IMG/VR virus record: IMGVR_UViG_3300028553_000013
Location: 1 to 64,000 of that record
Direction: 5' to 3' (one strand)
Length of the DNA: 64,000 bases
Source of the DNA: a virus
Made by a program: the position numbers and the translations under genes. The notes under the pieces are model-generated. The model was given only the letters and a program-made list of their open reading frames with translations, ran no database searches and was not told the DNA's origin. Position 1 is the first letter of the stretch. Each line of letters begins with the position of its first letter. This document shows, piece by piece, positions 1 through 64,000 of the stretch.

Positions 1-1
1 G

Positions 2-142
2 GAAGGATATTTACTCCAAACCAGAGAACAAATTCAGCAGGATCTTCTCACTCTCATTGATAGTGATGATCAGGAATTAAATGATAAGATGTGCCAAATT
101 GTAGTAGACAACTTTGACAAATTCTTCACTTCAACAAAATGA
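2..142 (+). CDS. 3' end of an unidentified gene (5'-truncated by window edge)
   Basis: An open frame enters from the left edge and runs 46 codons to a TGA at 140-142. The visible residues (beginning EGYLLQTREQIQQDLL, ending DNFDKFFTSTK) are mostly helical and acidic-polar. The stop overlaps the ATG of the next gene (ATGA), which suggests translational coupling and supports it as a real gene end. I do not recognise the family. The start lies outside the window. Confidence 0.6.
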   Translation, partial: EGYLLQTREQIQQDLLTLIDSDDQELNDKMCQIVVDNFDKFFTSTK

Positions 143-378
143 CACTCACCCCAGCACAATTCAACCAGTTCGTTGAGAACTATGTTTCAGAGATTATAAA
201 GGGATTGGATATTGACAGTATGGAAAGTATGCTTTTTGATGTACTCACTCGTGAGTATGAGACGTATACTGAAGAGCATATCTTAGGTGAGATCAAAGAT
301 CTCTATAATGAAGAATACGCTCAGGAGTTGTTAGATTCCGTGGCGGATCCGTGGCATTGCCCTCAAGGCGCCAGATGA
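139..378 (+). CDS. Hypothetical acidic small protein, 79 aa
   Basis: The ATG overlaps the stop of the upstream gene by 4 bases (ATGA), so the two are probably co-translated. The protein is acidic and predicted mainly helical over residues 5-65, with a Cys/His/Pro-containing tail (PWHCPQGAR). No signal peptide or membrane segment is visible. The stop codon lies in the loop of a GC-rich inverted repeat (GGCGCC, 367-372 and 380-385). It belongs to a run of short same-strand genes typical of a phage early region. Function unknown. Confidence 0.6.
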   Translation: MTLTPAQFNQFVENYVSEIIKGLDIDSMESMLFDVLTREYETYTEEHILGEIKDLYNEEYAQELLDSVADPWHCPQGAR

Positions 379-385
379 AGGCGCC
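367..385 (+). other. GC-rich hairpin spanning a stop codon
   Basis: GGCGCC at 367-372 can pair with GGCGCC at 380-385 around a 7-base loop that contains the TGA of the upstream gene. A weak T run (GGTTTGTGTG) follows. It could act as a weak terminator or stabilise the 3' end of the message; the short U-tract makes efficient termination doubtful. Confidence 0.3.
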
Positions 386-392
386 GGTTTGT

Positions 393-429
393 GTGCCAGT
401 TGAACAACTGTCCACTAAACCTACCAAAG
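393..429 (+). repeat. 37-bp dispersed repeat, copy A
   Basis: This begins GTGCCAGTTGA, has the variable core ACAAC, and continues TGTCCACTAAACC...CCAAAG. Copy B at 1377-1413 is identical except for the 5-base core. In this copy the core completes a perfect palindrome, CAGTTG-AA-CAACTG. It lies about 50 bp upstream of the ATG at 481, so it may be a leader or regulatory element rather than coding sequence. Confidence 0.7.
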
Positions 430-480
430 GGGCCAGATCCGGTCTATATTACTAAGGTAATCAAAACACCACTTCCACAA

Positions 481-774
481 ATGAACATCAACGACCTGTT
501 CGAATCTATCAAGTTGACCGAGAAACTTGCTCTCGAAAACTATAATGCTCGCAACGGAGTTGTTGACTATCGCCTTGACGGAGTTTGTAATCATTACTTC
601 CCACAGTATGACACACTTGGAGATCCTTCATTCAAAAATGGTGAAATCGTTCTGACCTGTAAAGTTATCAAGACTGTAAAAGGTCAACTTCGTTATAACT
701 TTCTGGTGAACGGTAAGCGTGTTGCAGAGAAGGCAATTCCTTCCACATTCTTATCACTCGGTGCCTTTCGTTAA
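481..774 (+). CDS. Hypothetical protein, 97 aa
   Basis: The frame is open from 391, but that upstream part reads through the dispersed repeat at 393-429, so I place the start at the ATG at 481 (MNINDLFESIK). The product looks like a small soluble alpha/beta domain: an N-terminal helix, then beta-rich sequence with repeated aromatic and basic residues (KGQLRYNFLVNGKRV). There is no strong Shine-Dalgarno sequence before the ATG. I do not recognise a characterised family. It sits among other short early-type genes. Confidence 0.55.
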   Translation: MNINDLFESIKLTEKLALENYNARNGVVDYRLDGVCNHYFPQYDTLGDPSFKNGEIVLTCKVIKTVKGQLRYNFLVNGKRVAEKAIPSTFLSLGAFR

Positions 775-817
775 GTAAGAAACAGTTCACTCCTACACAT
801 TCACTCAAACTCCTCCA

Positions 818-1075
818 ATGACTTCTGCAACTTATCAACTCAATGCCCTTGATGTTTCATACAATGGGTGGAACAATTATGAGACCTGGAATGTTGCACT
901 GTGGATCAACAATGCAGAGGGTTTGTATCATCTGGCACAAGACTGTGGTGATTACGAAACCCTTGTAAAGTGTCTCTATGATGAGTATGGAGTGAATGAA
1001 ACTCCTGACGGTGTTAAGTGGAACGATCCTAAGGTGAATGTGGTTCAGATTAACTCTGAAGTGTTCGACTTCTAA
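818..1075 (+). CDS. Hypothetical protein with NGWNNYETWNVALWI motif, 85 aa
   Basis: A short ORF with a conspicuous motif at residues 16-30 (NGWNNYETWNVALWI) that recurs in many phage and bacterial small proteins of unknown function (DUF7249-like as I recall; the number is unverified). The C-terminal half is acidic. No catalytic motif is evident. Gaps to its neighbours are about 40-50 bp. The opposite-strand ORF over this gene is treated as a shadow because this motif argues for the + strand. Confidence 0.65.
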   Translation: MTSATYQLNALDVSYNGWNNYETWNVALWINNAEGLYHLAQDCGDYETLVKCLYDEYGVNETPDGVKWNDPKVNVVQINSEVFDF

Positions 1076-1123
1076 GTAATACTTTTCCCGTACCTTCACA
1101 ACAACATTCTCCGCGAACAACTC

Positions 1124-1339
1124 ATGAAAATTTCAAACGGACTCAAACAGAAGTTAGTTGATGATATGAAGGAGACGTTATTTGATCAAATGATGTATCA
1201 CGGGAAGAAACAGAAGCAAGATCTGTTAGCTGCAAAAGCATTAATGGATGAATGGGTTGTTAGTTCAGAAGAGGAAGAAGAGCAGGAACCAATACTTTTT
1301 ATTCAAGATCTTCGTATTAGTTTTGAGGAGGAAGTTTGA
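1124..1339 (+). CDS. Hypothetical acidic-tailed small protein, 71 aa
   Basis: The N-terminal 45 residues are basic-amphipathic and helical (MKISNGLKQKLVDDMKETLF). A glutamate run (SSEEEEEQE) and a short beta-like C-terminus follow. It may be a small nucleic-acid-mimic or protein-binding peptide, but nothing in the sequence proves a role. It lies on the + strand between other tiny genes and ends 38 bp before dispersed repeat copy B. Confidence 0.5.
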   Translation: MKISNGLKQKLVDDMKETLFDQMMYHGKKQKQDLLAAKALMDEWVVSSEEEEEQEPILFIQDLRISFEEEV

Positions 1340-1376
1340 GATGAGTAGGGAACAACGCCAAAGCAATCAAATCAAG

Positions 1377-1413
1377 GTGCCAGTTGACTAGGTGTCCACT
1401 AAACCTACCAAAG
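1377..1413 (+). repeat. 37-bp dispersed repeat, copy B
   Basis: Second copy of the element at 393-429. The first 11 and last 21 bases are identical and only the 5-base core differs (CTAGG instead of ACAAC), which removes the palindrome. It lies about 49 bp upstream of the ATG at 1462, nearly the same spacing as copy A to its gene (about 52 bp). It includes an in-frame stop in one frame, which argues for a DNA or RNA element and not a peptide. Confidence 0.7.
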
Positions 1414-1461
1414 CACCCCGAAACCTGTCATACTGTATTCACAAACCAAGGGAGAAAACCC

Positions 1462-1776
1462 ATGCGCAAGATCGAACGCCAAATGCTCGCTGCCATCACG
1501 GCTAAAAAAGACTTTAAGGTTGCTAACACTGAAGTGATCGCATGTTCAAATGTCTCTGATGTTTACTTGCATGGTAATTTGATTGCTCGTATCGGTGAAA
1601 CTTGGATCGAATTGTTTGATGGCGGTTGGCAGACAGTAACAACTAAGTCTCGCCTAAATGCAATTCTTTCTGCATTCGGACTTCCTGGTGAGGGTGTGTT
1701 TCAAAAGAACTTTATTTGGTTTGTCAACTATAACGGGTTTTCAATTCCTTTCTTCTCAGGTATGCGACTGAATTGA
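1462..1776 (+). CDS. Hypothetical protein, 104 aa
   Basis: The frame is open from 1384, but I choose the ATG at 1462 (MRKIERQMLAAI) because it has a GGGAG Shine-Dalgarno-like stretch just upstream and because the earlier part is the dispersed repeat. A basic N-terminal helix is followed by short beta strands (VYLHGNLIARIGETWIELFDGGW) and aromatic-rich sequence. It could bind nucleic acid, but this is only composition. Family not recognised. Confidence 0.6.
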   Translation: MRKIERQMLAAITAKKDFKVANTEVIACSNVSDVYLHGNLIARIGETWIELFDGGWQTVTTKSRLNAILSAFGLPGEGVFQKNFIWFVNYNGFSIPFFSGMRLN

Positions 1777-1811
1777 TCTCACTCCCTAATCCAACATCCT
1801 CTTCTTATCAC

Positions 1812-1946
1812 ATGTTCCAAATCACTTATCAAGTTCCTTACAACGATTGCGAATGGCGTTATCAATCATTCCCCACACTTGATGCTGCTCAGAGAATGAT
1901 TGAGTTCTACAAATCTTGTGGATCTCCTGCTAAACTTGTAAACTGA
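1812..1946 (+). CDS. Hypothetical small protein, 44 aa
   Basis: Read directly from the sequence: ATG at 1812, TGA at 1944-1946, beginning MFQITYQVPYNDCEWRYQSF. The pattern (beta strand with alternating aromatics, then helix DAAQRMIEFYKSCG) resembles the small 'sequence-to-helix' proteins common in phage early regions. It fills an otherwise empty gap between two short genes on the same strand. No function can be assigned. Confidence 0.5.
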   Translation: MFQITYQVPYNDCEWRYQSFPTLDAAQRMIEFYKSCGSPAKLVN

Positions 1947-1960
1947 ACTTACCTAAACAA

Positions 1961-2164
1961 ATGAAACTCCAAATCCTTGACATTGTATTTGACCTGAGTG
2001 ATGATTGCGGAGAATACATTGATACTGACATGTTGCAATCTCAACTGCGGAGAGTTTATAAAGGACAATTTTGGGATGTAAACGAAACGAATGAACTTGC
2101 AGATCTAATTAGTGACGCATCAGGTTGGTGTGTTACTTCACTTGCTTATAGAACTATCAAATGA
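1961..2164 (+). CDS. Hypothetical acidic protein, 67 aa
   Basis: Small acidic ORF beginning MKLQILDIVFDLSDDCGEY and ending SLAYRTIK. Its last codons overlap the ATG of the HicA-like gene (ATGA at 2161-2164), so the two are probably translated together. That arrangement and the acidity make it a possible partner of the HicA-like protein, although HicB antitoxins usually follow HicA and carry a DNA-binding domain not visible here. No other family assignment. Confidence 0.6.
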   Translation: MKLQILDIVFDLSDDCGEYIDTDMLQSQLRRVYKGQFWDVNETNELADLISDASGWCVTSLAYRTIK

Positions 2165-2340
2165 AGTATAAAACTTTTATCATGTACTTGACTGCTAAAG
2201 GATGTAGTTTGCATCGTACATCAGGTAAACATCATATCTACATTCATCCTAAGATTAATCGAAACATTGTAATCCCTAAACAGAAAGAAGTCTCCCAGGG
2301 CATTATCTACAGCACACAAAAACTCCTCCAAAACGTATAA
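2161..2340 (+). CDS. HicA-like (YcfA-type) small protein, 59 aa
   Basis: Read directly: ATG at 2161, TAA at 2338-2340. HicA toxins are mRNA interferases with a double-stranded-RNA-binding-like fold, a short helix ending in a Gly-rich turn, a conserved Gly-Ser-His active-site strand, and a C-terminal 'vP.h...i..g' segment. Here I see YLTAKGCSLHRTSGKHHIYIHP and then NIVIPKQKEVSQGI, matching that layout with His at residues 24-25. At 59 aa it has the usual length. It is coupled to the gene upstream (ATGA). No classical HicB follows; the next ORF is only 45 aa. Family call is from pattern memory. Confidence 0.6.
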   Translation: MKYKTFIMYLTAKGCSLHRTSGKHHIYIHPKINRNIVIPKQKEVSQGIIYSTQKLLQNV

Positions 2341-2343
2341 ATC

Positions 2344-2481
2344 ATGAACGAACTTGACTATCAACCAGACTTCGACTATAATGATACTCGATGGGAAGAT
2401 GATATTTTAACTATATTCAACGAAGAAACTATTCTTGAAAATCTTGACTACCAAACCAATGAACTTCTCAAAAACTTCTGA
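2344..2481 (+). CDS. Hypothetical very acidic small protein, 45 aa
   Basis: ATG at 2344, three bases after the HicA-like stop; TGA at 2479-2481. Begins MNELDYQPDFDYNDTRWEDD and is dominated by Asp/Glu, so it could mimic nucleic acid or neutralise the basic HicA-like protein encoded just upstream. That idea rests only on position and charge. It is the last gene before the largely non-coding segment starting at 2482. Confidence 0.45.
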   Translation: MNELDYQPDFDYNDTRWEDDILTIFNEETILENLDYQTNELLKNF

Positions 2482-2530
2482 TAATTGTTAAAAGCGCATA
2501 GTATAATAAAGATTAAAATAAACCATATTA

Positions 2531-2820
2531 GGTTGTGGAAAAGGTTGTGGAAAACTTTATAATCTACTGATATACTCCTAAATGTGATTTTATGCCTTAT
2601 AATGCCCGCTGCCGTTGTTGCCTAAGCGGTCGCACTATAAGACACGCCCATCTCAGAGTTCCTCCCCGTCCAATTATAAGACACACAGCACACTTTTCCA
2701 CAGCAAACTTATAAGTTTTCCACACGTTTTCCCCAGTTCCTTATAAGTTTGCCACAGGGCATTCGTGTTACATTAAGTGATACACAGTGTTCTTCGTTAT
2801 ATCTGTGGAAAACTTATAAG
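2531..2820. other. Cluster of DnaA-box-like TTTTCCACA motifs and CTTATAAG palindromes (candidate replication origin or control region)
   Basis: Five perfect TTTTCCACA/TGTGGAAAA motifs lie within 290 bp: 2534-2542, 2546-2554, 2694-2702, 2716-2724 and 2804-2812. The first two are parts of a 12-bp perfect tandem repeat (GGTTGTGGAAAA, 2531-2554). The composite CTTATAAGTTTTCCACA occurs at 2708-2724, its exact reverse complement at 2804-2820, and a one-mismatch copy at 2740-2756. TATAAGACAC is repeated at 2636-2645 and 2675-2684. TTTTCCACA is, as I recall, the DnaA-box consensus of Synechococcus. Function is inferred; a transcription-control array is the alternative. Confidence 0.6.
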
Positions 2821-2827
2821 TTTACTT

Positions 2828-3049
2828 ATGGGAATGACTTCGCCCTATAATAGACAGTCAACTTACACACCTTCGTTAACACTTAGCATGTCCGTTGAAC
2901 TAATGGTAAATACACTTCGTCTCGGTAACACTGGGCGGGAGATCTTGCACATCCTGGACGCTGTTGCATCCAATGATCAGTTTACCACACCTAGCAGTGT
3001 TTGTCAAGTCGCTTATAAGCAACCCACAGCAGATGTGATCGACTTCTGA
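2828..3049 (+). CDS. Hypothetical protein, 73 aa
   Basis: The frame is open from 2777, but the beginning overlaps the repeat-rich control region, so I prefer the ATG at 2828 (MGMTSPYNRQSTYTPSLT); ATGs at 2834 and 2888 remain possible. The conserved-looking core is MSVELMVNTLRLGNTGREILHILDAV, a helical segment I associate with small cyanophage proteins of unknown function, followed by a polar tail. It ends 11 bp before a strong hairpin. A DNA-binding or replication-linked role would fit the location but is not shown. Confidence 0.55.
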   Translation: MGMTSPYNRQSTYTPSLTLSMSVELMVNTLRLGNTGREILHILDAVASNDQFTTPSSVCQVAYKQPTADVIDF

Positions 3050-3059
3050 TAGTTATTCA

Positions 3060-3101
3060 CCCCGTTCGTCATTGTCACTTATGGACAGTGATTTAACGGG
3101 G
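3060..3101 (+). terminator. Strong two-part hairpin after the 73-aa gene
   Basis: The outer stem CCCCGTT (3060-3066) pairs with AACGGGG (3095-3101). The inner stem TCATTGTC (3069-3076) pairs with GACAGTGA (3084-3091) with one G-U wobble, around the loop ACTTATG. Only a broken T run follows (TTCCTTATATTTTG), so it may be an imperfect terminator or a structured element belonging to the origin-like region. Confidence 0.45.
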
Positions 3102-3461
3102 GTTCCTTATATTTTGTGCGGGCGATGCCTAAAGCTAAAAACGCTAACTACCCTAACCTACAACGAACCAAAAGAGCGAACAAGATATAAGGCATTTCAA
3201 AAAATTTTTCAGGTATAAAAAGTCAAATTATAAAAATCATAAGAAGGTTTTAGTAATTCTGTAGATCTTTCAATATCATATTCTGACAACATTAATGAGT
3301 AAGACATAAGTAGCAACTTTCTTTTTCTATACCACAATGAATATATGAATTATATTTTTGCAAAATTCTATACAACATAGTTGTCCCCGATTTTGGGATC
3401 CCAGGACAGATTAAAAATAAAGGTTTACTCATAAATATTTCTAAATATATTTGTACTAAAA
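3102..3461. other. Intergenic AT-rich segment, no convincing gene
   Basis: About 360 bp without a supported gene. It holds a 21-codon basic mini-ORF at 3125-3190 (MPKAKNANYPNLQ...), which is too short to call. It also holds a nested inverted repeat (TGTCC 3382-3386 with GGACA 3404-3408, enclosing the palindrome TGGGATCCCA at 3394-3403). A CATAAATA sequence at 3430-3437 lies 24 bp before the next ATG and differs by one base from the T4 late promoter TATAAATA. Confidence 0.4.
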
Positions 3462-4226
3462 ATGCATTATAATTTACTATTTAACGGTTGTAGTTTTACT
3501 TATGGTTCCGAACTTGAAGGTATTAATAACGATAGAGAGCATCAAAGAACACATAGATTTTCTCATTTAGTTGCTGAGCACTATGGTAAAACTTATGATA
3601 ATATATCAATATCTGCAAAGTCCAATGATTGGATTGTAGAACAAACTATAAACTGGTTTGAAGAAGGTAATACTTGTGATTTAGCAGTTATACAATTCAC
3701 AGAAAATATAAGAACTATCATATATGGTGATGGTGATAAAAAAGATACACAACCAAAAGTATATGATATTCTAAGACCAGTATTAAGTACTGATAAATCT
3801 GTATGGGCACATTGTTTCTTAGAGGGCAAATGTATTGAACACCGCATTAAATCAAACATATATTATAAAAACATATACACTGAATATATGGGACAACAAA
3901 AGTATTATAAAAATTTATTTTTTCTTAATAATTATTTTAAAACTAAAAATATTCCTGCAATTTTTTTAAAAATGGAAAAAAATATAAGTGTCGATTTTGG
4001 ATGGAAACTTCATTGCGAAAATATAAAAGTAAAAGATATGAAAGGAGATATTATACCGTTTTGGCGTGAAGATAAAGAAAAAATATATTACTGTAAAGAT
4101 TACAGTTACAAATACAAAGAGAAAAAAAATCCGTACTTAGTATTTTTAAATGGAGTTCATCCAAATGAATTTGGTCATCAAAAAATTGCAGATTATATTA
4201 TAGATAATATTTCTAATATATTTTAA
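3462..4226 (+). CDS. SGNH/GDSL-hydrolase-like protein, 254 aa
   Basis: SGNH hydrolases are small esterases that remove acyl groups from lipids or sugars, using a Ser in block I and an Asp/His pair in block V. Here block I is LLFNGCSFTYG with Ser11, an Asn/Asp-rich segment follows (ISAKSNDWIVEQT), and the C-terminus has GVHPNEFGHQKIADY with His near residue 233. A shorter paralogue lies at 5194-5826, with the inverted sulfotransferase between the two. The gene is markedly AT-rich. The family call rests on these motifs, so carbohydrate esterase activity is plausible but unproven. Confidence 0.6.
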   Translation: MHYNLLFNGCSFTYGSELEGINNDREHQRTHRFSHLVAEHYGKTYDNISISAKSNDWIVEQTINWFEEGNTCDLAVIQFTENIRTIIYGDGDKKDTQPKVYDILRPVLSTDKSVWAHCFLEGKCIEHRIKSNIYYKNIYTEYMGQQKYYKNLFFLNNYFKTKNIPAIFLKMEKNISVDFGWKLHCENIKVKDMKGDIIPFWREDKEKIYYCKDYSYKYKEKKNPYLVFLNGVHPNEFGHQKIADYIIDNISNIF

Positions 4227-4228
4227 AT

Positions 4229-5152
4229 TCAAGGAAATAAATCAACAGGGTTTATGGAATGATTTGAAGGAATATTATGATATTTTACGCTATCAATATT
4301 CCATTTATCATCACATTCCCATTGTTCTGGAAGAAATTTTTGAGTACGATGAAAATATGCATATTCTTGTCTTAATTTTTCTTTAGCAAATTTAATATCA
4401 TCATCAGTAAGTTTACTACTATAATTACCAGGTATCTCAATTTCTAACTTATCAATCGGCACATAAGGCAAATTAAGAAACTGGCACATAAAATTTAATT
4501 CTGTATCATCATCAGCATTAAAAATTTTTTCGTATACAAAAACACTTGAGTTAGATACTCCCCAAATATCGATACTCCAATTTTGCATAAAATTTGAACA
4601 AATTTTAGAATAATAATGATATTCTTTTTTATCAGTAAGAAGATGGTAAAAATATTCTTTTGCTTTTTCTTTTCCTGCTACCATGTTACAATAAGAATAT
4701 AATCTTCTAATAGGATCTCTTACCATTTGTATAATTTTAACATCAAAATATTCTGTAATATAATCTCTAAAATGTTTTATTTGATCTAAAGTTAATGTTT
4801 GATACGATTGTGAAAAATCTGCTACTCCATAAAACATTTGTTTCTTAGAAACATAATATTCATAAATTTCTAAAAAATAATTTTTATAATTTTCTAAGGT
4901 TCTTTCTTTATAATATGGTTCAAATGATTTAAACTGATAATTTTCTTTAAACATAAAAAATTTTTCATTTAAAAAATTATTTTTAAATTTTTTTTCGCAT
5001 GAATAATCATTTTGATAAATGTTATTCAAATAATAATGTTCTTTACCATGACCAAAATGAAGTAAGTAAGATTTATAAAAATGAAAATATAATGATGTTG
5101 TACCAGACTTCATCAATCCCGGACATATAACTAATAGAGGTTTCATACTCAA
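4229..5152 (-). CDS. Sulfotransferase-family protein, 307 aa
   Basis: Sulfotransferases move sulfate from PAPS to hydroxyl or amino groups of sugars, lipids or proteins. The 5'-phosphosulfate loop is PGLMKSGTTSLYFHF (KSGTTS at 15-20), and the 3'-phosphate site is MVRDPIRRLYSYCNM (Arg145, Ser153). Length is normal for the family. The start could be Met1 or Met3. It is one of only three minus-strand genes in the window, and its 3' end lies 2 bp from the end of the convergent SGNH-like gene. Only 41 bp separate its start from the divergent paralogue. A likely substrate is a surface glycan of host or virion; this is inference. Confidence 0.8.
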   Translation of the reverse strand: MSMKPLLVICPGLMKSGTTSLYFHFYKSYLLHFGHGKEHYYLNNIYQNDYSCEKKFKNNFLNEKFFMFKENYQFKSFEPYYKERTLENYKNYFLEIYEYYVSKKQMFYGVADFSQSYQTLTLDQIKHFRDYITEYFDVKIIQMVRDPIRRLYSYCNMVAGKEKAKEYFYHLLTDKKEYHYYSKICSNFMQNWSIDIWGVSNSSVFVYEKIFNADDDTELNFMCQFLNLPYVPIDKLEIEIPGNYSSKLTDDDIKFAKEKLRQEYAYFHRTQKFLPEQWECDDKWNIDSVKYHNIPSNHSINPVDLFP

Positions 5153-5193
5153 ATAAGAATTGCCTTATATATAGAACTGATATAAAAGAAGTA

Positions 5194-5826
5194 ATGCATA
5201 TCTTGTTTAATGGATGCTCCTTGACTTGGGGAGATGAACTAGAGAATAAATTGGAAGAACGTTTTAGTACGCTTGTTGCTAATCATTATCAAGCAGATTA
5301 TGAAAATATTTCTGATTGTGGTAGAAGTAATGATGCAATAACTCGAACCACGATGCAGTGGTTTGCGAATGGTAATAAAACAGATTTGGCAATCATTCAA
5401 TGGTCAGTCATTTCAAGACTTGAAGGTTATGATGATTTAAATAAAAGGTATATTAATATCACTGTCGATACAAAAACTAAATGGCAAGAATTTTATAGAA
5501 AATATTATCATAATCAACTTGGTGTTGATACACTATTCAAAAATTATTATTTGTTAGAAAATTTTTTCATTCAAAACAATATACCATACTTATTTCTTAT
5601 TCATGATTGTTGGGATAATACTGTTAAAAATACAAATAGTGTTTGGAAGGATTTTATTATAAAAAAAGATTTTCATATTTTACGTGATAATTTACGTGAT
5701 AATTTATGTGATAAAGAAAATATTTTAGACGTTGATATTCATATCAGACCAAACAAAGGTCATCCAAATCCATTAGGTCATCGTACAATAGCAGATTATG
5801 TTATAGATACTATTGGAACTCTCTAA
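5194..5826 (+). CDS. SGNH/GDSL-hydrolase-like protein, second paralogue, 210 aa
   Basis: Clearly related to the gene at 3462-4226: both begin with ILFNGCS/LLFNGCS and share matching segments (FSTLVANHY, YENIS, SNDAI, TDLAIIQW). Ser9 in NGCSLTWG is the candidate nucleophile, and NKGHPNPLGHRTIADYV near the C-terminus supplies the His block. It is about 44 residues shorter, mainly in the middle. It is transcribed divergently from the sulfotransferase. Enzyme activity is inferred from motifs only. Confidence 0.6.
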   Translation: MHILFNGCSLTWGDELENKLEERFSTLVANHYQADYENISDCGRSNDAITRTTMQWFANGNKTDLAIIQWSVISRLEGYDDLNKRYINITVDTKTKWQEFYRKYYHNQLGVDTLFKNYYLLENFFIQNNIPYLFLIHDCWDNTVKNTNSVWKDFIIKKDFHILRDNLRDNLCDKENILDVDIHIRPNKGHPNPLGHRTIADYVIDTIGTL

Positions 5827-5835
5827 TAGAAATAA

Positions 5836-6225
5836 ATGTTACTCTCTTCTCCAGATGAGTATCTTTATCAATTACAAGCGAATAATAAAGCAGACGCAAT
5901 AAGATTATGGAGAAAAGCAATAAAGGAAACATGGAATACTTGTTGCGCGTATTGCGGTGAAAATAAAGATCTAATGACGATTGATCATATTATCCCACAA
6001 TCCTTAGGTGGCACAAATGAATTAATGAACGTTGTTTGTTGTTGTGAAGATTGTAACCGCGATAAGTCTCATACCGAAGTTGAGATCTGGTATTTTCAAC
6101 AATATTTTTTTGATCAAGAACGTTGGAATAAAATAGAAGAATGGCGAACACCAAAAACAATAGGTTCAAAGAAGAGATATATAAGAGGTAAGAATGGAAC
6201 TTCTACAAGATCAGTAATGCGATGA
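5836..6225 (+). CDS. HNH endonuclease, 129 aa
   Basis: A zinc-ribbon HNH nuclease. CAYC (37-40) and CEDC (70-73) form the zinc site, Asp50-His51 in IDHIIPQSLGG is the first H, and Asn65 plus CNRDKSH complete the HNH core. Such free-standing genes in T4-like phages are often homing endonucleases that move between sites, and this one sits inside a cargo island. The basic C-terminus (SKKRYIRGKNG) could contact DNA. It starts 9 bp after the SGNH-like gene, and its stop overlaps the next ATG (ATGA). Confidence 0.85.
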   Translation: MLLSSPDEYLYQLQANNKADAIRLWRKAIKETWNTCCAYCGENKDLMTIDHIIPQSLGGTNELMNVVCCCEDCNRDKSHTEVEIWYFQQYFFDQERWNKIEEWRTPKTIGSKKRYIRGKNGTSTRSVMR

Positions 6226-6380
6226 ATTATAACGTATACATCAATCAAATGATTGCATTTAAAAATCTTACAAAAGAAGATGCTGAACAGCGTGCAAAAG
6301 AAATTCAGCAGATGATCTTTGCTGGTATTCCTACTCAATATACAGTTAAACAAATTAAAGTTTTGGAAATTAAATTATGA
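6222..6380 (+). CDS. Hypothetical small protein, 52 aa
   Basis: Read directly: ATG at 6222 overlapping the HNH stop, TGA at 6378-6380. Begins MNYNVYINQMIAFKNLTKED, with a helix (EDAEQRAKEIQQMIF) and a terminal beta strand (QYTVKQIKVLEIKL), which resembles a compact beta-alpha-beta microprotein. It is coupled at both ends by ATGA overlaps. No family recognised. Confidence 0.5.
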   Translation: MNYNVYINQMIAFKNLTKEDAEQRAKEIQQMIFAGIPTQYTVKQIKVLEIKL

Positions 6381-6472
6381 ACCCTATTGCAAAACTTATT
6401 ATATGGATCAAAGGTGAATATAAGTTATGGAAACTTCGCAGGGAAGATCCTTACATTTATGAAGATGATTGA
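6377..6472 (+). CDS. Hypothetical basic mini-protein, 31 aa
   Basis: ATG at 6377 overlaps the previous stop (ATGA); TGA at 6470-6472 lies 2 bp before the carbamoyltransferase ATG. Begins MNPIAKLIIWIKGEYKLWKL. The first half is an amphipathic or hydrophobic helix that could sit at a membrane, and the tail is acidic. The tight coupling on both sides is the main reason to call it. Confidence 0.4.
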   Translation: MNPIAKLIIWIKGEYKLWKLRREDPYIYEDD

Positions 6473-6474
6473 TC

Positions 6475-7860
6475 ATGATTGGAATAAGTGAAGGTTTTCA
6501 TGATGCTGCAATATCAGTAGTTAATGCTGGTAAGATTAAGTTTGCTGCCCATGCAGAACGTTATTCTAGGGTAAAGCACGATAAGCATTTAAATCTATCA
6601 GTATGTGCAGAAGCATTACGTTATACTGAAGATGATATTGTTGCATTCTATGAACGTCCTTGGTTAAAGCGTACTCGTCATTTTTTTGCAGGACAGTATA
6701 AGAGTGCATTCAAAGAAAGAAATATCTATCTCACCCCAAATCGATATTATTCACATCATCTCTCCCATGTTGCTGCAGCATTTCAGACATCACCATATTC
6801 AGATGCTGCATGTGTTGTCGTAGACAGTATTGGTGAGTGGGACACTGCTTCAATCTGGCACGCTCAGATGGTGGAGGGATGTGCTAAGTATAAGAAAGTA
6901 TGGTCTAAGAAATATCCAAATTCTATTGGTCTATGGTATTCTTCTTATACAAAATGGGCAGGTTTAAAACCCTTAGACGAAGAATACATCTTTATGGGTA
7001 TGGCAGCATTTGGTAAACCCTTATACGTCGAGCAAGCGCGTAAACTTCTCTCTAGAAATAACCACAAAGGCTTTCCCATCTCTATTGAAGGAAATCCAGA
7101 AGACAACTCAAAAAGCGCCGAGATTGTTCTCCATGAGGAACTGAGAAAAATTTTCAATAGGGCAAGGACAATTAGTAATAATATTTGTTATGGTGGAGGA
7201 GTTGCTCTAAATTGTGTGGTGAACGCTAAGTTACAAAAAGAACATCCGTTTATGTGGATTATGCCTAATCCAGGAGATGCTGGAGCTTCTTTAGGGGCGG
7301 CTTTGTTATCTTATGGTGGTAAAGTCATCTTCACCCCATATTTGGGTGAAACCATTCAAAAAACGATTGATCCAAAAGAAGTTGTTGACGCATTGCTTCA
7401 CAAAGGCATGTGTGGAATTGCGAATGGTCCTGCCGAGTTTGGACCACGGGCTTTGGGTAATAGAAGTCTTCTAGCGGATCCTAGGACGATTCAGATGAAG
7501 GATTTAGTCAATACCATTAAGAAGAGACAAAGGTTTCGTCCATTTGCCCCTGCCATATTAGAAGAACATTGTCAGGACTATTTTCGTATGCCACCAGACA
7601 GTCGCTATATGTCCTTTGTATACGACTGTAAGCGTCCTGATGAGATCCCAGCATGTGTTCATGTAGATAATACCGCTAGGGTTCAAACAGTTCCTACATG
7701 GTCTTCCAGCGTCCTTAGAGAAATACTTGAATGTTGGTATGAACGCACTGGATGCCCAGTTCTTCTTAATACATCATTAAATATTCGTGGTATGCCAATT
7801 GTCAATACTTGGCAAGATGCTCAAGATTTTTCCAAAACTTATCTAGTTGACATATTCTAA
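6475..7860 (+). CDS. Carbamoyltransferase (NodU/CmcH family), 461 aa
   Basis: These enzymes transfer a carbamoyl group from carbamoyl phosphate, through an adenylate, to hydroxyls of sugars, antibiotics or cell-surface glycans. The N-terminal TsaD-like domain shows GISEGFHDAA, HH at 94-95 with His98 (SHHLSHVAAAF), VDSIGEWDT, and GGGVALNC near 240. The C-terminal carbamoyltransferase domain carries FGPRALGNRSLLADPR near 321 and RFRPFAPAI. I start at ATG 6475; a TTG two codons upstream is less likely. Homologues occur in marine cyanophages. With the sulfotransferase and glycosyltransferase it suggests glycan decoration. Confidence 0.9.
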   Translation: MIGISEGFHDAAISVVNAGKIKFAAHAERYSRVKHDKHLNLSVCAEALRYTEDDIVAFYERPWLKRTRHFFAGQYKSAFKERNIYLTPNRYYSHHLSHVAAAFQTSPYSDAACVVVDSIGEWDTASIWHAQMVEGCAKYKKVWSKKYPNSIGLWYSSYTKWAGLKPLDEEYIFMGMAAFGKPLYVEQARKLLSRNNHKGFPISIEGNPEDNSKSAEIVLHEELRKIFNRARTISNNICYGGGVALNCVVNAKLQKEHPFMWIMPNPGDAGASLGAALLSYGGKVIFTPYLGETIQKTIDPKEVVDALLHKGMCGIANGPAEFGPRALGNRSLLADPRTIQMKDLVNTIKKRQRFRPFAPAILEEHCQDYFRMPPDSRYMSFVYDCKRPDEIPACVHVDNTARVQTVPTWSSSVLREILECWYERTGCPVLLNTSLNIRGMPIVNTWQDAQDFSKTYLVDIF

Positions 7861-7925
7861 ATACCGTGGTATCATGCCTTTGGGTGATACCCGTTTACGT
7901 AAACAAATCAAATTGAAGTATATTT

Positions 7926-8687
7926 ATGGCAAAAGGTTTTAGAGTGGTAACTAAACCACCAACATCATCTTCCGGTAGTACATCTAGTTTTAATATAGAA
8001 GAAGCAAAAAAAATGATTAAAGACAAGAGCATTGTCTTTTGTCTTCCTGGTAGAGGAGTTTCATATACATATCTCAAAAATTTTGTACAACTTTGTTTTG
8101 ATCTTGTACAAAATGGTGCTTCAATCCAGATTTCACAAGACTATTCTTCAATGGTCAACTTTGCCCGTTGTAAGTGTCTTGGTGCCAATGTTCTTCGTGG
8201 TCCTAATCAACTTCCATGGGATGGTAAACTGAAATATGATTATCAACTTTGGATTGATAGTGACATCGTATTTGACACAGAATTGTTCTATCGTCTAGTA
8301 TGGATGGATAAGGATATCTCTTGTGGTTGGTATGCGACTGAAGATGGAGTAACAACATCAGTTGCACATTGGCTTGAAGAAGATGACTTCAAGAACAATG
8401 GTGGTGTTATGAACCATGAAATGGTTGATGGTATTCAAAAGCGTCGTAAACCATTTACTGTGGATTACACTGGATTTGGTTGGACACTAATTAAGCATGG
8501 TGTGTTTGAGCATTCGGAGATAAAGTATCCTTGGTTTGCACCTCAGATGCAAGTCTTTGATTCTGGAGAAGTCCAAGATATGTGTGGTGAGGATGTTTCA
8601 TTCTGTTTAGATGCAATCAAGGCAGGATTTGAAATCTGGTGTGATCCAGTCTGCCGAGTAGGACACGAGAAGACACGAGTAATTTGA
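7926..8687 (+). CDS. Glycosyltransferase-like protein (GT-A fold), 253 aa
   Basis: A GT-A type transferase is indicated by the DxD-like metal and sugar-nucleotide site WIDSDIVFDTELF (Asp111, Asp113), preceded by an N-terminal Rossmann-like strand (SIVFCLPGRGVS) and followed by GEDVSFCLDAIKAGFEIW, the usual acidic acceptor-side helix. The Ser/Thr-rich stretch at residues 10-22 is probably a flexible leader. There is no transmembrane segment. A 22-codon ORF overlapping the start in another frame (7874-7942) is not convincing. Donor and acceptor are unknown. Confidence 0.75.
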   Translation: MAKGFRVVTKPPTSSSGSTSSFNIEEAKKMIKDKSIVFCLPGRGVSYTYLKNFVQLCFDLVQNGASIQISQDYSSMVNFARCKCLGANVLRGPNQLPWDGKLKYDYQLWIDSDIVFDTELFYRLVWMDKDISCGWYATEDGVTTSVAHWLEEDDFKNNGGVMNHEMVDGIQKRRKPFTVDYTGFGWTLIKHGVFEHSEIKYPWFAPQMQVFDSGEVQDMCGEDVSFCLDAIKAGFEIWCDPVCRVGHEKTRVI

Positions 8688-8719
8688 TATATAAAATTGG
8701 AATTTGTGTATAATTACAC

Positions 8720-8884
8720 ATGGAAAAATACGATATATACTGTCGGGGAGAAAAAATTTATTCTTCCGTTACAGAAGAAGAAATGTTGGATATCACGCAA
8801 GAATTTGCGGATCAATTTTATTCAAATGGAACTCCCCATCCTGACGATATTGTGGTAGAATATCTTGGTTACGATATTGAATAA
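8720..8884 (+). CDS. Hypothetical acidic small protein, 54 aa
   Basis: Read directly: ATG at 8720, TAA at 8882-8884. Begins MEKYDIYCRGEKIYSSVTEE, with a central helix and an acidic end (PDDIVVEYLGYDIE). The layout (strand, strand, helix, strand) resembles small phage proteins of unknown role. A TATAAT at 8709-8714 lies so close to the ATG that a promoter there would give an almost leaderless message. Family unknown. Confidence 0.5.
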   Translation: MEKYDIYCRGEKIYSSVTEEEMLDITQEFADQFYSNGTPHPDDIVVEYLGYDIE

Positions 8885-8887
8885 ATT

Positions 8888-9031
8888 ATGGCAGTGAAAA
8901 ATTCTTTGAGTGGTTCAAAAATTATTGAATCATCACCAAAAAATACTCGTCAGGGACGCTCCAAAAACACAAAAATTTCTGCTACAAGTAGAAATAGTTC
9001 TGGTAAGCGTTATAGAGGTCAAGGAAAATAA
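8888..9031 (+). CDS. Small very basic protein, 47 aa
   Basis: ATG at 8888, TAA at 9029-9031. Begins MAVKNSLSGSKIIESSPKNT and is full of Lys, Arg, Ser and Asn, with no hydrophobic core, so it is probably disordered and nucleic-acid binding. Similar short basic proteins (NTRQGRSKNTK..., KRYRGQGK) are, to my memory, common in T4-like cyanophages near the baseplate genes. Its role is unknown. Confidence 0.6.
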   Translation: MAVKNSLSGSKIIESSPKNTRQGRSKNTKISATSRNSSGKRYRGQGK

Positions 9032-9080
9032 TTCATAATCAATCTTTTGGTTTGAATTCCACTTCACACCATTATCGAAG

Positions 9081-9215
9081 ATGGAGTTTACTCATACAGA
9101 CAATAAAATAGAGTTATCAACATTACTAATGTCCCTGATGGTAACATCAGCAGTGATCAAGTTGACTGATGCATCGATAACTATAGACAAATTATTATCA
9201 ATCTACTCAAAATAA
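9081..9215 (+). CDS. Hypothetical small protein, 44 aa, possibly membrane-associated
   Basis: ATG at 9081, TAA at 9213-9215. After a polar start (MEFTHTDNKIELS) residues 14-28 are hydrophobic (TLLMSLMVTSAVIKL), long enough for a short membrane or amphipathic helix. It lies immediately before a clear rho-independent terminator, which fits it being the last gene of an operon. No family recognised. Confidence 0.45.
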   Translation: MEFTHTDNKIELSTLLMSLMVTSAVIKLTDASITIDKLLSIYSK

Positions 9216-9224
9216 CTTATAGAT

Positions 9225-9251
9225 AAGACAGGAGCAATCCTGTCTTTTTTT
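9225..9251 (+). terminator. Rho-independent terminator upstream of gp25
   Basis: AAGACAGGA (9225-9233) pairs perfectly with TCCTGTCTT (9238-9246) around a GCAA tetraloop and is followed by an uninterrupted T run to 9251. It separates the cargo/early operon from the baseplate block. Confidence 0.9.
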
Positions 9252-9275
9252 ATGGCATATTTAATATAGAATGCC

Positions 9276-9283
9276 TATAAATA
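9276..9283 (+). promoter_or_regulatory. T4-type late promoter before gp25
   Basis: Perfect TATAAATA, in the context TGCCTATAAATA, 28 bp before the gp25 start. In T4 this octamer is recognised by gp55 with the gp45 clamp. The same extended context precedes gp3 at 52718. Confidence 0.75.
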
Positions 9284-9311
9284 CGAATAAATAGACGAAG
9301 ATCCTATAAAA

Positions 9312-9716
9312 GTGCCTCTTCAAAAAATCTCTAGGGCTTTCAAAGATATTTCTTTATCAATGAAACGTCATCCAGTTACAAACGATATTCTTCCACTGAA
9401 AAATGAAGATGCAATCAAACGTGCTGTTCAAAATTTAGTAAGAATTCGTATTGGAGAGGTATTTTTCAATAATTTAATTGGCACAAGAATTAGCGGAGCA
9501 TTATTTGAATTAGCAACAAGTGACTTTACTGCTCCGATAAAGACAGAAATTGAAACTGTTATTACAAACTTTGAACCAAGAGTTGTACTAAAAGGCGTTG
9601 AAGTTGATCCAGATCCTGATAATAATGCTTTAGAAATTACAATATCTTATGACATAGTTGGTTTATCAACGCCTACACAGACAGTCACTTTTATCTTAGA
9701 ACCAACTAGACTATAA
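9312..9716 (+). CDS. 25: gp25-like baseplate wedge subunit, 134 aa
   Basis: Small lysozyme-fold wedge protein of contractile tails, required for wedge assembly and sheath initiation. The sequence MPLQKISRAFKDISLSMKRHP with LKNEDAIKRAVQNLVRIRIGEVFFNNLIGTR is the typical family pattern (conserved 'n.dai.rav.nll.t..GEr.fnp..G' region), and the length is right. The start is a GTG at 9312, chosen because the MPLQKIS leader matches cyanophage gp25 and a late promoter lies just upstream. It overlaps gp6 by one base. Confidence 0.92.
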   Translation: MPLQKISRAFKDISLSMKRHPVTNDILPLKNEDAIKRAVQNLVRIRIGEVFFNNLIGTRISGALFELATSDFTAPIKTEIETVITNFEPRVVLKGVEVDPDPDNNALEITISYDIVGLSTPTQTVTFILEPTRL

Positions 9717-11596
9717 TGGCACTAACACAATTTACAAATCTAAATTTTGAGGATATAAAAACCTCAATCAAAGATTATCTAAGAGCAAACACAAATTTTA
9801 CAGATCATGACTTTGAAGGATCCAACCTTTCAGTCATTGTAAATCTTCTTGCATATAACTCTTACATTACTGCCTACAACACAAATATGGTGGTAAATGA
9901 GACTTTTATTGATTCCGCGACTTTGCGCGAAAATGTTGTATCATTAGTACGCAATATTGGGTATGTTCCTCGTTCAAAACGTGCAGCAAAAGCAACTGTA
10001 AACTTTTTTGTTAGTGGATTTTCAACAACAACAGACACAATTTCATTTCAACCTGGAGTTTTTGCAAATGGAAGCGTTTCTGATGTCAACTTTATATTTT
10101 CTTTACCCGAAAAAGTTACTATAGCGGCAGATACTGGTACTTCACTTGGAAGTTTAGAGATTTATCAAGGGCAATATCTTGAAAATTCGTGGTTAGTCAA
10201 TAACTCTCAACCAAATCAACGGTATATCATTCCAAATGATAGCGTTGATACTTCAACTTTGCGTGTAAAAGTAAAAAATACGTCTACAGATACAACATCT
10301 ATTGAGTATCAACTAGTAGATAATATTCTTGGCATCACCTCTACATCAAATATTTACCTAATTCAAGAAACAACTGACGAAAAATACGAAATTTTATTTG
10401 GTGATAATATTTTTGGTAAAAAATTACAGTCTGGGAATGTAATTACTGCATCTTACATCAAGACAAATGGTAAAGATGGTAATGGGGTGACTGATTTTAG
10501 GTTTGCAGGAACAATTTTTGATGAAAATAACGCAAATATAACGTCTTTCACTAGCGATTTGACATCACAGGTGCCATCTGAGAATGGTGATGAGATAGAA
10601 CCTGTTGAAAGTATTAAATACTATGCCCCTAGACTGTATTCATCGCAACATAGGGCAGTAACAGCAAGCGACTATGAGGCAATTCTACCAACTTTATATC
10701 CAAATATAGAAAGTGTTAGTGCTTATGGTGGAGAAGATCTAGTTCCTCCACAATATGGAAGAGTTTTTATTGCAGCTAAACCTAGAAATGGATCTTTTCT
10801 ATCTGAATTTACTAAAAAACAAATTTTACAGTCACTGAAGAATTATTCAGTAGCTGGAATTGTTCCTCAGTTTGAAAATTTAAAATATCTTTATGTGGAA
10901 ATTGATAGTTATGTTTATTACAATACAAATTTTGTTGGTGATTCAAATAGTTTAAAAACAGATGTGATTTCTGCAATCACTTTTTATTCTAAAAGTTCAG
11001 AAATGAACCAATTTGGTGGAAGGTTCAAGTATAGTAAAATTTGTTCACTAATTGATAACGTTAATACCGCAATTACTTCAAATATCACAACTGTAAGGAT
11101 TAGAAGAGATCTTGTTGCAAGTATAGGACAACCAGCACAATATGAGTTATGCTTTGGCAATCAATTTTATAATGGAAAAACACAATATAATGTAAAAAGT
11201 ACAGGATTTACTGTTTTTGGCATAGGAGAAACTTGTTATTTTTCAGATGCAGTTGTAAATGGATCTAATATTGGTAATCTGTTCCTATTCCAAGAAATTT
11301 CTGTTGAAGAAATCAATATTTTATCAACTAAGTTTGGAACAGTTAATTATGACACAGGTGAAATCCTTATAGATACTGTAAATATTACATCAACCAGTTT
11401 ATCCGACAATATTATTGAAGTTCAAGCAGTTCCTTTATCAAATGATATTTTGGCGAGAAAGGAATTGTACTTACAGTTAGATGTTGCTAAAAGTAATTTC
11501 TATATGAAACAAGATAGCATCTCATCAGGTGCAAATACTTCTGGAACAAGATTTGATATTCAGTCAAGCTATCAAAACGGTAAGAAAACAAGATAA
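9716..11596 (+). CDS. 6: gp6-like baseplate wedge subunit, 626 aa
   Basis: gp6 forms the inner ring of the wedge in T4-like baseplates (gpJ family). The N-terminus (residues 1-100) has the characteristic NFEDIKTSIKDYLRANTNF, then FEGSNLSVIVNLLAYNSYITAYNTNM and ATLRENVVSLVRNIGYVPRS. The middle has VESIKYYAPRLYSSQHRAVTASDY, the conserved gp6/gpJ segment. Length is close to T4 gp6 (about 660). It starts directly after gp25 and ends 3 bp before gp7. Confidence 0.93.
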   Translation: MALTQFTNLNFEDIKTSIKDYLRANTNFTDHDFEGSNLSVIVNLLAYNSYITAYNTNMVVNETFIDSATLRENVVSLVRNIGYVPRSKRAAKATVNFFVSGFSTTTDTISFQPGVFANGSVSDVNFIFSLPEKVTIAADTGTSLGSLEIYQGQYLENSWLVNNSQPNQRYIIPNDSVDTSTLRVKVKNTSTDTTSIEYQLVDNILGITSTSNIYLIQETTDEKYEILFGDNIFGKKLQSGNVITASYIKTNGKDGNGVTDFRFAGTIFDENNANITSFTSDLTSQVPSENGDEIEPVESIKYYAPRLYSSQHRAVTASDYEAILPTLYPNIESVSAYGGEDLVPPQYGRVFIAAKPRNGSFLSEFTKKQILQSLKNYSVAGIVPQFENLKYLYVEIDSYVYYNTNFVGDSNSLKTDVISAITFYSKSSEMNQFGGRFKYSKICSLIDNVNTAITSNITTVRIRRDLVASIGQPAQYELCFGNQFYNGKTQYNVKSTGFTVFGIGETCYFSDAVVNGSNIGNLFLFQEISVEEINILSTKFGTVNYDTGEILIDTVNITSTSLSDNIIEVQAVPLSNDILARKELYLQLDVAKSNFYMKQDSISSGANTSGTRFDIQSSYQNGKKTR

Positions 11597-11599
11597 CAG

Positions 11600-14500
11600 A
11601 TGATTGAAACCTCAATATTAAAAGTTAAAATCAATGAAATTATTCAGAGTCAAATCCCTGAATACATTGATGTCGAAAATCCTTATTTTGGAGAATTTTT
11701 AAAGCAATATTATTACTCTCAGGAGTATCAGGGAGGTCCCGTTGATATTGCAGATAACTTAGTTGAGTATAAAGGACTAGATTATCTAAACCCAAAAAAT
11801 CTTATTGGATTTACATCACTAACATCATACATTAGTGGTGTTGATGATACAATCTATGTAAGTTCAACAGATGGTTGGCCAACACAGTGGGGTTTATTGA
11901 AAGTTGATAATGAAATTATCACTTATACAGGTATTGGATCCACAGTATTTACTGGATGCGTTCGTGGATTTAGTGGAATTGAAAAAAATACAAAAACTAA
12001 TCACCCAGAGTATCTAACATTCACTTCTAGTGGAATTGCAACACATGCATCAAATGCAAAGGTTGAAAATCTTAGTAATGTTTTTCTAAATGAGTTTCTA
12101 AAGAAACTAAAGAAATTAGTTCTTCCCGGATTTGAAGATAGAAATCTATATGGTGATTTAAATGAAAGTAACTTTATTAGACAAGTAAAAGATTTCTATA
12201 AATCAAAAGGAACAGAAGAAGCATTCAAAATTCTATTCAAAGCACTATATGATGAAGGGGTTGAAATGGTTCAACCTCAAAAATTTGTTATCAAACCATC
12301 AGATGCAGATTATATTAAAAATGATGTTTTAGTTTGTGAGGTAGTTAGTGGAAATCCAATAAAAATTGAAGGACAAACTCTTTTCCAAGATACAACGCCA
12401 CTACAAACTAGTGGATCAATTTATAATGTAGAAAAGGCAATTATAAATGGTAGTACTTATTATAAAATTTCTATTTCAAAAGGAACTACAGTTGGTAAGT
12501 TTCTTCAAGTAGGAAAAACTTTTATTACAAAAACATCTGGTGCTGGATCTACTATTATCAACATTGATAGTACAGTAGGATTTGGTACAACAGGAAATCT
12601 AAATTATGAAGATCTTCAATTTTCGTATACTGATAAAAATTATACTCAGTTCCTTGGGGTTTCTGGTATTACGACAACTGTAGGTATTGGTTCAACTGTT
12701 TTTGCTTCTGGATTTCAAACATACTCGTATGAAGATGGAGATTTAAATACTCCAGTTTATTTAAACATTGTAGGAACAATTAGCAATTTCAATGGATCTG
12801 CAATAAATCAGCAAGAAGGAAGTAATATCAATGTAAAAACTTTAGGTATTGAACAAAAAGACATTAGATTTACTTCATGGATTTACAATATTCCAACAAA
12901 ATATATTGTTAACAATATTATTTCATTGGGTTCCAATGTATATGAATTTGTATTTTTCTCGGATCATATTCTGTACGTTGGTGATATTCTTGATATTGTG
13001 GATGAAGATAATAATATTATTGTAGGAACTTTACTCCAAATCATTAATAATAAAACAATCCAAGTCAACTGCTCTGCTTTAAATTTATCTAAAAAACATT
13101 TTATTAGAAGACAACTAAAAACAAATAAAGATTACACTGCAGATGTTCAAAACGTTTATTCTGCTGGTGCTGATGTATACGTCGCATCAAATAGTATTCC
13201 ACACTGGACTATAAATCCTCAAAAGAGAATTAGAAACTTTACTACATCTGGAGTTGCAACAAGTACACAAATTTTAATTACAGATCATCATTTCAATGAT
13301 GGTGAACTTGTAGTATACAAACCATCAAGCACAAATGGTGCTGTATCTGGATTGAGCACTAATCAATCTTATTATATTCGTAAAATAGACGATAATACGG
13401 TTTCACTTGCATATTCACTAGAGAATGCTCGTAGAGGTCAACATATCACTATTTTTGGATCTAGTGATTTATCTGGAATTACCACACATTCTTTAACTCC
13501 AAGTAATGTTGGGTTTTCTACAATTGGAGCACAAAAATTACTCAGAAAGTTTTTAGTTCCTGAGTATAGTGAGACTAAAATTGAGACAATTCCAGGTGGA
13601 GTTGGATTATTTGACAACGGAGTAGAGATTTATTCTTATAAATCAACTGATCAAGTTTTCTATGGTCCAATTCAATCAGTTAGTGTTTTAAATGAAGGAT
13701 CGGACTTTGATGTAATCAATCCAACTAGACTTTCTGTTTATCAAGATGGGCATACTGGTGCAGGTTCATCTGTTATTGCACACGTATCAGGAACCATTAA
13801 AGAAATTCTTGTCGATACTGAAGGATTAGATTATACAAGCACTCCAACTGTTTATATTAGTGGTGGTAATGGTTCTGCAGTAGCAGAAGCAAAAATGAAG
13901 TTGGTTGCTCATCAAGTAGATTTTGATAGCACTAGCACTGGTGGTATTGTAGATACTGTTACTGATAAAATTACCTTCCCAGAAGCACATGGATTTAAAC
14001 ATGGTGAAGAAATTGTTTACAACACTCGTGGAACAACTCCTATTGGTCTTGGAACAACTCCAGGAACACTTATTAACGGTTCTTCATATTTCGTCATCAA
14101 AAATAACGACTATACTATTTCATTAGCAGAAACAAGACAGAAATCTCTTGTTGGTATTGCAACTCTTGATATTACTTCCAATGGTCAAGGACTTCATGCT
14201 TTTTCAACTAAAGAAAGAAGACTAAAAGTTGATAAAGTTTATGTTATTGAAAATGGCACATTTTCCAATAAAGAAAATACGACAACTCCTGTTGGTATCA
14301 ATACATTCACGGATGTAATCACAATTAGTAATCATGGATATACTTCTGGTGAAGAACTAAAGTATTCAACAACAGAATTATCAGTTGGTGGATTAAACAC
14401 AACCTCCAGATATTATGCTATAAAAGTCGATAACAACCAATTTAGAGTATCAATTTCTACTAGCCTAACAAATTACATTGGACTAACTAGTATTGGATCT

Positions 14501-17500
14501 GGATATCATATCTTCAATTATCCACCAATTACAATCACTCTAAATGGTCCTCAAGGTATTACAACGGCAAATGCTACTGTTACTCCAATTGTAAGAGGAT
14601 CTATATCTGATGTTCATGTAAAAGTTGGTGGGGATGATTTTGGATCGACAATCATCAATGATAATTATAGACCAGAAATAAGAATTATTGAAGGATCTAA
14701 CGCATCACTAAGACCATTGATTGTAAATGGTAGACTTGATAGTGTTATTGTAAAAAGTGGTGGTTCAAATTATTTTAGTATTCCAGACATCATTATTGAT
14801 GGTGATGGTTTTGGTGCAAAGGCAAAGGCAAATATATCTAATGGTCAAATTATAAGCGTTGATGTTATTGATCAGGGTGCTGGATATACAACCAATGGAA
14901 CAACAATTACTGCATCGACACCTGGACAAGGAGCAATATTCTCGTCCAATTTAAAAAAATGGACAGTTAATAAAGTTGAAAAATATGCAAAAATTGGTGA
15001 CGTAAGTTCTGATGATGGTTTCTATGAAACTGTAAGAAATACTAAACTTGGTAATCCATATGTTAATTACTACGTCCCAAGAATTCTGAGAACTTTCTTG
15101 GGAGATAATGGATCTCAACATTCTCCAATTTTAGGATATGCATATGATGGAAGTCCAATTTACGGACCATATGCATTTGCAAATTATACTGGAACTGGAG
15201 CACTAAAATATCTACAACCAAGTTATGCAAAGATTTCTGGTGCAAGAGTTAATGGTCCAAATATTTCACAATATCCAGCTGGATTTTTTGTTGAAGACTT
15301 TACATATGTTCAAGGTACTGGAGATTTAGATGAATATAATGGTCGCTTTGCAATTACGCCAGAATATCCAAATGGTGTTTATGCATACTATACAACAGTC
15401 TCATCCTCTGTTGTAAATGACAATGGTAGTCCTTTCAATGGAGTAAGACAACCAGTATTTCCATATGTAATTGGTAATTATTACAACTTCACTCCAAACA
15501 TTTTCAACTACGATTATAATTCTACACAAGATATTGATCCTATTACTCTAAACTTAGTAAGAAACACTGATGCTTATAAGATCAATGATGGGTATGAATT
15601 TATTTCAAATTCAAATAAGAATACAACTACACAATCTAAGATTTCTAAAATAAAATCTGGAAGCGTAGAACGGATTGATGTAATAGAAAGTGGTTTAGAT
15701 TATACTGTTGGAGATAGAATTGTATTTGATAATTCAAATACTTCTGGATTTGGTGCTATCGCAAAAATATCAAAAATTGTTGGTGTTGCAGTAACAGACA
15801 TAACTTCATCAATAACAACTTTGAGTAATATTGATCTAGTATGCAACAATAGATCAGTAACTGCAATTTCAACAACCCCACATAATCTATCAGATGGTTC
15901 TTATGTAAGTATTGTTGGAATATCTTCTACATCATTTAATAATATAACGGGAACGTTTAGGATCGATGTAAAAGGTGTAACATCTGGTCTAGCAACTTCT
16001 ATGCTAGCAACTGGACTTACAACTAGTGTTCAAATAATAGATCTTGCATCAAAGTTTTCTGTAAATGACATTATAAAAATTGATAGTGAGCAATTCCTAA
16101 TTATGGGAATTGATAAAGCAAATAATAAATTAAATCTACAAAGAAGATATAATGGAACAACAGGTGCTGCACATACAAATCGTTCAGAAATTGTTAATCT
16201 TGAAAGAGAATTTACTTACGAACTTGATAAGGTAGTTTCTCTGTCAACTCCTAAAAATGAAACAGTATTTTTTGATGCATCATCCTCTGTTGGTGTTGGA
16301 TTGACTTATGGTGTTGGTATTGGAACAACAATTTCTTACATTGGAGCGGGAAATAGTCAGAAATCGATCTTTATACCTACTAGAAGTATTTTCTTACCAA
16401 ACAATCCTCTGCTTCATGGTGAGGAAGTTTTCTACAGTCCTGGTGCTGGTACTTCTTTGACATATTCATTGAATGGTAGTACAACATCTCCGATGCCATC
16501 AAAGATGTATGTACAGAAACTTACAAAAGATTTGATTGCACTTACAAATGTAAAGACTGGTATCAATTCTGATTTATCACGAGTTTTCTTCAATGCAAAC
16601 ATTGGAATTGGCAATAGTCATTCTTTTACAACTAGGAGAAATATTGTATCGTGTAGTGTAAAAACAGTAAATGTTGTTGTATCTACTGCATCTTCTCATC
16701 GATTAAGACCAGATGATGTCATTGATATGACAGTTGTTTCCACTGCTACAAGTTCAGTGTCTGCAATATATGATCCTATTACTCGATTTGTAAGTATTGG
16801 TTCATCCATCAACCCTAGAATTAATATTGTTACCGGAGATTACTTAGAATTTGATGTTTCTAATGCAAGTTTACTAAACACTAAACTTGAATTTTTCTTA
16901 GATCAAAGTTACAATAAAACATTTGTTGGATCTGGTGTATCTGCATTAGAAATTACAAATCAATTTGCACCAGGAATTACATCCGCAAAAACAACAATAC
17001 ATTTTACAGAACAGGTTCCTTCAATATTATACTACAAATTTACTTCTCAAACTCCTTCCAAAATTGTTGAAATTAATAAAGATATTAATGAATATTCAAA
17101 AATAGTTGTTCATAATAGTAAATTTACTGGAACACATTCACTAACAACAACAACAAATCAAACATTTACATATAATATATTTGAAATACCAGAAAGAGTA
17201 GGTTATACCAGCGCATCATATATCAATTACACAACAAATTCTACTAATACAAAGGGGTCTATTGCAAAAATTGATATTTTGGATGGTGGAAAAAATTATA
17301 AATCTACACCTAAAGTATCTGCATCGTCCACAACAGGATCTTCTGCAACACTGAGGACATATGGATCAAATATTGGTTCTATTGATATTGTTCAAATTTT
17401 AGATTTTGGATATGACTATCTATCAGATAAAACACTACAACCACAAGCAGCAGTTCCTCAAGTTATTACACTTAAAGATAATTATAGTGTTGACACTGTT

Positions 17501-19798
17501 GCAATTACTTCTACTGGGTCAAAATATCTGTCTGCACCAAATCTAATTGTTTATAATAGAAAATCTGATATTGTCAATACTGAATCAAGTATTGTTGCTT
17601 CTCTATCTGGAAATAGTGTTGGAGCTGTAAGAATTATCAATGCTGGAGGAAATCTCAAGAGCACTGATAATGATCTTATTGCAGTCAATAATACTAATGG
17701 TGTTGGAATTATTAGTGCTACGTATTCTATACCAAATGTAACACTGAAATTACAAACACCATCTTCAGGATTTACTACATCCAATCCACTACCATTTACC
17801 ATTGGAGATCAAGTATTTGTTGAAAATATTGGGGTTTCTACTGGTAAAGGATATAACTCCGCACAGTATGATTATCGCTATTGGACAATTACTGGAGTAA
17901 ACACTGCATTTGGACTAGTCAATCAAGCCACAATTTCTTATGCAGTAGATGAAAATCCTGGTGTTCATGATGGATTATTATACGGAAGTGTATCTAACGT
18001 AAAGGATCTTGCTACATTTAGTTTGACACTAAAAGAAGGTGATTTTTATAATGGTGAAGAAGTCTATACTAAAACGTCATCAGCAAAAGTTATTGCTGGA
18101 AATGGTTCCGTAACAGATGTATTGAGAATTGATAGTCTTGTTGGTCTCAATACTGGTGATTTGTTGAAAGGTAGAATTTCAGGTGCTTCTGGAATCATTG
18201 AAAGTATGCAGAGTTACTCTGGATACTTTGATGTTAATTCAACTATTTCAAAAGATTTTGGATGGGAAAGAGATACTGGAAAACTAAATGAATTTTTTCA
18301 AAGAATTCATGATAGTGATTACTATCAACAATTTGCATACTCCCTAAAGAGTAAAGTTGGTATCAGTAGTTGGAGTGAACCAGTTGATAGTTTGGCACAC
18401 ATTGCAGGTTTCAAAAAACACTCAGATTTACTTGTCCCATCAGATAGTCTTGCTGGACTCGGTAGTACTAGTGTCTCAACTGGAATTGGATCTCAAGCGA
18501 GTACAATTATATTGGTCAATTCAGACGCTACAAAATTATATTGTAAACATAATTGGGATCTTGTTTATGAAAAAACAAATAGTGATGCAACAATCAGCGA
18601 TAAAATTGTATTCAATTCAAATAGATTTGGTAGTTCTCTAATTTGTAAGTCTAACAGAGTACTTGAAATTGATGACATTAGCCCACAATTTTATTCAGAT
18701 CCCGATATAAGTAGATCTATAGAACTTGATAGTTTTGACTTCAATCAAGCATCTGCAATTAAATATTATGCACAAGTCGTACTTGATACTTCGTTAGGAA
18801 TTGTTTTTAACGAAACACAATACACAGAATTTGTCGTTTCTCATAACGGCACGATATCGTTTAACAACCAATACTCGGATTTATCTGATGCATTTGATTT
18901 AGGTGATTTTAGTACTTCAATTTCTGGAACAACTGTATCAGTTCTATTCTCACCATACAATACAACATTTACTTACGACATAACTTTCTACAAAGAAAAA
19001 ATTGAACCAAGTGTTGGTGTTGGAACTACTTCATTTGGACATATTCAGAAAATAGGTATTGCTTCTTTCATAGCAGCATCTGGATCTCCAACACAACAAA
19101 TTATTCAATCCATTAATGCAAACGAATTCAAAAGTGGTAGTGTAATTATTTCTGTTATAGGAGTAAATCAAAAAAATATTGTTGAAGCATCTTTCCTAGG
19201 AATAGGATCTACTGCTCAATATGTTGAGTTTGGTAAGATGGGCAGTGGAGTTGGACTTGGAACATTTAGTGTAGATATGACAGCAACAAATACACTTCAT
19301 CTAAAGTGGTTACCTGCCGCTGGAGTTGGTGTAACGGTTGCTATGCTATCTACCCTAGTTGGTGTTGCAACTACAGTTTCTAGCGGTATTCCAGGCACAT
19401 CCCGTGAAGTTGGAGATGCTTCTTTAAATTGTACTAGAACTACAATTTCTTCTTCGGCATCCCCATCAGCAGAAACTATATCAATTATTTCTTCCAACAA
19501 TTATGTTTCTGTAAAATACCTTGTTGAAATTCATAATACAACGGATAATGTATATTCATTCTTCCATGTTGCAGCAAACATTTATGGTGATGTGATAAAT
19601 TATATAAAATATAATAATCTTTCAACTTCAGTTGATCTTACAAGAGATATACAAAATACTGATATGGTTGTTTCAGGATCTAATGGATTATTGAGATTTA
19701 CTCCAAGAACAAATAAAGCATACATTGTAAGAACATCTGAAATTATGATTGATAACCCAGATGACGTAGCATCTGATGTTGTTATAACCCTTCCATAA
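11600..19798 (+). CDS. 7: gp7-like giant baseplate wedge protein, 2732 aa
   Basis: T4 gp7 (about 1030 aa) is the wedge initiator that binds gp10 and gp8. Here the segment FYKSKGTEEAFKILFKALYDEGVEM near residue 205 matches the C-terminal third of T4 gp7 (DFYSTKGIEASYKFLFKVLYNEEVEIE), and HDSDYYQQFAYSLKSKVGISSWSE near 2240 resembles its SYYVMKIKSNLPSSRWK. So the T4 N-terminal part is absent and about 2000 residues of beta-rich, Gly/Ser/Thr repeat sequence are inserted between the two matches. Repeats of the type 'I.V...G.DYTS.PTV.I..G.G..A.A' occur several times. Symbol is by these matches and synteny. Confidence 0.8.
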   Translation: MIETSILKVKINEIIQSQIPEYIDVENPYFGEFLKQYYYSQEYQGGPVDIADNLVEYKGLDYLNPKNLIGFTSLTSYISGVDDTIYVSSTDGWPTQWGLLKVDNEIITYTGIGSTVFTGCVRGFSGIEKNTKTNHPEYLTFTSSGIATHASNAKVENLSNVFLNEFLKKLKKLVLPGFEDRNLYGDLNESNFIRQVKDFYKSKGTEEAFKILFKALYDEGVEMVQPQKFVIKPSDADYIKNDVLVCEVVSGNPIKIEGQTLFQDTTPLQTSGSIYNVEKAIINGSTYYKISISKGTTVGKFLQVGKTFITKTSGAGSTIINIDSTVGFGTTGNLNYEDLQFSYTDKNYTQFLGVSGITTTVGIGSTVFASGFQTYSYEDGDLNTPVYLNIVGTISNFNGSAINQQEGSNINVKTLGIEQKDIRFTSWIYNIPTKYIVNNIISLGSNVYEFVFFSDHILYVGDILDIVDEDNNIIVGTLLQIINNKTIQVNCSALNLSKKHFIRRQLKTNKDYTADVQNVYSAGADVYVASNSIPHWTINPQKRIRNFTTSGVATSTQILITDHHFNDGELVVYKPSSTNGAVSGLSTNQSYYIRKIDDNTVSLAYSLENARRGQHITIFGSSDLSGITTHSLTPSNVGFSTIGAQKLLRKFLVPEYSETKIETIPGGVGLFDNGVEIYSYKSTDQVFYGPIQSVSVLNEGSDFDVINPTRLSVYQDGHTGAGSSVIAHVSGTIKEILVDTEGLDYTSTPTVYISGGNGSAVAEAKMKLVAHQVDFDSTSTGGIVDTVTDKITFPEAHGFKHGEEIVYNTRGTTPIGLGTTPGTLINGSSYFVIKNNDYTISLAETRQKSLVGIATLDITSNGQGLHAFSTKERRLKVDKVYVIENGTFSNKENTTTPVGINTFTDVITISNHGYTSGEELKYSTTELSVGGLNTTSRYYAIKVDNNQFRVSISTSLTNYIGLTSIGSGYHIFNYPPITITLNGPQGITTANATVTPIVRGSISDVHVKVGGDDFGSTIINDNYRPEIRIIEGSNASLRPLIVNGRLDSVIVKSGGSNYFSIPDIIIDGDGFGAKAKANISNGQIISVDVIDQGAGYTTNGTTITASTPGQGAIFSSNLKKWTVNKVEKYAKIGDVSSDDGFYETVRNTKLGNPYVNYYVPRILRTFLGDNGSQHSPILGYAYDGSPIYGPYAFANYTGTGALKYLQPSYAKISGARVNGPNISQYPAGFFVEDFTYVQGTGDLDEYNGRFAITPEYPNGVYAYYTTVSSSVVNDNGSPFNGVRQPVFPYVIGNYYNFTPNIFNYDYNSTQDIDPITLNLVRNTDAYKINDGYEFISNSNKNTTTQSKISKIKSGSVERIDVIESGLDYTVGDRIVFDNSNTSGFGAIAKISKIVGVAVTDITSSITTLSNIDLVCNNRSVTAISTTPHNLSDGSYVSIVGISSTSFNNITGTFRIDVKGVTSGLATSMLATGLTTSVQIIDLASKFSVNDIIKIDSEQFLIMGIDKANNKLNLQRRYNGTTGAAHTNRSEIVNLEREFTYELDKVVSLSTPKNETVFFDASSSVGVGLTYGVGIGTTISYIGAGNSQKSIFIPTRSIFLPNNPLLHGEEVFYSPGAGTSLTYSLNGSTTSPMPSKMYVQKLTKDLIALTNVKTGINSDLSRVFFNANIGIGNSHSFTTRRNIVSCSVKTVNVVVSTASSHRLRPDDVIDMTVVSTATSSVSAIYDPITRFVSIGSSINPRINIVTGDYLEFDVSNASLLNTKLEFFLDQSYNKTFVGSGVSALEITNQFAPGITSAKTTIHFTEQVPSILYYKFTSQTPSKIVEINKDINEYSKIVVHNSKFTGTHSLTTTTNQTFTYNIFEIPERVGYTSASYINYTTNSTNTKGSIAKIDILDGGKNYKSTPKVSASSTTGSSATLRTYGSNIGSIDIVQILDFGYDYLSDKTLQPQAAVPQVITLKDNYSVDTVAITSTGSKYLSAPNLIVYNRKSDIVNTESSIVASLSGNSVGAVRIINAGGNLKSTDNDLIAVNNTNGVGIISATYSIPNVTLKLQTPSSGFTTSNPLPFTIGDQVFVENIGVSTGKGYNSAQYDYRYWTITGVNTAFGLVNQATISYAVDENPGVHDGLLYGSVSNVKDLATFSLTLKEGDFYNGEEVYTKTSSAKVIAGNGSVTDVLRIDSLVGLNTGDLLKGRISGASGIIESMQSYSGYFDVNSTISKDFGWERDTGKLNEFFQRIHDSDYYQQFAYSLKSKVGISSWSEPVDSLAHIAGFKKHSDLLVPSDSLAGLGSTSVSTGIGSQASTIILVNSDATKLYCKHNWDLVYEKTNSDATISDKIVFNSNRFGSSLICKSNRVLEIDDISPQFYSDPDISRSIELDSFDFNQASAIKYYAQVVLDTSLGIVFNETQYTEFVVSHNGTISFNNQYSDLSDAFDLGDFSTSISGTTVSVLFSPYNTTFTYDITFYKEKIEPSVGVGTTSFGHIQKIGIASFIAASGSPTQQIIQSINANEFKSGSVIISVIGVNQKNIVEASFLGIGSTAQYVEFGKMGSGVGLGTFSVDMTATNTLHLKWLPAAGVGVTVAMLSTLVGVATTVSSGIPGTSREVGDASLNCTRTTISSSASPSAETISIISSNNYVSVKYLVEIHNTTDNVYSFFHVAANIYGDVINYIKYNNLSTSVDLTRDIQNTDMVVSGSNGLLRFTPRTNKAYIVRTSEIMIDNPDDVASDVVITLP

Positions 19799-19813
19799 AT
19801 ACTCTAAAAAGAC

Positions 19814-22800
19814 ATGGGATTTGAGTTAGGATCTGTAAATAAAAAATATAATTCAGCAACGGAAACCTTTAGGTATTCGTTCAATTTGACGCACGAAGGA
19901 GATCCTATTTTTCATAAAACATTTGACGGATCTAATACTTCTAAAGTTTTACTTAGTGCAGATACTTTTGTTATCAGCAATCATTTTTTTGTAACTGGAG
20001 AACCGCTTTATTATAATGCTGGTCCAGGAAATTCTGCTATTGGTATTGATCACACTAGCACTGGCGTAGGTGGTGCTACAACTTTACCACAAAAAGTATT
20101 TGCAATAAAAATTAGCGAAAATAAATTCAAGGTTGCAGCTGCAGCAACTCTTGCAATTTCTGGAAATGCTATAGGTCTTACCACGGTTGGAGTAGGAACA
20201 ACTCATACATTTACAGCAGAAAAACAAAATATCAAATGTATTATTGCTCTCGATAATGTAATTCAATCTCCAATTTATAAAAGAATAGGTTCTGCAACAA
20301 CCCTATCATCAATAAACAATAGAATTATTCAAGTCAATGATATAAGTTTATTCAAGAATTATGATTTGATCCAAATCAATGATGAAATTATGAGGATCCA
20401 AATTGTAGGTTTCAATGCTAGTCCTAATGAAATGTTGGTTGATAGATCATGGATGGGAACATCTGTAGGAAGTCATTCTGTGGGAGACAATATTCAACTT
20501 GTATTTGGTGACTATAATATCAATAAAGATATAATCACATTTGCAGATGTTCCTTTTGGTGGTATTCGATATACTGTTGGATTTTCATCATCTAATGTAA
20601 ATTTGATAACAACAAGTTTTACTGCTTTAGATGATATTTTTACAACAGGATCTAGAGTTCTTTTACGAAGTTTAACACCGCCAGCACCATTAGTTTCAAA
20701 TGAAAATTATTTCTTAATAAAACAATCTGCCAACAACTATTCATTTGCATCAAGTTTAGACGACGCAATCACAGGAATTGCAATTAGTCTTACTAACACT
20801 GGTATTGGTACACACAATCTTGTTTATATTGATGTCACTAATGGAAGTTCTTTTCAAGGAAGATCTTTTATCCGATCTAATTATGAAGGAAATATTGTTA
20901 TTGATGATATCTCACAAAACTTTACTGGAATAGCAAAAACATTTACTATAAAAAGTTCTGGTGTAAATACAACTGGCATTACAAGCGATTTTGGTGTAAT
21001 ATTAGTCAATAATATTTTTCAAAAACCAGAAGTAGACTATCAATTTTTAGGTGGAGCGTCAACAGGAATTACTTCAATAAGATTTACTGGTAATAGCAAT
21101 GCAGTTGTAGAAGCATATAGCACATCTGATGTAAATGCTAATAAATTGCCAAGAAAAGGTCTTATTGTTTCTTTAGCAAATTCTGAAGGTTATGGATATC
21201 AACCAAGGTATGTCGGAACAGGAACCGCAGTGGTCTCTGGATTTGGAACAATCACAGTTGCACTGGGATACTCTGGCAGCGGATACAGAAACGGTCAAAC
21301 TACTTATAGAATTCATGTCAATGGCGGAAATCCTACGACTGGAGCTGCTGGCACGTTCACTGTCCTAAATGGAAACATTGATAAGATTTTTATTAATACT
21401 CCAGGTGCAGGTTACACTTCAACAAATGTTCCTGCAATTTCTTTTGATGCTCCAATTTCATATGATGATATTCAATTGATTAGTTCTTCAACAGGTATAG
21501 GTGCTTCTGCATCTATTGTTGTTGGATCTGGATTAAGTATAACATCATTCCAACTAAACAATATTGGATACGGATTTACTGTTGGAGAACAACTAAGAAT
21601 TGCTGGAATTCCAACTGTTACTAGTATTGGATCTACTTTTGCAAATTCAATCTTTACAGTGGTTGAAACTAGAGATGATGAATTCGCTGGGTGGGTTCTT
21701 GGAAAATTACAAGTACTTGATGATTTTTCTTCAGAATTTGATAGCACTCAAACAACATTTACTATTACTGAAAATGGAATTCCTCTAAGTATTGAAAAAA
21801 CTGTAGGAGCACCAATCAATTTAGCAGATGTTTTATTGATATTTATTAATGATGTTCTTCAAAAACCAGAAGAATCTTATACTTTTGAAGGTGGAACTCA
21901 AATAACGTTTACAGAACCACCCGTTGCAGGATCTTCTTTACAGATACTATTTTATAGAGGAACAGATGCTGATATTGATACTACAACAGCACTCGATACT
22001 ATAAAAATTGGTGATGGTGTAACAATTCTTAAAAATCCAAATCAAATTATTCCTGTTGAACAAAATGAAAGAATTGTCAGAGCAATAGTTTCTAGAGATA
22101 CATTACAAACCAACAATTATAATAAACAAGGAATTAGTCAATCAACATCTCCACTAAGACCTGTTGTTTGGTGTCAACAGCAAGAAGATTTGTTTGTTGA
22201 TGGTATCAAAGTGAGTAAAGCAAGAGTTGAGTATGCTGCAAAAATTAAACCAACTGCAAGAATTATCAAAAATGTTAGCACGTCTGATAGTGTTTTCTAT
22301 GCTGATGGAGGTAGTTTAGTATTCAGTAAAACAGAAGATCCAAATACAACATCATTTGATATTCAAATTATTGATAGTGATAAAGACAATACCGGATTTG
22401 GAACAACATCATTCATTAAACCTATAGAAACAGTTTCATCAGTTTCTATTTCTGGTGATGAAGGTATTATTACTGGAATTGGAACTACCAGTCAGGGATT
22501 GCAGTTCAATTTCTTTATTCCTCTAAATTCACCACTAAGAGATGCATCTTTTGGTAACACATTAGTAACTGGCATTTCAACTGGTGACTATTTTATAGTA
22601 TCTAGATCCAATATTGGAAATGGAGTAACTGCTTTATCCCAAGATAGATCAAGTACTGTTGGTATCGCAACTCAACTCTTAGATGGCATCTACCAAGTAA
22701 GTCATATCAGTCCAGTTGGAACTGGTTTATCTATGAGAGTTCATGTCAATATCACAACTGGTCATGGACTGAACTTTAGTGGTTTAGGATCTGGTGGCGG

Positions 22801-22951
22801 TAATTTCTATGGTGAATACAGTTGGTCTAAATTTACATCATCAAGAGCAACTGGTCTTGCATTTACTTGCAATCCTCTAAATGGACTTACTGGAATATCA
22901 ACTGCGCCACAAATTATTAGAACTACAAACTTATCTTTAGATTACTCATAA
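19814..22951 (+). CDS. Large virion structural protein between gp7 and gp8, 1045 aa
   Basis: Begins MGFELGSVNKKYNSATETFRY and is predicted almost entirely beta. It carries the same Gly-Tyr repeat as gp7 (GYSGSGYRNGQTTYRIHVNGG, INTPGAGYTSTNVPAISFD). It also has repeated 'VLLIFINDVLQKPEESYTFEGGTQITF' and 'VILVNNIFQKPEVDYQFLGG' modules typical of phage fibre proteins (near 390-420 and 670-700). The gene is 15 bp downstream of gp7, and a CATAAATA overlaps the gp7 stop. T4 has no gene at this position; a baseplate-attached fibre or wedge accessory is likely. Confidence 0.7.
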   Translation: MGFELGSVNKKYNSATETFRYSFNLTHEGDPIFHKTFDGSNTSKVLLSADTFVISNHFFVTGEPLYYNAGPGNSAIGIDHTSTGVGGATTLPQKVFAIKISENKFKVAAAATLAISGNAIGLTTVGVGTTHTFTAEKQNIKCIIALDNVIQSPIYKRIGSATTLSSINNRIIQVNDISLFKNYDLIQINDEIMRIQIVGFNASPNEMLVDRSWMGTSVGSHSVGDNIQLVFGDYNINKDIITFADVPFGGIRYTVGFSSSNVNLITTSFTALDDIFTTGSRVLLRSLTPPAPLVSNENYFLIKQSANNYSFASSLDDAITGIAISLTNTGIGTHNLVYIDVTNGSSFQGRSFIRSNYEGNIVIDDISQNFTGIAKTFTIKSSGVNTTGITSDFGVILVNNIFQKPEVDYQFLGGASTGITSIRFTGNSNAVVEAYSTSDVNANKLPRKGLIVSLANSEGYGYQPRYVGTGTAVVSGFGTITVALGYSGSGYRNGQTTYRIHVNGGNPTTGAAGTFTVLNGNIDKIFINTPGAGYTSTNVPAISFDAPISYDDIQLISSSTGIGASASIVVGSGLSITSFQLNNIGYGFTVGEQLRIAGIPTVTSIGSTFANSIFTVVETRDDEFAGWVLGKLQVLDDFSSEFDSTQTTFTITENGIPLSIEKTVGAPINLADVLLIFINDVLQKPEESYTFEGGTQITFTEPPVAGSSLQILFYRGTDADIDTTTALDTIKIGDGVTILKNPNQIIPVEQNERIVRAIVSRDTLQTNNYNKQGISQSTSPLRPVVWCQQQEDLFVDGIKVSKARVEYAAKIKPTARIIKNVSTSDSVFYADGGSLVFSKTEDPNTTSFDIQIIDSDKDNTGFGTTSFIKPIETVSSVSISGDEGIITGIGTTSQGLQFNFFIPLNSPLRDASFGNTLVTGISTGDYFIVSRSNIGNGVTALSQDRSSTVGIATQLLDGIYQVSHISPVGTGLSMRVHVNITTGHGLNFSGLGSGGGNFYGEYSWSKFTSSRATGLAFTCNPLNGLTGISTAPQIIRTTNLSLDYS

Positions 22952-22975
22952 ATAAAACAAAAAGTCTAGAAAATA

Positions 22976-24514
22976 ATGCCAGCGGTCATTACTGATCAGA
23001 TCAGAGTATTGAATTCATCAAATTTTGTCAGTGGTATTTCAACTTCTGATAATAGTTATTACGTGTTTATTGGTTTACCAAATGCAACTGAAGTAAGTGC
23101 AGATTGGAATACTAATACGCCATATCCAATTGATGGTTTTGATCAATATAACGATATTTACGATACTCTAATTTCTGCTAAAAAAATTACATCAAGTGAT
23201 GTTCTAAAAGTTATTAGAAAAATTTCTTGGACATCAGGTATAATTTATGAAATGTACCGTCACGATTACAGTATAAACAGAACTTCACCCCAAACTGGTG
23301 CAACTAGTTTGTACAGGTCAAATTTTTATGCAATGAACTCTGACTACAGAGTTTATGAGTGCATTTATAATGGTGCTGCTCCTTCTAATAGTGGAAACGG
23401 AATTATTTCTCTTGAAGAACCAACACATACTGATCTTCAACCAAGATTAGAAAGTGATGGGTATATTTGGAAATATCTATTTTCTATCAAACCAAGTGAT
23501 ATTATTAAGTTTGATAGTGTTGACTATATTTCTGTTCCTGCTAACTGGAAAACAAACTCCGCTGTTGCTGATGTTAGAAACGCTGCAGTTGATGGAAGAA
23601 TTGAAGTTATTACTATCGAAAGTGTAAGTTCTGCTTCATATCAATACAGTGGAACAAAAAATAATGTACCAATTAAAGGTGATGGTCAAGATGGATTGGC
23701 ATCAGTTACTTTTATTGATGGAAAACCAACAACTGTAACAGTAACTAATGGTGGGACTGGATATACTTTTTCTACACTAGATCTTGATAGTGTTGTTACT
23801 GGATCTGGTGCAAGTTTTTCTGTAATTATTCCTCCTCCAGGTGGACATGGTGCAGATATTGATAAAGAACTTGGTGCCAATAGAGTTCTAATTTATTCAA
23901 GAATTGAAAATAGTGATGTAACAAATCCAGATTTTCCAACGGGAAATCAGTTTGCAAGAATTGGTCTAATCAAAAATCCTTTGGTCAATGGAACTTCAAA
24001 TTTATTGACAGCATCTTCTGCATCTGGTGTATATGGTCTTCGTTTGACTGGTGCTGCTACAACAACAATGAGTGTATCTGTTGATGGGCAAGTCAGACAA
24101 ACAATTGGTGTTGGATCAACTGCGGTTGGGAAAATTATTTCATATGATCCTGTTACAAAAATTTTAAAATATTGGCAAGATAGAGATCTTGCTACTGACA
24201 GTTCAACTGGATCAAAACCAACCTACGGATACCGTCTAAATAAGTTTACAAGTTCTCCAGGAACAGGCGGAGGTGTAAACGTAGTTGTAACAACAACTAC
24301 TGGCACTGAAACCGTAGGTATTGAAACAACATTTACTGGAGTTTCAACAACGGTCAACTCAAGAACTTATTACTTTGGACAAACATTTAATAATGGTCTT
24401 GCACAACCAGAAATTAAAAAATATTCTGGAGAAATCATTTACGTTGATAATAGACCAGAAGTAACAAGAGCTACAAACCAAAGAGAAGATATTAAAATTG
24501 TATTAGAGTTCTGA
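22976..24514 (+). CDS. 8: gp8-like baseplate wedge subunit, 512 aa
   Basis: T4 gp8 (334 aa) is a wedge dimer. Matching landmarks are TPYPIDGFDQYNDIYDTLISAKK, YRVYECIYNGAAPSNSGNG, a GYIWKYLFSI motif, and a C-terminus YSGEIIYVDNRPEVTRATNQ...IVLEF that parallels T4 HSGEMIYMENRPPI...ILFTF. The extra ~180 residues include a Gly-Tyr repeat (VTVTNGGTGYTFSTLDLD) like those in gp7. CATAAATA at 22947-22954 lies 21 bp before the ATG and may be a weak late promoter. Confidence 0.88.
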   Translation: MPAVITDQIRVLNSSNFVSGISTSDNSYYVFIGLPNATEVSADWNTNTPYPIDGFDQYNDIYDTLISAKKITSSDVLKVIRKISWTSGIIYEMYRHDYSINRTSPQTGATSLYRSNFYAMNSDYRVYECIYNGAAPSNSGNGIISLEEPTHTDLQPRLESDGYIWKYLFSIKPSDIIKFDSVDYISVPANWKTNSAVADVRNAAVDGRIEVITIESVSSASYQYSGTKNNVPIKGDGQDGLASVTFIDGKPTTVTVTNGGTGYTFSTLDLDSVVTGSGASFSVIIPPPGGHGADIDKELGANRVLIYSRIENSDVTNPDFPTGNQFARIGLIKNPLVNGTSNLLTASSASGVYGLRLTGAATTTMSVSVDGQVRQTIGVGSTAVGKIISYDPVTKILKYWQDRDLATDSSTGSKPTYGYRLNKFTSSPGTGGGVNVVVTTTTGTETVGIETTFTGVSTTVNSRTYYFGQTFNNGLAQPEIKKYSGEIIYVDNRPEVTRATNQREDIKIVLEF

Positions 24515-24518
24515 TCAG

Positions 24519-27500
24519 ATGCCACAAAACACTAACCTCAACACAAATCCATATTATGATGACTTTGATCAAGCGAAGAATTATAATAAAATTCTTTTCA
24601 AACCTGGTGTTCCAATTCAAGCAAGAGAATTAACAACTCTACAGTCAATTCTTCAAGATCAGGTTGAGAAGTTTGGCAAGCATTTCTTCAAAGAAGGATC
24701 AGTAGTAATTCCTGGATCTATTGCCTATGATGACAGATATTATGCAGTAAAAGTAGAACCAACTTTCTTTGGTGTTCCAGTTGAAAGATACTATGATCAA
24801 TTAGTTGGATTAACAATTCAGGGAAAAACTTCAGGTATTACTGCAGTAGTAAAAAAAGTTTTATCTAAAAATCAATCTATTGAAGGAGTTACAACATTAT
24901 ATGTAAAATATCAGAAATCATCAGAACAAGATTATAGTACAGATCAGTTTCTTGATGGTGAAAATCTTGTAACTCTTACTACTTTTACTTACGGATCAAC
25001 AACAATTGCGGCTGGATCTGATTTTTCAACATGCATTCTTACAAAGGCTACTGCAACTGGATATTCTTTTTCTGTAACTGAAGGTGTATTTTTTGCAAGA
25101 GGTGCATTTATTGCAGTAAATGACGAAATAATTATTCTCGATCAGTATTCAAACACTCCATCATATAGAGTTGGATTTTTTGTAAATGAAGAGATTATCA
25201 GTGCTGTTGAGGATTCTTCATTATCTGATAATGCTCAAGGTTATTCAAACTACACTGCTCCTGGAGCAGATAGATTGAAAATTAGTTTGTCGTTAATTAA
25301 AAAAAACTTAGACGACTATCAAGATGAAAACTTCATTGAACTATTCAGAGTAAAGAATGGTGAAGTAAAAAAAATTATTAATAAAACTGTTTATAGTGAG
25401 ATTGCTAAAGAACTAGCAAGAAGAACTTATGACGAAAGTGGAGATTATTATGTTAATCAATTTGATCTTCAAGCAAAAGAAAGTTTAAACGACAGATACT
25501 CAACATTTGGTGTGTTTTTTCCAGAAGAAAACACCGATCAAGGAAATAAACCATCCAAAGACTTACTTGAAATTCAAATTGGTTCAGGAAAGGCATATGT
25601 TAAAGGTTACGAAGTAGAAACTATTGGAACAACTTTTTTAGATGTAGAAAAACCAAGAGAAACTACAACTGTTTTAGGTGCTGGAATTCCATTCCAAGCA
25701 GGCAATCTTCTCAGAGTAAATAATGTTTATGGTGGTGCAAGTGTTGGTCTTGCAACAACAGGATATGTAGATCTCCGTAGTCATAGACTTGGATCTAATA
25801 AATCTGCCACTGCAGGACAAAGTGTTGGTAGAGCAAGAATATATGACTATAAGTGTACAAATGCAGATTATTCCAATAATGCCTCACAGTTTGACTTATA
25901 TCTCTACGACATTCAAACTGACACAGAAATTACCCTAAACCAGACACTATCACTTAGTGCTCCTGCTTTAATTGAAGGTAAAAATTCTGGCGCTAAAGGA
26001 TATCTAAGATCTATATCTGGAAATATTCTAACTCTTCACCAAACTTCTGGTAATTTTATTGTTGATGAAGCAATCCTTGTAAATGAAATTGAAAATGGAA
26101 GAGTAATTACCAAAGTATTAGAATTTGATATTACTGATGTTAGATCTGTAAGATCTGAGGTTGGTATTACAACATTCAGTGTTGATACTGTTTTAGAACC
26201 AAAAATTAATTTTGGCGCTAAACCATTTACAATTACATCTGGATCAGGTGGTGTTTCAACTGTTACAAGTTCTACAAGCGGTTGGACTGTAGGTATCAAA
26301 ACTGGTGATATTGTTTCATACGCTAGAACTGATGTATCTGGATCTGTTTTTAATAGAGTAAAAACTATTACACCAACAGCACAGAGTTTGACTGTTGAAG
26401 CAGTAACCAATGTTGTTGGTGTAGCTACTGGAACATTACCACCTGGTGCTGTTAGTTTTTCTGGACTTCTTGTTGTTGCACCAAAAATCAGAAATTCAAG
26501 TTCTGGTTTTATGTACGCAGAGTTTCCAAATAAAAATATTGAAAGTGTAGATCTAACGACATCAGATATTTTTATTAGAAAAGAATACAGAGACAGAAGT
26601 TCATCATCTTTAGGATCATTAGATTTACCATCTTTAGCAGGAACAGATTTTGTTTATGCTCCATTTGATGAGGAAAGGTATTCAATTTTCTATATGGATG
26701 GAACAGTTGAACCATTAACTCAAGATCAATTCCAACTAACTAATGGTGGAAAAGGTGCAACTATTTTTGGTTTATCTAAAGTAAATCAAACTGGTGTAGT
26801 TGCTGTAACAACTCAACAAAAATCAAAAGTTACATCCAAAAACAAAGTTTTAAACCGTTCAGCATCAGTTACTGTTTCTGGATCAAAATATAATTACTCA
26901 GGAATTTCAACTGGAGTTAGTGATGGTTTAATTTATACTAACGCATACGGTAAGCGTGTTCAAGATAAAGAAATTTCTTTAGATGTTGCTGATGTTGTCA
27001 ATGTTCATGCAGTATTTCAGTCATCAACAAATGGTGCTCCAACAGTTCCAAGTTTAGTTCTTTCGTCACTAAATGGTCCAAATGGAACAAATCAAGATCT
27101 GATTAATAGTGAAATTTTAATTGGCAATACTTCCGGTGCTTCAGCATTAGTTCTTGGTAAAACAGCAACTAATCAAATTTATTATATTACTAAAAATAAT
27201 CAAAGTTTTCTTGAAACTGAACAAGTTACATTCCAAGAAAGTGGAGTAACCGGTAATATTTCACAAATCAATCTAGGAGATCCAAATATCTTAGATAACT
27301 TTAGTTTTGATACAGGTCAACGACTTGAATATTATGATTTTGGTAGATTGATTAGAAAGTCTGGATCACAAGAACCTTCACGTCAACTAAAAGTATACTT
27401 TGATTATTTCACCATCAATTCTAGTGATAATGGTGAAATTATTACAACTAACAGTTATCCTGATTATAATGAAAATATTCAAACTTTTAATAACATAAGA

Positions 27501-30500
27501 AATACTGATGTTATTGACTTTAGACCACGAGTAGCAGACTATAGTGGAACATTATCACCATTTGAATTTTCATCAAGAAACTTTGGTGGATCTGGACAAA
27601 CTGTTCCAAATGTGATTGTTTCTGATGAAAATATTGTTTTAGACTATAATTTCTATACGGGAAGAATTGATAGACTATTCCTCAATCAGGACAATACATT
27701 TACTATTGCAAAAGGTGTTTCTTCTCAACGTCCAGTTTTACCAGAAGCAATTAATGGGTCATTTGAACTTGCAACAATTACATACGCACCATATGTTTAT
27801 AACGTAGATACTGATATAACAATTGAATTTAAAGCGAATAAGCGTTATACAATGCTTGATATTGGAAAACTTGAGAATAGAATTGCTGGTTTAGAATATT
27901 ATACAAGCCTGTCCTTGCTTGAAGCAAAAACATCAAGTTTAGTTATTAAAGACCCAGATACAGGACTTGATAAATTTAAGTCTGGATTTGTTGTAGATAA
28001 TTTCAGCACATTTGATGTTGCAGATAAAACACTGCCTGTATTAAAGTATGATATTGAAAATAATGAAATGGTTGCAAGATCATATTATGATAGCATTGAC
28101 CTTTTAGTTGGATCACAATCTCTTATCGGTACAAATGGAGTATCAAATTTAAGTGTTGATGTACGTTATGTAAATGATCTTGGATCTACAAATATTAAGA
28201 AGTCAAAAAATATTGTAACTCTAGATTATTCTGAGGTAGAAGATTTTAAACAACCATTTGCAAGTAGAGCAGTAAATGTCAATCCATTTGATGTTGTTAC
28301 TTGGCGTGGTAATATGTCTCTTAATCCAACGCAAGATGTTTGGATTGAGAGAGAATATAAAACTATTGATGGTGGTTTTGGAACTACTGAAGTTATTACA
28401 ACTTCAACTGCAATTCCAAATCTGAGAGCACAGAATATTGAATTCAAAGCATCGAGACTAAAACCAGCAACTAAGTTCTTTAGTTTCTTCTCAAGAACAG
28501 ATATGTCTGATAATAGGACGTTGACTGTTCCTAAACTATTAGAAGTAACACCAGTTCAAGGATCTTTCCAAGTTGGAGAAACAGTTGTTGGAAGACTTCT
28601 TTCTAACCAAAATACAACAACAAATCTAGAAATTAGATTTAGGCTTGCACAAGCAAACCATAAAGATGGTCCATATAATATACCAACAGCAGTTTACAAT
28701 AATAATCCATATTCAAATGTTGGATTAAGTTCTTTCTACAGTGATACAACTGAAGTATTGAATATTGATACTGCATCACTAAATCAAAAATCTGATGAAA
28801 GATTTTTTGGTTCCCTTGTTCAAGGAATGAAACTTGTTGGTGAAACGAGTAAAGCAGAAGCAACTGTAAAAGAAATTCGTTTAATTAGTGATGCAAATGG
28901 TGTTCTGATTGGAAGTATTAACATTCCAAAAACAAATCTAAAATTTGCAAACGGAACAAATACTGTTGAAGTATCTGCGGAAAAAACCCCATCAAATATT
29001 CCTGGTGTGGTTGTAAGTAGAGCAGACGCAAACTTCTTCTCACAAGGAACATTACAAACACAAACAACTATTGTTCGTCGTCGTCCACCTCCCGCACCAT
29101 CAGACCCATTAGCACAATCATTCTTTGTTGAAGAAGATCCTGGTATTTTCTATACCTCAGTTGATCTTTATTTTGCAACAAAGAGTTCAATAATTCCTGT
29201 AGAACTTAGAATTGTAAATGTCGTAAATGGTTTTCCTTCTGGAACTATTATTGAAGGGTCTAGTGTTATCAAATATCCAAACGAAATTACAACTTCAAGT
29301 ACAGGATCTTTAGAAACAACATTTACATTTGATGCTCCAGTTTATCTACCAAAAGGCGAATATGCATTTGTAATTCTTGCTGATACCGATGCATATAATG
29401 TTTGGATTTCTCGTGTTGGAGAAGAAGATATTTCAACTGCAAACTTACCAGAAATTCAAAAAATTATTATCAATAAGCAACCATCATTAGGATCTTTATT
29501 CAAGTCACAAAATGCATCTACTTGGGAAGCATCGCAACTTGAAGACCTAAAATATGTTGCACGTAAAGCAAAATTCAATACACAAAAGGGAACATTTAAG
29601 TTTTATAATCCAGAACTAAGGACATATAATTCTAGAAATATCCTACAAGCAAATCCAATTGAAGTATTTGCTAAAAAAGTAACCCTTGGGTTATCTTCTG
29701 CGATTACATCTCCATTTATTGTTGTTGGATCCCAAATTAAACAAGACAATAGAACTTCCAGTGGATTTGTAGAAAGTCTAGGTGGTGCTGTTGGACTTGC
29801 CAATACTGGATTAAGTGTTACTAATGTTGGTGTTGGATATTCTAATGGAATATTCCAAGGAGTAAACTTTACAACAGTTACTGGATCTGGATCTGGATCT
29901 ACTGGTATCGTTACTGTCAGTGGTGGTGCTGTTTCTAGTGTATGTGTCACTGCTAGTGGTGGTGGATATGTAGTTGGTGATACGCTAACAGCTACGCTTG
30001 GTAGTAACACATTAGGTCAAAATTTAACCTTAACTGTAGGTGTTGTTACCTCAACAAATACTCTTGTTCTAACTAACGTAACTGGACAAGAGTTCAATAC
30101 ATCAGATCAAATTCAGTATGTACCAACTGCAGGTGCTGGTGTTGGTGTTGGATCAACTCTATTCTCTATTGTTCCTTCTACTGCTACAATCAACACAGAT
30201 CAGTATGATGGAACATATTTCAAAGTAAACCATAAGAACCATGGAATGCACGCTGATAACAATATTGTCACAATTACTGGAATTAGTGGTGATACTGTAG
30301 CGACTTCAATTCAAGTTGGATATGCAGTAAGTTCTATTGCTAATATCAGTGTCGCAAGTAGCACAAATTTCAATATGTTTGAAGGTGTTCAAGTTTCTTC
30401 ATCAAATCCAGGATTTGCTTTAGTTGGTGACGAAATTATTGCATATATTGGTGTTGGCAACAATATTCTAACTGGTATCACAACCAGAGGAGTTGATGGA

Positions 30501-31505
30501 ACAACAGCAAGAACTTATGAAGCAAATACACCAATTCAAAAATATGAATTTGCTGGTGTATCGTTAAGAAAAATTAATACCACACACAATCTTATCAATT
30601 CGTCAAATACAATTCAGGATAAAATAACCCTTGATCAATATCATGTAAAAATTTCAGGAGCAGAAGTATTCAACTCCAGTAAAATTGGTGGTGGATCAAA
30701 TGCTAAGGCAACTCAAAATATTCAATTTGAAAGTATTGTTCCTCACATTGATTATAATCTTCCAAATGGAACAAGTATTAGTGCTCAGGTAAGAACAACA
30801 TCTGGAACAAGTATTGATGGAAGTGAAGTATCATTCCAGGATAAAGGATATGAACCAGTTTCGCTAACAAATGAAACAACTTTTAACGATCCAAGAATAA
30901 TTGCTTCTAGACCAAATGAAGAAGCAAAACTTCTTGCTCTTCCTGGTGCTAAATCATTTACTTTTGAATTGGAATTGAGTACAACCAATGAAAATGTGTC
31001 TCCAAGTATAAACGCATTTGAAAGTTTCGTTACTACTCAGTCTCATAGGGTAAACAGTCCAATTATAAATTATGCTACAGATAGAAGAGCAAATCTTCTT
31101 GTAGAGGATCCACACGATCTTTCGTATCTAACTAAGATAATTGCTCTAGAAGCACCTGCAACTTCACTCAAGGTCCTTTTAGATGCTTATAGGCAAACAT
31201 CAACAGATATTAGAATTCTATACCGATTGTTTAGAGTTGATGGTTCTGAACTTGATAAAGTGTTTGAATTATTCCCTGGATACGATAATCTTGATGCTAA
31301 CCAACAGGTTATCAATATTAAAAATAATAGTGGAAGATCCGATAGGAATATTTCCGCAAGTCTCAATAATCAGTTTGTAGAATATATTTGGACGGCAAAT
31401 AGTCTACCACAGTTTAGTGCATATCAAATTAAAATTGAATGTTCAACTACAAATCAAGCACAATCACCAAGGATTAGAAACTTTAGAGCAATTGCATTAG
31501 CGTGA
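24519..31505 (+). CDS. Giant baseplate/fibre structural protein with DUF4815-like N-terminus, 2328 aa
   Basis: The first ~380 residues show the DUF4815 pattern I know from cyanophage and other myovirus tail proteins: YNKILFKPGVPIQARELTTLQSILQDQVEKFGKHFFKEGSVV, then SGKAYVKGYEVET. The rest is beta-rich, with a VRYVNDLGSTN...FKQPFASRAVNVNPFDVVTWRGNM region near 1230-1270 that recurs in such proteins, and a Gly/Val repeat (VGVGYSNGIF...SGGGYVVGDTL) near 1770. Position right after gp8 suggests the gp10/fibre-adaptor role, but I cannot show homology to T4 gp10. Starts 4 bp after gp8. Confidence 0.75.
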   Translation: MPQNTNLNTNPYYDDFDQAKNYNKILFKPGVPIQARELTTLQSILQDQVEKFGKHFFKEGSVVIPGSIAYDDRYYAVKVEPTFFGVPVERYYDQLVGLTIQGKTSGITAVVKKVLSKNQSIEGVTTLYVKYQKSSEQDYSTDQFLDGENLVTLTTFTYGSTTIAAGSDFSTCILTKATATGYSFSVTEGVFFARGAFIAVNDEIIILDQYSNTPSYRVGFFVNEEIISAVEDSSLSDNAQGYSNYTAPGADRLKISLSLIKKNLDDYQDENFIELFRVKNGEVKKIINKTVYSEIAKELARRTYDESGDYYVNQFDLQAKESLNDRYSTFGVFFPEENTDQGNKPSKDLLEIQIGSGKAYVKGYEVETIGTTFLDVEKPRETTTVLGAGIPFQAGNLLRVNNVYGGASVGLATTGYVDLRSHRLGSNKSATAGQSVGRARIYDYKCTNADYSNNASQFDLYLYDIQTDTEITLNQTLSLSAPALIEGKNSGAKGYLRSISGNILTLHQTSGNFIVDEAILVNEIENGRVITKVLEFDITDVRSVRSEVGITTFSVDTVLEPKINFGAKPFTITSGSGGVSTVTSSTSGWTVGIKTGDIVSYARTDVSGSVFNRVKTITPTAQSLTVEAVTNVVGVATGTLPPGAVSFSGLLVVAPKIRNSSSGFMYAEFPNKNIESVDLTTSDIFIRKEYRDRSSSSLGSLDLPSLAGTDFVYAPFDEERYSIFYMDGTVEPLTQDQFQLTNGGKGATIFGLSKVNQTGVVAVTTQQKSKVTSKNKVLNRSASVTVSGSKYNYSGISTGVSDGLIYTNAYGKRVQDKEISLDVADVVNVHAVFQSSTNGAPTVPSLVLSSLNGPNGTNQDLINSEILIGNTSGASALVLGKTATNQIYYITKNNQSFLETEQVTFQESGVTGNISQINLGDPNILDNFSFDTGQRLEYYDFGRLIRKSGSQEPSRQLKVYFDYFTINSSDNGEIITTNSYPDYNENIQTFNNIRNTDVIDFRPRVADYSGTLSPFEFSSRNFGGSGQTVPNVIVSDENIVLDYNFYTGRIDRLFLNQDNTFTIAKGVSSQRPVLPEAINGSFELATITYAPYVYNVDTDITIEFKANKRYTMLDIGKLENRIAGLEYYTSLSLLEAKTSSLVIKDPDTGLDKFKSGFVVDNFSTFDVADKTLPVLKYDIENNEMVARSYYDSIDLLVGSQSLIGTNGVSNLSVDVRYVNDLGSTNIKKSKNIVTLDYSEVEDFKQPFASRAVNVNPFDVVTWRGNMSLNPTQDVWIEREYKTIDGGFGTTEVITTSTAIPNLRAQNIEFKASRLKPATKFFSFFSRTDMSDNRTLTVPKLLEVTPVQGSFQVGETVVGRLLSNQNTTTNLEIRFRLAQANHKDGPYNIPTAVYNNNPYSNVGLSSFYSDTTEVLNIDTASLNQKSDERFFGSLVQGMKLVGETSKAEATVKEIRLISDANGVLIGSINIPKTNLKFANGTNTVEVSAEKTPSNIPGVVVSRADANFFSQGTLQTQTTIVRRRPPPAPSDPLAQSFFVEEDPGIFYTSVDLYFATKSSIIPVELRIVNVVNGFPSGTIIEGSSVIKYPNEITTSSTGSLETTFTFDAPVYLPKGEYAFVILADTDAYNVWISRVGEEDISTANLPEIQKIIINKQPSLGSLFKSQNASTWEASQLEDLKYVARKAKFNTQKGTFKFYNPELRTYNSRNILQANPIEVFAKKVTLGLSSAITSPFIVVGSQIKQDNRTSSGFVESLGGAVGLANTGLSVTNVGVGYSNGIFQGVNFTTVTGSGSGSTGIVTVSGGAVSSVCVTASGGGYVVGDTLTATLGSNTLGQNLTLTVGVVTSTNTLVLTNVTGQEFNTSDQIQYVPTAGAGVGVGSTLFSIVPSTATINTDQYDGTYFKVNHKNHGMHADNNIVTITGISGDTVATSIQVGYAVSSIANISVASSTNFNMFEGVQVSSSNPGFALVGDEIIAYIGVGNNILTGITTRGVDGTTARTYEANTPIQKYEFAGVSLRKINTTHNLINSSNTIQDKITLDQYHVKISGAEVFNSSKIGGGSNAKATQNIQFESIVPHIDYNLPNGTSISAQVRTTSGTSIDGSEVSFQDKGYEPVSLTNETTFNDPRIIASRPNEEAKLLALPGAKSFTFELELSTTNENVSPSINAFESFVTTQSHRVNSPIINYATDRRANLLVEDPHDLSYLTKIIALEAPATSLKVLLDAYRQTSTDIRILYRLFRVDGSELDKVFELFPGYDNLDANQQVINIKNNSGRSDRNISASLNNQFVEYIWTANSLPQFSAYQIKIECSTTNQAQSPRIRNFRAIALA

Positions 31506-31696
31506 CAAAACGAGCAAAAGTAGAGGATTATTCAAATCTTGAAAGAGATTTACATACACAAGCAATCATAAACATGGATATGGTTGCTTATGAAAAATAT
31601 ATCCATGAAAAAAATACTCGTTTACGTTATGAAACAGAACTCAAAGAACTAAGATCTGAGATTGAAGTTTTAAAGTCTCTTTTTCTCAATAAATAA
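31502..31696 (+). CDS. Hypothetical coiled-coil protein, 64 aa
   Basis: GTG start overlapping the stop of the giant structural gene (GTGA), so probably coupled. The whole protein is helical and charged, with a heptad-like stretch at residues 33-60 (EKNTRLRYETELKELRSEIEVLKSL) predicting a coiled coil. It may be a chaperone or trimerisation helper for the neighbouring fibres. Family unknown. Confidence 0.6.
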   Translation: MTKRAKVEDYSNLERDLHTQAIINMDMVAYEKYIHEKNTRLRYETELKELRSEIEVLKSLFLNK

Positions 31697-31716
31697 TTCT
31701 AGTATGGTAGTATGAG

Positions 31717-32058
31717 ATGGCAGTTCCAACAATTAATTTAGTCTTTGAACAAGGATCTGATTTTTCAAAAACTTTTTCTTTAAAAAAATCTGATGGTTCT
31801 CCTTTAGATTTGACTGGATATAATTTTGATGCAAAAATGAGAAAGTGGAGTGGTTCTGCTGGTCATATTAGTTTTGCTACAACATATAATGCAAATCCAT
31901 CTCAGGGTAAATTGACATTATCATTGAATAATTCTCAAACTGGTATTATCACTGGTGGTAGATATAATTATGATATTTTGGTTATTAATACTAGTCAAAA
32001 TAATGTAAAAACAAAAGTTATAACTGGTCAAATTACAGTAAACCCAACGGTTTCTTAA
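31717..32058 (+). CDS. Virion structural protein, small beta-sandwich, 113 aa
   Basis: Begins MAVPTINLVFEQGSDFSKTF, then DGSPLDLTGYNFDAKMRKW and GRYNYDILVIN. That is the pattern of the BppU-N-type beta domain found at the N-termini of phage baseplate and receptor-binding proteins ('f..GDt...i.l...dG.p.dLTG.t....'). It is short, a single domain, located between the giant baseplate protein and the fibre genes, and so probably caps or links a fibre. Domain call is by pattern only. Confidence 0.6.
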   Translation: MAVPTINLVFEQGSDFSKTFSLKKSDGSPLDLTGYNFDAKMRKWSGSAGHISFATTYNANPSQGKLTLSLNNSQTGIITGGRYNYDILVINTSQNNVKTKVITGQITVNPTVS

Positions 32059-32059
32059 A

Positions 32060-32434
32060 ATGACAGATATTATAGTTACTATTGAAGATAGTAACGCAGA
32101 AATTATATCTACTATTGAAGATAGTAATGCAGATATTAATATTGGTATAGGAGAAATTCAAGTAGTTGTTACCTCAGCACAATCAAACGTGGCAAATTTA
32201 GCAGATATTTTAGACGTAGATACAACAAATTTAAATGGATCTACTAACAAATATGTTATGGTTTATGATGCCACAACACAAAAATATGTGTTTGTAAATC
32301 CTGATACAGTAATAGATGCATCTGTTGGAATAACAACAACAGATCCTACTCCTGTAGGAATGTCAACCGCAACAATAAATTATTTGGACGATGTGTTAGA
32401 TAATAAAATAGATTTAGATGCAGGAGAATGGTAA
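32060..32434 (+). CDS. Virion structural protein, 124 aa
   Basis: Starts one base after the previous stop. Residues 1-40 contain a duplicated segment (TIEDSNAEIISTIEDSNADINIGIGEI). A mid portion NKYVMVYDATTQKYVFVNPD is typical of phage fibre linkers, and the C-terminus YLDDVLDNKIDLDAGEW is acidic. Such small proteins in cyanophages lie next to fibre genes. Specific role unknown. Confidence 0.6.
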   Translation: MTDIIVTIEDSNAEIISTIEDSNADINIGIGEIQVVVTSAQSNVANLADILDVDTTNLNGSTNKYVMVYDATTQKYVFVNPDTVIDASVGITTTDPTPVGMSTATINYLDDVLDNKIDLDAGEW

Positions 32435-32476
32435 ATATCTAAATAAACTTAGTTAACCATATTTCATATATATCAA

Positions 32477-35098
32477 ATGTCTGCTCCGGTAGTTCAGTTT
32501 AAAAGAGGTTTATTTAGTAATTTACCTGGTCTGAGAATAGGTGAACCCGGTTTCACTACTGACAAATATGATCTTTATGTGGGTATTGATAGTACAACAG
32601 AAAATAATAAATTCTTTGGTTCTCATCGTTATTGGACAAAGGAAACTACAACAGTAGGTTCTGGTGTAAATCTTGTTGAAGGTACTAATAATGGTGCCAA
32701 TTCAATTACATTAAAAGCACCTGCATCCATTGGATCAGATGTAACTTATACATTTCCAAGTTCTGCTGTAGATCAAGGATATCTAAGAACAAACTCCAGT
32801 GGAACTCTTACTTGGGAAAGTGGAGTAAACACTTCTGGCGTTTCTACAATTGCATTTCTACAGGCAACCACTACAAACGTTGCCGCTGCAGCTACTGTAG
32901 GGACTGATCTATCGGTAAATAGAGACCTAACAGTATCTGGTGGCATTACAGGAAACTTAAATGCTACTGGAGTATCAACAGCATCTCATTTACAATCAAC
33001 TACAGTTAATGTTTCCGCTGCAGCTACTGTAGGGACTGATCTATCGGTAAATAGAGACCTAACAGTATCTGGTGGCATTACAGGAAACTTAAATGCTACT
33101 GGAGTATCAACTGCTTCCTTCTTACAAGCAACCACTACAAACGTTTCCGCTGCAGCTACTGTAGGGACTGATCTATCGGTAAATAGAAACCTAACAGTAT
33201 TAGGTGGCATTACAGGAAACTTAAATGCTACTGGAGTATCAACTGCTTCCTTCTTACAAGCAACCACAGTTAATGCAACTGGCATTATTACAGCATCATC
33301 TTTCCGTGGTGCAGATTTCCGTGATACTGATGGGTCATTAGTTCCTCTAGTTGGTGTTCAAACTGGTGGTGGTCATAACGGTCTTGTAACAGCATTTAAG
33401 TTTACTGGAACAGGTTTAGAAAATTATCAAGTTATCAATGAAGTTGCAGTCATTACAATATCTGGTGTTGCAGCATCTACATATACAACTTCAGAACTTA
33501 TAAGTGCAACACAAAATCAGGCAGCATTTACAGTTTCTGCTGGTTATCAAGAAGGATTTGTTGATGTATATTTAAATGGTCTAAGACTAGTAACTAATAC
33601 GGACTATACAGCAACTGATGGATCACTTGTAAATTTAACAACAGGTGTTAATGCAGGTGATGAACTAGAAATTGTTACCTTCAAATCACTTGGTGATGTT
33701 GTTGCAGTCCAAAACTTTAAGACTGCTGGAAATATCCTAATGACAGGATTTTCTACCTCAACTAAGGTATTTGAAGCTTTAGGTGGAGCAAAACTTGCTG
33801 GAATTACAACTACTTCACAACTTACAGCAACCACTACAAACGTTTCCGCTGCAGCTACTGTAGGGACTGATCTATCGGTAAATAGAAACCTAACAGTATC
33901 TGGTGGCATTACTGGTGCAGTAAATAACGCTGGTGTTGGTACTGTAGCATTTCTACAGGCAACCACTGCAAACGTTTCCGCTGCAGCTACTGTAGGGACT
34001 GATCTATCGGTAAATAGAGACCTAACAGTATCTGGTGGCATTACAGGTAATATTAATGCCTCTGGTGTTTCTACAATCACTCAAATTCAAGCAACTACAG
34101 TAAACGCTGTGGGTGTTATTACTGCATCATCTTTCAGTGGTTCTGGTGCTGGTATTTCATCCAATACCATTCCAATTCTTGCCCTTGATATTGCTGGAGG
34201 CACTGCGCTTTCATCTTTAACACAGAATGATTTATTAATTATTGCAGATGAAGGTACTGGCAATATTAGAAAAATTACTGCGGATCAAATGTCGCAGTAT
34301 GTTCTTGGTGGCGCTGGTGGTGCTACATTACCAGCGTTAAAAATCACAGGTCTTTCAACTTTTGTTGGTAACGTTAGTGCTGAAGAAAACTTAACGGTTG
34401 CTGGTGGTATTACTGGTAGATTAAATTCTGTTGGTGTTTCTACAATTTCGTTCTTACAATCAACTACAGTAAATATTTCTGCTGGTGCAACTGTAGGTGG
34501 AACTCTAAATGTAAGTACTGGTGCAAATATCACTGGTGGCGAAACAACGCTATCATCGGCAACAGTTAGTGATTTAACTTCAGGTCGTGTTGTTATTGCT
34601 GGTGCTGCAGGTGCTCTGACAGATAGTACAAATCTAACCTATAGTAATAATGGTTTGATTGTTGGTTCTGGCGGTGCAAATATTACTGGTATTTCTACAT
34701 TCTCAAGTAACGTTATTATTGGTGGTGATTTGGTTGTAAACGGAACAACAACACAAATCAATACTGTACAAACCACAGTAGAAGATACTTTACTTGAACT
34801 TCAAATGGTTGATGGATCTGCTCCATCTTCTGACACCAACAAAGATGTTGGTTTAATCATGAATTACTATGATACCCAAGCAAGAAAAGCTGCTTTCTTC
34901 TGGGATGATAGTGCATCATTATTTGTCCTTGCAGCAACCGTTTCAGAAAGTAGTGGTGTTGTTACACCATCAACATATGGTGGATTACAAATCGGTTCTC
35001 TTTATGTAAATGACTGTGCAGGTGCTTCTCAAGTAATTTCTTGCAGTGGAACTACAAGATCTCTTGAGAACATCTCAATAGATGGTGGTTCATTCTAA
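32477..35098 (+). CDS. Tail-fibre-like protein with 44-residue repeats, 873 aa
   Basis: The N-terminus MSAPVVQFKRGLFSNLPGLRIGEPGFTTDKYDLYVG is a fibre attachment-type module also seen in the gene at 35489. From residue 121 there are tandem 44-aa repeats (pattern GVSTASFLQATTTNVSAAAT...LSVNRDLTVSGGITG), three full copies, then a separate domain (QAAFTVSAGYQEGFVDVYLNGLRL), then two more copies and degenerate ones. The C-terminus has LELQMVDGSAPSSDTNKDVGLIMNYYD, typical of cyanophage structural proteins. A terminator follows. Probably a host-recognition or long fibre component. Confidence 0.75.
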   Translation: MSAPVVQFKRGLFSNLPGLRIGEPGFTTDKYDLYVGIDSTTENNKFFGSHRYWTKETTTVGSGVNLVEGTNNGANSITLKAPASIGSDVTYTFPSSAVDQGYLRTNSSGTLTWESGVNTSGVSTIAFLQATTTNVAAAATVGTDLSVNRDLTVSGGITGNLNATGVSTASHLQSTTVNVSAAATVGTDLSVNRDLTVSGGITGNLNATGVSTASFLQATTTNVSAAATVGTDLSVNRNLTVLGGITGNLNATGVSTASFLQATTVNATGIITASSFRGADFRDTDGSLVPLVGVQTGGGHNGLVTAFKFTGTGLENYQVINEVAVITISGVAASTYTTSELISATQNQAAFTVSAGYQEGFVDVYLNGLRLVTNTDYTATDGSLVNLTTGVNAGDELEIVTFKSLGDVVAVQNFKTAGNILMTGFSTSTKVFEALGGAKLAGITTTSQLTATTTNVSAAATVGTDLSVNRNLTVSGGITGAVNNAGVGTVAFLQATTANVSAAATVGTDLSVNRDLTVSGGITGNINASGVSTITQIQATTVNAVGVITASSFSGSGAGISSNTIPILALDIAGGTALSSLTQNDLLIIADEGTGNIRKITADQMSQYVLGGAGGATLPALKITGLSTFVGNVSAEENLTVAGGITGRLNSVGVSTISFLQSTTVNISAGATVGGTLNVSTGANITGGETTLSSATVSDLTSGRVVIAGAAGALTDSTNLTYSNNGLIVGSGGANITGISTFSSNVIIGGDLVVNGTTTQINTVQTTVEDTLLELQMVDGSAPSSDTNKDVGLIMNYYDTQARKAAFFWDDSASLFVLAATVSESSGVVTPSTYGGLQIGSLYVNDCAGASQVISCSGTTRSLENISIDGGSF
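32837..33232 (+). repeat. Tandem 132-bp coding repeat, array 1 (three units)
   Basis: Three units of exactly 132 bp start at 32837, 32969 and 33101, nearly identical at DNA level over about 80 bases (core GCTGCAGCTACTGTAGGGAC at 32885, 33017, 33149). A divergent fourth unit follows. The conservation of synonymous positions points to recent duplication or gene conversion. Confidence 0.85.
33800..34063 (+). repeat. Tandem 132-bp coding repeat, array 2 (two units)
   Basis: Two further units of the same 132-bp repeat start at 33800 and 33932 (core at 33848 and 33980), about 570 bp downstream of array 1. Both arrays end in a similar divergent unit (ATTVNA.G.ITASSF), suggesting the whole array was duplicated. 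Confidence 0.85.
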
Positions 35099-35121
35099 AT
35101 CTAAATAAAATCCAATAAATA

Positions 35122-35149
35122 GGGGAAAGTTTAAAACTTCCCCTTTTTT
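35122..35149 (+). terminator. Rho-independent terminator after the repeat-fibre gene
   Basis: GGGGAA-A-GTT pairs with AAC-TTCCCC (one bulged A, short AT loop) and is followed by six Ts at 35144-35149. It lies 24 bp after the fibre stop codon. Confidence 0.85.
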
Positions 35150-35155
35150 ATTGCT

Positions 35156-35341
35156 ATGAATGAACAAGAACTAAAGTCATTAATTAATGTGTATCAAAGA
35201 AGATTGAATGAAGCAAATGCACAATCTATTGCGTTTGAAGTAAGAACATTAATTCAACAAGAACTGATCAATGACTTACAACGACAATTAGAAGAAGCAC
35301 CAAAAAGGAGTACAAAAAAAGTTGATACTGCTGAATTTTAA
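35156..35341 (+). CDS. Hypothetical coiled-coil protein, 61 aa
   Basis: Starts 7 bp after a terminator. Almost wholly helical (ELKSLINVYQRRLNEANAQS...LIQQELINDLQRQLEE), with a basic tail (KRSTKKVDT). The Leu/Ile spacing suggests a coiled coil. Position beside fibre genes suggests a fibre-assembly helper, but nothing specific is shown. Its message may come from read-through of the terminator. Confidence 0.6.
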   Translation: MNEQELKSLINVYQRRLNEANAQSIAFEVRTLIQQELINDLQRQLEEAPKRSTKKVDTAEF

Positions 35342-35456
35342 ATAAAAAATATCAACCTAAATAATACCAACTTAGAGACAACATTCAATCTAAACAATCA
35401 TTCGTAAAGAGAGTATATACTATTTCTGACGGCGATTATATGAATGGAAAAAAGTC

Positions 35457-35484
35457 TCTGCTTTATAGCAGATTTTTTATTTTT
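35457..35484 (+). terminator. Rho-independent terminator before the second fibre gene
   Basis: TCTGCT (35457-35462) pairs with AGCAGA (35467-35472) around a TTAT loop, followed by TTTTTTATTTTT. It lies only a few bases before the ATG at 35489, so the fibre gene beyond it would need read-through or an initiation point very close by. Confidence 0.7.
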
Positions 35485-35488
35485 GTAA

Positions 35489-36688
35489 ATGGTAAGTCCT
35501 ACAATCAAGTTTAAAAGATCAGCTGTGTCTGGGAAAATTCCCACGACATCGCAATTGGATCTTGGAGAATTATCAATCAATACATTTGGTGGTAAAATTT
35601 ATATTAAACAAGACCAATCATCAGTTGGAGTTGGTACAACAGTTGTTGTTGTTAATCCTTGGAATGTTGGTACAGGAACAAATACATATAATACTTTCTT
35701 TACTGCTGGTAATGTTGGTATAGGTTCTACATTACCAACATCAAAACTAGATGTTGTAGGAGATGTTAAATTTAGCGGTGTTGTTACTGCAACAACTTTT
35801 ATTGGTAAACTAACTGGAGATATTACTGGTAATATCAACTCATCAGGCGTTTCTACAGCAACATATTTAAAAGGAACAAACGTAAATGTTACTGGATTAG
35901 TCACTGCAACTACTTTTTATGGTAGCATTTATTCAACAGGAATATCAACAATTTCTGGGTTTAAGTTTCCTTCATCTGATGGAACTTCTGGTCAGTTTTT
36001 AAAAACTGACGGATTTGGAAATTTATCATTTGCCACCGCTTCTGGTGGATCCGAAAGTGTTGGTTCTGCTACAACAATTTCGGATGACTATATTACTGCA
36101 ACGCAAGGACAAACAGTTTTTACGTGCAGTCAAAACTTTACTGGAAAATCTGTTCAAGTTTTTCTTAATGGCATAAAACTTAGAACAACTACAGATTTCA
36201 CAATAACTGCACCATCAACTGTTACGCTAGTTAGTGGTGCAACTGCTAATGATCGTGTCAATATTATAGTTTCCTTTGGAAATACTTTAGAAGAACAGAT
36301 ATTTACTGCAACGCAAGGACAAATAATAATTAATCCAAGCGGATCTTTTGCATCTGCTTCAAACATCAAAGTATATGTCAATGGTATCAAGTTACGAAAG
36401 ACTATAGATTATGGAGCATCTTCATCTGTTGCATTTATAATTCCAACAACCGCTGGAGATGAAGTTGACTTGGTTTGCGATACTGCTGAAGATTATTTCA
36501 CATCAATTCAAGGACAAACAGTATTTACCCCAACAAGTGCTGATATTACTTCAAGCAATCTTCAAGTATTTTTAAATGGTTTTAGATTAGAAAACACACA
36601 AGATTATACAATTGGATCCCCTGCTATTAACCTTGTTTCTGCATTGACAGATGGAGATGAAGTTGATGTCGTTATTACAAGAACATAA
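35489..36688 (+). CDS. Tail-fibre-like structural protein, 399 aa
   Basis: The N-terminus MVSPTIKFKRSAVSGKIPTTSQLDLGELSINTFGGKIYIK is the common cyanophage fibre/virion module. Residues 75-160 contain fibre motifs (GNVGIGSTLPTSKLDVVGDV, TATTFIGKLTGDITGNINSSG). Residues ~200-399 hold three tandem ~65-aa domains, each with a 'TATQGQTVF...VQVFLNGIKLR...DYT...GDEVDVV' pattern; a single copy occurs in the 873-aa fibre. Probably a secondary or short fibre. A terminator precedes it and gp13 follows. Confidence 0.75.
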   Translation: MVSPTIKFKRSAVSGKIPTTSQLDLGELSINTFGGKIYIKQDQSSVGVGTTVVVVNPWNVGTGTNTYNTFFTAGNVGIGSTLPTSKLDVVGDVKFSGVVTATTFIGKLTGDITGNINSSGVSTATYLKGTNVNVTGLVTATTFYGSIYSTGISTISGFKFPSSDGTSGQFLKTDGFGNLSFATASGGSESVGSATTISDDYITATQGQTVFTCSQNFTGKSVQVFLNGIKLRTTTDFTITAPSTVTLVSGATANDRVNIIVSFGNTLEEQIFTATQGQIIINPSGSFASASNIKVYVNGIKLRKTIDYGASSSVAFIIPTTAGDEVDLVCDTAEDYFTSIQGQTVFTPTSADITSSNLQVFLNGFRLENTQDYTIGSPAINLVSALTDGDEVDVVITRT

Positions 36689-36713
36689 TAAATAGAAAAA
36701 AGTAGATATATCA

Positions 36714-37559
36714 ATGGCAAACCCTGCTTCTAGACAGGAATTAGTAAACTACGCAAAAAGACAACTTGGGTATCCTGTATTAGAGATTAATCTTGCCGAT
36801 GAGCAAATTGAAGATTTGATTGATGATGCTATTCAAATTTATCAAAATCGACATATGGATGGTGTCGAATTGATGTATTTGAAATTTAAAATTACTCAAA
36901 ATTTTATCGATTCAATTCAAGCAAGAGGATCAAATAAATCAATAGGAATTACTACATCAACAGGGACATCAAATATAACTGGCATAGGAACAACTACATT
37001 CTCCTTTGAAGAAAATCAAAACTTTATTCAAGTTCCAGATGCAGTTATTGGAATTGAAAAAGTTTGGAAATTAGATAATCGTGCAATTAGCACGAATATG
37101 TTTAGTGTAAACTATCAATTATTTTTGAATGATATTTATTGGTTTAGTTCTACTGAACTATTGAACTATACTATGACAAAAAGATATTTGGAAGATATAG
37201 ATTTTATTCTACATCCAGATAAACAAATTAGGTTCAATAGAAGACAGAATAGATTATACCTAGACACAGATTATTCTAGTATGAAGGTTGATGATTATAT
37301 TATTATTCAATGCTATAGAGTTCTAAATCCAAATGAATTTACAAAAGTTTATAATGATCCATTTTTGAAGAAGTACTTTACTGCTTTGATGAAAAGACAA
37401 TGGGGGCAAAACCTAATCAAGTTTAGGGGAGTAAAACTTCCAGGTGGAATTGAGTTGAATGGTCGTGAAATTTATGAAGATGCCTTAGGAGAATTAGAAA
37501 AACTAGAAGAAAGAATGACTTATGATTATGAACTTCCTCCATTAGATATGATCGGATAA
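36714..37559 (+). CDS. 13: gp13-like neck protein, 281 aa
   Basis: T4 gp13 joins the filled head to the tail. The N-terminal helix pattern (ASRQELVNYAKRQLGYPVLEINLADEQIEDLIDDAIQIYQNRH) is the conserved gp13 signature of T4-like phages. The C-terminus WGQNLIKFRGVKLPGGIELNGREIYEDA is also typical. Length is near T4 (309 aa). AATAAATA at 36687-36694 may be a weak late promoter. It overlaps gp14 by one base. Confidence 0.9.
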   Translation: MANPASRQELVNYAKRQLGYPVLEINLADEQIEDLIDDAIQIYQNRHMDGVELMYLKFKITQNFIDSIQARGSNKSIGITTSTGTSNITGIGTTTFSFEENQNFIQVPDAVIGIEKVWKLDNRAISTNMFSVNYQLFLNDIYWFSSTELLNYTMTKRYLEDIDFILHPDKQIRFNRRQNRLYLDTDYSSMKVDDYIIIQCYRVLNPNEFTKVYNDPFLKKYFTALMKRQWGQNLIKFRGVKLPGGIELNGREIYEDALGELEKLEERMTYDYELPPLDMIG

Positions 37560-38941
37560 TGCTTAATCCATTTTTTACGCAAGGAACTAAATCAGAACAA
37601 ACTCTTGTGCAAGAGTTGATGGATGAGCACATCAAAATTCATGGTATTGAATTTATTTACTTACCAAGAATTTTTGTAAATACCAAATCTATAATGCGTG
37701 AAGTTTCGACTTCAAAGTTTAATAAATCTTTTCCTATTGAAGGATATGTTCAGAGTTATGAAGGATTTGGTGATCCTGGAAGCATTTTAACAAAATTTGG
37801 TGTTAGAACAACTGCAGAAATGCAAATTGTTATTTCACAAAGAAGGTTTGAAGATAGCATTACTCCATTGCTAGAAAATGTAACTAATTTACCAAATAAT
37901 CCATCTAGACCATTAGAAGGAGATTTATTATACTTCCCATTATCAGATACTCTTTTTGAAATCAAATTTGTTGATAATGATCAACCAGCATTTTTTCAAT
38001 TACAAAAAAATTACACATACCTTTTGAAGTGTGAAGCATTTGAATATGAAGATGAAATTATAGATACTCAAATTACTGAAATTGATAATGAATTTGGATC
38101 GTTTGGATATAATGCAATTCTTACTTTTGTTGGTATTGGATCAACTGCTGCTGCATTTACATCTCTAGTTAATGGTGGCGTTCATACGATTAATATCCTT
38201 AATGAAGGAACGGGATATACTGCAGATCCCACAGTTAGAATTGCTCCTCCAGGTATAGGTAGAACAGCGCAAGCAGTTGCAATTACTACAGAAAATAGTA
38301 GTGGTACAAGATCACTACAAGCGATTTATGTTACAAATACTGGATATGGATATACAACAATACCAAAAGTTCAAATTATTTCTACAGATGGAAATGGAAC
38401 TGGTGCGGTTGCGGTAGTTGGAATTGGAACGACTGGTTCTGTTGGCGTCGTAACAATAACTACTAGTGGTAAAAACTATGTCTTACCACCAACAATTACA
38501 TTTACTAATGCACCTTCTGGTGGAGTTACCGCTATTGGAACTGCAGTTCTTAATACGCAAAATAATCTATCAGCAATCAGAATTATTAATGCGGGTTATG
38601 GATATACGCAAGTACCCACAATTACAGTATCTGCTGCAGGAACTATTGGTGTGGGAACATATATGTTTGGAGATATTATAAGGGGAGTTTCTACTGGTAC
38701 AACTGCAATTACAGCATCTTGGGATAAACCAACTCTAACAATGAGAGCACGTAGTTTGACTGGTAAATTTGCTCCAGGTGAAATGATCATTGGTGCAGGA
38801 ACTACATTTGGTAGTGTTGCGTACATCCTAAATACAATCAACTATGATGATGACGATCCATTTGAGCAAAATCAAGAAATTCAATCCGCAGCAAGTACAA
38901 TTCTTGATTTCTCTGAAAACAATCCATTTGGTGAGATATAA
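37559..38941 (+). CDS. 14: gp14-like neck protein with Gly-Tyr repeat insertion, 460 aa
   Basis: The first ~200 residues match gp14 (FTQGTKSEQTLVQELMDEHIKIHGIEFIYLPR, FGVRTTAEMQIVISQRRFE, EGDLLYFPL). T4 gp14 is only about 256 aa. Here residues ~205-380 are an insertion of four to five repeats (HTINILNEGTGYTADPTVRI, QAIYVTNTGYGYTTIPKVQI, VTITTSGKNYVLPPTITF, AIRIINAGYGYTQVPTITV). The C-terminus (DDDPFEQNQEIQSAASTILDFSENNPFGE) is the conserved gp14 tail. Directly joined to gp13. Confidence 0.9.
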   Translation: MLNPFFTQGTKSEQTLVQELMDEHIKIHGIEFIYLPRIFVNTKSIMREVSTSKFNKSFPIEGYVQSYEGFGDPGSILTKFGVRTTAEMQIVISQRRFEDSITPLLENVTNLPNNPSRPLEGDLLYFPLSDTLFEIKFVDNDQPAFFQLQKNYTYLLKCEAFEYEDEIIDTQITEIDNEFGSFGYNAILTFVGIGSTAAAFTSLVNGGVHTINILNEGTGYTADPTVRIAPPGIGRTAQAVAITTENSSGTRSLQAIYVTNTGYGYTTIPKVQIISTDGNGTGAVAVVGIGTTGSVGVVTITTSGKNYVLPPTITFTNAPSGGVTAIGTAVLNTQNNLSAIRIINAGYGYTQVPTITVSAAGTIGVGTYMFGDIIRGVSTGTTAITASWDKPTLTMRARSLTGKFAPGEMIIGAGTTFGSVAYILNTINYDDDDPFEQNQEIQSAASTILDFSENNPFGEI

Positions 38942-38944
38942 TAA

Positions 38945-39985
38945 ATGTTAGGAGCATATTTCTATCACGAAATTATTAAAAAGACAGTTATTGCTTTTGG
39001 AACACTGTTCAATAATATTGAAATTAAACACAAAGCAGATGACACAGATCAAACGCTGAGTATTATCAAAGTTCCAATTGCTTATGGACCAATTCAAAAA
39101 TTCTTAGCAAGAGTTGAACAGCAACCAAACTTTGATAGAACTGTTGCTATTACATTACCAAGATTAGCATTTGAAATTATATCATATCGTTATGATCCTT
39201 CTAGAAAGGCATCTCCAATAACAAAATTTTGTGGAGTAGAGAATAATAAAATTAAAAAAGTATTCATGCCTGTTCCATATGATATTGGATTTAGGTTGAG
39301 TTTTGCATCTAAACTGCAAGATGATGCTCTACAAATTTTAGAGCAAATTCTACCATTCTTTCAACCATCATTTTCAGTTTCAGTAAAACTAATTGATGAA
39401 ATTAACGAAGTAAGAGATATTCCATTTACATTAAATAATATTTCATTTAAAGATGAATATGAAGGATCTTTTGATAAAAGAAGATTTATTCAGTATGATT
39501 TAGATTTTACTGCAAAGACATATTTCTATAGCGAATTACCAACTGACGAAAGTGGTGGTATCATCAAACGAGTTCAGATTGATTATGCTTCTGCAATTAG
39601 AGCACCAAGAGAAATTAGATATGTTGCAACTCCTGCTGCAACAAAAGATTATACTAATGATCAAACAACTGCATTGACAGCAACACTAGAAACTTCTAAG
39701 ACATTAATGAAGGTTACAAGTTCTGCTTCATTAGAAGTTAGAAAATATATTCAAGTCAATGAAGAGGTAATGCGAATTGAAGAGATTGATGGAACAAACA
39801 TTATTGTATCCAGAGGACAATATGGTTCATCAATTCAAGAACATTACATTGGTGATAAAGTTGATCGCATTACAATTAATGATGACGCTTTGATTGATAT
39901 TGATGATGACTTTGGTTTTAATGAAACTAGAACATTCTTCCAAGATTTTAAGTCATTTAGTTCAAGTCAAGGAAATGATGTATAA
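38945..39985 (+). CDS. 15: gp15-like tail completion/sheath terminator, 346 aa
   Basis: gp15 caps the contractile tail and binds the neck. The signature is YFYHEIIKKTVIAFGTLFNNIEIKHK, with VPIAYGPIQKFLARVEQ, LPRLAFEIISYRYDPSRKAS and PVPYDIGFRLSFASKLQDDALQILEQILPFF. T4 gp15 is about 270 aa; the extra C-terminal ~80 residues include a 'VSRGQYGSSIQEHYIGDKVDRI' module of the kind seen in the baseplate giants. Starts 3 bp after gp14. Confidence 0.92.
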   Translation: MLGAYFYHEIIKKTVIAFGTLFNNIEIKHKADDTDQTLSIIKVPIAYGPIQKFLARVEQQPNFDRTVAITLPRLAFEIISYRYDPSRKASPITKFCGVENNKIKKVFMPVPYDIGFRLSFASKLQDDALQILEQILPFFQPSFSVSVKLIDEINEVRDIPFTLNNISFKDEYEGSFDKRRFIQYDLDFTAKTYFYSELPTDESGGIIKRVQIDYASAIRAPREIRYVATPAATKDYTNDQTTALTATLETSKTLMKVTSSASLEVRKYIQVNEEVMRIEEIDGTNIIVSRGQYGSSIQEHYIGDKVDRITINDDALIDIDDDFGFNETRTFFQDFKSFSSSQGNDV

Positions 39986-39988
39986 TTT

Positions 39989-40396
39989 ATGGAAAAATCT
40001 TTCGATGCTATTGATAAGGCGCTTGACATAAAAGCGGAGATAGTGGAGACTGTTAAAGAAAAACCACCAGTAGAAACTCCTGATGATCCACAAAAAGATT
40101 ATGAATATAGTAGAAAACAATTATATACTCTTATTGAAAAAGGTCAAGAAGCAGTTAATGGAATACTTGAATTAGCTCAAGATAGTCAACACCCAAGGGC
40201 ATTTGAAGTTGCAGGACAATTGATCAAGTCTGTTGGTGACGTAACGGACAAGTTGCTTGAACTTCAAAAGAAAATGAAAGATATTGAAAAACCACAAAGT
40301 AATGGTCCAAAAACAGTTAATAATGCACTCTTTATTGGATCAACTGCAGATCTTCAAAAGATGTTAAAGCAAGGGTTTCTAAATAATGATAAGTAA
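39989..40396 (+). CDS. 16: Terminase small subunit (gp16-like), 135 aa
   Basis: Small terminase recognises DNA and regulates the packaging motor gp17. The sequence is helical, with KDYEYSRKQLYTLIEKGQEAVNGILELAQDSQHPRAFEVAGQLIKSVGDVTDKLLELQKK, the central coiled-coil of the T4 gp16 family. T4 gp16 is 164 aa. It starts 3 bp after gp15. gp17 does not follow directly; two other genes intervene. Confidence 0.9.
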   Translation: MEKSFDAIDKALDIKAEIVETVKEKPPVETPDDPQKDYEYSRKQLYTLIEKGQEAVNGILELAQDSQHPRAFEVAGQLIKSVGDVTDKLLELQKKMKDIEKPQSNGPKTVNNALFIGSTADLQKMLKQGFLNNDK

Positions 40397-40411
40397 TACT
40401 TAGTTTTTATT

Positions 40412-41926
40412 GTGAAGGATCACGAAGTTTCAATGGCGAGTAGTCAACTTGACAATGCTATTGCCAATGCTAAAAAACTAAAATCAAAACTTGGCAAGAA
40501 AGAAAAAGATATTCCTGCTTGGATTCAAGCAAAGATTACTGACACTGATCATAATATGGATGCTGCTGCAGCATACTCAGTTAAAGAAGATTTGAGAAAG
40601 TGGTTTGGAACGGGTGGTGAGGGTGGAGTAGGTGGTGGTGGATGGGATAAATATAATACAAAAGGTGAAAGAATTGGTAAATGTGCTCGTGAACCTGGTG
40701 AACCAAAACCAAAATGTTTGTCTAAAGAAAAAGCATCTCAAATGGGTAAAAATGAGATTGCTACAGCAGTCAAAAGAAAACGTAAAGAAGATCCAGTAGC
40801 AGACCGTTCAGGAAAAGGAGGAAAACCAATCATGTCATCTAACAAAATTGATGAGCAATCGGAGCAAGAATATCAAAAATTTGATCGTAGAGTAAATACT
40901 GCAATGTCAGCAAAAACTCCAGATTTAAAAATCAAATTATTAAAACTTGCTGGACAATCACATCCGGTCAAAACTGCAGAAGAGTTTATGGAAGCTTGTT
41001 GGAAAGGATATAAACAAGTTGGATTAAAGAAGAAAGGAACAAGAACAGTTCCTAACTGTGTCCCTGAAGAAACAGAACTTGATGAAATGATTGCACTTGC
41101 TGCTCCAATTGTAAGGGGAATTTCAGCAATATCAAGAATTGCACAAGGTGTTGCAAAGGCAGGACAAGCAGTAAAATCTGGTATTGGAGTAGTTAAAACA
41201 GGAGTTCAGGCAGCAGGACAAACAGTAAAATCTGGTGTTGATACAGTTAAAACAGGAGTTCAGGATGTTATTAAAAACGTTCCGGGTGAAACAAATAAAC
41301 AACCGTTTAATACAAAAAAACCAGGAGAACCAGAATGGAAAAAGGGACTAAAGAAATCTGGTGAAACTGCAAAGTCTGCAGTAAAAACTACAGTGAGTGG
41401 TTTTACTTCAATGTATGAACCAAGAGAAGAATATATTATGGAAAAAAATGTTCCGACCAATCCTTCTCTATGGTCTAAAGCAAAATCCCAGGCAAGAGCA
41501 AAATTTGATGTATATCCATCCGCTTATGCTAATGGATGGGCTGCCAAATGGTATAAATCCAAAGGTGGTGGATGGAAGACCTCTACAAAGGAAAGTTATG
41601 ACACACAACAATTACTTTCTTTTAGTGATTTTAGGCAGATCAGTAATGATAGCATCGGCAATGAGGAAGAAAAATTAAACGAAGTTGCTGCTTGGCAACG
41701 TAAAGAAGGAAAAAATCAAAAAGGTGGTCTCAATGAAAAAGGTCGTAAATCATACGAACGTGAGAATCCTGGTAGTGATTTGAAAGCACCTCAACCAGAA
41801 GGTGGTTCACGTAGAAATTCTTTTTGTGCCAGAATGAAAGGTTTAAAGAAAAAACTTACTAGCAAGAAAACAGCAAACGACCCCAATAGCAGAGTGAATA
41901 AAAGTTTGAGAGCCTGGAACTGTTAG
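40412..41926 (+). CDS. DUF5872/DUF6321-like protein between terminase subunits, 504 aa
   Basis: Begins at GTG 40412 with MKDHEVSMASSQLDNA; I keep this start because the KDHEVSMA leader recurs in other marine phage proteins to my memory. Near residues 66-135 is a Gly-rich basic domain (GGGWDKYNTKGERIGKCA, KPKCLSKEKASQMG, KRKRKEDPVADRSGKGGK) of DUF5872 type. A similar WSKAKSQARAKFDVYPSAYANGW segment is near 352. The C-terminus (AWQRKEGKNQKGGLNEKG, SRRNSFCARMKGLKKKL, SLRAWNC) resembles DUF6321. Highly basic, so probably DNA- or RNA-binding and possibly packaged. Domain numbers are from memory. Confidence 0.65.
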   Translation: MKDHEVSMASSQLDNAIANAKKLKSKLGKKEKDIPAWIQAKITDTDHNMDAAAAYSVKEDLRKWFGTGGEGGVGGGGWDKYNTKGERIGKCAREPGEPKPKCLSKEKASQMGKNEIATAVKRKRKEDPVADRSGKGGKPIMSSNKIDEQSEQEYQKFDRRVNTAMSAKTPDLKIKLLKLAGQSHPVKTAEEFMEACWKGYKQVGLKKKGTRTVPNCVPEETELDEMIALAAPIVRGISAISRIAQGVAKAGQAVKSGIGVVKTGVQAAGQTVKSGVDTVKTGVQDVIKNVPGETNKQPFNTKKPGEPEWKKGLKKSGETAKSAVKTTVSGFTSMYEPREEYIMEKNVPTNPSLWSKAKSQARAKFDVYPSAYANGWAAKWYKSKGGGWKTSTKESYDTQQLLSFSDFRQISNDSIGNEEEKLNEVAAWQRKEGKNQKGGLNEKGRKSYERENPGSDLKAPQPEGGSRRNSFCARMKGLKKKLTSKKTANDPNSRVNKSLRAWNC

Positions 41927-41970
41927 TTTTCATACCTTTTCATTAATAAAACAAAATAAAATGGTATAAA

Positions 41971-42387
41971 GTGTTGGAAAAAATTTGCACTAGATGTAAG
42001 AATTTAAAACCAAGAACATCCGAATACTTCCCACTTCATAATAAATGTAAAGATGGTTTAGATAGTTGGTGTAGAGTTTGTAGAGCTACATATAGAAGTG
42101 AAATAAACTGGGGTAAGTTTAGGGGGCAACTTACAGACGATGAGGTGCGAAAATTAAAACAACAAACCAAATGCAATATATGTGGTAAAGAAGACACTGG
42201 TGGTACTAAAAACAATAAGCATGTTGGTAAAACAAAATCTTTAGTTATGGATCATGACCACAATACAGGAAAATTTAGAGGAATGCTTTGCAATCACTGT
42301 AACAGAGGATTAGGTAATTTTTTCGATGATGTAAATATTTTGGAGAAATCTATTTCTTATTTAAAAATGGAACTACTAATACAATAG
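41971..42387 (+). CDS. Endonuclease VII-type HNH nuclease, 138 aa
   Basis: The recombination endonuclease VII fold is indicated by Cys pairs C68/C71 and C107/C110, VMDHDHNTGKFRG at 93-103 with the catalytic DHDH, and LCNHCNRGLGNF. An additional N-terminal zinc ribbon uses C6, C9, C34, C37. T4 endoVII (gp49) resolves DNA junctions at packaging, so placement beside gp17 is suggestive; a free-standing homing nuclease is equally possible. The start is GTG at 41971 (TTG next codon also possible). It ends 9 bp before gp17. Confidence 0.8.
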   Translation: MLEKICTRCKNLKPRTSEYFPLHNKCKDGLDSWCRVCRATYRSEINWGKFRGQLTDDEVRKLKQQTKCNICGKEDTGGTKNNKHVGKTKSLVMDHDHNTGKFRGMLCNHCNRGLGNFFDDVNILEKSISYLKMELLIQ

Positions 42388-42396
42388 AGATATATT

Positions 42397-44046
42397 ATGG
42401 CAGCTGATATCTATCTTGGTAATCCCAATTTAAAAAAAGCAAATACTGCAATTGAATTTACTGAAGAGCAAATTCTTGAGTTTCTTAGATGTAAACAAGA
42501 TCCAGTATATTTTGCTAGAAATTATATTAAAATTGTTTCTCTTGATCATGGTCTAGTTCCTTTTGAGATGTATCCTTTCCAAGAGAAACTTATTAGGAAC
42601 TTCCATGCTCACCGTTTCAATATTTGTAAGATGCCTCGTCAGACAGGTAAATCTACAACTTGTGTTTCTTATCTTCTACATTATGCTGTCTTCAATGATA
42701 ATGTAAACATTGCAATTCTAGCAAACAAAGCATCTACTGCTGGTGATTTACTAAGTAGACTTCAACTTGCTTATGAAAATCTTCCAAAATGGATGCAACA
42801 AGGTATTATTGCCTGGAACAAACGATCTATGGAGTTAGAAAATGGTTCAAAAATTATTGCTGCTTCTACTTCTGCCTCTGCTGTTCGTGGGGGATCTTAC
42901 AATATTATATTTTTGGACGAATTTGCGTTCATTCCTAACCATATTGCTGACGAGTTCTTCGCTTCTGTCTATCCTACTATTTCATCTGGTCAATCTACAA
43001 AGGTAATTATTGTTTCTACCCCTCACGGTATGAATCACTTTTATCGGTTGTGGCATGATTCCGAAAGAGAGCGAAATGAATATATTCCAATAGAAGTTCA
43101 TTGGTCAGAAGTTCCAGGTAGAGATACAAAATGGAAAGCATCTACAATTGCAAATACTTCAGAACAACAATTTAGGGTTGAATTTGAATGTGAATTTTTA
43201 GGATCAGTTGATACTTTGATTGCACCATCTAAACTAAAATCAATGGTTTATGATGATCCAGTAAAAACTAACGGAAGTCTGTATGTATATAATGAACCAG
43301 ATAAAATTCGAGATTATATTATTACTGTTGACGTTGCTCGTGGAGTATCAAAAGATTATTCAGCATTTATAGTATTTGATATTACTACGTTCCCATATAA
43401 AGTTGTAGCAAAATATAGAAATAATGAAATTAAACCAATGCTATTTCCATCAGTCATTGAAGAAGTAGCAAGAGCATATAATAATGCATACATTTTATGT
43501 GAAGTTAATGATATTGGAGATCAAGTTGCTTCAATTTTAAATTTTGATCTTGAATATGAAAATATATTAATGTGTTCTATGCGTGGACGTGCTGGACAAA
43601 TTGTTGGAACTGGATTTTCCGGAAAGAAAACTCAACTTGGAGTAAAGATGAGTTCGACTACAAAAAAAGTAGGATGTTCAAATCTAAAAACTTTAATTGA
43701 AGATAACAAACTTATTATAACAGATTATGAGACAATCAGTGAGTTAACTACATTCATTCAAAGAAAACAGTCATTTGAGGCTGAAGAAGGATGTAATGAT
43801 GATTTGGCAATGTGTCTTGTAATATTCTCATGGTTAGTTGCTCAAGAGTATTTTAAAGAAATGACGGATCAGGATATTCGTAAAAGAATTTATGAAGATC
43901 AAAGAAATCAAATTGAACAAGATATGGCACCATTTGGGTTTGTTAGTGATGGGTTAGATATTTTTGATAATGAAATTGATAAAAATGGTGATGTGTGGAA
44001 AGTTGATGAATATGGAGACAAATCTTACATGTGGGAGTATGAGTGA
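42397..44046 (+). CDS. 17: Terminase large subunit (gp17-like), 549 aa
   Basis: ATP-driven DNA packaging motor and headful nuclease. Walker A is MPRQTGKST (about 81-87), Walker B is IIFLDEFAF (170-175) with catalytic Glu, and motif III follows in VIIVSTPHGMNHF. The RNase-H-like nuclease domain has Asp in VDVARGVSKD (311-320), the ILCEVNDIGDQV acidic site, and NDDLAM near the C-terminus. Length is close to T4 gp17 (610). The sequence is ungapped despite the upstream inserted nuclease gene. Confidence 0.97.
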   Translation: MAADIYLGNPNLKKANTAIEFTEEQILEFLRCKQDPVYFARNYIKIVSLDHGLVPFEMYPFQEKLIRNFHAHRFNICKMPRQTGKSTTCVSYLLHYAVFNDNVNIAILANKASTAGDLLSRLQLAYENLPKWMQQGIIAWNKRSMELENGSKIIAASTSASAVRGGSYNIIFLDEFAFIPNHIADEFFASVYPTISSGQSTKVIIVSTPHGMNHFYRLWHDSERERNEYIPIEVHWSEVPGRDTKWKASTIANTSEQQFRVEFECEFLGSVDTLIAPSKLKSMVYDDPVKTNGSLYVYNEPDKIRDYIITVDVARGVSKDYSAFIVFDITTFPYKVVAKYRNNEIKPMLFPSVIEEVARAYNNAYILCEVNDIGDQVASILNFDLEYENILMCSMRGRAGQIVGTGFSGKKTQLGVKMSSTTKKVGCSNLKTLIEDNKLIITDYETISELTTFIQRKQSFEAEEGCNDDLAMCLVIFSWLVAQEYFKEMTDQDIRKRIYEDQRNQIEQDMAPFGFVSDGLDIFDNEIDKNGDVWKVDEYGDKSYMWEYE

Positions 44047-44057
44047 TTTTGAGAATT

Positions 44058-44065
44058 TATAAATA
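44058..44065 (+). promoter_or_regulatory. T4-type late promoter before gp18
   Basis: Perfect TATAAATA, 39 bp upstream of the gp18 ATG, in an AT-rich leader that also carries a GGGAG ribosome-binding-like stretch close to the start codon. Confidence 0.8.
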
Positions 44066-44104
44066 ATTTTAGATTAAAATTAGGGTTACTGTAGGGAGTA
44101 TAGA

Positions 44105-46309
44105 ATGGCACTTCAGTTAGCATCTCCAGGTATTCGTGTAAGAGAGGTAGATCTAACCCGTGGCGGCGTAAATGCAACACTAAACGTCTCTGCAGGTATT
44201 GCTGCACCTTTTAAAAAGGGTCCTGTCAATGAAATAGTAAGAGTTACAAACGAAAAGGAATTAGTAGAAGTTTTTGGTGGTCCTGGTGTTGGTCTAACGG
44301 ACTATCATTACGAAAGTTGGTACGCAGCATCAAACTTCTTATCGTATGGTGGTCAGTTAGATGTAGTTAGAGCAGGCGGTGGACAACTAACCAATGCAAA
44401 CGCTGGTGTTGGTATTGCATCAACAACATCTCTAAGTATTAATAATTTTGATGATTACAATAACAACCACACTTCAGATACTTCTTTTTACTGGGCAGCA
44501 AAGAACCCAGGAAACTGGGCAGAAAATCTCAAAGTTTGTGTAATTGATGCGGCGGCAGATCAAAGAATTTCTGGAATTTCAACTACAGTTGTTGTAACTA
44601 CTGGTATTACTACCGCTTTTCATGGAATTCAAGTTGGTTATGCAGTAACTCAAACATTGAGTGGTGTTTCAATTGGTATTGGTACAACTGCAGCGGCAAG
44701 CGGATATCTAAAGGGTGTTGTTACTGCAATCGGAGCAAGTTTTGTTGATGTAAAAGTTGTAACTTATGTATCTGGATTTGGAACTGAAACTGCAGTAGAT
44801 TATCAATCTGGTTCTCTATATCAATTCACTACTGCTAACATTGGTTTCTCATCTTCTACCATAGGTGATGTTGGCATCATGACTGGTGGCAAATCACTAA
44901 CTGATTGGTATGATCAACAGAACGTTTTAACGAGCGTTGCTGATGGTGGTTCTGATGCAGTAACAGTATCTTGGAGATCGGTTCTTGCAAAACCAGGAAC
45001 TAACTCATATGTTGCTCAAAGAAACGGACGCAACGATGCACTAAATGTAGTTGTCATTGATGCTTCTGGTTCTGTAACAGGTGCTGTTGGATCAATTTTA
45101 GAAAAATTTGGTAATCTTTCAAAAGCAAAAGATGCTGAAGTTTCTCCACAGAAGTCAATTTACTATGAAGATTATCTTGCAGTAAATTCTGAGTATATCT
45201 ACGCTGGTCTATCTCCAGTGAATGCAACTGATACTTACTGGGGAACAAGATCACGTCCTAGTGGATTTAGTACTGGTGTTATTGCAATAACAGCATCTGC
45301 TGGTTCGTGGGGACAGGAAGCAAAAAACATTACATTCTCCTCACTGGGAAATGCTAATTACAGCCTAACAGGTGGTAAGGATTATCAAGGAGTTGGATAT
45401 TATGATGCTCCACTTGGAGATCTTCTAACTGCATATGATTTGTTATCAGATCCTGTAAATAGTGATATTAGGTTCTTATTACAGGGCGGTGCTTATAAAT
45501 CTAAGGAAGAAGAACAAGCAAAAGCAAATAAACTAATTTCAATATGTGAAGAACGCAAGGATTGTGTCGCATTTATTTCACCAAATAGAGATAGTGTTGT
45601 AAACGTTACAAACACAAGTACACAACTAACGAATGTTCTATCATTCTTTGCTCCACTTTCATCGTCTTCTTACGTCGTATTTGATAATAGCTATCAATAC
45701 GTTTATGATCGTTTCAATAAGAGATTTATATATATTCCTTGTTCAAACGATATAGCAGGTCTATGTGTAAGAACTGATAGAGATCAATTCCCTTGGTTCT
45801 CACCAGCAGGAACAAGCAGAGGTTCTCTAAACTTTGCAGTCAAACTTGCGTTTAACCCAGGACAAGATGCAAGAGATAGATTGTATTCAAACAGGATCAA
45901 TCCAATTATCGCATCACCTGGTTCTGGAATTATTCTCTTCGGAGATAAGACTGGACTAGGATTTGAAAGTGCATTTGATCGCATCAATGTAAGACGCTTA
46001 TTCATCACCATTGAAAAAGCAATTGAAAATGCTGCTAAAGCACAATTATTTGAACTCAATGATGCTGGAACAAGATCTAACTTTGTAAATATCGTTGAAC
46101 CATATCTACGTGATGTTCAAGCGAAACGAGGTGTAACTGAGTTCCTTGTTGTTTGTGACGAAACAAATAACACACCTGACGTAATTGATCGTAATGAGTT
46201 TATCGCTGACATCTACGTGAAGCCAGCAAGATCGATTAATTTTATCGGTCTAACGTTCGTCGCCACGAGAACGGGAGTTTCGTTCTCCGAAATCGTCGGC
46301 ACCGTTTGA
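44105..46309 (+). CDS. 18: Tail sheath protein (gp18-like), 734 aa
   Basis: Contractile sheath subunit. The N-terminus MALQLASPGIRVREVDLTRGG is the sheath insertion/handshake arm (typical 'SPGV.v.E.D.t'). The C-terminal domain, from about residue 560, has GLCVRTDRDQFPWFSPAGTSRG, NRINPIIASPGSGIILFGDKT and INVRRLFITIEKAIENAA, the conserved sheath core. The middle is a longer variable domain with many Gly/Val/Thr repeats compared with T4 gp18 (659 aa). Preceded by a late promoter and followed 18 bp later by gp19. Confidence 0.97.
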   Translation: MALQLASPGIRVREVDLTRGGVNATLNVSAGIAAPFKKGPVNEIVRVTNEKELVEVFGGPGVGLTDYHYESWYAASNFLSYGGQLDVVRAGGGQLTNANAGVGIASTTSLSINNFDDYNNNHTSDTSFYWAAKNPGNWAENLKVCVIDAAADQRISGISTTVVVTTGITTAFHGIQVGYAVTQTLSGVSIGIGTTAAASGYLKGVVTAIGASFVDVKVVTYVSGFGTETAVDYQSGSLYQFTTANIGFSSSTIGDVGIMTGGKSLTDWYDQQNVLTSVADGGSDAVTVSWRSVLAKPGTNSYVAQRNGRNDALNVVVIDASGSVTGAVGSILEKFGNLSKAKDAEVSPQKSIYYEDYLAVNSEYIYAGLSPVNATDTYWGTRSRPSGFSTGVIAITASAGSWGQEAKNITFSSLGNANYSLTGGKDYQGVGYYDAPLGDLLTAYDLLSDPVNSDIRFLLQGGAYKSKEEEQAKANKLISICEERKDCVAFISPNRDSVVNVTNTSTQLTNVLSFFAPLSSSSYVVFDNSYQYVYDRFNKRFIYIPCSNDIAGLCVRTDRDQFPWFSPAGTSRGSLNFAVKLAFNPGQDARDRLYSNRINPIIASPGSGIILFGDKTGLGFESAFDRINVRRLFITIEKAIENAAKAQLFELNDAGTRSNFVNIVEPYLRDVQAKRGVTEFLVVCDETNNTPDVIDRNEFIADIYVKPARSINFIGLTFVATRTGVSFSEIVGTV

Positions 46310-46327
46310 TACTAGGAGAATAAAACA

Positions 46328-46960
46328 ATGCCATTACAGAACACAAACATCTTTAATACTCCTAATAATGGAAGAACAATTGACAATTTCAAGTCAAGAC
46401 TTGTTCAAGGTGGTGCTAGAGCAAATCTTTTTGAAGTAGAAATGAATTTCCCATCAGGGAATGGAATTTTTGATGAGATTGGTGACACTTCATATAGAAT
46501 GCTCATCAAAGGTGCTCAACTTCCAGCATCAAATATTGCTGAAGTTATTGTTCCTTTTCGTGGTAGACAACTCAAAGTTGCTGGTGATAAAAGAATTGAT
46601 CCATGGACAATTACAGTCATCAACGATGCTGACTTCAAACTAAGAGAAGCATTTGAAAAGTGGTCAAACTACATCACCAAAATTTCTGATGGTTCGGGTA
46701 CAATAAACCCAGCAGATTATTTTGCTGATTGGGTTGTATCTCAACTAGGACGTGCAGAAACCGTTCCTACTCCTGGTTCTCAAAATGCTACACCAATTCC
46801 AGTAAAGCGTGCATACAAGATGCACGGATGCTGGCCAAGTTCAGTTGGTGCTATTGAACTTTCTTACGACACTGCTGACGTTATTGAAGAATTTTCGGTA
46901 ACACTGCAAGTTCAATGGTGGGAAGCTTATACGGGTTCAAATACAGATTCCGTAGTCTGA
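46328..46960 (+). CDS. 19: Tail tube protein (gp19-like), 210 aa
   Basis: Tube subunit that polymerises inside the sheath. Typical features are FKSRLVQGGARANLFEVEMNFP near the N-terminus, YRMLIKGAQLPASNIAEVIVPFRGRQLKVAGDKRIDPWTITVIND in the core, and SYDTADVIEEFSVTLQVQWWEAY at the C-terminus. A good AGGAG ribosome-binding site precedes the ATG. Length is near T4 gp19 (163) with a modest insertion near residue 130-150. Confidence 0.95.
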   Translation: MPLQNTNIFNTPNNGRTIDNFKSRLVQGGARANLFEVEMNFPSGNGIFDEIGDTSYRMLIKGAQLPASNIAEVIVPFRGRQLKVAGDKRIDPWTITVINDADFKLREAFEKWSNYITKISDGSGTINPADYFADWVVSQLGRAETVPTPGSQNATPIPVKRAYKMHGCWPSSVGAIELSYDTADVIEEFSVTLQVQWWEAYTGSNTDSVV

Positions 46961-46988
46961 TAAATAGTCAAAACAGTTTATTATATTG

Positions 46989-48635
46989 ATGGCGAAACTT
47001 TTTGGTTTTTCAATTGACGATCAGGAAAATAAGTCTAAAGGCATAGTCAGTCCAGTTCCTCCAAACAATGAGGATGGATCTGACTATTATCTTTCTTCAG
47101 GTTTCTATGGACAATATGTAGATATTGAAGGTGTCTTTAGAACAGAATTTGATATTGTTAAAAAATATCGTGATATGTCATTGCATCCAGAATGCGATAC
47201 TGCAATTGAACATGTTGTAAATGAAGCAATTGTTTCAGATTTAAATGATAGTCCTGTTGAAATTGATTTAGATAATCTTCAAATCGGTGCTTCACTCAAA
47301 AAAGTAATTAGACAAGAGTTCAAGTACGTAAAAGATTTACTTGAATTTGATAAAAAATCACACGAAATTTTTCGCAACTGGTATGTTGATGGTAAAATTC
47401 ATTATCACAAAGTAATTGATTTAGAAAAACCTGATGAAGGTATCAAAGAAGTAAGATATATTGATGCTTTAAAGATAAAATTTATGCGAGTTCGTCCCAA
47501 TGATAAAAAAGCATTGCCAGCAAGACCTTATAGTGAAGATGTAACAACTACTAAAGATGCTGATATAGTAGAATTTTATACATATTATCCAGAAGGTGTT
47601 GCCCAACAATATGGATCAATTACCGGAAAGGGTATAAAAATTGCAAAAGATGCAATTACACATGTAACTTCAGGACTTGTAGATAGAAATAAACATTTAA
47701 CACTATCATATTTACATAAAGCAATTAAATCTCTCAATCAACTTCGCATGATTGAAGATAGTCTTGTAATTTATAGATTGTCTCGTGCTCCAGAACGTCG
47801 TATTTTTTATATTGATGTTGGCAATTTACCAAAAGTAAAAGCAGAACAATATCTTCGTGATGTTATGAGCCGTTATCGTAACAAACTTGTTTACGATGCA
47901 AACACTGGTGAAATTAAAGATGATAAAAAGCATATGTCCATGCTAGAAGATTTCTGGCTACCTCGTCGTGAAGGTGGACGTGGAACAGAAATTACTACGC
48001 TTCCTGGTGGACAAAATCTTGGTGAACTTACTGACGTTGATTATTTTCAAAAAAAACTTTATAGATCTTTAAATGTTCCTGATAGTAGAATTGGATCTGA
48101 TAGTGGTTTCAATCTAGGACGTTCATCAGAAATTCTTCGTGATGAATTGATGTTTAGTAAGTTTGTAGGTCGTTTAAGAAAACGTTTTAGTGCATTATTC
48201 TTAGATCTTCTTAAAACACAACTTATTCTAAAAAATATTGTAACTCCAGAAGATTGGGAGGTAATGGCAGAACATATTCAATTTGATTATATTTACGACA
48301 ATCATTTTGCCGAATTAAAAAATACAGAATTAATGAATGAACGTCTCAATCTTATGGTTGCTATTGAACCATATATTGGAACTTATTATTCTAGGGATTA
48401 TGTAAAACGTAAGGTTCTTCGTCAAACTGATGAAGAAATTATAGAAATGGAAGGAGAGATGGAAAATGAAAATCAAATAGGTATTGGAATTCCATTAGAA
48501 ACTCAAAATACAATTATGCAAGGTCAAATGCAAAATGATCTTGGTATGAAACAAATGGAACCAAATCTAGATAACAAGAAAGACGGTGGATCAACTAAAG
48601 CACCGTCAATAAATATCAAAAAAGCTAAGATATAA
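46989..48635 (+). CDS. 20: Portal vertex protein (gp20-like), 548 aa
   Basis: The dodecameric portal is where the head assembles and DNA enters. Diagnostic segments are FRTEFDIVKKYRDMSLHPECDTAIEHVVNEAIVSD, NWYVDGKIHYHKVIDLEKP, LSRAPERRIFYIDVGNLPKVKAEQYLRDVMSRYRNKLVYDANTGE and LPGGQNLGELTDVDYFQKKLYRSLNVPDSRI. This is the gene commonly used as a cyanomyovirus marker. I use ATG 46989 and not the TTG one codon earlier. GATAAATA at 46959-46966 could be a variant late promoter. Confidence 0.97.
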   Translation: MAKLFGFSIDDQENKSKGIVSPVPPNNEDGSDYYLSSGFYGQYVDIEGVFRTEFDIVKKYRDMSLHPECDTAIEHVVNEAIVSDLNDSPVEIDLDNLQIGASLKKVIRQEFKYVKDLLEFDKKSHEIFRNWYVDGKIHYHKVIDLEKPDEGIKEVRYIDALKIKFMRVRPNDKKALPARPYSEDVTTTKDADIVEFYTYYPEGVAQQYGSITGKGIKIAKDAITHVTSGLVDRNKHLTLSYLHKAIKSLNQLRMIEDSLVIYRLSRAPERRIFYIDVGNLPKVKAEQYLRDVMSRYRNKLVYDANTGEIKDDKKHMSMLEDFWLPRREGGRGTEITTLPGGQNLGELTDVDYFQKKLYRSLNVPDSRIGSDSGFNLGRSSEILRDELMFSKFVGRLRKRFSALFLDLLKTQLILKNIVTPEDWEVMAEHIQFDYIYDNHFAELKNTELMNERLNLMVAIEPYIGTYYSRDYVKRKVLRQTDEEIIEMEGEMENENQIGIGIPLETQNTIMQGQMQNDLGMKQMEPNLDNKKDGGSTKAPSINIKKAKI

Positions 48636-48638
48636 ATA
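48631..48638 (+). promoter_or_regulatory. T4-type late promoter overlapping the gp20 stop
   Basis: Perfect TATAAATA, followed directly by AATATAGG; it includes the gp20 stop codon and lies 22 bp before the ATG at 48661. It would drive the prohead genes. Confidence 0.75.
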
Positions 48639-48660
48639 AATATAGGCATTTTTACAAATT

Positions 48661-48852
48661 ATGAATTCTGCAGAATTAGTTGATATTTTAGTTTCTGATG
48701 CTCCGTCATCAGAAATTTCCGATTACATTAAAAGTCTTTTGTTTGCAAAAACAAGTGAAAAAGTTGATACTTTAAAACCAGCAGTTGCTTCTGGTCTATT
48801 TGGAGAAGATGATAATATTGAAGATGAAATCGAAAACGAAGAGGAAGCATGA
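48661..48852 (+). CDS. 67: gp67-like prohead core protein, 63 aa
   Basis: T4 gp67 is a small, very acidic internal core protein encoded between portal gp20 and protease gp21. This gene has the same place, size class and make-up: a helical N-terminal half (AELVDILVSDAPSSEISDYIKSLLF) and an acidic tail (GEDDNIEDEIENEEEA). Sequence similarity is weak, so the call rests mainly on synteny and composition. It overlaps the next ORF by 4 bases. Confidence 0.6.
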   Translation: MNSAELVDILVSDAPSSEISDYIKSLLFAKTSEKVDTLKPAVASGLFGEDDNIEDEIENEEEA

Positions 48853-49415
48853 GCGCATCTCAACCATTAAAGTTATATCAAACTGTTGGAAAGTTATCTG
48901 CCGCTAATGCAAGTTCAGTAACTTCAAATCCATTTATTATTAGAACTGGTACAATTTTATCAGTAGCTTCGACAACAAGAGGTGGTGGTAGTATTGGAAT
49001 TTGCAATACAACAACAGATGCTGGAATTGGATCTATTTTTGTAAACAGAGAAGATTCAATTCTTTATCGTTATGGACATCCAGCACAATCGACAGTTATT
49101 GGCATAACTACTGGAGCATCAACAGTTCTAACATTAGATCATCCAGATACTAAATTGAGAGTTGGTGATTATATTCAACTAGTAGGCGCTGGATCTACAT
49201 ATATAACATCACTTTTACATAAACAAATCACTGCAATTTCAAGTCCGCAACAGTGGAATAACTACACAATGGCGGTTACAGTGAATGCAAATACAAGTTC
49301 TGGTCATCATGCGTTTGTTGGTTTTGCAACTGCAGCAAAATCAGTAGTTTTTGTTCTTGCACCAGAAAATGTTTCTGGATGTGATATGTTCATCCACGAG
49401 GTTCAAATAGCATGA
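48849..49415 (+). CDS. Conserved cyanophage virion-region protein, 188 aa
   Basis: Starts within the stop of the gp67-like gene (ATGA) and overlaps gp21 the same way, so it belongs to the prohead operon. It is beta-rich, with Gly/Ser/Thr turns (TTRGGGSIGICNTTTDAGIGSIFVNRE, GASTVLTLDHPDTKLRVGDYIQLVG) and no acidic core-protein character, so it is not an obvious gp68. A capsid-associated or decoration role is possible but unproven. Confidence 0.6.
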   Translation: MSASQPLKLYQTVGKLSAANASSVTSNPFIIRTGTILSVASTTRGGGSIGICNTTTDAGIGSIFVNREDSILYRYGHPAQSTVIGITTGASTVLTLDHPDTKLRVGDYIQLVGAGSTYITSLLHKQITAISSPQQWNNYTMAVTVNANTSSGHHAFVGFATAAKSVVFVLAPENVSGCDMFIHEVQIA

Positions 49416-50059
49416 AATTAATCTCCGAAGAAATCGAAGCAGTAGAAGTTATTACCGAAGAAAAAAATGGTAAGAAAATTCTTTACATTCAAGGTCCATT
49501 CCTTCAAGCTGAAGTAGTTAATCGCAACAAACGTTGCTATCCACTTCAGATAATGATGAATGAAGTAAAGAGATATACTGAATCCTTTATTAATAAAGGT
49601 CGTGCTCTTGGAGAACTTGGACATCCTGATGGTCCACAAATTAATCTTGATCGTGTATCACATAAAATTGTTGCACTAACACAAGAAGGAAATAATTTTG
49701 TTGGTAAAGCACAAATCCTGAGTACACCAATGGGGAAGATTGCATCTTCACTTATTGGTGAGGGTGTAAAACTAGGAGTTTCTTCTAGAGGAATGGGATC
49801 CATTTATATGAAAAATGGTATCAATTACGTTGGTGAAGACTTTATGTTAGCGACTGCTGCTGACATTGTTTCAGATCCTTCTGCACCTGATGCATTTGTT
49901 AATGGTATTATGGAAGGTAAAGAATGGGTATGGGACGGTGGAGTATTACGTGAACTTCATTGTGAGCAAATAAAGAAGACAATAAATACTTTAGTAGATC
50001 AGGACATTTTAGAGGCAAATAAACTACGTCTCTTTGCAAACTTCCTATCAAATCTATAA
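49412..50059 (+). CDS. 21: Prohead maturation protease (gp21-like), 215 aa
   Basis: Serine protease that trims head proteins during maturation. Conserved marks are FLQAEVVNRNKRCYPLQIM near 30-48, the catalytic His in ALGELGHP (His71), and the catalytic Ser region KLGVSSRGMGS (Ser124 or Ser125). SDPSAPDAFVNG resembles the T4 GPSAPDAWV. Length is similar to T4 gp21 (212). Coupled to the upstream gene by ATGA and followed by a late promoter and gp22. Confidence 0.95.
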   Translation: MKLISEEIEAVEVITEEKNGKKILYIQGPFLQAEVVNRNKRCYPLQIMMNEVKRYTESFINKGRALGELGHPDGPQINLDRVSHKIVALTQEGNNFVGKAQILSTPMGKIASSLIGEGVKLGVSSRGMGSIYMKNGINYVGEDFMLATAADIVSDPSAPDAFVNGIMEGKEWVWDGGVLRELHCEQIKKTINTLVDQDILEANKLRLFANFLSNL

Positions 50060-50061
50060 TT

Positions 50062-50069
50062 TATAAATA
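50062..50069 (+). promoter_or_regulatory. T4-type late promoter before gp22
   Basis: Perfect TATAAATA, 35 bp upstream of the gp22 ATG, immediately after the gp21 stop. A purine-rich GGAAAGAAAAA precedes the start codon. Confidence 0.8.
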
Positions 50070-50104
50070 ATAACAGAAATTCTAGGTATTCTTGGAAAGA
50101 AAAA

Positions 50105-51202
50105 ATGACCGTTAATAACGAACTACATGAGATGGAAAACCAGGTAACCCGTGGTGCTAAGGCTGCTGATTCGATGCCAAAAGCGTCTAACTATGTACCT
50201 GATACTAGTTCTATCGAGAATCTTGGTGGTCCAACTCCGCAAAATTCAAGACCAACTGACGATAGCAATAAGATGAAAACACCTTCTGCATCTTTTGCTC
50301 AATCTGGTGATGTTCAATTCAAAGGTGCTTCTGGAAAAATACAACTACCTGGTCCTGCTGCTTTAAAAGCAACTGGATATGGTCGTGGTGCTAATGAGGA
50401 AGTTGAGCAAGAAGACGAAAGTGTAATTGCTGAAACCGAAGAATTAGAAGATCAAGTTGAAGAAGAAATTGAAGAGGAAGAAGAAGAAGAAGAACTAGAT
50501 CTTGAAGAGGATGTAAAAGCACTTCTAAAAGGCGAAGATCTTTCCGAAGAATTTCAAAATAAAGCAAAGACAGTTTTTGAAGCAGCTGTTCGTTCAAAAA
50601 TCGGTTCTCTGAAAGAAACTTTAGAAAACCGTTATGCTACAGTTCTTGTTGAGCAAGTAGAAGCAATCAAGAGCGAACTAACCGAGCGTGTTGATTCATA
50701 TCTAGAGTATGTTGCTAATGAGTGGATCAACGAAAACGAATTACAAGTTGAGACAGGACTAAGAGGTGAACTCTCGGAGTCCTTTATGACTGGTCTTAAG
50801 AACCTTTTTGAAGAACATTATGTAGAAATCCCTGAAGATAAATATAATGTTCTTGAGGCTATGGTCGAGAAACTTGATGAAATGGAGACAAAACTCAACG
50901 AACAGATCGACACCAATATTGCTCTAACCAAGCGTTTATCGGAATCTGTTTCTGACAACATCCTAGATGAAGTAAGTGGAGGTCTTGCTCTTTCCCAAAA
51001 GGAAAAACTAGCAAGTCTTGCTGAAGGTGTTGAGTTTGATAGTGAAGAACAATATCGTGAAAAACTTGCTACGCTACGTGAAGCATATTTTGCTTCTAAG
51101 CCTGTATTAAATTCACAAGAAGTCATTTCAGAGGATGCACTTGCTGATGATGTATCACCAGTAATGTCTGCATATCTCAATGCATTGACTAAGTTCAACT
51201 AA
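50105..51202 (+). CDS. 22: Prohead scaffold/core protein (gp22-like), 365 aa
   Basis: Main internal scaffold of the prohead, later degraded by gp21. The N-terminal ~90 residues are polar and low-complexity. Residues ~98-135 form an extreme Glu-rich block (EVEQEDESVIAETEELEDQVEEE...). The remainder is long helix/coiled-coil (VFEAAVRSKIGSLKETLENRY, EAMVEKLDEMETKLNEQIDTN). This composition and the place between gp21 and gp23 fit gp22. T4 gp22 is 269 aa. Confidence 0.9.
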   Translation: MTVNNELHEMENQVTRGAKAADSMPKASNYVPDTSSIENLGGPTPQNSRPTDDSNKMKTPSASFAQSGDVQFKGASGKIQLPGPAALKATGYGRGANEEVEQEDESVIAETEELEDQVEEEIEEEEEEEELDLEEDVKALLKGEDLSEEFQNKAKTVFEAAVRSKIGSLKETLENRYATVLVEQVEAIKSELTERVDSYLEYVANEWINENELQVETGLRGELSESFMTGLKNLFEEHYVEIPEDKYNVLEAMVEKLDEMETKLNEQIDTNIALTKRLSESVSDNILDEVSGGLALSQKEKLASLAEGVEFDSEEQYREKLATLREAYFASKPVLNSQEVISEDALADDVSPVMSAYLNALTKFN

Positions 51203-51214
51203 TTGATTTTTTTG

Positions 51215-51235
51215 TAAACACTAAACACTAAACAC
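51215..51235 (+). repeat. Triple TAAACAC tandem repeat in the gp23 leader
   Basis: Three perfect, contiguous copies of TAAACAC between the gp22 stop and the gp23 ATG. No TATAAATA is present in this 56-bp gap, so the repeat or an internal gp22 site may shape gp23 expression. An AACGGAG ribosome-binding-like sequence follows. Confidence 0.7.
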
Positions 51236-51258
51236 TTTCCAAAACGGAGTAAACTATC

Positions 51259-52662
51259 ATGTTCAATTCTGCTGCACTGCAGAAGAAGTGGGCTCCTCTT
51301 CTAGAGGCACAAGGTCTTGATTCAATCAAAGACAACCACAGAAGAGCAGTTACTGCCCAACTTCTTGAAAACCAAGAAAGATTTCTAAGAGAAGAGCGTG
51401 CTTTTCTAACTGAAGGACCTCCAACAATTAACACCGACCCTTCTGCAACAGGTAATGCAGGTTTCAGTGGTTCTGGTGCATCACCTGTTGCTGGTTTCGA
51501 TCCAGTTCTAATCTCATTGATTAGACGTGCAATGCCTAACTTGGTCGCCTATGACCTAGCAGGTGTTCAACCAATGAACGGTCCAACAGGTCTTATCTTT
51601 GCGATGAGAACCCGTTACGACAACCAGAACGGTACTGAAGCATTCTTCAACGAACCAGATTCTGCATTCTCTGCACAAAACTCTGCAGCAACTCTTACCC
51701 AAGGCGACTACACTGGTGGTTCCGATGATGGCACCAACGTTGGTTTTGGTACAACTGCACAGTCAGGCACCAATCCATCGATCCTAAATGGTGGCGTAAA
51801 TAATACCTACAACCTAGGTCAAGGTTTTAACACCCAATCACTAGAAACACTTGGTGATAATAGTGCTACTAACGACTTCCGCGAAATGGCTTTCTCTATT
51901 GAGAAAGTTAGTGTTGCCGCAAAGTCAAGAGCACTTAAAGCTGAGTACTCGCTAGAACTAGCACAAGACCTTAAGGCAATCCACGGTCTTGATGCTGAAG
52001 CTGAACTAGCAAATATCCTCAGCACTGAAATTCTTGCTGAGATCAACCGTGAGATCATCCGTACAATCTACAAGGTTGCTAGAACAGGTGCTCAAACCAA
52101 CGTTGCAACCGCTGGTATATTTGACCTAGACGTTGATTCCAACGGTCGTTGGATGGTTGAGAAGTTCAAGGGACTAATGTTCCAACTTGAGCGTGATGCA
52201 AACGCTATTGCACAAGAAACTCGTAGAGGAAAGGGCAATATTATCCTTTGTTCTGCTGACGTTGCTTCTGCACTTGCTGCTGCTGGTCAACTGGATTACA
52301 CTCCAGCACTTTCAGCAAACCTACAGGTTGACGACACTGGTAATACCTTCGCTGGTGTTCTAAACGGTCGCTTCAAGGTCTATATCGATCCATTCGCTGC
52401 AAACCTAACCGCAGATCAGTACTACGTCATGGGTTATAAGGGTTCAACTCCTTATGATGCAGGTCTATTCTATTGCCCATACGTTCCTCTTCAGATGGTT
52501 CGTGCAGTTGGTCAGGATAACTTCCAGCCTAAGATTGGATTTAAGACCCGCTACGGCATGGTCGCAAACCCATTCGCTGAAGGAACTGGTGCTGGCGCAG
52601 GTCGCATTGCTGAGAACACCAACCGTTACTACAGAAGAGTAAAGGTACAAAACCTAATGTGA
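51259..52662 (+). CDS. 23: Major capsid protein (gp23-like), 467 aa
   Basis: HK97-fold major head protein. The N-terminal prohead sequence MFNSAALQKKWAPLLEAQGL is conserved. A probable gp21 cleavage site is FLTE|GPP after Glu52, following the Leu-X-Glu rule known from T4. Strongly conserved core segments are LISLIRRAMPNLVAYDLAGVQPMNGPTGLIFAMR, MAFSIEKVSVAAKSRALKAEYSLELAQDLKA and GFKTRYGMVANPFAEG. Codons here are visibly more GC-rich and regular than in neighbouring genes, as expected for a highly expressed gene. A terminator follows. Confidence 0.98.
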   Translation: MFNSAALQKKWAPLLEAQGLDSIKDNHRRAVTAQLLENQERFLREERAFLTEGPPTINTDPSATGNAGFSGSGASPVAGFDPVLISLIRRAMPNLVAYDLAGVQPMNGPTGLIFAMRTRYDNQNGTEAFFNEPDSAFSAQNSAATLTQGDYTGGSDDGTNVGFGTTAQSGTNPSILNGGVNNTYNLGQGFNTQSLETLGDNSATNDFREMAFSIEKVSVAAKSRALKAEYSLELAQDLKAIHGLDAEAELANILSTEILAEINREIIRTIYKVARTGAQTNVATAGIFDLDVDSNGRWMVEKFKGLMFQLERDANAIAQETRRGKGNIILCSADVASALAAAGQLDYTPALSANLQVDDTGNTFAGVLNGRFKVYIDPFAANLTADQYYVMGYKGSTPYDAGLFYCPYVPLQMVRAVGQDNFQPKIGFKTRYGMVANPFAEGTGAGAGRIAENTNRYYRRVKVQNLM

Positions 52663-52680
52663 TCTTGGATCACATTCATT

Positions 52681-52711
52681 AGGATCTTCTTTTGTAAGGA
52701 GATCCTTTTTT
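52681..52711 (+). terminator. Rho-independent terminator after gp23
   Basis: AGGATCTTCTT (52681-52691) pairs with AAGGAGATCCT (52696-52706), with one G-U wobble and a TTGT loop, followed by five Ts. It ends the capsid transcript. Confidence 0.9.
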
Positions 52712-52717
52712 ATTGCC

Positions 52718-52725
52718 TATAAATA
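52718..52725 (+). promoter_or_regulatory. T4-type late promoter before gp3
   Basis: Perfect TATAAATA in the context TGCCTATAAATA (same as before gp25), directly after the gp23 terminator and 21 bp before the gp3 start. Confidence 0.8.
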
Positions 52726-52746
52726 ATCCTAGCTTGGGAAGTTGAC

Positions 52747-53313
52747 TTGTCAAATAATCCGTGTACCCTACATCAAGTTTCAAATAAAAACTTTCTGTCA
52801 TTGGGTGGATTCAAACTTATTATCAATAGGTGTCCAAAGGTAGATTTTCTTTGCAACAAAGCAAATTTACCAGGTCTGACATTGGGTAGTTCAACGCAAT
52901 CAACATATCTAAAAGACATTCCTGTTCCAGGAGACAAACTTAGATATGAAGATCTGTCAGTCAATTTTATTGTAGATGAGGAATTGGAAAATTACCATCA
53001 AATCTACCAGTGGATGACATCATTAGGATATCCACAATCAATTGCACAATACTCTGAATTACAAACAAAAAACAGATTTTATCCAAATACAGATGCAAAT
53101 GATCCGTACAGCGAAAGGTCTGATGCTACATTATTAATTTTGAATAGCAATTATCAAACTGCTGGAAAGGTAGTCTTTAAAGATATATTTCCAATATTTC
53201 TTTCAGGAATTCCTTTCGATGCAACGTTGCAAGAACAGCAATACTACACTGCAACTTGCACATTCCGTTATACTATTTTTGATTTGATTGACATTGATGG
53301 AAAAAAAGTTTAG
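52747..53313 (+). CDS. 3: Tail completion/sheath stabiliser (gp3-like), 188 aa
   Basis: In T4, gp3 terminates the tail tube. The sequence (NFLSLGGFKLIINRCPKVDFLCNKANLPGLTLGSSTQSTYLKDIPVPGDKLRYEDLSVNFIVDEELENYHQIYQWM) is the tail-tube-related pattern found in gp3 of cyanophages. The start is TTG at 52747 (MSNNPCT); no ATG nearby keeps the conserved N-terminus. It overlaps uvsY by 17 bases. Late expression fits the promoter upstream. Confidence 0.85.
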   Translation: MSNNPCTLHQVSNKNFLSLGGFKLIINRCPKVDFLCNKANLPGLTLGSSTQSTYLKDIPVPGDKLRYEDLSVNFIVDEELENYHQIYQWMTSLGYPQSIAQYSELQTKNRFYPNTDANDPYSERSDATLLILNSNYQTAGKVVFKDIFPIFLSGIPFDATLQEQQYYTATCTFRYTIFDLIDIDGKKV

Positions 53314-53746
53314 TGTTTCTCTGGAAGTAATCCAGGAAATGTGGCAAAAAGATAGTGTGGTAAATCAAGACGAACTTGATACTGAAAGTCTAAAGATACC
53401 TCAATTACACGCTAAATATTACCAACTATATAATACTATACTGTTGCTTCGCAAACAAGCAGAGCATCAACATAGCAGTATTCTTTTAGAACGTAGAAAA
53501 TTTTACATGGGGAAAGCGGAAACGCAAGTTTATATTGACGAACCATTTCCATATAAAGTCAGAGACAAAGAAGATTTAAAACTTTATCTTGAAGCAGACG
53601 AAAAAATTAGCAAGATAAGATTAAAAATCGATTATTACGACACAATGCTGAAGTATCTTGAAGAAATCTTAAAACAAATTTCTAACAGAACTTACCAAAT
53701 CAAAAATGCAATTGATTTCAGAAGATTCACTGCCGGGTATGGTTGA
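53297..53746 (+). CDS. uvsY: UvsY-like recombination mediator, 149 aa
   Basis: UvsY loads the UvsX recombinase on gp32-coated single strands. The protein is about the length of T4 UvsY (137 aa) and similar in layout: helical, with IPQLHAKYYQLYNTILLLRKQAEHQHSSILLERRKFYMGKAE and a C-terminal LKQISNRTYQIKNAIDFRRFTAG resembling T4 IKSRGFAIKHIQDMRAFEAG. I choose ATG 53297 over the TTG at 53288. It overlaps gp3 upstream and UvsW downstream. Confidence 0.88.
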   Translation: MEKKFSVSLEVIQEMWQKDSVVNQDELDTESLKIPQLHAKYYQLYNTILLLRKQAEHQHSSILLERRKFYMGKAETQVYIDEPFPYKVRDKEDLKLYLEADEKISKIRLKIDYYDTMLKYLEEILKQISNRTYQIKNAIDFRRFTAGYG

Positions 53747-55187
53747 TTTAATTATAAGTAAGAAGAATGAAGTTTGGTTGAATATTGAATGTGATCCTCA
53801 TATCAAGTATGAGTTGCAGGATCATTTTACATTCGATGTTCCTAATGCAAAATTTATGCCTCAGTATCGCAACAAATACTGGGATGGAAAAATTAGATTG
53901 TTTAATATTGAAAAGTCTGAAATTTATGCAGGACTGATTGATAAATTACAAGTTTTTTGTGAAAGATATAATTATACCTTTGAATTTGAAAATAATAAAT
54001 TTTATGGACTACCATACGAGGAAAATGATATGGTGTCTGAAGAGGGCGTTAAAGATTATGTTACAAGCGTCTCTAAGCACCCTCCACGGGATTATCAACT
54101 AGAGGGCATTTATGATGCCTTAAGACGTAACAGACGCCTTCTAATCAGTCCTACGGGGTCTGGTAAATCTTTAATGATCTATGCTGTCTGTAGATATCAT
54201 GCAGAAGCAGGACGAAGAATTTTAATCATTGTTCCTACTACATCACTTGTAGAACAGATGTACAAGGACTTTGAGGACTATGGATGGGATGCAGAAGAAA
54301 ACTGCCACAAAATCTATTCGGGTAAAGAAAAAATAACAGATAAAAATGTTGTTATTACAACTTGGCAATCAATTTATAAATTAGATCGTAAATGGTTTAC
54401 ACCTTACCAAGTGGTTATTGGTGATGAAGCACATCAATTTAAGTCTAAGTCATTGGTTAGTATTATGACAAAACTTGATGCTGCAAAATATCGTTATGGA
54501 TTTACAGGAACACTAGACGGTACACAAACTCATAAGTGGGTACTTGAAGGATTGTTTGGTCCATCTTACAAAATTATTAATACAAAAGAATTACAAGATG
54601 CTGGATACTTAGCTAAACTAGGTATTAAAGTTATTCTCCTAAAACACGATTCACAAAAGTTTGAAACTTATGAAGACGAAATTCAGTATTTGATTGGGCA
54701 TGAAAAAAGAAACAAATTTATAAAAAATCTTGCTCATGATTTAAAAGGAAATACTTTAGTACTTTTTAGTCGGGTTTCTACACATGGGCAAGTTCTTTAT
54801 GACCTCATAAATACTAGTGATAGAAGAGTATTCTTTGTTCACGGTGGCGTGGACGTTGAAGAACGAGAAGAAGTTAGAAAAATTACTGAAAAAGAAAATA
54901 ACGCAATCATCATTGCTTCTTTTGGAACATTCTCAACTGGCATCAACATCAAGAACTTACATAATGTTATTTTTTCATCTCCAAGTAAGTCCAGAATTAG
55001 AACACTACAATCAATTGGTAGAGTACTAAGAAAAAGTGAAAACAAACTCAAAGCAACATTATATGATATAGCAGATGATTGTAAAAAAGGATTAAAATCA
55101 AACTATACACTCAACCATCTCATCGAACGTATAAGATACTATAACGAGGAGAAATTTAATTATGAAATTATTCAAATCAAAATCTGA
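53739..55187 (+). CDS. uvsW: UvsW-like DNA/RNA helicase, 482 aa
   Basis: SF2 helicase that unwinds branched DNA and R-loops and switches T4 to recombination-dependent replication. The N-terminal domain contains FDVPNAKFMPQYRNKYWDGKIRLFN, like T4 (F.P.FRYGNWDGRIRLL). Motif I is SPTGSGKS (about 137), motif II is GDEAHQF (about 228), motif VI is LQSIGRVLRKSE (about 424), and the C-terminus EEKFNYEIIQIKI parallels T4 DEKFNYVMKTVNL. I start at ATG 53739 (MVDLII), not the upstream ATG at 53706, by comparison with T4. Confidence 0.95.
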   Translation: MVDLIISKKNEVWLNIECDPHIKYELQDHFTFDVPNAKFMPQYRNKYWDGKIRLFNIEKSEIYAGLIDKLQVFCERYNYTFEFENNKFYGLPYEENDMVSEEGVKDYVTSVSKHPPRDYQLEGIYDALRRNRRLLISPTGSGKSLMIYAVCRYHAEAGRRILIIVPTTSLVEQMYKDFEDYGWDAEENCHKIYSGKEKITDKNVVITTWQSIYKLDRKWFTPYQVVIGDEAHQFKSKSLVSIMTKLDAAKYRYGFTGTLDGTQTHKWVLEGLFGPSYKIINTKELQDAGYLAKLGIKVILLKHDSQKFETYEDEIQYLIGHEKRNKFIKNLAHDLKGNTLVLFSRVSTHGQVLYDLINTSDRRVFFVHGGVDVEEREEVRKITEKENNAIIIASFGTFSTGINIKNLHNVIFSSPSKSRIRTLQSIGRVLRKSENKLKATLYDIADDCKKGLKSNYTLNHLIERIRYYNEEKFNYEIIQIKI

Positions 55188-55584
55188 TGATTTATACGAT
55201 GAGTTTTACGCTTCAGTAAAACTTATTAGTGGTGAAGAAGTTCTTTGTATGTTAGTTATTGATAGAACAAATTCCGAACATGTAATATTAGATAATCCTA
55301 TTATATGTTTAGATATTCGTTCCAGAGGAACGAATATAATTTCTGGGTATAAATTTGAACCATGGATAAAGTTTTCTGATGATCAAACTTTTATTCTAGA
55401 AACTTCAAAAATTATAACAGTTAGTAAAATCAAAGATGAAGATATTATTAAAATGTACAAACATGTTCTAAATGTAGGTTTTAAACAGTCTCATCCAGAC
55501 ATCAGTAAGGAAATGGGATATGTTTCTTCCGTAGATAATGCTAGAGTTCTTTTAGAGAAACTTTATAACATTAAAAGTATCTAA
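55162..55584 (+). CDS. Conserved hypothetical protein between uvsW and gp55, 140 aa
   Basis: Preceded by a good GAGGAG ribosome-binding site lying inside the end of uvsW; overlaps uvsW by 26 bases. The protein is beta-rich (EFYASVKLISGEEVLCMLVID, HVILDNPIICLDIRS, FILETSKIITVSKIKDEDIIKMY), a small Sm-like or SH3-like barrel pattern, with a helical C-terminus. The conserved place next to recombination genes suggests a link to replication or RNA, but no function is known to me. Confidence 0.7.
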   Translation: MKLFKSKSDDLYDEFYASVKLISGEEVLCMLVIDRTNSEHVILDNPIICLDIRSRGTNIISGYKFEPWIKFSDDQTFILETSKIITVSKIKDEDIIKMYKHVLNVGFKQSHPDISKEMGYVSSVDNARVLLEKLYNIKSI

Positions 55585-55626
55585 GATATATTGATTTCAA
55601 CCCTAACAGAGTTATTATACAGGCAT

Positions 55627-55655
55627 TTGAATATCTTGTCAAGATATGCTATAAT
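55627..55655 (+). promoter_or_regulatory. Host-sigma70-like promoter before gp55
   Basis: TTGAAT (55627-55632), a 17-bp spacer, and a perfect TATAAT (55650-55655) preceded by TGC (extended -10), 16 bp before the gp55 ATG. A second TTGTCA at 55636 is too close to act as the -35. The block TTGTCAA...TGCTATAAT recurs at 60454. Confidence 0.7.
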
Positions 55656-55671
55656 GAATTGTTGATTTGTA

Positions 55672-56145
55672 ATGATAATGACACAAAAAAAATCAGAACA
55701 CTATGTAAATAACAAGGAATTTTTAATTGCAATTGTTGCTTACAAACAAGATATTAAAGATGCTGAATATCTAGGAAAACCAAAACCAAGAATTACCAAT
55801 TATCTTGGAGAATGTTTCCTAAAGATTGCAACACACTTATCATATAAACCAAACTTTGTGAACTATATTTTCAAAGACGATATGATTTGTGATGGTATTG
55901 AAAATTGTGTTCAGTACATCAATAACTTCAATCCAGAAAAGTCCAGCAATCCTTTTGCATACTTTACTCAGATTATTTACTTTGCTTTCCTCCGTCGTAT
56001 CCAAAAAGAAAAAAAACAATTAGAGATCAAACAAAAAATTATTGAACAATGTGGATTTGACGAAGTTTTTGTTGCAGATCAAAATGGTAAGTCATCTGAG
56101 TATAATTCTATCAAAGATGCAGTACAGTATCGCTTCAACCTATGA
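55672..56145 (+). CDS. 55: Late-transcription sigma factor (gp55-like), 157 aa
   Basis: gp55 directs host RNA polymerase to TATAAATA late promoters together with the sliding clamp. The conserved sequence is HYVNNKEFLIAIVAYKQD, then YLGECFLKIATHLSYKPNFVNYIFKDDMICDGIENCVQYINNFNPEKSSNPFAYFTQIIYFAFLRRIQKEKKQ, the sigma region-2-like helix with aromatic residues for melting. T4 gp55 is 185 aa. ATG at 55678 is an alternative start. It overlaps gp47 by 4 bases. Matching late promoters are present in the window. Confidence 0.95.
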   Translation: MIMTQKKSEHYVNNKEFLIAIVAYKQDIKDAEYLGKPKPRITNYLGECFLKIATHLSYKPNFVNYIFKDDMICDGIENCVQYINNFNPEKSSNPFAYFTQIIYFAFLRRIQKEKKQLEIKQKIIEQCGFDEVFVADQNGKSSEYNSIKDAVQYRFNL

Positions 56146-57182
56146 AGGTAGCTATCATTACAGATCAACACTTTGGGTTCAAAAAAGGATCCAAACTATA
56201 TCATGATTTTTTTCTTAAGTTCTATGATGAAGTTTTTTTTCCAGAACTACAGAAACGTGATATTACAACTGTTATCGACATGGGTGATACTTTTGACAGT
56301 CGTAAGACTATTGATTTTTGGTCTTTGGATTGGGCAAAGAAAAATTACTTTGATCGTCTTCAAGATATGGGAATTGAACTTATTTCAATTGTTGGAAACC
56401 ATACCGCATTTTATAAAAATACTAACGAAATCAATACTATCAATCTTCTTTTACGAGAGTACAATAATATTAACATTATTGTTAATGCAAAAGAATTGAC
56501 TGTTGGTGGTTTAAATATACTATTTGTTCCTTGGGTAAACACTGATAATACTGAGTTTACTTACAATATTATTAATAATACTAAGGCAAAAATTGTCATG
56601 GGACATTTAGAACTTAATGGGTTCTATGCACATTACGGATATACTATGGAAGATGGTGCAGATATTCTTCCTTATGAAAAGTTTGATCGAGTATTCTCTG
56701 GGCACTATCATACTAGATCTAATAATGGTAGAATTTTTTATCTAGGCAATCCTTACCAAATGTTTTGGAATGATGTTAATGATGCTAGGGGTTTTCATAT
56801 TTTTAACACTGAAACTTATGAGTTAGAAGCAGTTGATAATCCATTCTCACTTTATGAGATTATCTACTATAATGATACTCCTAGACAAATGTTTAAGTTT
56901 AAGAATTATACAAATAAGATTGTCAAAGTTATTGTCAAGCAAAAGAGTAATGAAAAGGAGTATGATCGGTTCTTAGATGCTCTGATGAAAGTCAATCCAT
57001 ATGATGTAAAGATTGTAGAAAAAATTGATAATATTTCTTTTGATGATGAGATTGTCAATCAAACAGAAGATACAATGACACTTCTTGATAAGTATGTTGA
57101 TGATTTGGAGACAAATCTAAATAAATCTAAGATTAAAAATCTAATTAAAAATATCTATCAGGAAGCGTGTGAGGTTATGTAG
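56142..57182 (+). CDS. 47: gp47-like recombination nuclease subunit (Mre11 type), 346 aa
   Basis: Metallophosphoesterase nuclease of the gp46/47 complex that resects DNA ends for recombination. The five phosphoesterase motifs are visible: TDQHFG (8-12), MGDTFDSRK (47-55), VGNHTAF (84-90), IVMGHLEL (151-158) and FSGHYHTRS (186-193). Length matches T4 gp47 (339). ATGA overlap with gp55 and one-base overlap with the DUF3110-like gene. Confidence 0.96.
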   Translation: MKVAIITDQHFGFKKGSKLYHDFFLKFYDEVFFPELQKRDITTVIDMGDTFDSRKTIDFWSLDWAKKNYFDRLQDMGIELISIVGNHTAFYKNTNEINTINLLLREYNNINIIVNAKELTVGGLNILFVPWVNTDNTEFTYNIINNTKAKIVMGHLELNGFYAHYGYTMEDGADILPYEKFDRVFSGHYHTRSNNGRIFYLGNPYQMFWNDVNDARGFHIFNTETYELEAVDNPFSLYEIIYYNDTPRQMFKFKNYTNKIVKVIVKQKSNEKEYDRFLDALMKVNPYDVKIVEKIDNISFDDEIVNQTEDTMTLLDKYVDDLETNLNKSKIKNLIKNIYQEACEVM

Positions 57183-57445
57183 TGTATATCATTACAATCA
57201 AAAAAAAAGAAGATGAAGGAGCATATTCAGTAAAAGATGAATTTGGAGAAAGGATTGTATTTTTGTTTGAAGAAAAAGATGATGCTATAAGATATGCTAT
57301 ACTAATGGAAGAAGATGGATCTCCAGAAATGAATGTTATCAAAGTCAATGATAATATTGCAATTGCAGCATGTGAAAACGCAGGAATAAGATATACTATA
57401 ATTACTGAAGATGACATTGTAATTCCACCACGAGATAATGATTGA
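57182..57445 (+). CDS. DUF3110-like protein, 87 aa
   Basis: GTG start overlapping the gp47 stop; the end overlaps gp46 by 8 bases. The pattern 'YIITI...EGAYSVKDEFGERIVFLFEEKDDAIRYAILMEEDG...NVIKVND...ACENAGIRYTII' matches the cyanobacterial and chloroplast DUF3110 family ('..iYtl...g.n.vLmFE.edDA.RYA..Le'). Being wedged between the two nuclease subunits suggests co-expression with them. Function unknown; a likely host acquisition. Confidence 0.7.
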   Translation: MYIITIKKKEDEGAYSVKDEFGERIVFLFEEKDDAIRYAILMEEDGSPEMNVIKVNDNIAIAACENAGIRYTIITEDDIVIPPRDND

Positions 57446-59150
57446 GTTTAAAAAAATTTGTTATAAGAATTTTCTTTCATCAGGAAACCAGTTTACATCA
57501 ATCAAACTAAACCAAAATACCAACACTTTAATTGTTGGACAGAATGGTGCTGGTAAGTCAACTATTCTTGATGCTTTGTGTTTTTCGTTGTTTAATAAAC
57601 CATTCAGGAAGATCAACAAAAATCAAATTATCAACTCATCCAATGAAAAAGATTGTGTAGTTGAGATTAATTTTAATGTAAACAATAACGAATATAAAGT
57701 TGTTCGTGGCATCAAACCTGGTATTTTTGAAATTTACCAGAATGGTAAAAAGATGAATGAAGATGCTTCTGCACAGGATCAGCAAAAGATGCTTGAGAAT
57801 AATATTCTCAAGTTAAACTACAAGTCATTTACTCAGATCGTTATTCTTGGTAGTGCCTCGTTTGTCCCATTTATGCAGCTTCCTGCAGCACATAGACGAG
57901 AAGTGATTGAGGACCTTCTTGATATCAAAGTTTTTTCTTCAATGTCTGAGATCTTGAAGAACAAGATTAAAGAATCTAAAGAAACTGTCAAGACATTGGA
58001 GTTGAAAAAAAAAGGGATTGCTGATAAAATTATTATGCAGCAAAACTTTATCAAGCAAATTGAAGAGACTGGGCAGAATGATATCAAAAATAAACAAACC
58101 CAAATTACTGAGTGTGAAAGTGAAGTTTCTAAGTACAATGAAAGTGTCTTCAGTCTTTTACATGAAGTTGAAAACAAACAACAAGAAATAGAAAAGTACT
58201 CGGATGCTTCAGATACTCTTCGTAAACTTGGAACTTTCCGAGGTAAGATTGGAAATAAGAAACAAAACTCCAGTGATGTTTTGGAGTTTTTTAAAGAACA
58301 TTCGGTTTGCCCAACATGTACACAAACAATTGAAGAAACGTTTCGTGTAAATAAAACAGAAGAGCTCCAGCAAGTCCTAAGTTCTTATGAAAGTAATCTT
58401 CAAGAAATTGAAGACACAATCAAAAAAGAAGAAGAACGTGAAAAAGCATTTTTCGGACTTCAAATGGAGATTACAAAACTACAAAATGAAATTTCTCAGA
58501 TCAACATTCGTATTGCTAACTCAACTAAATCAAAATCAATTATTGAGAAAGAAATTCAAATTATTACCACAAGACTTGAAAATAAAAATACTGAACACGA
58601 AAAACTAAGCGAATACAAATCCAATTTAAAACAACTACTGATAGACCTTGAACATCTCAAAGATGATTATGGATACTATATTCAAGCAAATGTTCTACTC
58701 AAAGATGATGGTGTAAAGAGTAGTATTATTAAAAAGTATTTGCCACTAATCAATCAGCAAGTCAATAAGTATTTACAGATGATGGACTTCTTCATAAACT
58801 TTACGTTAGATGAAGAATTCAACGAAAAAATTAAAACTCCAATTCACGAAAACTTTTCTTATCCTTCTTTTTCTGAAGGTGAAAAGATGAGAATTGATTT
58901 ATCATTATTGTTTACTTGGCGAGAAATTGCAAGATTGAAGAACAGTGTTTCCACAAATCTTTTGATCATGGACGAAGTATTTGATAGTTCTCTAGATGGT
59001 TTGGGAACAGATGAATTCTTCAAAATTATTCGACATGTGGTTAGCAATGCTAATATCTTTATCATTTCTCATAAAAATGAATTGCACGAAAAGTTTGAAA
59101 ATGTGCTAGAATTCCATAAGGTCAAGGGTTTCAGTCAATTGAAACCTTGA
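57438..59150 (+). CDS. 46: gp46-like recombination ATPase subunit (Rad50 type), 570 aa
   Basis: SMC-like ATPase partner of gp47. Walker A is VGQNGAGKSTILDAL (34-42). A long coiled coil follows (about 165-470), with a CxxC zinc hook at VCPTCTQTI (about 291). The signature motif is SEGEKMRIDLSLLF (about 478) and Walker B is LLIMDEVFDSSLDG (about 507). Length matches T4 gp46 (560). Its stop lies within the -35 of the hli promoter. Confidence 0.96.
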   Translation: MIEFKKICYKNFLSSGNQFTSIKLNQNTNTLIVGQNGAGKSTILDALCFSLFNKPFRKINKNQIINSSNEKDCVVEINFNVNNNEYKVVRGIKPGIFEIYQNGKKMNEDASAQDQQKMLENNILKLNYKSFTQIVILGSASFVPFMQLPAAHRREVIEDLLDIKVFSSMSEILKNKIKESKETVKTLELKKKGIADKIIMQQNFIKQIEETGQNDIKNKQTQITECESEVSKYNESVFSLLHEVENKQQEIEKYSDASDTLRKLGTFRGKIGNKKQNSSDVLEFFKEHSVCPTCTQTIEETFRVNKTEELQQVLSSYESNLQEIEDTIKKEEEREKAFFGLQMEITKLQNEISQINIRIANSTKSKSIIEKEIQIITTRLENKNTEHEKLSEYKSNLKQLLIDLEHLKDDYGYYIQANVLLKDDGVKSSIIKKYLPLINQQVNKYLQMMDFFINFTLDEEFNEKIKTPIHENFSYPSFSEGEKMRIDLSLLFTWREIARLKNSVSTNLLIMDEVFDSSLDGLGTDEFFKIIRHVVSNANIFIISHKNELHEKFENVLEFHKVKGFSQLKP

Positions 59151-59175
59151 CAACTTTTTAGATTTGTAATATAAT
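59147..59175 (+). promoter_or_regulatory. Consensus sigma70 promoter before hli
   Basis: TTGACA (59147-59152), exactly 17 bp, TATAAT (59170-59175): both hexamers perfect. The -35 overlaps the gp46 stop codon. The hli ATG is at 59203, a 20-odd-base leader. Confidence 0.85.
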
Positions 59176-59202
59176 ATTGTTGTAAAACTTTATGATACTC
59201 AA

Positions 59203-59412
59203 ATGACGATCACAACCAACGAACGCGGCGAACAAAATGTGTTTGCCCAAGAACCTAAAATGTACATTACGGAGAAAGACATGCAACAAAATGAAGTTGA
59301 AACTTATGCTGAACGTGCCGAAAAATTAAATGGTCGTCTAGCCATGCTAGGTTTTATTGCTGCTGTTGGTGCTTATGCATTGACTAAGCAAATTATTCCT
59401 GGAGTTTGGTGA
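59203..59412 (+). CDS. hli: High-light-inducible protein (Hli/HLIP), 69 aa
   Basis: Single-helix chlorophyll-binding-like stress proteins of cyanobacteria that protect photosystems under strong light; cyanophages carry them to keep host photosynthesis working. The motif AERAEKLNGRLAMLGFIAAVG (37-57) holds the family signature ExxNGRxAMxGF with the pigment-ligand Glu40/Asn43. Residues 46-62 form the one membrane helix. The N-terminal 30 residues are variable. Own consensus promoter and own terminator, so it is a single-gene unit. Confidence 0.97.
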   Translation: MTITTNERGEQNVFAQEPKMYITEKDMQQNEVETYAERAEKLNGRLAMLGFIAAVGAYALTKQIIPGVW

Positions 59413-59430
59413 TAGCGTAGATATATTTTT

Positions 59431-59458
59431 AAAGGAGGTAAAAAATACCTCCTTTTTT
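59431..59458 (+). terminator. Rho-independent terminator after hli
   Basis: AAAGGAGGTA (59431-59440) pairs perfectly with TACCTCCTTT (59446-59455) around AAAAA and is followed by Ts to 59458. The minus-strand radical-SAM gene ends at 59460; on that strand the hairpin lacks a good T-tract, so it mainly serves hli. Confidence 0.9.
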
Positions 59459-59459
59459 A

Positions 59460-60134
59460 TTAACTATACCAGGGATGTTCAGGATCTTTTTTCAACATAT
59501 CTTGAGTATAACTTCTTGGTTTAAAACGTAACTCCGAGTTTTCTGCTTGCATTGATTCACAATTCTCCCACCATCTACTAGAAATTTTTTTGTTTATTTT
59601 GATACCATATTTATTTGCAAGAATTTCACATTCCTGCAAATTATGTTCATTGTAATTAAAAATTATACAATCCCATTCTGTTTTTATTCCCATTTGAGCA
59701 CACATTTTCATTATTTCAAACAGTTTCTCTCCATTTTGATTTTTTCTATACAAATGACTTTGACTTGGTAATCCATCCAACGCAAAAACCCATTTAACAT
59801 TACCCCTTTTAGAAAGTAAAAACGGTTTTAGGTATTGTTTCCTATCTTTTAAAACTGAGGAATGATATACTATAGATGATTTTTTATTATCCACACATAT
59901 TTTTAATAGTTCATAAAACTTTGGGTGGTATAGAGGATCTGAAACTTGACCACAGAATGTTATATTATCAAAATAATCTACAATTATTTTCATCTGTGCT
60001 ATGGTTATATCTCTTCCTGGAATTTTTTTAGCATCTCCATCATAATATTTTTGTCTATTGCATCCTGGACATGCTAATCCACATTTATTAGATATGTCTA
60101 AATTAATTTGCTTAAGAAGTTTTTCTGGTATCAT
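59460..60134 (-). CDS. Radical-SAM protein, 224 aa
   Basis: The 4Fe-4S binding motif CxxxCxxC is CGLACPGC (Cys18, 22, 25), following the usual N-terminal strand (KQINLDISNK). Later parts fit a partial TIM barrel (VDYFDNITFCGQVSDPLYHPKF is a GxxxP-like region; VKWVFALDGLPSQSHLYRK resembles the DG/SLDG strand). Only 224 aa, so the auxiliary SPASM-type domain is missing and seems to be encoded by the partner gene at 60131-60418. On the minus strand between hli and the clamp genes. Target unknown; peptide or sugar modification is possible. Confidence 0.8.
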   Translation of the reverse strand: MIPEKLLKQINLDISNKCGLACPGCNRQKYYDGDAKKIPGRDITIAQMKIIVDYFDNITFCGQVSDPLYHPKFYELLKICVDNKKSSIVYHSSVLKDRKQYLKPFLLSKRGNVKWVFALDGLPSQSHLYRKNQNGEKLFEIMKMCAQMGIKTEWDCIIFNYNEHNLQECEILANKYGIKINKKISSRWWENCESMQAENSELRFKPRSYTQDMLKKDPEHPWYS

Positions 60135-60418
60135 TTTACAACCATGTTAGGTGTTGAAGTATCACTACAATAATAATGGCAAGGATAAGGCAAACTTTCA
60201 CTTTTATTTTCTAATTGTTCAAAAAATTTTTGCCACGTTTTTGAGTTGAACACTTCTTCAATTGAATTTACATTATTTAAATTTAATTTTTCTTCAACAA
60301 ACTGAAGAGCATCATATTTTAATGAGTATTCGTTGTCGTAATAACAACATGGCAAAATAAATCCCCGCGAAGAGAACCCAAAACATTGCTGTTTTTTTAA
60401 ACACTTTGGATCAATCAT
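60131..60418 (-). CDS. SPASM-like Cys-rich protein, partner of the radical-SAM gene, 95 aa
   Basis: Minus strand, upstream of and overlapping the radical-SAM gene by 4 bases (ATGA), so transcribed first and coupled. Cys6, Cys12, Cys24-Cys25 with a glycine-led turn (FGFSSRGFILPCCYYD) and a second pair Cys80/Cys84 (YPCHYYCSD) resemble the auxiliary Fe-S SPASM region ('C...G.vlPCc...C...C'). Such domains are normally C-terminal to the radical-SAM barrel in one chain; here the order and chain are separate. A peptide-precursor gene is not apparent. Assignment by motif only. Confidence 0.6.
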   Translation of the reverse strand: MIDPKCLKKQQCFGFSSRGFILPCCYYDNEYSLKYDALQFVEEKLNLNNVNSIEEVFNSKTWQKFFEQLENKSESLPYPCHYYCSDTSTPNMVVK

Positions 60419-60452
60419 AGTAAATGATATTTTTTGTATTTATTTTTATTTT

Positions 60453-60472
60453 CTTGACAATTGTGCTATAAT
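60453..60472 (+). promoter_or_regulatory. Extended -10 promoter-like block before the DUF3310-like gene
   Basis: CTTGACAA followed after 3 bases by TGCTATAAT (TATAAT at 60467-60472, with TGC before it) and then ...AATTG. No -35 lies at the normal 17-bp distance. A very similar block, CTTGTCAA plus TGCTATAAT, precedes gp55 at 55635-55655. It lies between the divergent minus-strand SPASM-like gene and the + strand clamp operon. Confidence 0.6.
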
Positions 60473-60489
60473 CTAAATTGAACTTTATT

Positions 60490-60807
60490 ATGATGGAGAT
60501 GTCTGACAACGGTTTTTGGAAATATAGTGAGGATCTAACACTCAAAGTATTGGAAGAGTATCTTGCAAGTACTTACAATTCTCATTACACTTCGGAGCAA
60601 TCAAAAACTCAAACTCTAGATTTAATTGAAAGTATTGGAGACGCTGAACCGTTTACTCGATCCAATGCAATAAAATATCTTTCCCGTTTTGGAAAGAAGA
60701 ATGGCAAGTCTAAAATGGATATACTAAAAGCAATTCATTATTGTATTCTTCTGTATCACTTTTCAGGTCTTCATAACCAACCTACTCAACCTTATATTGA
60801 ACGATGA
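60490..60807 (+). CDS. DUF3310-like protein, 105 aa
   Basis: The pattern 'HYTSEQSKTQTLDLIESIGDAEPFTRSNAIKYLSRFGKKNGKSKMDILKAIHYCILL' matches DUF3310, a small phage protein family ('..i..idfie..g....f..GNaiKYl.RfgkK...eDlkKa..Yi..l') often placed near replication genes. I use ATG 60490; ATGs at 60493 and 60499 are alternatives and the frame itself opens at 60478 with TTG. It overlaps gp45 by 4 bases. It may be involved in nucleotide or clamp-related functions, but this is unknown. Confidence 0.7.
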   Translation: MMEMSDNGFWKYSEDLTLKVLEEYLASTYNSHYTSEQSKTQTLDLIESIGDAEPFTRSNAIKYLSRFGKKNGKSKMDILKAIHYCILLYHFSGLHNQPTQPYIER

Positions 60808-61478
60808 AATTTTCTGATAAGACAATCAAAATTCTTCAAAACTTTACTTCAATCAATCAGTCTCTATCCTTCAAAGAAGGTAAAAAACTTCGGACTATTT
60901 CTCCGATGCAGAATGTATTTGCGGAAGCTGAGATTGAAGAATATATTCCAAAAAACTTTGCGATCTATGATCTTCCTCAGTTTTTAAACACAATTTGTAT
61001 TTACAAAGATCCTGATATTGATGTGTCTAGCGAAGAAAGTTATGCTTCCCTTAAAGAAGGTAAAGCAAATCGTTCTAAGTATTTTTTCTCAGATCCTAGT
61101 GTAATTATTGCACCACCAGATCGTGAGATGAAACTTCCTTCTGAAGATGTTTGTTTTATTCTTCAGGAAGAGCAACTTCAAAAGATTTTGAAATCTTCTT
61201 CAATTCTAGGACTTCCTGATCTTGCTGCTGTTGGTGAAGCAGGAGTTATTAAAGTTGTTGTCAGTGATCGTAAAAACGATACCTCTAATGAGTATTCAAT
61301 TGTTGTTGGAGAAACTGACGCTGAGTTTTCATTTAATTTCAAGATTGAAAATATTAAATTAATTCCTGGCAGTTACGAAGTTGTAATCTCAAAGAGCAAA
61401 CTTGCCAGGTTCTACAGCGAGCGTTATAATCTTACTTACTTTATCGCACTTGAACCCGATAGTGTTTATGGATCGTAA
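60804..61478 (+). CDS. 45: Sliding clamp (gp45-like), 224 aa
   Basis: Trimeric DNA-polymerase clamp and late-transcription co-activator. The N-terminus KFSDKTIKILQNFTSINQSLSFKEGKKLRTISP parallels T4 KLSKDTTALLKNFATINSGIMLKSG; AIYDLPQFLNTI matches AIYDLNGFLGIL. The C-terminus GSYEVVISKSKLARFY...NLTYFIALEPDS parallels T4 NYKVLLWAK...NYVVALEADS. Length equals T4 gp45 (228). Overlaps gp44 by 11 bases. Confidence 0.95.
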   Translation: MKFSDKTIKILQNFTSINQSLSFKEGKKLRTISPMQNVFAEAEIEEYIPKNFAIYDLPQFLNTICIYKDPDIDVSSEESYASLKEGKANRSKYFFSDPSVIIAPPDREMKLPSEDVCFILQEEQLQKILKSSSILGLPDLAAVGEAGVIKVVVSDRKNDTSNEYSIVVGETDAEFSFNFKIENIKLIPGSYEVVISKSKLARFYSERYNLTYFIALEPDSVYGS

Positions 61479-62418
61479 TGACTTTCTTTGGGTAGAAAAA
61501 TATCGACCCAAAAAAATTGATGATTGTATTCTTCCTGATGCAATCAAATCTACTCTAAAGGACTTTGTGACTAAAGGAGAAATTCCAAATCTTCTTCTTG
61601 CAGGTCCTCCTGGTATTGGTAAAACGACTGTTGCTAAGGCATTGTGCTATGAACTAAAAACAGACTGTTATGTAATTAATGGATCAGATGAAGGACGATT
61701 TTTGGACACGGTTAGAAATCAAGCAAAGAACTTTGCTTCGACCGTATCGCTTTCGTCAATGGACGCAAAGCACAAAGTCATCATTATTGATGAAGCTGAC
61801 AACACAACCCACGACGTACAACTCCTCTTACGGGCAAATATTGAGGCATTTTATAACAACTGTCGCTTTATCTTTACCTGCAATTACAAAAACAAAATCA
61901 TCGAACCCCTACACTCAAGATGTGCAGGGATTGATTTTACCATCAATGGGAAAGAAAAACCTGCAATCGCAGCACAGTTCTTCAAGCGTCTCGGGACTAT
62001 TCTTGAGACAGAAGGTGTCAAACATGATCCAAAAGTTCTTGTTGAAATAATCAATCAACACTTTCCAGATTGGCGTCGTATTCTAAATGAATGTCAACGA
62101 TATTCTGCTGGTGGATCTATCGACACTGGCATTCTTAGTTTATTGTCTAATGTTAATACAAAAGAACTTGTTGGATACCTTTCTAAAAAAGAATTTGCCA
62201 ATGTTCGTAAGTGGATTGTACACAATTTGGATAACGATCCAAACACAATTCTTCGTAATATTTACGATTGTATTTTTGATACACTAAAATCAAATTCTAT
62301 TCCTGAAGCAGTTTTAATTATTGCTAAGTATCAATATCAAACTGCATTTGTTGCTGATCAAGAAATTAATTTACTGGCAGCACTAACTGAAATTATGTGT
62401 AATTGTGAATTCAAATGA
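61468..62418 (+). CDS. 44: Clamp loader large subunit (gp44-like), 316 aa
   Basis: AAA+ ATPase that opens gp45 and loads it at primer ends. Walker A is LAGPPGIGKTTVAKAL (46-53), Walker B is KVIIIDEADN (103-112), and the SRC motif is PLHSRCAGIDF. WVEKYRPKKIDDCILPDAIK matches T4 LEQKYRPSTIDECILPAFDK. I start at ATG 61468 because the 22 extra upstream codons lie inside gp45 in another frame. T4 gp44 is 319 aa. The small subunit gp62, which follows gp44 in T4, is not found next. Confidence 0.95.
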   Translation: MDRNDFLWVEKYRPKKIDDCILPDAIKSTLKDFVTKGEIPNLLLAGPPGIGKTTVAKALCYELKTDCYVINGSDEGRFLDTVRNQAKNFASTVSLSSMDAKHKVIIIDEADNTTHDVQLLLRANIEAFYNNCRFIFTCNYKNKIIEPLHSRCAGIDFTINGKEKPAIAAQFFKRLGTILETEGVKHDPKVLVEIINQHFPDWRRILNECQRYSAGGSIDTGILSLLSNVNTKELVGYLSKKEFANVRKWIVHNLDNDPNTILRNIYDCIFDTLKSNSIPEAVLIIAKYQYQTAFVADQEINLLAALTEIMCNCEFK

Positions 62419-63050
62419 CTATTGAACCTGGATATATTATTCGTCCTTTTGGACCAGTAATTTATAAGAACAAAGTATCAGAACAATTGCGGCAAGTTAT
62501 TATTGATGCTGCAGAAAATTCAAATATTGAAAACAATCATCTTCTTGCAGGCAACATTGATCGAGAAGTTGCTTTTCATACTGAAATTGATACTGTCAAC
62601 GAACTTCAAGAGTATCTTGGAGATTGCCTTATTCAAATGGGTAAAGTTGGATTATATAACCCACCAGAAGATCATAAATTGGATAGTATTGAACTTGATC
62701 GTCCCTGGGTCAATGTTCAACGTAAAGGCGAATGGAATCCACCTCACATTCATGCAGGGGATTTTTCGTGCATAGTTTATGCACAAGTTCCACAGGAACT
62801 AAAAGATGAATGGAAACATCCTACACAACGAGGAAGAAATCCTACTGCTGGTATGGTAGAATGGCAATATGGTCAATGGGCTCCTCATAATATGCATACT
62901 TTTGGTCCTGTTGCACCAGAAGAGGGTGATATCTATTTGTTTCCAGCATGGTTGATTCATTATGTGTATCCCTTTAATGCTGATGTAGAAAGAATTAGTT
63001 TTTCTACAAATTTCTTTTTACATTACGGACAAAAAGAAACTAATTCTTGA
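62415..63050 (+). CDS. 2OG-Fe(II) oxygenase-like protein, 211 aa
   Basis: Non-haem iron dioxygenases use 2-oxoglutarate and O2 to hydroxylate a substrate. Here His111 and His113 in NPPHIHAGDFSCIVYAQVP (with Asp116 near) and the distal His182/Arg193 in LFPAWLIHYVYPFNADVERISFSTNF give the HxD/H...H...R layout of the TIGR02466-type oxygenases common in cyanophages. It replaces the T4 gp62 position directly after gp44 (4-base overlap). Substrate unknown; nucleic acid or protein modification is possible. Confidence 0.8.
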   Translation: MTIEPGYIIRPFGPVIYKNKVSEQLRQVIIDAAENSNIENNHLLAGNIDREVAFHTEIDTVNELQEYLGDCLIQMGKVGLYNPPEDHKLDSIELDRPWVNVQRKGEWNPPHIHAGDFSCIVYAQVPQELKDEWKHPTQRGRNPTAGMVEWQYGQWAPHNMHTFGPVAPEEGDIYLFPAWLIHYVYPFNADVERISFSTNFFLHYGQKETNS

Positions 63051-63052
63051 TT

Positions 63053-63898
63053 ATGGCAAATCTGAAAACACCTCTTCGTTATCCTGGAGGAAAGTCAAGA
63101 GCAACAAATAAAATAAATCAGTTCTTTCCAGATTTTTCTAAGTACCAAGAGTATCGTGAACCGTTTCTTGGAGGAGGATCTGTTGCACTTTATGTTACTC
63201 AACAGTATCCTAATCTTAATATTTGGGTCAATGATCTTTATGAACCACTGGTAAATTTTTGGCAAACTCTTCAAGATGAAGGAGAAGAGTTATCAAAAGA
63301 ACTTTTGAGTTTAAAAAAATCTTATTTTAATCCAGATAAGGCAAAAGTTTTATTTTTAGAAGCAAAAGACTGTCTTGCTCACAAGAAGTCAAAGGACTTT
63401 GATAGGGCAGTATCTTTTTATATTTTGAATAAGTGTTCTTTTAGTGGACTAACTGAAGCATCAAGTTTTTCTGCTCAGGCATCAGTCAGTAATTTTTCAG
63501 AAAGAGGGATTGAAAAATTACCAGAGTACTCTAAAATAATTGAAAAGTGGTGGATAACTAATTACTCTTATGATTGTTTGATTGATGGAAACAGATGTTC
63601 TTTTGTGTATCTTGATCCTCCTTATGATATTAAGGATAATCTCTATGGCAATAGAGGAGCAATGCACAAAGGATTTGATCACGATAAGTTTGCTGTTGCT
63701 TGTGATATTATTAATATGGATATGATGATTAGTTATAATTCATCACAATTGGTCAAAGATAGATTTTCTAAATGGTCTGTAGTTGAATTTGATCATACAT
63801 ATACTATGAGATCAACTGGAGATTACCTAATGAATCAGAAAGATCGAAAAGAACTTATTCTTCTAAATTACTTTGATGGGCAAGCATTATCTACTTAA
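63053..63898 (+). CDS. dam: DNA adenine N6-methyltransferase (Dam/D12 class), 281 aa
   Basis: Methylates adenine in a short DNA site, usually to protect phage DNA or alter transcription. The N-terminal LRYPGGKSRA (9-17) with PFLGGGSVALYV (37-48) is the SAM-binding FxGxG loop, and FVYLDPPYDIKDN (about 184-195) is the DPPY catalytic motif; order and spacing fit the D12/alpha class. Preferred start is ATG 63053; a TTG two codons earlier is also open. Its 3' end overlaps speD by 23 bases. No partner restriction enzyme is seen. Confidence 0.9.
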   Translation: MANLKTPLRYPGGKSRATNKINQFFPDFSKYQEYREPFLGGGSVALYVTQQYPNLNIWVNDLYEPLVNFWQTLQDEGEELSKELLSLKKSYFNPDKAKVLFLEAKDCLAHKKSKDFDRAVSFYILNKCSFSGLTEASSFSAQASVSNFSERGIEKLPEYSKIIEKWWITNYSYDCLIDGNRCSFVYLDPPYDIKDNLYGNRGAMHKGFDHDKFAVACDIINMDMMISYNSSQLVKDRFSKWSVVEFDHTYTMRSTGDYLMNQKDRKELILLNYFDGQALST

Positions 63899-64000
63899 TT
63901 TGTATGGATGTTCATTTGTTCTTTTGGACGATGAACAATACCTTATAGAATTATTAAAAAATGCTGCAATAGCAAGTGGTGCTACTGTACTTCAAACTAT
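63876..64000 (+). CDS. speD: S-adenosylmethionine decarboxylase SpeD-like, 5' part (truncated by window edge)
   Basis: ATG at 63876, overlapping dam by 23 bases, open to the window end (41 full codons). The residues MGKHYLLNLYGCSFVLLDD and ELLKNAAIASGATVLQT match the N-terminus of bacterial SpeD ('GkHll.dlygC....L.d...l...l..aa..aGatvl'), a polyamine-biosynthesis enzyme carried by many cyanophages. The pyruvoyl-forming Ser lies beyond the edge. Being next to dam links two SAM-using genes. Confidence 0.85.
   Translation, partial: MGKHYLLNLYGCSFVLLDDEQYLIELLKNAAIASGATVLQT

Follow-up and report, generated by a model that had tools for sequence, protein, structure and literature searches.

The DNA analyzed here (the window) is a 64,000-nucleotide stretch of a viral genome whose genes for gp23 (51259-52662), the gp18 sheath protein and UvsW mark it as a T4-like cyanomyovirus. 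The window contained five perfect copies of TTTTCCACA, at 2534-2542(-), 2546-2554(-), 2694-2702(+), 2716-2724(+) and 2804-2812(-), and none outside 2534-2812, which confirmed the report of five copies within 290 bp in the first-pass annotation. The frequency assumed there for a given 9-mer, about one per 130 kb, was too low; the dinucleotide expectation for TTTTCCACA is 1.48 per 64 kb, or about one per 43 kb and 4.7 per genome. An IMG/VR record of 171,943 bp that is nearly identical to the window (one mismatch in 64 kb, offset of 1) contained seven copies in total, five in the array and the other two at 72.8 and 153.1 kb. In 200,000 uniform placements, five of the seven copies never fell inside 290 bp of 172 kb. 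Because the abundance of TTTTCCACA is modest relative to the dinucleotide expectation, the anomaly lies in the clustering of the copies rather than in their number. The proposed comparison of scatter with clustering thus came out on the side of clustering: the motif is concentrated at the array and is not spread over the genome. A second motif, CTTATAAG, was present in six copies in the window (1.36 expected), four of them at 2708-3019.

An AT-rich stretch (2481-2530; 82% AT) lies at the left end of the locus and is, by its base composition, a candidate unwinding element; this AT content is reached by only 1.5% of the window's 50-mers. It is followed on the minus strand by two tandem DnaA-type boxes 12 bp apart (GGTTGTGGAAAA x2; 2531-2554), the perfect pair that had been noted at the start of the array. 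The same 12-bp tandem pair occurs in S-CREM1, S-PM2 and S-MbCM6 and in the dnaN-upstream region of one Nostoc genome. A scan of bacterial genomes for 12-bp tandem boxes returned matches in many phyla and was set aside as not discriminating. A second AT-rich segment (2555-2605; 73% AT) leads to a conserved element, GCCCGCTGCCGTTGTTGCCTAAGCGGTCGCACTATAAGAC (2604-2642, minus strand), which is nearly invariant among homologues and is homologous to the family element TTGTGATCTWAGCGNGC. Beyond it is a direct array on the plus strand (2694-2756), with perfect boxes at 2694 and 2716 and one-mismatch boxes at 2727 (TTTTCCCCA) and 2748 (TTTGCCACA); the spacings of 22, 11 and 21 bp are helically phased. 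The 17-bp composite CTTATAAGTTTTCCACA occupies 2708-2724 (plus strand), and, as first described, it recurs with one mismatch at 2740-2756 (plus strand; CTTATAAGTTTGCCACA, perfect in L009, L013, L022 and L031) and as its exact reverse complement at 2804-2820 (minus strand). The box of this inverted copy is conserved and its CTTATAAG arm is phage-specific among the direct homologues. The inverted repeat formed by 2708 and 2804 has a strong predicted fold in the window phage (z -5.6), and a long hairpin was rejected as a functional unit because homologues have not retained the CTTATAAG arm at 2813.

Downstream of the array, TATAAT at 2846-2851 (plus strand) is the putative -10 of a rightward transcript for the next small gene, and the window and S-CREM1 have GGGAATG...GCCCTATAA(TA)GACA near it in common. 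The next reading frame (2888-3049, plus strand; 53 aa) is conserved in the direct homologues, so the initial description of the region as almost gene-free holds up to 2887 and not beyond. A tblastn search with this ORF gave no match in isolate phages; S-CREM1 has a similar small ORF after its second box pair. The strong hairpin after the small ORF (3060-3101, plus strand) was confirmed (-23.9 kcal/mol, z -5.06), and neither a U-tract nor a terminator-like site was found there. Rfam and tRNA searches gave no matches.

The composite motif recurs beyond the window phage. The 17-mer CTTATAAGTTTTCCACA was found in 37 IMG/VR contigs, 27 of which have at least three boxes within 300 bp, whereas the control CATTAATGTTTTCCACA, a composition-matched palindrome before the box, was found in eight contigs and never in clusters. 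The fusion of CTTATAAG to the box is therefore recurrent and enriched. The isolate DSL-LC03 also carries it, and its downstream array is flanked by the CTTATAAG composite at both ends. The CTTATAAG half may bind a second, phage factor, as proposed in the first-pass annotation. In L009 and L022, the boxes that are imperfect in the window (2727 and 2748) are perfect, giving a four-box direct array with spacings of 22, 11 and 21 bp. Alignment columns were identical among the direct homologues at 50 of 63 positions inside boxes vs. 109 of 217 between boxes. Pairs or clusters of TTTTCCACA were also observed in GC-rich viral contigs that are unlikely to be cyanophages (L095, L112, L124, L143, L147 and L169), and the DnaA-box theme may be wider than the cyanophages.

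The array detected no match among isolate phages by blastn at E 1e-3, and only pieces of about 25 bp at E 10; the comparison therefore relied on synteny and on counts of the motif. Clusters of two to five boxes were present at the syntenic place in six cultured Synechococcus phages (S-CREM1, S-PM2, S-MbCM6, Syn9, S-SM2, and DSL-LC02), and S-SKS1 has one perfect box and two copies of TTATCCACA in an equivalent setting. No cluster of perfect boxes was found in T4, P-SSM2, S-SCSM2R or S-PRM1. Nine complete genomes were compared, six with TTTTCCACA (A-type) and three with ATTGAGAAT (B-type). In all nine, gp25/gp6 are downstream of the array at a distance of 2.9-7.6 kb; the non-coding module has a dda-like helicase gene on one side and gp25/gp6 on the other, and is present once per complete genome examined. 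It lies at 52.6 kb in Syn9, 19.2 kb in S-PM2 and 87.8 kb in S-CREM1. A small conserved gene (T4-like GC 637; 1462-1776 in the window) is near the module, on either side, in nine of nine genomes. The interval from the array to the baseplate genes gp25/gp6 in the window includes a carbamoyltransferase gene (6469-7860; Pfam N and C domains). The palindrome CTCGACGAG forms arrays just downstream of the module in L202 (2359-2616), L197, L214, L478 and S-SRM01 (L567 1760-1910); some extend into the next small gene, and P-SSM2 has the variant CTAGTCGAG.

Relatives were also sampled independently of the boxes, by scanning IMG/VR for TTGTGATCTWAGCGNGC, the family form of the conserved element (CTWAGCG) that adjoins the arrays. 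The scan yielded at least 81 loci with 500 bp upstream, at least 74 of them non-redundant, and 72 of the 74 listed loci encode relatives of reference cyanophage proteins (T4-like cyanophage genes). Among the matches listed, gp25 was downstream on the same strand in all 38 environmental contigs (median 3.0 kb) and the dda-like helicase gene was upstream in all eight cases. The commonest repeated 9-mer was TTTTCCACA, with at least two copies in 31 of the 74 listed loci and 91 copies at 50-250 bp from the element, where 0.11 were expected. At least two DnaA-like boxes (TTWTNCACA) were present in 37 of the 74 listed loci and in none of 4,293 background windows; this 50% is perhaps biased upward, as the anchoring motif was derived from loci that included box-bearing ones. 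TTATCCACA is among the variants tolerated in the listed loci, where the 3' half (CCACA) hardly varies. Neighboring boxes in the same orientation were spaced 11-12, 20-22, 32 or 42 bp apart in 26 of 27 cases among the loci listed; these spacings correspond to helical turns and so place the boxes on one face of the helix. A second, smaller concentration of boxes, at +100 to +150 relative to the element, matches the two-part array of the window, and AT content in the 74 listed loci peaks (0.76) at 125-175 bp from the element. In a further sample, taken through the GC637 protein, at least two clustered boxes were present in 18 of 80 contigs vs. none of 240 shuffles; many of the 62 contigs without clustered boxes are fragments.

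Read on the minus strand, the conserved element has the signature of a leftward sigma-70-type promoter, TTGACA-N17-TGnTAnnnT ... CGCTWAG. A promoter score of at least 9 was obtained for 97% of the 74 listed loci, compared with 3% for the opposite strand and 2% for shuffles; the spacer was 17 in 60 of 72 listed loci and the extended -10 was present in 68 of 72. As predicted from this signature, transcription from the family promoter would run leftward and antisense to the genes, crossing repeats of about 33 bp and the boxes on its way to the AT-rich stretch. Tandem repeats with a period of about 21-34 bp, in up to five copies, were observed between the sites and the promoter in L400, L412, L419, L435, L436 and L468, where they end in the promoter start region. 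The clade of the window has kept a -10-like TATAGT (2639-2634) and has no good TTGACA -35; the only hit of the promoter scan in the window was TGGAAA-N16-TATAAT at 2700-2673. The leftward promoter is also weak in several isolates. The first-pass annotation had regarded coincidence with RNA polymerase start sites, combined with replication or GC skew mapping elsewhere, as damaging to an origin. A predicted promoter does adjoin the array, but this is expected for T4-type origins and is not fatal to the proposal.

The slot that holds the boxes is occupied by other sites in part of the family. At least two TTGAGAA sites were present in 10 of the 74 listed loci (expected, 0.6%), arranged as inverted or direct ATTGAGAAT arrays in the box slot, and further listed loci have TGTGTAACACAT or additional repeats there. 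The isolates S-RSM4, S-H9-1 and ACG-2014h belong to the ATTGAGAAT type, with 0-1 TTTTCCACA in each whole genome, and DSL-LC03 carries the TTTTCCACA and ATTGAGAAT site types side by side, in tandem. In the Prochlorococcus phages P-SSM2, P-SSM4 and P-HM2, the AT-rich part is present together with a TTAGCG element, and boxes are absent. The presence of other motifs in the slot of relatives indicates that the site is swappable, and ATTGAGAAT or other motifs in that position imply other binding proteins. Comparison of the gene content of A- and B-type genomes, a small and phylogenetically confounded sample, gave no obvious DNA-binding initiator present in six of six A-type and none of three B-type genomes. 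The proteins with exactly that distribution were one resembling gp33 and one of 408 aa. The helicase loader gp59 was rejected as a gene that separates the types, since it was found in five of six A-type and none of three B-type genomes and is missing from the A-type phage S-PM2. A gp59 profile built from five cyanophages detected no significant homologue in S-RSM4, S-H9-1, ACG-2014h or S-PM2.

Experimental support exists for TTTTCCACA as a cyanobacterial DnaA box (PMC4674748), in agreement with the identity given in the first-pass annotation, which had named it the Synechococcus box. A phage-encoded DnaA was rejected as the binder, since PF08299 gave no match above the cut-off in any of 13 phages. 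The module resembles cyanobacterial oriC in its clustered TTTTCCACA boxes, its 11-12 bp tandem pairs and its AT-rich neighbor. The further suggestion that the phage mimics oriC did not hold, however. The picocyanobacterial dnaN-upstream regions examined contained just 0-3 perfect boxes. The phage array is therefore no simple copy of these host regions, and simple mimicry was rejected. Neither dnaA nor dnaN was found beside the array, where the neighbors are small ORFs, and the DnaA-trio was detected in none of 31 arrays, nor in the window, whereas CTACTACTA (DnaA-trio) occurs in some picocyanobacterial dnaN-upstream/oriC regions. Finally, the phage boxes are replaceable, their slot being taken by other motifs in related phages.

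GC skew, which had been proposed as a check on the origin, follows the coding strand and has no usable minimum. The GC3 skew of forward genes (array +/-60 kb) drops across the module in nine of nine genomes of either iteron type, a shift opposite to that of a simple origin. Skew was thus rejected as an origin test, being dominated by the coding strand and, in its GC3 version, of the wrong sign.

The conserved non-coding module, whose genome position is shared among T4-like cyanophages, is, on comparative sequence evidence, most likely a replication origin. In the family its layout is that of T4 origins and its position is similar, and for these reasons it is read as a transcription-primed origin with iterons. 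The candidate origin of the first-pass annotation is thereby retained as a conserved, syntenic, AT-rich and iteron-bearing module; it is not a copy of oriC, and its GC3 skew has the wrong sign. Further points that weigh against an origin with DnaA boxes are the missing DnaA-trio, the few perfect boxes of the picocyanobacterial dnaN-upstream regions examined, the many related phages that have no boxes (62 of the 80 contigs sampled through GC637, many of them fragments, and three Prochlorococcus phages), and the leftward promoter, which lacks a good -35 in the window phage and is weak in several isolates. We consider it probable that the array supplies the iterons of a T4-type (R-loop) origin in which the boxes, in this phage, are cyanobacterial DnaA boxes. 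As TTTTCCACA is the cyanobacterial box and the phages encode no DnaA, the boxes are read as sites for the host protein, and host DnaA would most simply be the protein that binds them in the window phage and about half of the listed relatives. More tentatively, the family may possess a single conserved hybrid origin with a T4-style transcription-primed core, made up of the antisense promoter and the unwinding element, and an exchangeable cassette of binding sites, in which DnaA boxes recruit host DnaA in about half of the lineages.

In the family, the module comprises, in order, the AT-rich stretch, the helically phased boxes, often the repeats of about 33 bp and usually the predicted leftward sigma-70 promoter. 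At such an origin, host RNA polymerase would produce a short antisense transcript, and the protein bound at the boxes may help to melt the AT-rich segment or keep it open. The RNA would remain as an R-loop and prime leading-strand synthesis, and the phage helicase and replisome would load at the module.

An alternative is a role in transcription control, in which the boxes or alternative motifs would be operators for the leftward antisense RNA, for the rightward early small genes or for both, and replication would not start at the module. The strong conserved leftward promoter signature adjoining the boxes is consistent with such control, as are the putative rightward -10 and conserved small gene directly after the second array and the second box peak relative to the element. 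However, a position-specific AT-rich stretch adjoins the boxes, each complete genome examined has one module rather than many operator sites, and the module parallels the T4 promoter-plus-DUE origins and the position of oriE; control of transcription alone therefore appears unlikely.

Replication may also start at the module with a phage-encoded initiator that recognizes TTTTCCACA, instead of host DnaA, bound to the boxes. Iteron origins are usually served by a Rep protein of their own, and different motifs in the slot among related phages would be expected if initiators were swapped. The motif is nevertheless exactly the cyanobacterial DnaA box, with TTATCCACA among its one-mismatch variants and a near-invariant CCACA, and no obvious initiator gene emerged from the small and phylogenetically confounded A/B comparison, which makes a phage initiator unlikely. 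It is very improbable that the boxes are a sponge that titrates host DnaA and stops initiation on the host chromosome, as E. coli datA might suggest, for although the phage array has more perfect boxes than the picocyanobacterial dnaN-upstream regions examined, a cluster of just 2-6 boxes per phage genome is small, relatives hold non-DnaA motifs in the slot, and a sponge would not need a fixed position beside a promoter and an AT-rich stretch.

The reading of the module as an origin that recruits host DnaA can be examined at exact coordinates in Syn9, S-PM2, S-CREM1, S-SM2, S-MbCM6 and DSL-LC02/03, and for the other type in S-RSM4/S-H9-1/ACG-2014h, so that origin use, the exchange of iterons and the recruitment of host DnaA can be tested directly in viruses that are abundant in marine and fresh waters. 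A search of the open-access literature for cyanophages with a DnaA box or iterons found nothing relevant.

The minimal T4 origins oriF and oriG consist of a promoter and an A+T-rich unwinding element (DUE) where the transcript forms an R-loop (PMC3016281). The cyanophage family promoter likewise points at an AT-rich stretch, but the T4 origins use MotA middle promoters and have no iterons, whereas the cyanophage promoter is a plain sigma-70 one, separated from the AT-rich stretch by the boxes; motA is reportedly missing from cyanomyoviruses (PMC2984593). T4 oriE has an early promoter and 12-nt iterons of unknown role (PMC3016281). In the T4 record, oriE is at 79,355 and gp6 at 81,081, which places oriE 1.7 kb upstream of gp6, and the oriE primer RNA is antisense to gene 5. 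Both oriE and the cyanophage module are thus repeat-bearing and upstream of baseplate gene 6, and T4 has an antisense primer RNA from an early promoter. The T4 repeats, however, are inside gene 5, with no DnaA-like boxes and no sequence match, and although the cyanophage module has a 12-bp tandem pair, its common spacing is 21 bp. The oriE repeats were observed to form a 24-nt periodic coding repeat (L658 2903-3070; T4 79402-79569), and the published 12-nt iterons may be no more than repetition within a protein-coding sequence. Since the T4 repeats fall on coding repeats within gene 5, the likeness to oriE is one of position and layout, not of sequence.

The iteron origins of plasmids RK2, P1 and pSC101 also bind DnaA and have helically phased repeats adjoining an AT-rich region. 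No Rep gene was recognized beside the cyanophage array, which belongs to a lytic T4-like genome, but the module has the same phased repeats of one site beside an AT-rich region. A review cites a single theta origin predicted for Syn9 (PMC2984593). Syn9 carries the module at 52.6 kb, and if the predicted origin is at that position, part of the present result was foreseen.
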